Of a stretch of DNA of 20,505 nt, positions 1 to 20,505 are shown piece by piece. Each line of letters starts with the position of its first letter. Positions within the stretch are counted from its first letter, which is position 1. The DNA comes from a virus: IMG/VR virus record IMGVR_UViG_3300017977_000109, positions 1 through 20,505 of that record. One strand, written 5' to 3'. Position numbers and translations under genes: made by a program. Under the pieces are notes generated by a model that had not been told where the DNA came from, made no database searches, and worked only from the letters and a program-made list of their open reading frames with translations.

Positions 1-3000
1 ACATGAAAGAAGTGTAAAGACCTCCTGCGTAACTCGGGTTATTTGCAAACATTGAGTCTGCGTAGGATTGTGTTGTATTGATGATTGAGTCGAACGAATT
101 AACCACATCTCCGAGAGTTGAGGTGCTTAAATCCGATAGAGAGGTGCTAGCGGCATCAGTAGCGTTCGTTAAAATATCGAGTGCGTTAGCATAGTTTTGT
201 ATTGGCACAATATCAACGTCTGCTCCATTTGTGAGGTCACTAAACATTTTTTTAAGTTGTTCAATATATAATTCTCCAGCAGTATGATATTTTCCAAGAT
301 CATCATAATTATATCTAGCAGAAGAATAGTCGTCAGGATTTAAGCCGAATGCTTCAGCAAGATTATCTAGCTCAACATTGTATTGAGCGTTATTGTTCGA
401 GTAGTTCGGATACTTCGTCATAGCCCCTTGAATAATCTCAGCTATCCCAGCTATACCCATAACGTCTTCTTTGCTCATTGAACCGTATTTGTCTTTGTAA
501 TAAGATATAATTTTATCTGCTTGCTGTTTTGCTAAGTAGTCACCCATAAATTTATCATATCCGGAGGTAGTCCGAGTGTTGTACTCGATGCGTGATGTAT
601 TTGTACTTGTTGATTCGATATTAGATGCAGAACTTTTATTGATGTCTTGTAGCCCAAAAACTGCCTGGACCATCTGCCATTGTGTTGCATTAAGTTCTAT
701 AGTTCCACTTGCAATTTTGTCTAATACTGACTCTATACCACCTAAACCATTTACATATGTTTGAGCCATATCGTTATAAGCTGTAGTAGTGCTGTGCTTA
801 TGACCAGTAAATTGTTCATACATATCTGCTGCGCTAAGAGCCATCGCTTCAGAGGCTTTTTTTGCATCTATAAGTGAATTTCCGACGTCATCGACGCTAT
901 CAGCGAATTGTAAAGCTTGTGATGCTGTTGTGTCTGCACTGAGACCGAATTTATCAATCATTATACGAAGGGCATCGGCTTTTTCTTCAGCAGTTCCAAA
1001 TGATAATGAATTTTTGATGCTATCCATATTTACGTCTAGATTTTGAGTGATACCTTTAAGCCATGTGCCAAACTCTTCACTATTGAACGCACCGTCATAT
1101 ATTTGTGAGACGTTTTCTCTCGCTTGAGCTGTTTTAGTATCGTCAAACCAAGTATTGCCTAGAAGTTCTTGCGATAAATTACCGAAGTCATCAACAACGT
1201 CGGATATATCAGAGTAGATACCAATGAGTGTACCGCCAAACTCAACACCAAGTGTGTCAATCTCTGGAACATAATCACCTAAGTCTTGTACCAGATTGGC
1301 AATACCAGTACCTATTCTATCGAAGTATTCTACGTCTGTCTCAGTACGCCCTACACTTGAATCGTATCTTTTATCATAGCCTACATATCCACTAGCAAAT
1401 CTACCCCCACGGGTTCCAATGTTATAATCAGCTAATAACTGAGCTTTATCGACAGTATTCTCCGCTCCAAACATTGACTGAACTGAGCTAACCGTACTTT
1501 GACTAATAATATCAGGTAGCGTATCTTTTAAAGAGTTGCTTATAAACAACGATGCTTCATTACCAAACCAGTTTTCTTTTGTTAAGAAACTTTTGACAGA
1601 TTCCGCAGACCCAGAAGTGGCACTAGCTAAAGAACTTCTACTAATATCACCAATAGCTTCAAGCAAGTCAATCTGTTTATCTAGGCGGTCTGTTATTGGC
1701 GTGATAGATGCGTCTACTCTGTCATCGTAAGACATAACTGGCGAGGATGAACCGCCCCCGCTTGATGAACCGCCACCACCACCACCTAAAGTTTGCCCAA
1801 GATTAGCCAGTAACGCAACCACTGCTGTTGTTGTTGCTGCAACCGCTGGCAAGTTTGCCGGGAATGGAGCTGATGCCCAAGCGGATGTAACCGCAGTTAC
1901 GGAATTAACTAAAGCTAATCCTGATTGAATAGCTGAAAACGCTTGTGCCGCCCCAGAGCCTTTCTCAAAAGCTCCGGACATTGCTCCAGCAAGATTGGCA
2001 TAAGCACCGATTTGATTTTGAAGGTGTTGTTCTTTCTCTTCATCGGTGACTATATTTTTGTCAACGAGTGCTTGATAGGCTTTCTGCTCTTTTGAAATAT
2101 CAGCAAAAGCATTGCCCACATTGGCGATAGCTTTGGCATTTCCCTCAAGCCCTGCCGTCCAATCCTGTGAAAGATCAGAAAGGTTTGAGAAGTTATCGTG
2201 GAATTTATCAAACGTCTTCGCAAAATCAGCTCCGGCCTGATCAAGGCCATTCATCAGTTCAGCAGTTTTCTTGATGGCGGCTTGTTCTTCTTTCCACCCT
2301 ATAAGCATGAGGTCGGCTTCGGCTTCATCATCTTTAATTTTCTGTTTTCGTAACTGCTCTTGATAATCGTAAATTGCTTTGGCGGATTCTTTCGCGGCTT
2401 TCTCTTCTAATTTGCGATAATACGCATTGTTTGCGGCGATCTCTTTGGCAAACTCTTCGTAAGGGTTGATATCTGTAGGTGCTAGTCCATCCGATTTTCC
2501 GGCAGCTTTTATTTTTCTCTGCAGTGCTGTGATCGATGCCTCTATGGTTTTGATCTCTGCTACTGCAGTGCCGCTGGTTCCAAAGAGTATGTCCCATGTA
2601 GATTGCCCACTGCTTTTGAGTGCTATCAGGCGTTGCTGCAGCTGCGTGAGCTCCCGCTTCATATCACTTATGGCTGTCAACTTCCTAATATCCTGAATAC
2701 GATTGACATTTGATAGATAGTCTTCGAGTTTCGTGTTCACACCGGTAAGCGCAGTTGCAAGATCGTTAACGACTATTTTTGTTGCGTTAAATGAACTTTT
2801 TGTCAAGGTTCCTGCTAACTGTTGCCATGCGTTATCCAAGTTAGACACCGCAACGCCCATAGTGTCTGCTGCTTGAAACTGAGACATCCTGTTTTCTAAA
2901 AGCCCTACTACATCATCAGTGCTCTTAAGTGTCTCATTTGTAAGCCCAAGACCGTTTAAAAATCGTCCTAAGTCACTATTGGCGAGTACCGTACCAGTAG

Positions 3001-3559
3001 CGAGACCATCTACACCGGCAAGCAGTGAGTTAAATTCTATTCCTGCGCTTCCTGCCGCGATGGATATCTTCTTGGTGAGGTCTACCATCTGCTCAGTAGA
3101 GGCGCCAGCGTTTTTCATACTGACATACATCGCTTTATAGATTTGGTTGGTTTGTCCTAGCGTGTGCGGTGTTTCGGCATTTATTTTTGCGAGTTCAGCT
3201 ACTGTTTTTGTAGCTTCCTGGTTAGCAAGCGCATATTTCTCAGTAATAGACAACGATTTACCCATTGCTGAAACATTTGAACTCGTAGCCACGGCAAGAG
3301 AGGTTATGCCTGCGATAGATTCTTCAAGTGAGCTGTTGTATTTGAATCCTGTATTCACCAGTGCGCTAAATGCTCTCTCGAGTGCAACGACAAACCCTAC
3401 GGAGAGTGCAATCTTTTGAAGTTTAGAGCTAAAGCTCTCGACTTGTCCTCCGGCGGTTTGCGCTTTTTTTCCGGTCTGATCGAGCTGATCGTTGACGTGC
3501 TCAAGCTCCCCTGTCTCTTTGTTGAAGCGAAGCGTGATAGCGATAGTTTTGTTATTCAT
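1..3559 (-). CDS. Phage tail tape measure protein (partial, C-terminus beyond left edge)
   Basis: The reading frame is open from an ATG at 3559 to the window edge, giving at least 1186 residues without a stop. This protein would set tail length and sit inside the tail tube. The N-terminal part has repeated Ala/Ser/Thr-rich helical stretches, followed by a charged coiled-coil-like segment around residues 370-450. A hydrophobic Ala/Val-rich region at about 540-590 resembles the membrane-active segment common in tape measure proteins. Residues 592-606 form a Gly/Ser hinge (six Gly, three Ser, three Gly, three Ser). I chose the ATG at 3559 because GGAG at 3571-3568 lies 8 bases upstream; another in-frame ATG at 3565 is too close to it. 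The gene begins just after the chaperone frameshift ORF, the usual place for a tape measure gene. The part left of about 1740 is clearly more AT-rich than the rest. The class is inferred from length, composition and position. Confidence 0.88.
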   Translation of the reverse strand, partial: MNNKTIAITLRFNKETGELEHVNDQLDQTGKKAQTAGGQVESFSSKLQKIALSVGFVVALERAFSALVNTGFKYNSSLEESIAGITSLAVATSSNVSAMGKSLSITEKYALANQEATKTVAELAKINAETPHTLGQTNQIYKAMYVSMKNAGASTEQMVDLTKKISIAAGSAGIEFNSLLAGVDGLATGTVLANSDLGRFLNGLGLTNETLKSTDDVVGLLENRMSQFQAADTMGVAVSNLDNAWQQLAGTLTKSSFNATKIVVNDLATALTGVNTKLEDYLSNVNRIQDIRKLTAISDMKRELTQLQQRLIALKSSGQSTWDILFGTSGTAVAEIKTIEASITALQRKIKAAGKSDGLAPTDINPYEEFAKEIAANNAYYRKLEEKAAKESAKAIYDYQEQLRKQKIKDDEAEADLMLIGWKEEQAAIKKTAELMNGLDQAGADFAKTFDKFHDNFSNLSDLSQDWTAGLEGNAKAIANVGNAFADISKEQKAYQALVDKNIVTDEEKEQHLQNQIGAYANLAGAMSGAFEKGSGAAQAFSAIQSGLALVNSVTAVTSAWASAPFPANLPAVAATTTAVVALLANLGQTLGGGGGGSSSGGGSSSPVMSYDDRVDASITPITDRLDKQIDLLEAIGDISRSSLASATSGSAESVKSFLTKENWFGNEASLFISNSLKDTLPDIISQSTVSSVQSMFGAENTVDKAQLLADYNIGTRGGRFASGYVGYDKRYDSSVGRTETDVEYFDRIGTGIANLVQDLGDYVPEIDTLGVEFGGTLIGIYSDISDVVDDFGNLSQELLGNTWFDDTKTAQARENVSQIYDGAFNSEEFGTWLKGITQNLDVNMDSIKNSLSFGTAEEKADALRIMIDKFGLSADTTASQALQFADSVDDVGNSLIDAKKASEAMALSAADMYEQFTGHKHSTTTAYNDMAQTYVNGLGGIESVLDKIASGTIELNATQWQMVQAVFGLQDINKSSASNIESTSTNTSRIEYNTRTTSGYDKFMGDYLAKQQADKIISYYKDKYGSMSKEDVMGIAGIAEIIQGAMTKYPNYSNNNAQYNVELDNLAEAFGLNPDDYSSARYNYDDLGKYHTAGELYIEQLKKMFSDLTNGADVDIVPIQNYANALDILTNATDAASTSLSDLSTSTLGDVVNSFDSIINTTQSYADSMFANNPSYAGGLYTSFM

Positions 3560-3561
3560 TC

Positions 3562-3855
3562 TCATTTCTCCAAAGTGACGGCAAGAATATCTTGCGCGAT
3601 ATCAGCAAGCTCAAGATATTCAAGCTGATGCTTTTTAGCAAAATTTACCAGATAGGTGTCAGATATCGTGAGACCCATTCCTGTGCTGCGTTGGCACTTG
3701 ATGCAACCATAATAGACGATATTCTCCCAGGCGTCTTCAAGCCAGATGGTGCCTCTCTTCTTATGCTTCTCAAGACCCTCTTTAGTCTTTGGCTTTGGAG
3801 GGGCTTTCCCGCCGCGCTTTTTTTGTTGTCTCGCGTAGGTGACGAGACGCTTTAC
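3562..3855 (-). CDS. Tail assembly chaperone, frameshift-only extension (T part of G-T)
   Basis: This -1 frame continues the 170-residue protein encoded at 4364-3852. Ribosomes slipping at 3861-3855 would add 97 residues and stop at the TGA 3564-3562, giving a fusion of about 267 residues. The extension begins V-K-R-L-V and has a Lys/Arg-rich stretch, a C-x-x-C pair (C-I-K-C) and a C-terminal end in T-L-E-K. It has no credible start of its own: the first ATG is more than 50 codons in and lacks a ribosome binding site. Its stop overlaps the start region of the tape measure gene. Lambda G/GT and many long-tailed phages make a second chaperone form by exactly this route, so the call rests on both the signal and the position. 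Sequence homology to known T domains was not tested. Confidence 0.8.
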   Translation of the reverse strand, partial: VKRLVTYARQQKKRGGKAPPKPKTKEGLEKHKKRGTIWLEDAWENIVYYGCIKCQRSTGMGLTISDTYLVNFAKKHQLEYLELADIAQDILAVTLEK

Positions 3856-3864
3856 TTTTTTCCC
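3828..3864 (-). promoter_or_regulatory. Programmed -1 frameshift signal (slippery site plus hairpin)
   Basis: The mRNA reads GGGAAAAAAG at 3864-3855. In the zero frame (CAG GGA AAA AAG TAA) this holds two overlapping heptamers, G GGA AAA and A AAA AAG, and the second is the classic dnaX-type site. The zero-frame stop follows immediately. A hairpin with arms GTCTCG (3848-3843) and CGAGAC (3833-3828), plus one wobble pair, starts 6 bases after the slippery site, which is the usual spacing for a stimulatory structure. Confidence 0.85.
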
Positions 3865-4364
3865 TGGGCCTCTGCTATTTTTTTATTTAGTATGGACCAT
3901 AAGTCAGAGTACGAGATTTCATACTCTTGCAGAAAACTCTCAAGACGTTCTATGTCATCTCCGCTGACCAAAACGGCAAACTGTTTCTTGGCAACGGCAT
4001 CAAAACTCTTAAGCATCTGTGTATAATCAGGTGCTTCATACGCTTCAACAGCACTCTCAAGCTTTTCAATCTCTCCTCGGAGTGTTTTACGCTCGCTCAA
4101 GAGCTCTTTTTTGATCTCCCTATCTTCCTCTAGAGCGTAAAGATCCTCATTGTCACGCAACATGGCACGTGCAGCGCTTAGCTTTTTCTGCTTTTTCTCA
4201 TGCTCTTTACGCGTTGTGTCGACAAGCTCTGCTTTTTTCTTCTCGGACTTCGCTAGCGCTTTAAAGGCTTGCTTATCCTTACCCGTAGCCATTCGAACTA
4301 CCAGTAAAAAATCTTCGTCACCGATACTTAGGCTAATGTAATGCTGCAGTGTAATATCAGACAT
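3852..4364 (-). CDS. Tail assembly chaperone (G-like, 170 aa)
   Basis: This protein would bind the tape measure protein during tail assembly and recruit tail tube subunits. It lies between the tail tube gene and the tape measure gene and ends in a programmed -1 frameshift signal, as in lambda G/GT. Residues 1-30 look like a small folded domain (I-S-L-S-I-G-D-E-D-F), residues 35-115 are a highly charged Lys/Glu-rich coiled coil, and the C-terminus is acidic (G-D-D-I-E-R-L-E-S-F). The long coiled coil makes it larger than a minimal G protein. The start ATG at 4364 follows a GGAGCC Shine-Dalgarno-like sequence in the short 11-base gap after the tail tube stop. I did not recognise a named family; the function comes from position and the frameshift. 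Confidence 0.75.
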   Translation of the reverse strand: MSDITLQHYISLSIGDEDFLLVVRMATGKDKQAFKALAKSEKKKAELVDTTRKEHEKKQKKLSAARAMLRDNEDLYALEEDREIKKELLSERKTLRGEIEKLESAVEAYEAPDYTQMLKSFDAVAKKQFAVLVSGDDIERLESFLQEYEISYSDLWSILNKKIAEAQGKK

Positions 4365-4375
4365 TGTCAGGCTCC

Positions 4376-5392
4376 TTAAATATAGTAGCGGATAACATAA
4401 TTGTCATTGCCGGACGTTGGATTCGCATTGAACGTGTTATCAAGATAGCCGAGGCCGTCTTTGTCCGAAAGCGTCGGAACTTTGTCGGGGGTCATAGTAG
4501 GCACGACAATCTCCCACTTCACTTTTCCGCTTGTCGGATCATTGGCATCAGAGAGATCATCACGATCTTTTGCACGCCATACCAGGGCTTTGGCCACACC
4601 GTCAAGAACATCATCGATGCTGTAAGGATTCTCGCTGTCAACATCTCCCTTGAGCGACACCGTCGGATAGAAGTTGGCAATATTAAAAGCATTGGTCTTG
4701 AAAGTACGGCGCTGCTTAATATCAGCACCCATATCAATACCGACTTCATCAATTTCAGACAGAGCCGCTGCAACTTGAGTCGCGCCAATCTTCACATGAC
4801 CATAAACATCGCTGTCATCAAGCATCGCTGATGGTGTCGGAGTGAGAAACGGCGGAGTAAAGGCTCCGTCATCAAGCGCATCAAAGGCAGCAGATATATC
4901 AAACTTCATCATGATCGGATCACCAACTTTGGCAAGCATCGAAAATTTGGCTTTACCACCGTGACCTTTAAACTTATTTTCAGTTCCTAAAATATCCACA
5001 GACATCGTTGCTGCATTGTTCGTTTGCGGAGCATACTCGTATCCGGCAATCGGCGTCGTATCATCCCCCGGTGTCTCATAGATCGGAGTACGACTGTGTC
5101 CGGAACATTGAAGCAAAATATCAACATCACTCCCATCAAAATTTACTACATCCAGAGGAAGCGGGGTGTCTAGTGAAAATTTCATAGAGCTCCAGGCGTT
5201 GAAGTGCTCAACCACCTTGTAGCCGCTGAAGGCAGCAATAGGGAAAAATTCACGTCGGCTCAATTCAATTGAGGGGATTTTAGGATCACCTTCGGCATAG
5301 ACTGTCACCCCTGTAGTGTCCATTGTCGCATCTGCGATTCGTGTATTTTCAGTCGTCTCTTTGAGGACTTTTACAACATATTTTACTTCCAT
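4376..5392 (-). CDS. Phage major tail tube protein
   Basis: This 338-residue protein is likely the main subunit of the tail tube. It is rich in beta-forming segments and Asp/Thr/Pro turns (for example T-T-G-V-T-V-Y-A near residue 30 and Y-P-T-V-S-L-K-G near 245), contains no predicted membrane segment, and sits just upstream of the chaperone and tape measure genes, the standard place for a tube gene. No sheath-like gene lies next to it, which favours a non-contractile tail. AGGA lies about 10 bases before the ATG at 5392, inside the end of the preceding gene; the intergenic gap is only 2 bases. I did not recognise a specific Pfam family, so the call is mainly by size, composition and synteny. 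Confidence 0.65.
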   Translation of the reverse strand: MEVKYVVKVLKETTENTRIADATMDTTGVTVYAEGDPKIPSIELSRREFFPIAAFSGYKVVEHFNAWSSMKFSLDTPLPLDVVNFDGSDVDILLQCSGHSRTPIYETPGDDTTPIAGYEYAPQTNNAATMSVDILGTENKFKGHGGKAKFSMLAKVGDPIMMKFDISAAFDALDDGAFTPPFLTPTPSAMLDDSDVYGHVKIGATQVAAALSEIDEVGIDMGADIKQRRTFKTNAFNIANFYPTVSLKGDVDSENPYSIDDVLDGVAKALVWRAKDRDDLSDANDPTSGKVKWEIVVPTMTPDKVPTLSDKDGLGYLDNTFNANPTSGNDNYVIRYYI

Positions 5393-5394
5393 CT

Positions 5395-5715
5395 CTAGTT
5401 TCCTTTTTGTAAAATTTTGAGCATGTCGCTCTGTGCTTTTTCGATATGGCCAAGCTTTCCGTCAATATTTTTGATCGTGATGTCAAACTCACGCCGACCG
5501 ACATAGCGGTCATCAGCATCGCGGTAGGTGATTTTTCCCATATGGGTTTTTTCAAGATCACCCACGCGAACATGAAGCTCTTCGTAATCTTTTGATGCAT
5601 TCGAAGCAGCAACTCTCGAAGCTACCACGATACTGGCGACTCCAGCTACAGCAATGATGACCTGTATGGCTACACCTGGTGGGATCTCCACAATGTTCTC
5701 CTCATAATTTTTCAT
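5395..5715 (-). CDS. Small membrane-anchored coiled-coil protein, function unknown
   Basis: The 106-residue product has a hydrophobic segment at about residues 14-36 (G-V-A-I-Q-V-I-I-A-V-A-G-V), followed by a polar helix with heptad-like spacing to the C-terminus. One membrane helix plus a cytoplasmic or periplasmic coiled coil is seen in XhlA-type holin-associated proteins, in i-spanins and in DUF2730 proteins of Mu-like phages; I cannot choose among them. It is the first gene of the leftward tail block and ends 2 bases before the tail tube gene. The ATG at 5715 has AGGA 10 bases upstream. A GTG at 5691 has a better GAGGAG 6 bases upstream and would give a 98-residue protein that still keeps the membrane segment. 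Confidence 0.55.
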   Translation of the reverse strand: MKNYEENIVEIPPGVAIQVIIAVAGVASIVVASRVAASNASKDYEELHVRVGDLEKTHMGKITYRDADDRYVGRREFDITIKNIDGKLGHIEKAQSDMLKILQKGN

Positions 5716-5837
5716 GTCAGCCGAATCCTACACCTTAATAAAACGCAGCGTCCAGCGCAGCATGCGTCCCGAAAATAAGGCTGGATTACGCCACTCTAAA
5801 GGATATAAGATTCGCCAATGATCGCATCGGAGGCTTC
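5716..5837. promoter_or_regulatory. Divergent intergenic region between tail and head blocks
   Basis: Both late blocks are transcribed outward from these 122 bases, so each should have a promoter here. On the plus strand TATAAGAT (around 5805-5812) could act as a -10 box 25-30 bases before the first head gene, and GGAGG just before 5838 is its ribosome binding site. In Mu, late promoters need the C activator; a Mor/C homologue is encoded at 16152-15877. No clear -35 or activator dyad was identified. Confidence 0.4.
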
Positions 5838-6254
5838 ATGCTCAAAGAATTTCAAAAGGCACTCATGGCAAAGATTGGTGAAACAGTGGGTGTGCGTGAA
5901 TACCGGGGAGAGCTATCTTCACCTGAAAAAGCGAAAGCCTTGGCCAAAGAGCTGCCATTGGTAATGGTGGATTTTGTGGGGGACGATCACGGTGGACACG
6001 CCTTGAAAAAGATAGCTGTTTTCAACCTCTATATCGTTCATGTCTCTTTCTCAGGAAACATCACCGCCCGTGAAACCAAGCGGATCGAGCTTGTCGAGCT
6101 GATTGAAACCGTTGATGAAGCGATTACCGCCAAAAGCTTTGCGGGTTCAGGATATGTGAAACTTCAAAAGCTTACCAAGCTTTTTGACGCTCAGGCCGGA
6201 GTGGGATATCTCACTGCATTTACACGAACACTAACTGTAGAATTAAGGAAATAG
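5838..6254 (+). CDS. Mu gp37-like protein (DUF1834 type)
   Basis: The 138-residue product resembles Mu gp37-type proteins, which are thought to act at the neck or tail: a short N-terminal helix (M-L-K-E-F-Q-K-A-L), a central V-M-V-D-F-V-G-D-D segment, then alternating strands and a late helix, ending in T-R-T-L-T-V-E-L. The family match is from memory of the pattern, not a search. The start has GGAGG 5 bases upstream and the stop is 3 bases before the protease gene. In Mu, gp37 lies after gp36 and next to tail genes; here it is the first head-side gene but still abuts the tail block, now divergently oriented. Confidence 0.6.
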   Translation: MLKEFQKALMAKIGETVGVREYRGELSSPEKAKALAKELPLVMVDFVGDDHGGHALKKIAVFNLYIVHVSFSGNITARETKRIELVELIETVDEAITAKSFAGSGYVKLQKLTKLFDAQAGVGYLTAFTRTLTVELRK

Positions 6255-6257
6255 TAG

Positions 6258-7091
6258 ATGGCAAAGTTAAGTTTAATAGCCCTTTCGGTGCTTTATGCTG
6301 CCAAGGCAACACCTGAAGGGGCAATAACAGTCAAGATCGATTTGGCAGTTGTTGGAAAATGGGAAGGTCATCCCAACGGAGCCTTTGATATCACTCTTGA
6401 TGATCTGCAGACCATCAAAACAAACTTTGATGCTTCAGATATTGATGTGGTTGTTGATTATGAACATATGACACTCTGGGGCGCGTCGGCTCCGGCAGCA
6501 GGATGGGTCAAGTCTCTTGAGATCACAGGAGAGACGCTCATCGGTGAGATTGAATGGCTTGATGCCGCCAAAGAAGCCATCAAAAAAGGCGAGTACCGCT
6601 ATATCTCACCTGTGCTTGATCCGCATACCATCGATCAGGTTACGGGAGAAGATATCAGCTGGTCACTTCACTCTGCAGCGCTCACCAACAAGCCCTTTTT
6701 AGAAGAGCTTGGTGAGGTGAAAGCCGCTAAGAGTCAACCCAAAAAACAGGAGGAGAAATCCATGACACCAGAAGAACAACGTCGCCTTGAAGAGGCAGAA
6801 ACCACAGCCGCACGTGTGACTACCGTTGAGGAGGAAAACACAAATCTGAAGGCACAAAATCAAGAGCTACTTGCCAACAGTGCAACCGCTACCGTTGCCG
6901 GTGCTATTGCAGCAAAGAAGATCTCAAAAGATCAGGAAGCGTGGGCACTGGCCTATTGCAAAAGTGATCCAAAAGGTTTTGAAGACTTTCTCAAAGACGC
7001 GAAACCCCAAACACAGGTGCCCTCAAGCGATCAGTTTGCAGCGAGCAACGCAAACAGTACCACTACTGTAATCCCCATGACAAAGGTGTAA
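6258..7091 (+). CDS. Phage prohead protease (Mu gpI type)
   Basis: This 277-residue protein is the likely maturation protease that cleaves scaffold and head proteins in the prohead. Residues 1-160 form the protease part, with features typical of Mu I proteins: a strand-rich start (V-K-I-D-L-A-V-V-G-K-W), the V-V-D-Y-E-H signature at residues 65-70, and the W-x-x-x-A-x-x-A-I-K-K-G-E-Y-R-Y-I-S-P segment at about 100-118. Residues 169-277 are Glu/Gln/Ala-rich and helical, the scaffold part. That part has its own internal start (see 6762-7091). The gene is followed 3 bases later by the decoration protein gene, the lambda C/Nu3-D-E order. Confidence 0.85.
   Translation: MAKLSLIALSVLYAAKATPEGAITVKIDLAVVGKWEGHPNGAFDITLDDLQTIKTNFDASDIDVVVDYEHMTLWGASAPAAGWVKSLEITGETLIGEIEWLDAAKEAIKKGEYRYISPVLDPHTIDQVTGEDISWSLHSAALTNKPFLEELGEVKAAKSQPKKQEEKSMTPEEQRRLEEAETTAARVTTVEEENTNLKAQNQELLANSATATVAGAIAAKKISKDQEAWALAYCKSDPKGFEDFLKDAKPQTQVPSSDQFAASNANSTTTVIPMTKV
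6762..7091 (+). CDS. Nested scaffold protein from an internal start in the protease gene
   Basis: An in-frame ATG at codon 169 of the protease gene (M-T-P-E-E-Q) is preceded by AGGAGGAG with about 6 bases of spacing, a stronger ribosome binding site than many true starts in this window. Translation from it gives a 109-residue Glu/Gln/Ala-rich, mostly helical protein, as expected for a scaffold. Mu (I/Z) and lambda (C/Nu3) both make their scaffold this way. The protein would fill the prohead during assembly and be removed by the protease. Confidence 0.75.
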   Translation: MTPEEQRRLEEAETTAARVTTVEEENTNLKAQNQELLANSATATVAGAIAAKKISKDQEAWALAYCKSDPKGFEDFLKDAKPQTQVPSSDQFAASNANSTTTVIPMTKV

Positions 7092-7094
7092 AAA

Positions 7095-7460
7095 ATGGCT
7101 TATGATGCAAAACTCGGTTCTCTCAGTTATGAAGAGAAACCGATTATCGACAAAACCCACTCCCCAATCCTTTTAGGTGTTGGTTTTCCAACAGGACAAG
7201 GCGAACTTAAGCGCGGTCTTTTAGTTGCTGTTGTAACAGCGACTCCTGATGAATATGTGCCGTACAATCCGGCGGGCGATGACGGTACGCAAAACGTTAA
7301 AGGTGTTTTAACATCAACTATCGACACGACGGATGCTGCAACGGTTGGCACGATTATCGTACACGGCACCGTCGTTGAAGAGAACTTACATGTAAACAAC
7401 AGCGCACTTGATGCAGCAGATATGGCAGCACTTCGCGCCATGACAATCTACCCACTTTAG
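7095..7460 (+). CDS. Head decoration protein (lambda gpD-like)
   Basis: The 121-residue product fits the head decoration family in length and pattern: an early P-I-L-L-G-V-G motif, the turn G-E-L-K-R-G-L-L-V-A, a conserved-looking G-V-L-T-S-T-I-D segment, and G-T-I-I-V-H-G-T-V-V. Such proteins form trimers on the capsid surface and stabilise the expanded head. It lies directly between the protease and the gpE-like capsid gene, the same order as in lambda, and has a short 3-base gap to the protease stop. Confidence 0.82.
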   Translation: MAYDAKLGSLSYEEKPIIDKTHSPILLGVGFPTGQGELKRGLLVAVVTATPDEYVPYNPAGDDGTQNVKGVLTSTIDTTDAATVGTIIVHGTVVEENLHVNNSALDAADMAALRAMTIYPL

Positions 7461-7470
7461 GAGGTGAATA

Positions 7471-8454
7471 ATGGATGAACTACTTTTACAACTCTTTGGT
7501 ATTCAAAGCGTTGCAGCAGCATTGGCGATTATGCCTGATATTAAGACAAAAGTTATGGATGATCTTTATCCTGAATCGGTACGCATGACGCATCCGTTTT
7601 CACAGATCTCTCTTCAAGAGATTACTGATATTGCTCACGCGGTGCCGGTGGTGCGTCGCGGGTCACAGAGTATCCCGATCGGGAGCGGTTCGGGGCAGAT
7701 CAATTTCATTGAACCTCAACCCATCGACATCTCTGCCTTTGTTACAGCCAAAGAGCTCAATGATCTCAAGCAGCTGACACCCGATGCGCAAGAGGTCTGG
7801 CTTCAGAGCAAGATTGAGTTTGGTCGCAAAACACTTCGTGCCACCGCTGAAGCACTCTCATGTCAGTCACTCACCGGTGCCATCAGCTTTCCTATGAAAG
7901 TTGATGGCGGTATGGACACCTATACCCTTGACTTTGGAGCGGTGGCATCCGTCACACCGACAAAAGTATTTAATGCTACCGGAGCCACGCTTGCAGACGT
8001 GAATGACACGCTCAATAAAATGGCAGAGAAGATTGAAGACAACGGTTTTGGAATGAAAACCGAGTTTCGTTGTGGCGCCAAAGTAGAGAGCTTTTTAGTC
8101 AACGCTATCGGTGAACTCTCCAACGATACCCGTATCGTAGCAAAAGTGACCGATGAGTATATTGTACTGGGCAAACACCGTATCAAGATGCTCAAAGGGC
8201 GCTATCGTAACCCTCAGACAAAAGCGTTTGTCAATGCCATCGGCGACAATGAGATTCAGGCGCTAGACGTAGAGAGCGGTTTTCGTTTTCGTTATCTGGC
8301 GATTGATGATATCTCAGCCGGTCTTGCTGCGCTGCCAATGTTTGTCAAAACGATTCTTTCAGAGAATCCAAGTGGATACCAGGTCTTTTTCAAATCAACA
8401 CCGCTGCCGATTCCGGTCGTCAAAGCGATGTGTAAAGCAACCGTACTATCTTAA
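7471..8454 (+). CDS. Major capsid protein (lambda gpE-like)
   Basis: This 327-residue protein has the pattern of the phage capsid E family: an N-terminal helix, the V-P-V-V-R-R-G-S-Q-S-I-P-I-G-S-G block at about residues 53-70, E-P-Q-P-I-D-I-S-A-F near 79-88, and a late segment with G-Y-Q-V-F-F-K-S-T-P-L-P-I-P close to the C-terminus. It would form the capsid shell. It is not a Mu gpT-type subunit, although its neighbours are Mu-like. AGGAGG ends 7 bases before the ATG, one of the strongest ribosome binding sites here, in line with high expression. Confidence 0.87.
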   Translation: MDELLLQLFGIQSVAAALAIMPDIKTKVMDDLYPESVRMTHPFSQISLQEITDIAHAVPVVRRGSQSIPIGSGSGQINFIEPQPIDISAFVTAKELNDLKQLTPDAQEVWLQSKIEFGRKTLRATAEALSCQSLTGAISFPMKVDGGMDTYTLDFGAVASVTPTKVFNATGATLADVNDTLNKMAEKIEDNGFGMKTEFRCGAKVESFLVNAIGELSNDTRIVAKVTDEYIVLGKHRIKMLKGRYRNPQTKAFVNAIGDNEIQALDVESGFRFRYLAIDDISAGLAALPMFVKTILSENPSGYQVFFKSTPLPIPVVKAMCKATVLS

Positions 8455-8471
8455 GAAGCCTCCGGGCTTCT
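8454..8471 (+). other. Hairpin with UNCG-type loop after the capsid gene
   Basis: Arms AGAAGCC (8454-8460) and GGCTTCT (8465-8471) form a perfect 7-bp stem closed by C-TCCG-G, a UNCG-class tetraloop known to be very stable in RNA. It begins at the last base of the capsid stop codon. No T run follows, so it is not a normal terminator; an mRNA-stabilising 3' end or a way to lower expression of the downstream gene relative to capsid is more likely. Confidence 0.6.
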
Positions 8472-8487
8472 CACCAGGAGCAAAACA

Positions 8488-8895
8488 GTGACAATTACCC
8501 AACCCGATCTAGAAAAAGAACTGAGTCAAAACGAGTTGCTTCAGCTGACTGACATCAATGGTACCGGAGTCCTGGACACCGAGGTGCTTAATGATGCCAT
8601 TGAAGATGCACTCGCTTTTATTGAGAGCTTTTTTACACTGCCCCAAACACCCACGCCGTTACTGAAAAAAATCGGTGTGGATCTGGCCGTCTATGAGCTG
8701 CGTAAAAAAAACAGCCTGGTTGATGAAGAGATGAAGAGTGAACGCAAAGAGAACGAGGCTTACCTGATGAAGATGGCAAAGAACCTTATACCCATAGCAA
8801 CAAGCGGTGGTGTCACACCGGCACCCAAGACTTCGGGTTCTTCTTTTGTTCACGGGCGCACTCACACAGACACCAGCGGATTGAGGATGCCATGA
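8488..8895 (+). CDS. Head-tail connector-like protein (Mu gp36/DUF1320 type)
   Basis: The 135-residue protein starts at a GTG with AGGAG 8 bases upstream. It shows the usual pattern of the gp36 family: I-T-Q-P-D-L-E-K-E-L near the start, D-x-x-V-L-N-D-A-I-E-D-A-L-A-F-I-E-S at about residues 30-48, then a helix with L-A-V-Y-E-L-R near 68-75 and a flexible Gly/Ser/Thr-rich C-terminus. Members are thought to bridge the portal and tail. The ATGA overlap at 8892-8895 couples it to the small terminase gene. Confidence 0.75.
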   Translation: MTITQPDLEKELSQNELLQLTDINGTGVLDTEVLNDAIEDALAFIESFFTLPQTPTPLLKKIGVDLAVYELRKKNSLVDEEMKSERKENEAYLMKMAKNLIPIATSGGVTPAPKTSGSSFVHGRTHTDTSGLRMP

Positions 8896-9380
8896 CCAAC
8901 GCACAGAAAAAGAGAGAGATTGCACGCGCACTGTATGTGTCAGGCAAAAGCCAGGAAGAGATAGCTGCGATTCTTGAAGTCGGTCTGCGAACCATTCAAA
9001 ACTACAAGTCAAAAGATGCTGCCGAGGGTAAGGACTGGGATCTGAAGCGAGCCGAGAAGCACATCTTGAAAGAGGGAGAGAGACGCGAGTATCTCTACAG
9101 TGACTTTATCGCTTACATGTATGACACTCTCAAGGAGATCCGCGAAGATGAGGCGATGCCCGCCGGAGAGAAAACCGACAAGATCGTCAAGCTCTCTGAT
9201 GCCTTCTCAAAGATGAAGACCATCGCACGCCATGAAGATCCTGAAGCGTACAAGCGCGGTGTGATCAAACATGTCATCAAAACACTGGGACTGGCTATCA
9301 AAGAGTATCATCCTGAGTTTCTGGAGAAATATATCGAGCTGACTGAGATGATTGAGGATGCGCTTGATGTCAATATTTGA
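8892..9380 (+). CDS. Small terminase-like protein (DUF1804 type, helix-turn-helix)
   Basis: The 162-residue protein has an N-terminal helix-turn-helix at about residues 20-45 (S-Q-E-E-I-A-A-I-L-E-V-G-L-R-T-I-Q-N-Y), followed by Lys/Glu-rich helices. It precedes the large terminase gene and overlaps it, so it most likely recognises phage DNA and brings it to the packaging motor. The pattern matches DUF1804 proteins of Mu-like prophages from memory. Mu's own gp27 is in a different family, so functional equivalence is an inference from position. Confidence 0.7.
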   Translation: MTNAQKKREIARALYVSGKSQEEIAAILEVGLRTIQNYKSKDAAEGKDWDLKRAEKHILKEGERREYLYSDFIAYMYDTLKEIREDEAMPAGEKTDKIVKLSDAFSKMKTIARHEDPEAYKRGVIKHVIKTLGLAIKEYHPEFLEKYIELTEMIEDALDVNI

Positions 9381-11097
9381 TGCGAATGAATTGCGTTTTT
9401 TGCTCAGTGAGACAAAGGCTACACTGCTTTCTGAGGGGAACGACAAAAAAACAGCCGAACGTTTAACACGCCGCGAATACATCAAATGGCTCGAAGGCTT
9501 TCGTGCCGAGCTGAAACTGACTATCGCGTCCAATGCAACGCTTGAGCCTAAAAATAGAGACAAACGTGTCAAGCGAGCCGGAGAGGATTTTCACTACTTC
9601 CGTACTACCTATTTCCCTCACTATTACTATCTTCCCGGAAAGTCGTTGCTGCAAGAAGAGCTTGAGACGATCTATCTACGCATCGCAAAAAAATCAAAGC
9701 TCTCTGCAGCTGCTGCCGCATCGGCTGCCGGAGTGCGCTTTGCACTGGCCGCGCCTCGGGGTCACGGAAAATCAACAGATGTATCCGTCGTGTTTATCAT
9801 CTGGTGTATTGTCTATCGTCTCAAGCATTTTATCACGCTCTTTTCTGATGCGATAGAGCTGGCGGAAACACTTGTGGAGTCCATCAAGGCAGAGCTGGAG
9901 GAAAATGAAAACCTCAAAGCAGACTTTCCTCTTGCAACGGGCATGGGTCGTATCTGGCGTGTAGGTGAGATTGTCTCCGCAAATGGCATCAAGGTCAAGG
10001 CTTACGGTTCCGGAAAAAGGGTGCGTGGGGTGAAACACGGGGTATGGCGTGTTGATCTTTCCGTCATTGATGATCTGGAAAATGATGAGAATGTTCGAAG
10101 CCAGGACCAGCGCGACAAGTTGGAAAACTGGCTGGATGAAGCGATTGAGTATCTCGGCTCTCTCAATGATACGATGGATATTCTCTATATCGGAACACTG
10201 CTACATCGTGACGCGGTTCTGGCTAGAAAACTCAAGCATGCCTACTGGAATCCAAAGATATTTAGAGCCGTGATGCGCTTTCCCGAGCGTATGGATCTGT
10301 GGGAGGAGTATACCAATCTCTACAAGCATCAGGGTGAAGCTCAGGCCCATGCGTTTTATCTCTCAAACCAACCTGACATGGATGAGGGAAGCAGGGTTCT
10401 GTGGAAGGAAGCCGTCCCTATTGAAACCCTTATGCGTAAACGCGCCCGATCCAAACGCGCTTTTGACAAAGAGCTGCAGAACAACCCCGGAGCCGAAGAT
10501 CAAAGCTTCAAACGCGAGAGCATGCACTTTTACAGTGAGGTTCCCCGTCGAAAAATCGAGTACTACGGGTACTGTGATCCCTCTCTAGGCAAGAAAAAAA
10601 GCGACTATGCAAACTTCACCATCCTTGCTGTGAGCCGTGAGCTGCGCAGAGCATGGGTAGCAGAGTCCATCAATCAGCGACTTCCCTCAAAAGAGATTGT
10701 CAAAAAGATAGTCGATCTTCAAGAAGAGTATCACTGCAAGCTCTTTGGCTATGAAACCAACGGTGGTCAAGGACACCTGGTGCCGTTCATCAAAGATGCG
10801 GCCTTTGATCGTGGTGTTCATATGCCGCTCAAAGAGATCAACTCTACCGAAGCCAAAGAGGCACGCATCGCAGAGATAGAGATTCCTGTCGAGTCGGGAG
10901 AGATCATGCTTCATGAAACGCAACTCGTACTGATCAGCCAGCTTGAGGAGTTTCCCGAAGGAAAAAATGACGATGCCCCAGACGGACTTGCCGGATGCTA
11001 CCGCCTCACAAAACTTGGAAAGAGGCGCAAAGGCGGCTCCAAGCGAAAACAAAAACCGAAACCAAAACGATCAATAAACTACGGGAGACTTCCATAA
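9367..11097 (+). CDS. Terminase large subunit (Mu gp28-like)
   Basis: This roughly 576-residue protein is the DNA packaging motor and nuclease. A Walker A motif, A-P-R-G-H-G-K-S-T, lies at about residues 129-137, and a Walker B-like L-S-V-I-D-D-L-E at 231-238. The C-terminal half begins near G-Y-C-D-P-S, where the Asp at about 404 fits the first catalytic acid of an RNase H-like nuclease. I chose the ATG at 9367 because GAGG lies 9 bases upstream; a TTG at 9352 and an ATG at 9358 are in the same frame and would add 5 or 3 residues. The gene overlaps its upstream neighbour by 14 bases and the portal gene by one base. Confidence 0.88.
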   Translation: MSIFDANELRFLLSETKATLLSEGNDKKTAERLTRREYIKWLEGFRAELKLTIASNATLEPKNRDKRVKRAGEDFHYFRTTYFPHYYYLPGKSLLQEELETIYLRIAKKSKLSAAAAASAAGVRFALAAPRGHGKSTDVSVVFIIWCIVYRLKHFITLFSDAIELAETLVESIKAELEENENLKADFPLATGMGRIWRVGEIVSANGIKVKAYGSGKRVRGVKHGVWRVDLSVIDDLENDENVRSQDQRDKLENWLDEAIEYLGSLNDTMDILYIGTLLHRDAVLARKLKHAYWNPKIFRAVMRFPERMDLWEEYTNLYKHQGEAQAHAFYLSNQPDMDEGSRVLWKEAVPIETLMRKRARSKRAFDKELQNNPGAEDQSFKRESMHFYSEVPRRKIEYYGYCDPSLGKKKSDYANFTILAVSRELRRAWVAESINQRLPSKEIVKKIVDLQEEYHCKLFGYETNGGQGHLVPFIKDAAFDRGVHMPLKEINSTEAKEARIAEIEIPVESGEIMLHETQLVLISQLEEFPEGKNDDAPDGLAGCYRLTKLGKRRKGGSKRKQKPKPKRSINYGRLP

Positions 11098-12482
11098 TGA
11101 GATTTAAAATACCCTTTTTTGCCAATAAAAAAACACCCGAGACCCGAACACATTCGGCTGCACCGATGAGTGATATTCTAACGGGTATCTTTACTAACTT
11201 GCCCGTACAACGAAGATGGCTTAAAGCGGATGCGATTGCACGCATTGAACGTGATGATCAAGTGATCTCATCACTGGGAAGCCGTAAAGCCGCTACTTTA
11301 AAAAAAGAGTTAATCATCACCTGTGACAATGAAGAGGTTACTAAAGCGTTGCGTTTTGCTCTGAGTCGGAACTTCTTGAATCAGCTGCTTGACACCCCCT
11401 TGCAGGGAATGGGTGTTTTTGAGCTCAATTGGGTTGAGTTTGACAGCGGCTACTGGACACCAACAGTCATTGAGCGCAACTATCGCGACTTTATCATTAA
11501 AGATTATGAGCTGCGCTATGATCCTGTAGGTTCCGGAGTCGGCGATGCGATCGCCCCTCATAAAGCACTCTATGCACTGCACAACCCAAAACATAATCGC
11601 CCTATGGGTACGGCACTGTATGATGCGCTCTACTGGCCGGTCAAACTCAAAGGGGCATCCTTGGAGTTCTGGCACAAGTTTCTGGAGAAATACGGAGTGC
11701 CCTGGGCGGTGGGGACAACTTTAGGAGATCGCGATGAGATGGCTAAAGAGCTTTATAATATGCTCTCTGGAGACGCGGCAGTCATTGAAAATGGAGATAC
11801 CATCGAAACCGTCGTCACTTCAAAAGTGGGTGATTTTGACAAATTAGCTGCCTACTGCGATACTCAGATCGCCAAAGTTATTCTTGGCGGCAATCTGACC
11901 AGTGAAGTCAAAGGCGGCTCTTTTGCTGCTGCAGAGACTCACAATGATATTCGTACCGATATCGCTATGACGGATGAGCATATTGTCACCCAAGCCATTA
12001 ATGATGTTTTAGAAGCTTTTAAAGCCATTAATGCTCTTGACATTGACATTACAGTAGCGCTCAAAGATAAAGATGATCCTAATACCCAACTAGCCGAACG
12101 TGATGCAAAGATCTCAAGTATGGGTTACACCCCTACGCAAGAGTATATTGAGAGTACTTACAATATCAAAGTCACGCCGACACCGACACTAAAAGCCAAC
12201 AGCTTCCGTGCAGGGAACCCTTTTGTATTTTCTAAAAAACCTCAAGACAGCATTGGCGCAGGTCTTGATGCCATAGACACCGACCCTGTTATGATGTCGC
12301 TGCAAAAACAGATGCTGCGTATCATCGAAGAGGCTGAGAGTTTTGAAGATGCTTTTAAGGCCATTGAAGAGGCCTATCCCGGCCTTGAGTTTGAGCAGCT
12401 TGAGGAGATGCTCTCCAGTGCAATGCTCAATGCTGACATCCTCGGATCTGCCGAGATCGAAGATGAAAACCCGGAGGGGTAA
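11097..12482 (+). CDS. Portal protein (DUF935, Mu gp29-like)
   Basis: The 461-residue product fits the DUF935 portal family, which forms the dodecameric DNA gate of the head. Typical features are an early R-x-W-L-K-A-D-A-I-A-R-I-E-R-D-D-Q-V segment, the G-M-G-V-F-E-L-N-W block at about residue 102, the W-P-V-K-L-K-G-A-S-L-E-F-W-H-K-F-L-E segment near 181-198, the Y-G-V-P-W-A-V-G motif, and Q-I-A-K-V-I-L-G-G-N-L-T-S-E. I chose the ATG at 11097 (TAATG overlap with the terminase stop); an earlier in-frame ATG at 10995 falls inside the terminase gene and lacks support. The last 90 residues are acidic and probably flexible. Confidence 0.87.
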   Translation: MRFKIPFFANKKTPETRTHSAAPMSDILTGIFTNLPVQRRWLKADAIARIERDDQVISSLGSRKAATLKKELIITCDNEEVTKALRFALSRNFLNQLLDTPLQGMGVFELNWVEFDSGYWTPTVIERNYRDFIIKDYELRYDPVGSGVGDAIAPHKALYALHNPKHNRPMGTALYDALYWPVKLKGASLEFWHKFLEKYGVPWAVGTTLGDRDEMAKELYNMLSGDAAVIENGDTIETVVTSKVGDFDKLAAYCDTQIAKVILGGNLTSEVKGGSFAAAETHNDIRTDIAMTDEHIVTQAINDVLEAFKAINALDIDITVALKDKDDPNTQLAERDAKISSMGYTPTQEYIESTYNIKVTPTPTLKANSFRAGNPFVFSKKPQDSIGAGLDAIDTDPVMMSLQKQMLRIIEEAESFEDAFKAIEEAYPGLEFEQLEEMLSSAMLNADILGSAEIEDENPEG

Positions 12483-12485
12483 GAG

Positions 12486-13781
12486 ATGATATCGATTGCA
12501 TGGGGTGAAACTCCCGAAAAAAATGTTGCCATACTGCGAGACAAAGGCTATAAGCTTAGTTTTTTCTATGATGAAGTGAGTTATGAAGCCCATCGGCGCG
12601 CTTTCACTGTAGCAAAAATGATGCGGATGGATCTACTGCAGGATATGCATGAAAGTCTTGTTAAGGCACAACAGAGCGGAGCAGGGTTTAAAGAGTGGAA
12701 AAAGAGCATTATTCCGACACTTCAAGCCAAAGGGTGGTGGGGAGAACGCGACATCGTCAACCCTGAAACGGGAGAGGTCAAGACGATCAACATCGGGAGT
12801 CGAAGACTGCGCACCATCTTTGATACCAATATGCGCATGAGCAGAGAAATTGCAAAATGCAGAGAGCAGATGCTACTGCCGGCAAGTACTTACTGGCGCT
12901 ATGTCTCAAAACTGCTGCCGACAACACGCGAAGCGCATAGGGCACGACACGGCGTGATCCTTCCTCGTGATCATCCCTGGTGGAAAACCAACCGTCCGCT
13001 CAACGGCTACGGATGCAAATGCAGCGTGACCGCGCACAGCAAAGCCCAGATCAAAAAACGCGGCTGGAAGATCAGCAAAGAAGCCCCTGAAGATATCTTT
13101 GACAAGGGGTGGGATCATAGCCCGTGTGAAGAGCAGAAGAATCTGACAAACGTATGGGACCAGAAAGCGCTGGAGGCTCCTGACTGGATCAAGCAGCGTG
13201 CGAGCAATGATATCGATGCGTTCAATCACATTGATGCTGCGTTTTCAGATGCACCAATAGAGGCGCGTGGCTACGTTATTGCAAACCTTCATAAAATGAC
13301 GTTTCGTGTTGACAATACGGTTAGAAACTCCCACTATCGAACATCGACTCGGGAAATGGTACTGCGCACCGATTCAAACATGGAAAGTCTCATTCATACC
13401 ATCCGTCATGAAACTGGCCATTTTGTCGATGACATCAACGGGTGGATATCCACAGATAACCGTTTCGCAACGCCACTATTGCAAGACATTCCATACCTGA
13501 AGCGGAACAAAAACAATATAGAAATAGCACTTCGAAAACGTGAAAACGTCATGCTTGACGATCTGTTTTATCTTGCTAGTGGTGGTACGATAGGTTTTGA
13601 AACAAGAGAAAACCTAGTCGAAACCCTAAAAGACAAAGGACTAGCAAAAGAGAGCTTTGCTGACATTTGGGCGCTCTATACATCCGATGAAAAAAGCTAT
13701 ACTGTTGTAAAGCAATACTTTCCAAAAACAGTTACGGCGTTTGAAAAATTGCTATTGGAAATATTTGGAGGTGGAGAATGA
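12486..13781 (+). CDS. MuF-type minor head protein with C-terminal metallopeptidase domain (putative toxin)
   Basis: The 431-residue protein appears to be a fusion. Residues 1 to about 238 are a phage Mu gpF/SPP1 gp7-like minor head domain, with the cysteine motif N-G-Y-G-C-K-C-S at 173-180 near its end. From about residue 242 the protein changes: H-E-T-G-H at 308-312 is a gluzincin-type HExxH zinc site, and K-E-S-F-A-D-I-W-A-L-Y (Glu389) could supply the third ligand, as in lethal-factor-like and similar peptidases. C-terminal toxin domains on gpF-type proteins define the MuF polymorphic toxins of temperate phages. DNA of this part is AT-richer than the first part (a 60-base line near 13081 has 50% GC, one near 13561 has 38%). 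The gene overlaps the next small ORF by ATGA. Toxicity and substrate are inferences. Confidence 0.8.
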   Translation: MISIAWGETPEKNVAILRDKGYKLSFFYDEVSYEAHRRAFTVAKMMRMDLLQDMHESLVKAQQSGAGFKEWKKSIIPTLQAKGWWGERDIVNPETGEVKTINIGSRRLRTIFDTNMRMSREIAKCREQMLLPASTYWRYVSKLLPTTREAHRARHGVILPRDHPWWKTNRPLNGYGCKCSVTAHSKAQIKKRGWKISKEAPEDIFDKGWDHSPCEEQKNLTNVWDQKALEAPDWIKQRASNDIDAFNHIDAAFSDAPIEARGYVIANLHKMTFRVDNTVRNSHYRTSTREMVLRTDSNMESLIHTIRHETGHFVDDINGWISTDNRFATPLLQDIPYLKRNKNNIEIALRKRENVMLDDLFYLASGGTIGFETRENLVETLKDKGLAKESFADIWALYTSDEKSYTVVKQYFPKTVTAFEKLLLEIFGGGE

Positions 13782-14050
13782 TGCCTGTTTATATCAGAGG
13801 CGCAGCAAAAGAGTATTTAGATATGTTTGGACGCGGAGATGAAACTAGAAATGTAGCAATACTAATACACGATCAGACTGGTGCCGATACGGAGAGACTT
13901 CTTAGAAGAGCTATTGATCGCGGTAGTCCTTTGAGTGATGATGAGATTGTTGATGATTTTCTTAATGGAGAACAAATAGTTTTTGATGATTTTATGAAGT
14001 GGTACCAAGAAGAGTTCTAGAAGCGTTTTTATATTCAATGCGAGCAATGA
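13199..14050 (+). repeat. 12-bp direct repeat pair bracketing the toxin cassette
   Basis: TGCGAGCAATGA occurs at 13199-13210 and again at 14039-14050. The distance is 840 bases, a multiple of three, and both copies read A-S-N in the gpF frame. The interval holds the metallopeptidase domain and the small downstream ORF. The second copy is followed by an in-frame tail ending at TAA 14088-14090. This looks like the footprint of cassette insertion or replacement within gpF. Confidence 0.75.
13778..14020 (+). CDS. Small acidic protein, putative immunity protein for the gpF-fused toxin
   Basis: The 80-residue product has about 18 acidic and 9 basic residues, no signal peptide and no membrane segment, as is common for toxin-neutralising partners. 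It starts at an ATG overlapping the gpF stop (ATGA), with GGTGGAG upstream, so the two are translationally coupled. No such gene is expected between gpF and gpG in Mu. It lies inside the interval bracketed by the 12-bp direct repeat, so it probably arrived together with the toxin domain. I recognise no family. The immunity role is inferred from position, size and charge; it could also be an unrelated accessory protein. Confidence 0.6.
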   Translation: MMPVYIRGAAKEYLDMFGRGDETRNVAILIHDQTGADTERLLRRAIDRGSPLSDDEIVDDFLNGEQIVFDDFMKWYQEEF

Positions 14051-14090
14051 GTCGATTAAAAAGCGTTTCGAGTTTTTAAACAGGAGTTAA
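14040..14090 (+). pseudogene. Displaced C-terminal end of the original gpF gene
   Basis: Reading from GCG at 14040 in the gpF frame gives A-S-N-E-S-I-K-K-R-F-E-F-L-N-R-S followed by TAA. The first three codons repeat those at 13200-13208 in gpF. The stop lies 22 bases before the gpG start, with GGAGG between, which is normal operon spacing. It has no start codon of its own. I interpret it as the old gene end, separated from its body when the toxin cassette entered, like the orphan tips of other polymorphic toxins. Confidence 0.6.
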
Positions 14091-14112
14091 ACACCCTGTA
14101 GGAGGTTTTATT

Positions 14113-14577
14113 GTGCAAGAGTCAGTGAAGATAGAAGGACTTGAAGAAGTAAAGCAGTTTTTTCAGGAACTTAATACAAAGATAGAGCACTCAAGAGGAC
14201 TCTATGCCGAAGCGGCCAATGTAGTGAAGAACGCTGTAGAGGATTCGTTTGCGAGTGAGAGCGACTACTACGGCAGACCGTGGCAACCACTTAAGCCAGA
14301 GACCATCAAACGCAAAGGCTCTTCAAAGATCTTGTACGAAGAAGGCAACTTGCAAGACAGTCTCTACTCACGCTCTACGCCTTTTGGTGCAGAGATTGGC
14401 ATCAGCGCCACAAGCAGGGGCTACTACTACCCGATGGTGCAGCAGTTTGGAAACAAGAAAGGCACACTGCCGGCACGACCATTCTTTCCGATTGATGAGA
14501 GTGGGAATGTTTTAGAGGGAATGGAGAAGGAGATTATGGAGGCCATCAGCGACGGGTTGGATGCGCTGATCGGGTAG
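14113..14577 (+). CDS. Phage virion morphogenesis protein (Mu gpG-like)
   Basis: The 154-residue product fits the phage virion morphogenesis family (P2 S/Mu G type), which completes the tail or head-tail joint. Typical features are the N-terminal helix, a Y-Y-G-R-P-W-Q-P-L-K-P-E-T-I-K-R-K-G block at about residues 52-69, L-Y-E-E-G-N-L-Q-D-S-L, Q-F-G-N-K-K-G near 112-118, and L-P-A-R-P-F-F-P-I-D near 119-128. It starts at a GTG with GGAGG 7 bases upstream. It is the last plus-strand gene; the following convergent gap (14578-14608) holds no hairpin I would call a terminator. Confidence 0.85.
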   Translation: MQESVKIEGLEEVKQFFQELNTKIEHSRGLYAEAANVVKNAVEDSFASESDYYGRPWQPLKPETIKRKGSSKILYEEGNLQDSLYSRSTPFGAEIGISATSRGYYYPMVQQFGNKKGTLPARPFFPIDESGNVLEGMEKEIMEAISDGLDALIG

Positions 14578-14608
14578 AGAGGGATTTAGAGGGCAAAAAT
14601 GTCGCTCA

Positions 14609-15367
14609 TTATAGTCTTTTTTCTAACTCTTTAAAGCGCTCAAGCAAGGCACTAGAGTCTTTTTCTAATGTTTGAACTTCAAAATCTAGCTGCTTGTCAA
14701 GCTCACCGCCAAGTAGATATTTTCCAAAACTTCCATCTCGGTTGTGTAGCGCAATCCATCCTGCACCTCTTCGTGTCCAAAACGACAGATGCCCTAATTC
14801 AACAAGATCGATGCCGGATTTGAAGTTATTTCTATAATATTTTTTGAGTACACGTAAGGTACTAGCACTTACGCCCATAGCCCGTGCCAATTCAGGGGTA
14901 GTAATTAAGAATCCGTGATTAATGTCAGCATAGGCCTTAGCATTAGCTCCATTGAATTTAATCAAAAACTCTTGATTGGGGTTGATGGCTCCGTACATTC
15001 TATAAAACGAAATAAGATCACGCTCATCAATTTGATTGTTGTAAAATGAATAGTTACCTGTTTTTCTGATGGAGGGCAAGACCTCTTTGGTTACCCATCT
15101 AGTGAAGCTTCTAGCCTCTGGTTTGCGGGAACTAAAAACCAACTCATAGAGTCCACTTTCACTGACAAAATTCATCTCTCTCTTTTGACCACCTGATGTC
15201 GCTTTAACCGACACCAGGTCTTCGCCGTCCAATTTACTAATTGCATCTCTTGAATTTGCAATATTTAAACATCCGCATACATCCTTGGCATTAAATAACG
15301 GCTCTCCATTATCATCTATTATACTTCTAACCTCTGTTTCATTAAAATTAAATGGAACTATATTCAC
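14609..15367 (-). CDS. BRO-type phage antirepressor
   Basis: The 252-residue protein has an N-terminal BRO-N domain at about residues 1-105, with the typical F-N-A-K-D-V-C-G-C-L-N-I-A-N-S-R-D-A-I, the L-Y-E-L-V-F-S-S-R-K-P-E-A segment and the F-x-R-W-V-T-K-E-V-L-P-S-I-R-K-T-G motif. A second DNA-binding part follows, with T-T-P-E-L-A-R-A-M-G-V-S-A-S-T-L-R near residues 155-171. Such proteins usually bind a phage repressor or DNA and promote induction or gene switching. It starts at a GTG with AAAGGAT 6 bases upstream, just after the 75-residue ORF. It is the last gene of the leftward early block and converges on gpG. Confidence 0.85.
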   Translation of the reverse strand: MNIVPFNFNETEVRSIIDDNGEPLFNAKDVCGCLNIANSRDAISKLDGEDLVSVKATSGGQKREMNFVSESGLYELVFSSRKPEARSFTRWVTKEVLPSIRKTGNYSFYNNQIDERDLISFYRMYGAINPNQEFLIKFNGANAKAYADINHGFLITTPELARAMGVSASTLRVLKKYYRNNFKSGIDLVELGHLSFWTRRGAGWIALHNRDGSFGKYLLGGELDKQLDFEVQTLEKDSSALLERFKELEKRL

Positions 15368-15370
15368 TTT

Positions 15371-15598
15371 TTATCCTTTATTTTCAGTTTGATACTGTTG
15401 TGCTCTTTTGATTCGTTCTTCTCTTTGTATCTGTTCTATATGGTTTACAATATCATCTATGCCGTAGTATGCACTTAATAGTGTGTCTATCATAAACTCA
15501 TAGCCATCAACTTTTTGTGCATCAAGAAGTTCTTTGATTGCATAGATTGATGAGTTGAGGCGTCTTAATTGTGTCGGAGTGTTTGTTTGAAGTTGCAT
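15371..15598 (-). CDS. Small helical protein, unknown
   Basis: The 75-residue product is mostly helical and charged, with Q-L-R-R-L-N-S-S-I-Y-A-I-K-E-L-L-D-A near the start and a Gln/Glu/Arg-rich C-terminal helix. I recognise no family. Its end lies 3 bases before the antirepressor start, so the two are probably translated from one mRNA. AAAAGGAT precedes the ATG. It could be an accessory or partner of the antirepressor, but nothing in the sequence shows this. Confidence 0.6.
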   Translation of the reverse strand: MQLQTNTPTQLRRLNSSIYAIKELLDAQKVDGYEFMIDTLLSAYYGIDDIVNHIEQIQREERIKRAQQYQTENKG

Positions 15599-15692
15599 AT
15601 CGTAATCCTTTTAGAGTGTTTTTGAACTCTGAAAGTATTACTTATGTATTCTTAATAGAATATTAAAAGAATATTATTAGGTGCTTTTTAGA
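15599..15692. promoter_or_regulatory. AT-rich gap with tandem 9-bp repeat
   Basis: The 94 bases between two minus-strand genes hold AGAATATTA twice, at 15657-15665 and 15668-15676, an 11-base period or about one helical turn. Tandem half-sites on one face of DNA are common operators for ribbon-helix-helix proteins, and such a protein is encoded immediately to the right. A promoter for the 75-residue gene and the antirepressor may lie here. Confidence 0.35.
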
Positions 15693-15842
15693 TTACTTTT
15701 CTAATCTATTGTCTATATCTTTGGTTACAGCATAAACGACATATTGGTTTAAAGTCATTCCAAGCTTATTGGCAATGTCCTCCATCTTTTTAACCATTTC
15801 TGCATTAAATGTTACTTGCAGTTTTTTACTTTTATCTTCCAT
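15693..15842 (-). CDS. Ribbon-helix-helix DNA-binding protein (49 aa)
   Basis: The reading frame from ATG 15842 to TAA 15693 gives 49 residues. The pattern is that of a small ribbon-helix-helix (Arc/CopG type) protein: a basic start, a strand K-L-Q-V-T-F-N-A, helix A M-V-K-K-M-E-D-I-A-N-K-L-G, the turn M-T, and helix B L-N-Q-Y-V-V-Y-A-V-T-K-D-I. AAGGAAA lies about 9 bases upstream of the ATG. It would act as a dimeric repressor, possibly on its own region or on the tandem repeat at 15657-15676. Confidence 0.75.
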   Translation of the reverse strand: MEDKSKKLQVTFNAEMVKKMEDIANKLGMTLNQYVVYAVTKDIDNRLEK

Positions 15843-15876
15843 TTTTTGTATTTCCTTTTTCAATGTGTTATTTTAT

Positions 15877-16152
15877 CTAAAAGAGCTTTGGCTCACGAAT
15901 ATCTTTGGTGATCTTGTAGATCTGTGAAGATGAAAGATCATATTTTTTCTGCAGCTCTCTCAAGCTGATGCCGTTTTGAAAGTCTTCGATCAGATCATTG
16001 TCACGGCTGACGGTCTTGTAGCTGGGAATGTAGATCTTATCACCGCCATACTCTTTGAGGATATCATTCAAATCCTCGGCTTCTTTAACAAACTCGACAA
16101 ACTGCTTGAAGAGGTCAAGGGTGGTGATCTCGGAGCGGTACTCTTCTGACAT
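15877..16152 (-). CDS. Mor/C family transcription activator
   Basis: The 91-residue protein carries the pattern of Mu Mor and C: G-G-D-K-I-Y-I-P-S at about residues 36-44, R-D-N-D-L-I-E-D-F-Q-N-G at 50-61, then a helix-turn-helix with L-R-E-L-Q-K-K-Y-D-L-S-S-S-Q-I-Y-K-I-T. In Mu, Mor turns on the middle promoter and C turns on the late promoters. Only one homologue is visible here, so it may be the sole late activator. It lies 9 bases after gemA and has AAGGAA before the ATG. Binding targets may be in the divergent late region at 5716-5837. Confidence 0.82.
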   Translation of the reverse strand: MSEEYRSEITTLDLFKQFVEFVKEAEDLNDILKEYGGDKIYIPSYKTVSRDNDLIEDFQNGISLRELQKKYDLSSSQIYKITKDIREPKLF

Positions 16153-16161
16153 GAATATTCC

Positions 16162-16581
16162 TTATTTTTGTTCTTGCATGCGCTTGAGCATGGGGATGAG
16201 CTTCTGCGCTTCTTCAAAACTCAGGTTCTTTACATGTAAGAGCTGCTTCTTGAATTGCCGCTTGATGAACCTGAGCAGTGCGTCATCGCTGACATCATCC
16301 GCATACTGCGCCCACATACTGCGGATGGTGCTCAGCTGTGCCATGGTCGCGTTTTGCTTTTTTGGTTTCTGAATGGGGAGCTCTTTTTGTTGGAAATTGA
16401 AGTAATTCACAAGTATAACAAGCTGATCGATCTCTAACTCTTTGGAACTTGTCACGCCGAAGTGCTCTTGCAGCAGCGCTTCATAGTCATCACGGTTGTG
16501 ACGGAAGTACTCGCTGTAGCGTTTTGAGGTGTGGATCTGTTGGATAAGGCTTTTGTGGTAGAGTTGTTGTCTTGGGGTCAT
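16162..16581 (-). CDS. gemA: GemA-like regulatory protein (Mu gp16, DUF1018)
   Basis: The 139-residue protein matches the gp16/GemA family pattern: M-T-P-R-Q-Q-L-Y-H-K-S-L-I-Q-Q-I-H at the start, Y-R-x-F-x-like Y-F-R-H-N-R-D-D-Y-E-A-L-L-Q-E-H-F-G-V-x-S-S-K-E-L near residues 25-50, and a second half with A-T-M-A-Q-L-S-T-I-R-S-M-W-A-Q-Y. In Mu, GemA affects host gyrase-related expression. It is followed closely by mor/C, the same order as in Mu (gp16 then mor). AAAGGAG lies 7 bases before the ATG. Confidence 0.85.
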   Translation of the reverse strand: MTPRQQLYHKSLIQQIHTSKRYSEYFRHNRDDYEALLQEHFGVTSSKELEIDQLVILVNYFNFQQKELPIQKPKKQNATMAQLSTIRSMWAQYADDVSDDALLRFIKRQFKKQLLHVKNLSFEEAQKLIPMLKRMQEQK

Positions 16582-16617
16582 TACTTTACTCCTTTGATGG
16601 GATAAAAATACACGTTT

Positions 16618-16660
16618 ACAACACCTAAAGCCCTAATATAGGGCAAGTTGTCGGTGTTGT
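16618..16660 (-). repeat. 43-bp dyad repeat, left copy (downstream of ATPase gene)
   Basis: Read on the minus strand it matches the plus-strand copy at 17626-17668 at 39 of 43 positions. It is itself nearly palindromic: outer arms ACAACACC/GGTGTTGT and inner arms GCCCTA/TAGGGC separated by 3 bases. It lies between the ATPase stop and the gemA start. Confidence 0.8.
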
Positions 16661-16681
16661 ATGTGTTGTCTTTCTTTGAGA

Positions 16682-17593
16682 TCATGCACTGAGCCTATAG
16701 ATCTTCTGACGATTTGCACCATCACTGACATTCCAGAACTTACCGACAAAGCTCTCTAGTCGTGCTCTGACCGCTTTATCTGTTTTTTTGTAGCCGATAT
16801 TTTCAAGAAGCTTGCTCTGGTTGATGCCCTCGTTGTGCTTCTCAAGTTCATCTTTGACTTTACATGTAAAGAGTTCATCTTCTTTGGACATACCCGCAAT
16901 TGTTGGGTCAAGCTCCATCAAGGTGAGATCATCAACACGGACACTAAATCCATGATCGGTAATACTGGAGCGCTCTTTCTCGACACTCATTTTGTAATGT
17001 ATAGAACCATTGCTCTTAGCCTGTTGTGATAACAGATACAGGCTGTCAAGGCTTTTGGTAAATTCTCCTGAACCGTCAATGCCTCTTCCGTTTTTTGTGG
17101 TGTGATGGTTGAGTATGATAGTGCCACCCGCTTCACGGATGTTTTTTAAGACGTCCATCATCTCGCGTACCTTAGTATCGTTACTCATGTCGCCATTGAC
17201 AAAGTCTCGTGTGGCATCAAAGAAGAAGACACCATCTTGATAGTTGTTGCCGTGTGCTTTAGCTCCGAGCTTTAATAGCAGGTTATAGGGGCTCTCTGAT
17301 ATCGTTGAGCGATGCAGCATTTTGAAGTTTTTGTGCTTTGCGAAGAGGTGGTTGATGTTACGCTCTGCGATATTACGTCGTGGGTTATCCATATCCATAT
17401 AGAGCAGATCAACATCGTGATGCTCAAGAATATGGTTTGCAACAGCTAGAGAAAACCATGTCTTACCTTGTCCCTCTTTGGCATACCACATCGTCAGCCC
17501 TTGCTTAACAATAAAATCTTTGATCAAATATTCCGTCTTCTCTTGGAGTTTGTCTGGGGTTAAGAACCAATCGTCTTCGATAAATTCAAACAT
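16682..17593 (-). CDS. RepA-like AAA/RecA-fold ATPase (replication helicase type)
   Basis: The 303-residue protein has Walker A A-K-E-G-Q-G-K-T-W at residues 38-46, a Walker B-like G-V-F-F-F-D-A-T-R-D at 121-130, and I-I-L-N-H-H-T-T-K at 159-167, the pattern of RepA/AAA_25 hexameric helicase-like ATPases. The C-terminal 70 residues resemble a winged helix (N-Q-S-K-L-L-E-N-I-G-Y). It probably acts in phage DNA replication. It is not MuB-like. AAAGGAAAAA precedes the ATG. The gene is flanked on both sides by 43-bp inverted repeats, which may regulate it, act as an origin, or mark it as an inserted unit. Confidence 0.8.
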   Translation of the reverse strand: MFEFIEDDWFLTPDKLQEKTEYLIKDFIVKQGLTMWYAKEGQGKTWFSLAVANHILEHHDVDLLYMDMDNPRRNIAERNINHLFAKHKNFKMLHRSTISESPYNLLLKLGAKAHGNNYQDGVFFFDATRDFVNGDMSNDTKVREMMDVLKNIREAGGTIILNHHTTKNGRGIDGSGEFTKSLDSLYLLSQQAKSNGSIHYKMSVEKERSSITDHGFSVRVDDLTLMELDPTIAGMSKEDELFTCKVKDELEKHNEGINQSKLLENIGYKKTDKAVRARLESFVGKFWNVSDGANRQKIYRLSA

Positions 17594-17625
17594 TATTTTT
17601 CCTTTCTAAGAAAACTACTACACTG

Positions 17626-17668
17626 ACAACACCGACAACATGCCCTATACTAGGGCTTTGTGTGTTGT
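17626..17668 (+). repeat. 43-bp dyad repeat, right copy (upstream of ATPase gene)
   Basis: This is the inverted partner of 16618-16660 (39 of 43 positions alike). The inner arms are GCCCTA and TAGGGC with TAC between. It lies between the preceding gene's stop at 17684 and the ATPase start at 17593, so it is in position to act as an operator or mRNA structure for the ATPase gene. Confidence 0.8.
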
Positions 17669-17683
17669 AAAGGTGTTGCAAAC

Positions 17684-18247
17684 TCATAGCTTCTCCAACT
17701 TAAGCACGTCGCTCTTACCCAACAACTTCTGCTGCTTCTCAAGAATGGCTTCACTGATAATCTGATCGATACGCTCTATCACGACGCCCGAGTTGGCTTC
17801 GCGTTTGATGCCGTGCAGCCAGGCACCACCGCCGAGCTTTTCAAGAACATAGACCTCCTGTCTTGAGAGTGTCTCTCCGTCGAACTTCGTGACGCGGTAG
17901 TTCACCTTTGCAAAAAACTCGCTGAGCTTGCTCTCTTTGACATTCATGTCTGCATATTCGCTCAGTGAGGTGTGAATCGTATAGAACTTGTCATAGATCT
18001 GCTTGGCAAGTGTCCACGTTCCCTCAAGGAGCGTGGCAGTATGTGAGTCCTTGAAGCGCTTGGCTACCTTTGCCACACGATCAAGCGGCTTGAGAAACTG
18101 ATGCTCATCACCGTGGAGGGCATTGAAAAACGGCTGATACTGCTCCGGAGGAATCTCCGCGATGATCTCTTCAACCATAGAGAGTGTGAACAGATCCCCC
18201 TCGATGCCGAGGGAACGGACAATGTTGTCACGAAGCTGGGTGAGCAT
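17684..18247 (-). CDS. Phage early protein, unknown (187 aa)
   Basis: The product is mostly helical and soluble, with I-I-A-E-I-P-P-E-Q-Y-Q-P-F-F-N-A-L near residues 28-44, a conserved-looking G-G-G-A-W-L-H-G-I-K-R near 139-149 and a Lys/Leu-rich end. I recognise no family. GGAGG lies 5 bases before the ATG and the gene overlaps the upstream one by 20 bases. Its place between a Phg_2220_C-like gene and a RepA-like ATPase suggests a replication or DNA-handling role, for example a helicase accessory factor, but no motif proves it. Confidence 0.6.
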   Translation of the reverse strand: MLTQLRDNIVRSLGIEGDLFTLSMVEEIIAEIPPEQYQPFFNALHGDEHQFLKPLDRVAKVAKRFKDSHTATLLEGTWTLAKQIYDKFYTIHTSLSEYADMNVKESKLSEFFAKVNYRVTKFDGETLSRQEVYVLEKLGGGAWLHGIKREANSGVVIERIDQIISEAILEKQQKLLGKSDVLKLEKL

Positions 18248-18578
18248 GAAAACCTCCTTGTAGCATCATATCGCGCACCTCGGTCGCGCTCTTGCCTGTG
18301 GCCTGCATAATCATATTGAGCTTTGCACCATCATCAAGCGGTTGGTTCAGGTAGCTCTCAAACTTGGTGCCGTAGAGTGTCTCGGGGCGCAGGTACTTCG
18401 CAAACGATGTGCCTTTCCAGTCTGCCGTTTTGATGATATGCACCATTTTGAAGTCATCAACTCCAAATCCCTCACCCATTCGCGCACGGATCAGGCTCTG
18501 TGTCTTTTTCGACCGTGCTCGGTAATTTGATCCACTCACCTCATTTAGGTGAGTTACAATCTGCTCTGTCTCGTTCAT
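18228..18578 (-). CDS. Phage replication-associated protein (Phg_2220_C-type domain)
   Basis: The 116-residue product fits the conserved phage C-terminal domain Phg_2220_C: an I-V-T-H-L-N-E-V-S-G-S-N-Y-R start, S-K-K-T-Q-S-L-I-R-A-R at about residues 23-33, G-F-G-V-D-D-F-K-M-V-H near 37-47, and the signature K-Y-L-R-P-E-T-L-Y-G-T-K-F-E-S-Y-L-N at about 61-78. This domain normally sits at the end of longer helix-turn-helix or DnaD-like phage replication proteins; here it stands almost alone with a 35-residue tail. It is the first gene after an intergenic hairpin. Confidence 0.75.
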   Translation of the reverse strand: MNETEQIVTHLNEVSGSNYRARSKKTQSLIRARMGEGFGVDDFKMVHIIKTADWKGTSFAKYLRPETLYGTKFESYLNQPLDDGAKLNMIMQATGKSATEVRDMMLQGGFHAHPAS

Positions 18579-18608
18579 ACTGTTCCTTTATTAAGAGTGG
18601 ATTTAATC

Positions 18609-18628
18609 GGCTCCTCCATCAAGGAGCC
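18609..18628 (-). other. Intergenic hairpin
   Basis: GGCTCCT and AGGAGCC form a perfect 7-bp stem with a 6-base loop in the 73-base gap between two minus-strand genes. On the transcript no U run follows (GATTAAATCC), so it is not a standard terminator. It may be a processing or mRNA stability element. Confidence 0.45.
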
Positions 18629-18651
18629 TGTTAAGTCAACTCAGGATGACA

Positions 18652-19128
18652 CTACTTATCCCCTAGTAGATCATGCAGTGAAGCCTCAGAGAGTGTGATA
18701 TGTGATCGTCCTTTGGCTTCACCTATCGCATAGGCTTCTTTGACAAGTGCTGTGACACGTTCAAGCGTAAAATATTGAGGTTCTCTCTCTACCTGCGTCT
18801 CCTGTGTGCATTGCGCTTCATTCGGCGTCGGTTTGCTCTCTTCATGTTTCTCCTCTTCTTCGGGTGCTCCCAGCGGGGAACACGGCTGCTGATATTCAGG
18901 CTTTTGCTTCTCTGGCTTTTCATGAGGAGCTGCTTTGCTCTTTGGCGGGCGTCCGCGTCTCTTCTTTTCAGGCTTGTCAATGCTCATCAGTGATCTCATG
19001 GCAGAGATGTTGTTGTCGTTGAGTTTTCCGCTCTTGACGTCGATACGTTTGCGCAGCGTAAGAAGCTCTTCTTCACTGACACCCAAAATATCCATAGACT
19101 CCAGGTCGCTATACTCATGCTTGCTCAT
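18652..19128 (-). CDS. AT-hook protein, unknown
   Basis: The 158-residue protein has three parts: a helical start (about 1-60), a basic segment E-K-K-R-R-G-R-P-P-K-S-K at about residues 58-69 with the G-R-P core of an AT-hook, then a long Pro/Glu/Lys-rich low-complexity linker to about 120 and a short helical end (T-L-E-R-V-T-A-L-V-K-E-A-Y-A-I-G-E-A-K-G). An AT-hook binds the minor groove of AT-rich DNA, so this may be an early DNA-binding or nucleoid-like factor. I chose the ATG at 19128 because AGGAG lies 8 bases upstream; an in-frame ATG at 19170 would lie deeper in the upstream gene. It overlaps that gene by 14 bases. Confidence 0.68.
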   Translation of the reverse strand: MSKHEYSDLESMDILGVSEEELLTLRKRIDVKSGKLNDNNISAMRSLMSIDKPEKKRRGRPPKSKAAPHEKPEKQKPEYQQPCSPLGAPEEEEKHEESKPTPNEAQCTQETQVEREPQYFTLERVTALVKEAYAIGEAKGRSHITLSEASLHDLLGDK

Positions 19129-19804
19129 CGTCGGTCTCCTTTCGTGCTTCACGTGTCGTGTTGATATCACGTTCTGTTATCGGTAGTGCCGCGATATCAA
19201 GCGCGATGTTCTCAAACTTCCCGTCAATGGCGCTACCCTCTCTCTGCTTGAAACGGATATAGCTTTTCGTTCCGGCGATCTCTGTGGCTTCGTCGATGAT
19301 CTGCATGGCTTCAATCCACTTTTTATGTTTGATGGGATAGCTCTTGAGCTTGAAGATCTCTTTGGCATCCACCTTGCCGTTCTTGACATCAAAAGCTCTC
19401 ATAATCAGTGTCTGAATCTCAGGATCGGCATGTTCTGTTTTTTCGGTCAGGTACTCGTCGATCTTCTCTTTGGCCAGACTCAGTTTTGAATCAAACTGAA
19501 TCAGCTTTGCGACCTGGATGGAAACCTCCATAGTCCCGTCAAAACTTTTAAGTGTGACCGAACCCTGTCTGCTTCGCTCCATGCGGTCCATGCCGTACTC
19601 TTGGCGCAGCAGGTCAATGAAGTCATAGCAGTCGGCATAAGCATTTACCTTAAACTCCGTGAGAACATCACGCATCTGTTTTGTTTTATCCACAAGGTTC
19701 TCAACAAGCCCATCTTCTAGCTGCTTATCTGCTGTGATCATTCCTTTGGGAATGTAGTTGCCGGTCTTGTCGCGCCAGCGTCCGTTGTCATCTAGTGTTG
19801 GCAT
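19115..19804 (-). CDS. DUF3164 family phage protein
   Basis: The 229-residue protein matches the DUF3164 pattern of Mu-like phages: D-x-x-G-R-W-R-D-K-T-G-N-Y-I-P near the start, F-K-V-N-A-Y-A-D-C-Y-D-F-I-D-L-L near residues 50-65, V-T-L-K-S-F-D-G-T-M-E-V near 83-94, Q-T-L-I-M-R-A-F at 130-137, and a late K-S-Y-I-R-F-K-Q-R-E-G. The role is not known; the gene is regularly found in the early region near transposition genes. AGAAAGGAAAAAA precedes the ATG. It is preceded by a structured 132-base leader. Confidence 0.82.
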   Translation of the reverse strand: MPTLDDNGRWRDKTGNYIPKGMITADKQLEDGLVENLVDKTKQMRDVLTEFKVNAYADCYDFIDLLRQEYGMDRMERSRQGSVTLKSFDGTMEVSIQVAKLIQFDSKLSLAKEKIDEYLTEKTEHADPEIQTLIMRAFDVKNGKVDAKEIFKLKSYPIKHKKWIEAMQIIDEATEIAGTKSYIRFKQREGSAIDGKFENIALDIAALPITERDINTTREARKETDDEQA

Positions 19805-19936
19805 TTTTTTCCTTTCTGCGGCTAAACCGCGACACCCCCGCCGCTAAAGCGTAAGTGGGGTGTATTCTTTAGATTTTGAGCTATAGCGCTCCATTGACCA
19901 GCCCTAGGGCTAGTCTGTGGAAAGCTGAAAAGATCT
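19805..19936 (-). promoter_or_regulatory. Structured leader upstream of the DUF3164 gene
   Basis: Four inverted repeats lie in 132 bases: GACCAGCCC/GGGCTAGTC (19896-19915, 9 pairs with one wobble), GAGC/GCTC (19878-19891), ACACCCC/GGGGTGT (19832-19838 and 19857-19863) and GCGG/CCGC (19818-19830). The first holds GCCCTAGGGC, like the inner dyad of the repeats around the ATPase gene. The region could be an operator, an attenuator or an mRNA processing site. Confidence 0.45.
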
Positions 19937-20041
19937 CTACAGGTAGACATACCAGTCGACATACTCCGCAAACCACTCCAGATCTTCAAAGTGATTACTG
20001 TATAAGTAGTAATATGCTCCGTCTTTGTAACCCTTTACCAT
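19937..20041 (-). CDS. Very small aromatic-rich ORF (34 aa)
   Basis: The frame from ATG 20041 to TAG 19937 encodes 34 residues, unusually rich in Tyr and Trp (Y-Y-Y-L-Y near residues 10-14, W-F-A-E-Y-V-D-W-Y-V-Y near the end). The ATG overlaps the stop of the gene before it (ATGGTAA), and GAGGAGT lies 7 bases upstream of the ATG, so translation is plausible. I recognise no family. Confidence 0.5.
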   Translation of the reverse strand: MVKGYKDGAYYYLYSNHFEDLEWFAEYVDWYVYL

Positions 20042-20178
20042 GTGTACTCCTCATGAAATGCTTTATCCGGTGTCAATCCGGCCTCATAATCATCACGCCA
20101 CCACGTGTCATCCTCTATTTCGATGTCATGTACAGACGCGATCACGCTCAGTCGTGCAAACCACTCTTCATAACTCAT
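20035..20178 (-). CDS. Small acidic ORF (47 aa)
   Basis: The product begins M-S-Y-E-E-W-F-A-R-L and has D-D-T-W-W-R-D-D-Y in the middle, then L-T-P-D-K-A-F-H-E-E-Y. I chose ATG 20178 because GAGG lies 9 bases upstream; the in-frame ATG at 20187 is too close to it, and a longer upstream frame crosses two other small genes. No family recognised. It overlaps the next small ORF by 7 bases. Confidence 0.5.
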   Translation of the reverse strand: MSYEEWFARLSVIASVHDIEIEDDTWWRDDYEAGLTPDKAFHEEYTW

Positions 20179-20180
20179 CT

Positions 20181-20264
20181 TTACCATCCTCTTCTTCCTC
20201 TTAAGTATAAAAAAATATCGTAAGCCAAGACGCCTACTGCTGCACCGATGATAAAAGTCATCAT
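20181..20264 (-). CDS. 27-residue single-pass membrane peptide
   Basis: From ATG 20264 to TAA 20181 the frame encodes a hydrophobic segment (T-F-I-I-G-A-A-V-G-V-L-A-Y) and a basic end (R-G-R-R-G-W), the topology of a small inner-membrane peptide. GAGGAGGTGG directly upstream is an excellent ribosome binding site, and the ATG overlaps the upstream stop (ATGA). Its role is unknown. Confidence 0.5.
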   Translation of the reverse strand: MMTFIIGAAVGVLAYDIFLYLRGRRGW

Positions 20265-20505
20265 GATTCCACCTCCTCAATCGTGACACGGTAGGTCTTG
20301 CCATCTTGGAGTATCTCTCCCGTCTGCTCCTTGAGTGTAAAACCAAAGGCGTCATCACCGAAAAGCCATGCATCCGAGGCTATGTCATATTCGCATGTTG
20401 CTTCAAAACTATGAGCATGTTTTAGAGGCGCTCCAAAGTGAAGCGCTTGCACCACGCCTTTAACTGTTGTTTCGTTTCCTGCTTCAATTGCCTCAAGGTC
20501 TAGGG
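20261..20505 (-). CDS. Unknown early protein (partial, N-terminus beyond right edge)
   Basis: The frame is open from the TGA at 20263-20261 to the right edge, giving at least 80 residues. It contains T-V-K-G-V-V-Q-A-L-H-F-G-A-P and D-A-W-L-F-G-D-D-A-F-G-F-T-L-K-E-Q, then a strand-like K-T-Y-R-V-T-I-E-E-V at the end. A GTG at 20455 could be a start, but the frame continues without a stop past it and GTG lacks a clear ribosome binding site, so the true start is probably outside. No family recognised. Confidence 0.5.
   Translation of the reverse strand, partial: LDLEAIEAGNETTVKGVVQALHFGAPLKHAHSFEATCEYDIASDAWLFGDDAFGFTLKEQTGEILQDGKTYRVTIEEVES

What the first reader, a model, noticed from the sequence alone, without database searches (positions are those of the whole stretch)
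13199..14090. In-frame 12-bp direct repeat and orphan gpF tail: footprint of toxin cassette exchange
TGCGAGCAATGA at 13199-13210 and 14039-14050 are exactly 840 bases apart, in the same frame. After the second copy the frame runs 13 codons to a TAA placed 22 bases before gpG. Joining the two copies gives a gpF ending ...R-A-S-N-E-S-I-K-K-R-F-E-F-L-N-R-S, a plausible toxin-less gpF of about 254 residues. The cassette could therefore be lost or swapped by recombination at this short repeat.
Basis: partly seen in the sequence, partly recalled or inferred. Interest (0 to 1): 0.8.

Follow-up and report, generated by a model that had tools for sequence, protein, structure and literature searches.

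The report
Phage toxin swap, repeat is incidental
A Mu-like phage carries a swappable toxin-and-immunity module on one of its head proteins; the short repeat beside it looks coincidental, but the phage's closest relative carries, in the same slot, an RNase-like toxin tip next to a tRNA-like RNA that may act as its antidote.

Summary
The 12-bp repeat, its frame and the 13-codon tail are real. The interpretation mostly fails. Sister phage L002 (88% identical gpF core, 77% gpG) carries a different tip in the same slot, so exchange is real. But homology to L002 stops at about 13,132 and resumes at about 14,018, so neither junction is at a repeat copy, and the left copy lies inside the toxin module (similarity to L026 starts 56 bp upstream of it). 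The 'orphan gpF tail' behaves as non-coding DNA: L002 has a stop in that frame, changes are not codon-like, no trace of the peptide above chance in 126 other gpF, and tip-less L101, L103 and L106 lack it.

The window holds a MuF-type polymorphic toxin with a putative HExxH metallopeptidase tip and a stop-overlapping 80-aa presumed immunity gene. In L002 and many RNase-type relatives the slot holds a structured RNA-like element on the opposite strand, often with promoter-like sequence; several are tRNA-like with compensatory changes. Tip-less gpF rarely have such a gap (2 of 27). Mu and two relatives lacking the aligned histidine segment lack it. An RNA antidote is the boldest reading not excluded; L002's slot also has a 57-aa ORF. 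Function is untested.

The parts
12486..13131 (+). gpF conserved core (Phage_Mu_F domain)
   Evidence: Pfam PF04233 E 1.2e-11; 88% identical to L002 over residues 1-210
13132..13143 (.). left junction of the exchanged module
   Evidence: blastn homology to L002 ends at 13132; similarity to the L026 tip starts at about 13143
13132..13781 (+). C-terminal tip of gpF: putative zinc metallopeptidase toxin
   Evidence: 68 of 213 aligned columns identical to the L026 tip, with invariant HETGH and a downstream E; no significant Pfam or PDB sequence match
13407..13421 (+). HETGH (HExxH) motif; possible third ligand Glu at 13650-13652
   Evidence: invariant between window and L026; meaning of the motif recalled
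13199..13210 (+). left copy of the 12-bp repeat, inside the toxin module
13778..14020 (+). 80-aa ORF overlapping the toxin stop codon, presumed immunity protein
   Evidence: L026 has an 85-aa ORF with a similar overlap
14018..14112 (.). conserved, apparently non-coding backbone DNA between the module and gpG
   Evidence: alignable with L002 and L020; non-coding change pattern in the tail part
14039..14050 (+). right copy of the 12-bp repeat, inside the conserved backbone DNA
   Evidence: 9 of 12 bases shared with L002
14049..14090 (+). 13-codon open stretch plus TAA ('orphan tail'), judged non-coding
   Evidence: TAG in the same frame of L002, 0 synonymous changes; peptide not found in other gpF
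14113..14577 (+). gpG (Phage_tail_S virion morphogenesis)
   Evidence: Pfam PF05069 E 1.5e-10; 77% identical to L002

Best explanation
The locus is a MuF-type polymorphic toxin of a Mu-like phage. The gpF head protein keeps a conserved core (12486 to about 13131) and carries a swappable module of about 0.89 kb (about 13132-14020). The module is a putative HExxH metallopeptidase tip plus a small overlapping gene, presumably its immunity protein. It is most likely exchanged by recombination in the flanking conserved DNA (gpF core on the left, the 14018-14112 intergenic block and gpG on the right), not at the 12-bp repeat, and the 'tail' is non-coding backbone DNA. Shown: positions, homology limits, a different tip in a sister phage, the non-coding change pattern of the tail. 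Inferred: toxin activity, immunity function, delivery with the virion, recombination route. In the sister phage the same slot carries an RNase-like tip plus an antisense tRNA-like element; no immunity ORF is conserved in that tip's family.
For: L002 has an 88% identical gpF core and 77% gpG but no tip similarity beyond a 10-residue local match, with homology limits at 13132 and 14018. L026 has a homologous tip (68 of 213 columns identical) with invariant HETGH and an 85-aa ORF overlapping the toxin stop. L002 and L149 cores are only 50% identical while their tips are 58% and their RNA elements 58 of 66 identical, so tip and element are shared across more distant cores. The tail DNA versus L002 has codon-position changes 1/4/2, 0 synonymous and 1 stop, against 18/16/97 with 81 synonymous codons in the gpF core. 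No tail peptide above chance in 126 gpF. The MuF family with small downstream ORFs is described in PMC5576092 (passages).
Against: Only one close relative (L002) fixes the junctions, with L020 as a more distant check. The metallopeptidase assignment rests on a motif shared by two sequences; the structure model was useless (mean pLDDT 36.0) and no convincing PDB sequence relative was found. Immunity function rests on position and size; the two ORFs share only a 22-residue N-terminal similarity (18 of 1000 shuffles reach it). The right repeat copy lies close to the right junction (21 bp), and a 12-bp word shared by these two particular regions arose in only 2 of 1000 simulated draws, so a minor past role of the repeat is not formally excluded.
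Confidence: 0.82

Rival explanations
1. The 12-bp repeat is the recombination site by which a cassette was inserted ahead of, and can be lost back to, an original gpF C-terminus.
For: Exact repeat, in frame, flanking most of the cassette; a 12-bp word shared by these two regions is rare in simulation (2 of 1000 draws, chosen after the fact).
Against: Junctions with L002 lie at neither copy; the left copy is inside the toxin module; the tail is interrupted in L002 and not found above chance in 126 other gpF; tip-less L101, L103 and L106 lack it.
Confidence: 0.04
2. The antisense element in L002 and relatives is not an antidote: it is an ordinary or decayed phage tRNA, or an antisense regulator or terminator for gpF-gpG.
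For: ARAGORN of 15 element-bearing loci as tRNA genes (L180, L189). With laxer filters the Rfam tRNA family scores L095 at 40 bits and the displaced L097 copy at 33.7, both above its gathering score of 29. The elements are antisense to the operon.
Against: None of 16 elements shows a 7-base anticodon loop in the predicted folds. Other tip families have differently built elements. A gap of 60 bp or more is absent in 25 of 27 tip-less gpF and in Mu, MuM16-1 and MP22, which lack the aligned histidine segment.
Confidence: 0.33
3. In L002 the immunity factor is a protein after all: the 57-aa ORF (TTG start) that overlaps the toxin stop, read through the tRNA-like element on the plus strand.
For: L002 has this ORF at 5254-5427; L020 has an 81-aa ORF in its gap; 24 of 61 long gaps hold a plus-strand ORF of 50 aa or more, against 8.1 expected from shuffled gaps.
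Against: L149, with the same tip and element family, has no such ORF (longest 18 aa). In gaps of 200 bp or less only 5 of 38 have one. The element keeps base pairs through compensatory changes, which coding does not explain. My view, recalled: such ORFs are typical accidental readings of tRNA-like DNA.
Confidence: 0.12
4. The conserved 14018-14112 block has a role of its own (operator, promoter region or terminator), which is why it is kept when the module changes.
For: Alignable in window, L002 and L020, next to the minus-strand -10 in L002.
Against: The scan of 13100-14250 finds no promoter-like or terminator-like site in this block; L026 has no room for the block, its ORF running into gpG.
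Confidence: 0.3

Closest known systems
MuF polymorphic toxins of temperate phages (Jamet 2017, PMC5576092; passages seen)
   Same: MuF-domain head protein with a variable C-terminal toxin domain and a small downstream ORF
   Different: A putative HExxH metallopeptidase tip; in the sister phage and many RNase-tip relatives an antisense structured element lies in the slot
PBECR / MuF_C RNase domains fused to MuF (Iyer 2017, PMC5512222; passages seen)
   Same: Relatives' tips match PBECR2 (L104 E 9.7e-17, L024 3.4e-10), with matches below the curated cut-off to PBECR3 or MuF_C in L002, L010, L050, L060, L095, L097; that paper calls the Mu domain inactive
   Different: The passages seen mention no RNA partner; the window's own tip is not PBECR; tips of L016, L052, L123 and L149 gave no PBECR or MuF_C match
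Type III toxin-antitoxin systems (ToxIN type; recalled)
   Same: RNase-like toxin next to a structured RNA proposed to neutralise it
   Different: Here the element is on the opposite strand, downstream, mostly single, and the toxin is the tip of a virion protein

Membership tests
MuF polymorphic toxin | N-terminal MuF (Phage_Mu_F) domain | tested here: met
   PF04233 E 1.2e-11, residues 53-181
MuF polymorphic toxin | encoded among phage head genes | tested here: met
   Portal_Mu, Phage_cap_E and Phage_tail_S nearby; the record is a virus record
MuF polymorphic toxin | C-terminal domain varies between close relatives | tested here: met
   window versus L002
MuF polymorphic toxin | small ORF directly downstream | tested here: met
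   80-aa ORF overlapping the stop; 85-aa in L026; protective function untested
MuF polymorphic toxin | C-terminal domain is toxic | not testable with these tools
   no experiment
Zinc metallopeptidase (zincin) | HExxH plus a third ligand | tested here: inconclusive
   HETGH and a downstream E invariant in 2 sequences; Pfam ATLF only E 0.028, 14.6 bits against a cut-off of 27.4; model pLDDT 36.0
Type III toxin-antitoxin (for the L002-type element) | RNA antitoxin of tandem repeats encoded upstream on the same strand (recalled definition) | tested here: not met
   the element is downstream and on the opposite strand
tRNA gene (for the L002-type element) | cloverleaf with a standard anticodon loop | tested here: inconclusive
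   cloverleaf-like consensus in L002, L020 and L149; no 7-base anticodon loop in predicted folds of 16 elements, yet ARAGORN finds one in L180 and L189, 2 of 15 element-bearing loci run, and Rfam tRNA scores L095 at 40 bits

The most novel reading that the evidence does not exclude
Mu-like phages protect their lysogens from the RNase tip of their own head protein with an RNA instead of an immunity protein: a promoter-driven structured RNA, often a tRNA mimic with an abnormal anticodon arm, encoded on the opposite strand right behind the toxin. Tip and RNA travel as a module. The window's phage carries a metallopeptidase plus immunity-protein module in the slot where its sister carries an RNase plus RNA-antidote module.
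Probability: 0.45. Interest if true: 0.9.

Novelty: new variant of a known kind. Interest (0 to 1): 0.6.

Why it matters
The window locus itself is a new member of a known toxin family with an unusual tip. The comparison that explains it exposes a recurring arrangement in Campylobacterota, Pasteurellaceae and some other bacteria: virion-borne RNase-type tips paired in position with antisense structured elements. Jamet et al. found small ORFs behind 89.4% of 191 MuF toxin genes (passage), leaving the rest without an obvious immunity factor. If the elements are RNA antidotes, polymorphic toxins would have an RNA-based form of immunity, and the tRNA-like ones would point to the likely target of the RNases. 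It is directly testable in laboratory E. coli.

Tried and rejected
Coding tail in relatives: the gap of L011 reads NESIKIFKEYKN in one frame (by eye), which looked like tail homology at first, but the tail peptide scores no better against 126 gpF than shuffled tails do (best 30, mean best of shuffles 27.7, 8 of 50 reach it; that test covers gpF after residue 200, not the gaps). I treat it as chance.

Structure prediction of the window tip (mean pLDDT 36.0) and of the L002 tip (35.8) was too poor to use; no fold search was run. PDB sequence search found two weak matches only (E 0.3 and 0.52). The tip and the immunity ORF have no match in 50,697 phage records (E limits 0.01 and 0.1), and no DNA of window 11091-15400 matches there. 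A search of 397 phylum genomes with the tip gave 12 weak matches (E 2.6e-4 to 9.6e-4), each in an open frame given as 511 aa, not followed up. Rfam with its fast filters listed only CRISPR repeats in 20 sources; with laxer filters on 10 sources the tRNA family matched L095 and the displaced L097 element above its gathering score. Literature searches showed no report of an RNA behind MuF toxins in the rows listed; this covers only the held open-access library. RNAalifold on the PBECR2-type set (5 sequences) gave 6 of 12 pairs with compensatory changes but an unfavourable covariation term, with L107 and L023 breaking several outer pairs; the L033/L126/L110 set is likewise mixed.

Results against the RNA reading: the model R1 missed gap elements that the simple scan had found in L096, L097, L052, L182, L190 and L043, all among its 100 sources. 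L024 and L138 (Vibrio) have a PBECR2-type tip with a 16-bp gap. L048 and L061 have long gaps but a Gly where others have the His. L085 and L091 are tip-less with long gaps. My first ORF count (48 of 61 gaps without an ATG ORF of 50 aa) missed starts that overlap the toxin stop and GTG/TTG starts; the corrected count is 37 of 61. Because L002's own slot turned out to hold such an ORF I lowered the probability of the novel case from 0.5 to 0.45, raised the 'not an antidote' rival from 0.30 to 0.33 and added a rival. Rows dropped before counts: L001 (the window's own copy); L046 (judged spurious) and duplicates L031, L180, L186, L193; L181 is not in the promoter count because the scan missed it. 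L175 and L176 were fetched and not used in counts.

Full report
1. Observation. The repeat TGCGAGCAATGA (13199-13210, 14039-14050), its 840-bp spacing, common frame and the 13-codon tail ending 22 bases before gpG are as described. The window holds 26 maximal direct repeats of at least 12 bp, 6 of them within 1 kb and 4 of those in frame; simulated windows average 17.2, 1.75 and 0.52. A 12-bp word shared by just these two regions is rarer (2 of 1000 draws, same call), but that test was chosen after seeing the repeat.

2. What the genes are. gpF carries Phage_Mu_F (E 1.2e-11); neighbours are Portal_Mu and Phage_tail_S, with Phage_cap_E further upstream. The record is a virus record of 20,505 bases. 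The C-terminal part of gpF has no significant Pfam match. L026 (Sulfurovaceae MAG) has a homologous tip, 68 of 213 aligned columns identical, with HETGH and a later Glu invariant, which suggests a zinc metallopeptidase. In the window an 80-aa ORF overlaps the toxin's stop codon; L026 has an 85-aa ORF in a similar arrangement, and the first 22 residues are weakly similar (18 of 1000 shuffles reach the score). A small ORF directly behind the toxin gene is the usual architecture of MuF polymorphic toxins (PMC5576092, passages).

3. The exchange is real, but not at the repeat. L002 (IMG/VR contig 3300027985_000820) has an 88% identical gpF core and 77% identical gpG, but an unrelated tip. DNA homology to L002 stops at 13132 and resumes at 14018 (alignments). 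The left repeat copy is 67 bp inside the exchanged segment; the right copy is 21 bp inside the conserved DNA and shares 9 of 12 bases with L002. The similarity of the window tip to L026 begins near 13143, upstream of the left copy. So the module spans about 13132-14020, and the left repeat copy belongs to the toxin module itself.

4. The tail is not gpF. Between window and L002 the 13 codons differ at codon positions 1/4/2 times, with 0 synonymous and 4 non-synonymous changes and one stop; the gpF core differs 18/16/97 with 81 synonymous codons. Tip-less relatives L101, L103 (235 aa) and L106 (214 aa) end without the tail and run almost directly into gpG. Against 126 gpF proteins (of 129 other than the window's; 3 too short after residue 200) the tail peptide scores as shuffled tails do. 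In L026 the small ORF runs into gpG with no room for such a block.

5. What occupies the slot elsewhere. I collected gpF loci from genomes, viral contigs and phage records (one search kept the best 80 of 96 candidates, and one search gave 30 loci although 55 of 298 genomes had a match): 130 distinct gpF, 92 with a recognisable gpG (one is the window's own copy, L001, and L076 falls between the two size classes). Of 27 tip-less gpF (under 275 aa) with gpG, 25 have a gap under 60 bp (median 2). Of 63 tip-bearing gpF (300 aa or more), 60 have a gap of at least 60 bp (median 146); the exceptions are Mu, L024 and L138. These rows are not phylogenetically independent. Counting L001, 61 long gaps: 37 hold no plus-strand ORF of 50 aa or more even when starts overlapping the toxin stop and GTG/TTG starts are allowed; 24 do, against 8.1 in shuffled gaps, mostly in gaps over 200 bp (5 of 38 shorter gaps). 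L002 itself has a 57-aa ORF of this kind, L020 one of 81 aa, L149 none above 18 aa. The extended -10 TGnTATAAT occurs on the minus strand of 23 of 61 gaps, on the plus strand of 0, against 0.5 expected from shuffles; plain TATAAT on 33 and 10, against 8.

6. The RNA-like elements. In L002, L020 and L149, which share a tip family, the minus strand of the gap has a cloverleaf-like consensus fold: all 21 pairs are kept in all three sequences, 6 with compensatory changes, while the D-loop is constant and the T-loop nearly so. A covariance model from these three, run on 100 chosen loci, gave 8 further matches with E below 0.1. Six of these lie in the gpF-gpG gap on the minus strand (L172, L179, L095, L016, L031, L123; L016 and L031 are near-identical). 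The others are L047, where ARAGORN calls a tRNA-Val, and L097 on the plus strand, see paragraph 8. The window has no match, and the gap elements of L096, L097, L052, L182, L190 and L043 were missed. A simple scan found tRNA-like elements on the minus strand of 21 of 140 stretches (duplicates included, one judged spurious), on the plus strand of 0, and 1.5 on average (at most 6) in 20 shuffles. Among 16 distinct elements the acceptor arms pair 7.8 of 8 within an element and 3.8 of 8 across elements; the scan required at least 7, so this is partly by selection. In Pasteurellaceae, 9 of 9 distinct elements have a TTGAC / TATAAT-like promoter (up to 2 mismatches in the second hexamer) upstream on the same strand (shuffles 2.8%; criterion chosen after seeing the sequences). 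Folded alone, the segment where the anticodon arm should be gives hairpin loops of 3-5 bases in 12 of 16 elements and no hairpin in 4 (in the whole-element folds L002 and L149 show a 6-base loop). ARAGORN nevertheless reads L180 as tRNA-Ile(TAT) and L189 as tRNA-Phe(AAA), so a 7-base loop is possible there. PBECR2- and PBECR3-type tips have other elements that are not tRNA-like, with mixed covariation support.

7. Link to the toxin. Tips in these loci match PBECR2 significantly in L104 and L024, and PBECR3 or MuF_C below the curated cut-off in several others; L016, L052, L123 and L149 gave no match to either. The L002/L149 tip profile matches a MuF_C-type profile with probability 75.7%. PMC5512222 (passages) describes these as predicted RNases and the Mu domain as inactive. 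In my alignments Mu, Shewanella phage MuM16-1 and Pseudomonas phage MP22 lack the LxHA segment, and their gpF and gpG nearly abut or overlap. So in these three cases absence of the presumed catalytic histidine goes with absence of the gap. Against a strict rule: L024 appears to keep the histidine (read by eye) and has a 16-bp gap, and L048 and L061 have Gly there but long gaps.

8. Reading. The window is one state of an exchangeable slot: metallopeptidase tip plus presumed protein immunity. Its sister is another state: RNase-like tip plus antisense tRNA-like element. An RNA antidote (decoy or inhibitor) would explain the association with tips, the promoter-like sequences, the tRNA mimicry and the absence with dead tips. 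A displaced second copy of such an element with a promoter-like sequence sits upstream of gpF in L097, reminiscent of orphan immunity genes. None of this is shown functionally, and no transcript was seen here.

Noticed in passing
L002 5263-5328 (minus), L020 4266-4331 (minus), L149 2752-2817 (minus): tRNA-like elements in the gpF-gpG gap with 21 of 21 pairs kept and 6 compensatory changes; see the report
   Followed up: yes
L097 2759-2838 (plus): A second, displaced tRNA-like element with a promoter-like sequence, apparently part of an inverted gpF-end/gpG-start fragment upstream of gpF in Bisgaardia hudsonensis: an orphan antidote candidate
   Followed up: partly
L097 4631-6570: A CRISPR array (Rfam CRISPR-DR34) directly downstream of a shortened gpG match, so the prophage there looks truncated
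   Followed up: no
L163, about 2740-2900: Two tRNA-like T-arms downstream of gpF in one Campylobacterota prophage; L014 also appears to hold several structured elements
   Followed up: no
L013, L039, L128 gpF-gpG gap: Gap of about 1 kb holding a 259-aa ORF in Helicobacter prophages, resembling PAPS-reductase-type proteins by eye (recalled, not tested)
   Followed up: no
L020 3631-4131: The RNase-like tip is interrupted by a stop while its tRNA-like element is intact
   Followed up: no
window 14609-15367 (minus): BRO-N domain gene (PF02498 E 4.9e-23) directly after gpG on the opposite strand
   Followed up: no
window 9316-9331 and 11677-11692: A 16-bp exact direct repeat, longer than the one in the finding
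   Followed up: no

Follow-up and report, generated by a model that had tools for sequence, protein, structure and literature searches.

The window, by which we mean the whole 20,505-nucleotide virus fragment analysed here (IMG/VR record IMGVR_UViG_3300017977_000109), carries a gene for a 303-residue ATPase (16682..17593, minus strand) that is flanked by two inverted copies of a repeat. The downstream copy is adjoined by the GemA gene (16162..16581, minus strand; PF06252, 1.8e-16), followed by a gene for a Mor/C-type late activator (15877..16152, minus strand; PF08765, 1.5e-10), and a DUF3164 gene lies at 19115..19804 (minus strand; PF11363, 9e-63). GemA, Mor and DUF3164, together with the relatives, in which MuA and MuB are both present, mark the window as an early region of Mu-like type; MuA and MuB themselves lie outside this fragment. 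An early region of MuA, MuB, Gam/DUF3164, GemA and Mor is shared with Mu and with Campylobacter prophages of the CJIE1/CAMu type; Mu itself is not known to carry an ATPase or an iteron array of this kind. In the Mu-like prophages of Campylobacterota the ATPase gene keeps a constant position, with MuA/MuB on one side and the late genes on the other, in most cases immediately before GemA. Directly upstream of the ATPase gene of the window, a Phg_2220_C protein of the replication-initiation type and a 187-aa protein are encoded (17684-18578), both absent from the other phages compared; the Phg_2220_C region was the sole match when phage records were searched for DNA similarity with the window. 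A BRO-N antirepressor-like protein is encoded between Mor and the late genes (14609-15367), and a single small RHH frame was found in the window, at about 15700-15845. Among the neighbouring genes, one DciA-like match of 6e-4, below the Pfam cut-off, was detected, others being weaker or none, and we gave it no weight as support; a neighbour gene family with a weak DciA-like match of this kind, also below the cut-off, is present at nine loci (L003:4991-5434).

The 43-bp copies (16618-16660, plus strand; 17626-17668, minus strand) are identical at 39 of 43 positions in opposite orientation, as the original prediction had reported from the sequence, and the inverted similarity is longer than was then stated, reaching 72 nt at 82% identity (16610-16681 against 17605-17676). 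The second-longest inverted pair within the 20.5-kb window measures 31 nt at 71%, and the chance expectation for a 39/43 inverted match within 20.5 kb is about 4e-11. The nested dyad ascribed to each copy is present, and in DNA folding both strands of both copies beat nearly all shuffles (z -3.3 to -4.3). The four mismatches had been placed mostly outside the dyad arms; this holds for three, located in loops, but the fourth falls on the last base of an outer arm. An Rfam search of the window returned zero RNA-family matches.

Each copy in the window consists of three direct iterons in tandem, at a constant 9-bp period, next to a distinct core; an inverted iteron lies beyond the core. The downstream array, a 72-bp repeat between the ATPase stop and GemA (16610..16681, plus strand), was delimited from the sequence and from the architecture in relatives. 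It contains three iterons, AAGTTGTCG GTGTTGTAT GTGTTGTCT, recognized by period-9 detection (16645..16671, plus strand), the core palindrome GCCCTA-ATA-TAGGGC (16630..16644) and, on the far side of the core, the inverted iteron (16618..16624, minus strand), which reads ACAACAC on the plus strand and GTGTTGT on the minus strand. The upstream array (17605..17676, minus strand) lies directly before the ATPase start and is inverted with respect to the downstream array. Its iterons, found by the same period detection, are ATGTTGTCG GTGTTGTCA GTGTAGTAG in minus-strand reading (17615..17641, minus strand), its core palindrome is GCCCTA-GTA-TAGGGC (17642..17656), and its inverted iteron (17662..17668, plus strand) reads GTGTTGT on the plus strand and ACAACAC on the minus strand.

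The ATPase is predicted to combine a motor of the RecA/DnaB/RepA type, spanning aa 1 to about 230, and a winged helix at the C-terminus (about 237-301), as judged from Pfam (AAA_25, 1.6e-12), PHROG (phrog_6357, 1.6e-67) and an AlphaFold2 model (pLDDT 91.5). The modelled motor domain has a DnaB/RepA-like topology, and in VIA alignments it matched RadA (Z 18.5), DnaB (Z 18.0) and RSF1010 RepA (1g8y; Z 16.9, 3.6 A over 202 residues). The Walker A motif GKT is invariant in six sequences and K44 in 31. When modelled alone, the C-terminal domain again gave a winged helix, with VIA Z up to 8.8 against winged helices of the MarR and Z-alpha types; its predicted recognition helix (aa 273-281) is encoded at 16748..16774 on the minus strand. 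The likeness to RepA of the IncQ plasmid RSF1010, with a profile match of E 0.002, lies in the RecA-fold hexameric helicase core. In RSF1010, oriV carries iterons and two inverted hairpin sites; the iterons are served by a separate initiator, RepC, and the ssi sites by the primase RepB'. In contrast, the predicted helicase of the window itself bears the winged helix, and neither a gene for RepC nor one for RepB' was seen. A likeness to DnaB-type phage replicative helicases is provided by the distant relative L067, in which a DnaB N-terminal domain (3.3e-21) is fused to the AAA_25 core and an array of period 9, with the core motif of the other arrays, lies near the 3' end of the gene; the window protein differs from this type in lacking the DnaB N-terminal domain. 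The L067 gene belongs to a prophage (L067:8060-9724), and two TCCGATAAG iteron blocks are placed around a TAATATAGGGCTTTA core in its 3' end.

Relatives of the ATPase were collected as five close homologues (48-62% identical) from IMG/VR and GTDB contigs and as more distant homologues from annotated phage and plasmid records. The ATPase profile also matched in 69 of 397 Campylobacterota genomes, the weaker matches being distant relatives. In most of about 35 relatives an array adjoins the ATPase gene, usually directly downstream, and an upstream copy is present as well in the window, L003 and L004-L007. Typical arrays in these relatives have three direct iterons and a CCTA or TAGG core, across which lie between one and three iterons in inverted orientation; one-sided arrays were found in L008, L044 and L061. 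In a scan of the ATPase-gene flanks of 44 homologues for periods 4-15, in which each flank was compared with the maximum of its own shuffles, 18 flanks exceeded that maximum, 16 of them with period 9. CCTA/TAGG was present in 19 of 26 related-array cores, which were extracted by hand, against a shuffle mean of 3.0. The dyad is merely the commonest layout of an iteron array of 9-bp period, which is the more general feature.

The letters of the iterons vary by phage (GTGTTGT, GTGTTTC, GTGTATA, GGTTGTA, GTGGTTA). A wider search for the 43-bp unit, which the original prediction had called for, found only these two copies within the 20.5-kb record and no exact match in IMG/VR, because the letters change between phages; conservation is one of architecture. 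Lack of conservation in close relatives, which had been named in advance as counting against the repeats, was thus a misleading measure. Scans for the GTGTTGT dyad in viral contigs and the 397 Campylobacterota genomes gave none, the pattern being too strict, and a scan for the GTAACAC dyad gave one match, on an unrelated phage contig. There, the dyad repeats lie inside an initiator-like gene beside a dnaB gene (L077:210-275), in an arrangement like that of the lambda origin; this is a suggestive hint of origins, and we left it out of the evidence.

Within one phage, the arrays nearly always share the iteron unit, and this includes unlinked arrays inside MuA or after MuB. GTGTTTC is found on both sides of the ATPase gene in L003, where the two cores have diverged and the iterons are unchanged, and GTGTTGT on both sides in L005; L006 and L007 have GTGTATA/GTGTCGC upstream and about 360 bp downstream of the gene. 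An array copy lies inside MuA near codon 90 in L008 and L046, a second array directly after MuB in L051, L052 and L075, and in L056 one array is inside MuA and another between MuA and MuB. Arrays internal to MuA occupy a variable linker whose protein sequence is otherwise unconserved; L008, L046 and L102 have almost the same array DNA, and the sequence that precedes it differs in L102. In L008, L044, L046 and L051, arrays overlap the 3' end of the ATPase frame.

Two exceptions to unit sharing were observed. In L054 (L054:9475-9700), and likewise in L064 (L064:10834-11000), two arrays in tandem differ in unit, TCGTAGCAG against TTGTAACGG, and agree in core type, and L042 has the second (TTGTAACGG) kind only; such two-unit arrays are possible intermediates in a change of iteron specificity. 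L007 has an extra dyad array (L007:7351-7423) with the foreign-looking unit ACCACAC/GTGTGGT, as in phages of the L049/L053 type, beside its own GTGTATA arrays. GTGTGGT repeats were likewise seen beside the GTGATGC array of L043. In L064, the ATPase gene is interrupted by about 2.6 kb of inserted DNA with two ORFs, 512 and 248 aa long (L064:7320-10800; G010:C1:79319-82789). Long A+T-rich palindromes, TTTAAGCCC...GGGTTTAA, not of the 9-bp iteron kind, are located from a few hundred to several thousand bases upstream of the ATPase gene in L063, L051, L052 and L075.

The original prediction had also proposed asking whether related phages lack the gene and the repeats together. Near-perfect period-9 triplets were detected in 12 of 28 ATPase-bearing early regions versus one of 18 from Mu-like phages of that phylum that have no intact ATPase gene in the vicinity, other periods giving 0-2. 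The sole ATPase-less region with a triplet is L102, which retains its MuA-internal array (L102:5970-6020) and in which no ATPase gene was found. No recognizable array was found in the ATPase-bearing L009, L010, L048, L050, L059, L060 and L063; in these phages the array is either too A+T-rich or degenerate to detect, or dispensable.

The protein that reads the iterons was sought by Mantel tests on iteron units extracted automatically by an algorithm from 20-21 phages, which are related and non-independent. Iteron distance was correlated with the C-terminal domain of the ATPase (r=0.37, p=0.0004), and more weakly with MuA (0.22), GemA (0.18), the motor domain (0.17), Mor (0.12) and MuB (0.05). 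In partial tests, the C-terminal domain given the core retained 0.34 (p=0.0003; 0.22, p=0.04, at the strictest array threshold), while the core given the C-terminal domain gave 0.00; likewise, the C-terminal domain given MuA gave 0.45 and MuA given the C-terminal domain -0.07. With a 15-residue window sliding along the ATPase, the peak was at aa 269-287 (r=0.44; p=0.002 by the permutation max-statistic over all windows), which coincides with the predicted recognition helix. The core domains of L107 and L108 are 71-73% identical to those of L053 and L103, yet their iteron is GTGTTTC instead of GTGGTTA; their recognition helix reads ADKQAR, as does that of L003, which has GTGTTTC iterons and only 28% core identity. 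Linkage of the 3' end of the ATPase gene to the array could add to the correlation; GemA, on the other side of the array, correlates more weakly. There is strong support, by correlation among related phages, for recognition of the cognate arrays by the winged helix of the ATPase, the domain matching its own iterons. An RHH protein with Omega-like heptads, also considered as the iteron reader, was made unnecessary by the correlation at the level of the helix. Computation on the genomes compared here established the arrays, their 9-bp period, the sharing of units within a phage, the association with the ATPase gene and the correlated variation between iteron and recognition helix.

Such correlation is compatible with any cognate binding, including that of operators by which the ATPase would repress or tune itself and GemA, with no origin function. 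Both arrays of the window precede genes (ATPase and GemA), and a promoter-like match overlaps the upstream array, but this match runs antisense to the gene and does not exceed the shuffle expectation. In most relatives the array is instead downstream of the ATPase gene, and several arrays lie within coding sequence, in MuA (L008, L046, L102 and L056) or at the 3' end of the ATPase frame as above. The paired operator first suggested for the two repeats is thus unlikely as a general account, and autoregulation through the upstream copy is possible.

The arrays could also be ATPase sites for transposition, where the ATPase would, for example, help MuA/MuB or mediate the transpososome-to-replisome handover at the ends of Mu. 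All of these phages are Mu-like, and some have arrays in or beside MuA and MuB; nevertheless, the iterons follow neither MuA, once the C-terminal domain is given, nor MuB. Because 18 Mu-like phages of the phylum have MuA, MuB and GemA without the ATPase, the latter is not needed for transposition generally, and we consider a transposition role a rather improbable one.

Hairpin-forming sites for single-strand initiation, recognized as single strands by a primase like ssiA/ssiB of RSF1010, would account for two inverted copies that fold well (the array of L003 does so too, z -4.2) and for the resemblance of the ATPase to RSF1010 RepA. The dyads are not universal, however: since the three one-sided arrays exist and the array of L046 has no folding advantage over shuffles (z +0.78), the hairpin is a non-essential feature. 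In addition, no primase gene was found, and the tandem 9-bp phase and the winged-helix correlation suit duplex iterons better, making single-strand sites very unlikely. The repeats had also been suggested to be the ends of a small mobile element around the ATPase gene, a reading that is largely refuted. In the window, in L003 and in L005 a single gene does lie between them, and related phages without the gene are mostly without arrays, but the majority of relatives have either one array, at the gene, or another at a distance of kilobases and at varied places, no target duplication was seen beside the 72-bp ends (16610 and 17676), and the gene keeps its position in the early region.

We conclude that the two copies are very probably cognate iteron arrays of the encoded ATPase and, as the best inference, a probable replication origin or helicase-loading site, a role to which we give a probability of about 0.6. 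Among the three roles proposed at first for the repeats, that of an ATPase-bound origin has the most support, as the iteron letters track the predicted winged helix, most sharply at the recognition helix, and the architecture recurs beside the gene in the majority of the relatives. The nearest functional parallels are Rep of SaPI and Cch2 of SCCmec, in which the C-terminal domain of the initiator helicase binds iterons, only three in the Cch2 site, directly downstream of the helicase gene (PMC7581432). The window resembles these in combining a mobile-element helicase gene with short direct iterons in an array directly downstream. The helicases of SaPI and SCC belong to the DUF927 and D5/Primase_Cterm families (PMC7581432), whereas the window motor is predicted to have the RecA fold (AAA_25, RepA/DnaB-like). 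Furthermore, the present arrays, as putative binding and replication sites, belong to transposable phages of the Mu-like kind, where one phage often has two or more of them. The likeness is one of working mode, and because the motor fold differs we do not claim membership in the SaPI Rep system.

For the origin or helicase-loading site, we infer physical binding, ring assembly, unwinding and replication by the ATPase. The C-terminal winged helix would read the 9-bp iterons, so that several protomers would line up side by side along the array and a RecA-fold ring would form beside or around the adjacent core. The motor would then be placed on the A+T-containing CCTA/TAGG core and would probably open it, and the opened strands may serve for replisome loading and for start or restart of replication inside the phage. 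The same phage lineage also carries MuA and MuB for replicative transposition.

Mu replicates by replicative transposition, and phages of its type are the standard example of a genome that is copied by transposing and has no origin of its own. We know of no need for an internal origin in such phages, and this counts against the origin reading, as do the ATPase-bearing phages with no recognizable array, the negative result for a primase gene and the weakness of the DciA-like matches. In a literature search with subscription papers mostly beyond its scope, we found no paper joining Mu-like Campylobacter phages with iterons and no description of an origin with a replicative helicase in Mu-like phages. 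The chances appear evenly balanced that this Mu-like lineage of Campylobacterota replicates at least partly from a dedicated iteron origin fired by its own self-recognizing RecA-fold initiator helicase, the specificity of which diversifies by paired changes of iteron and helix. If this is true, Mu-like phages would own a second system, for origin-based replisome loading or for site-specific restart. RecA-fold motor and iteron reader would be united in one initiator helicase, while other systems split these or use other motor folds, and the paired divergence of iteron and helix would provide more than 10 predicted orthogonal protein-DNA pairs.
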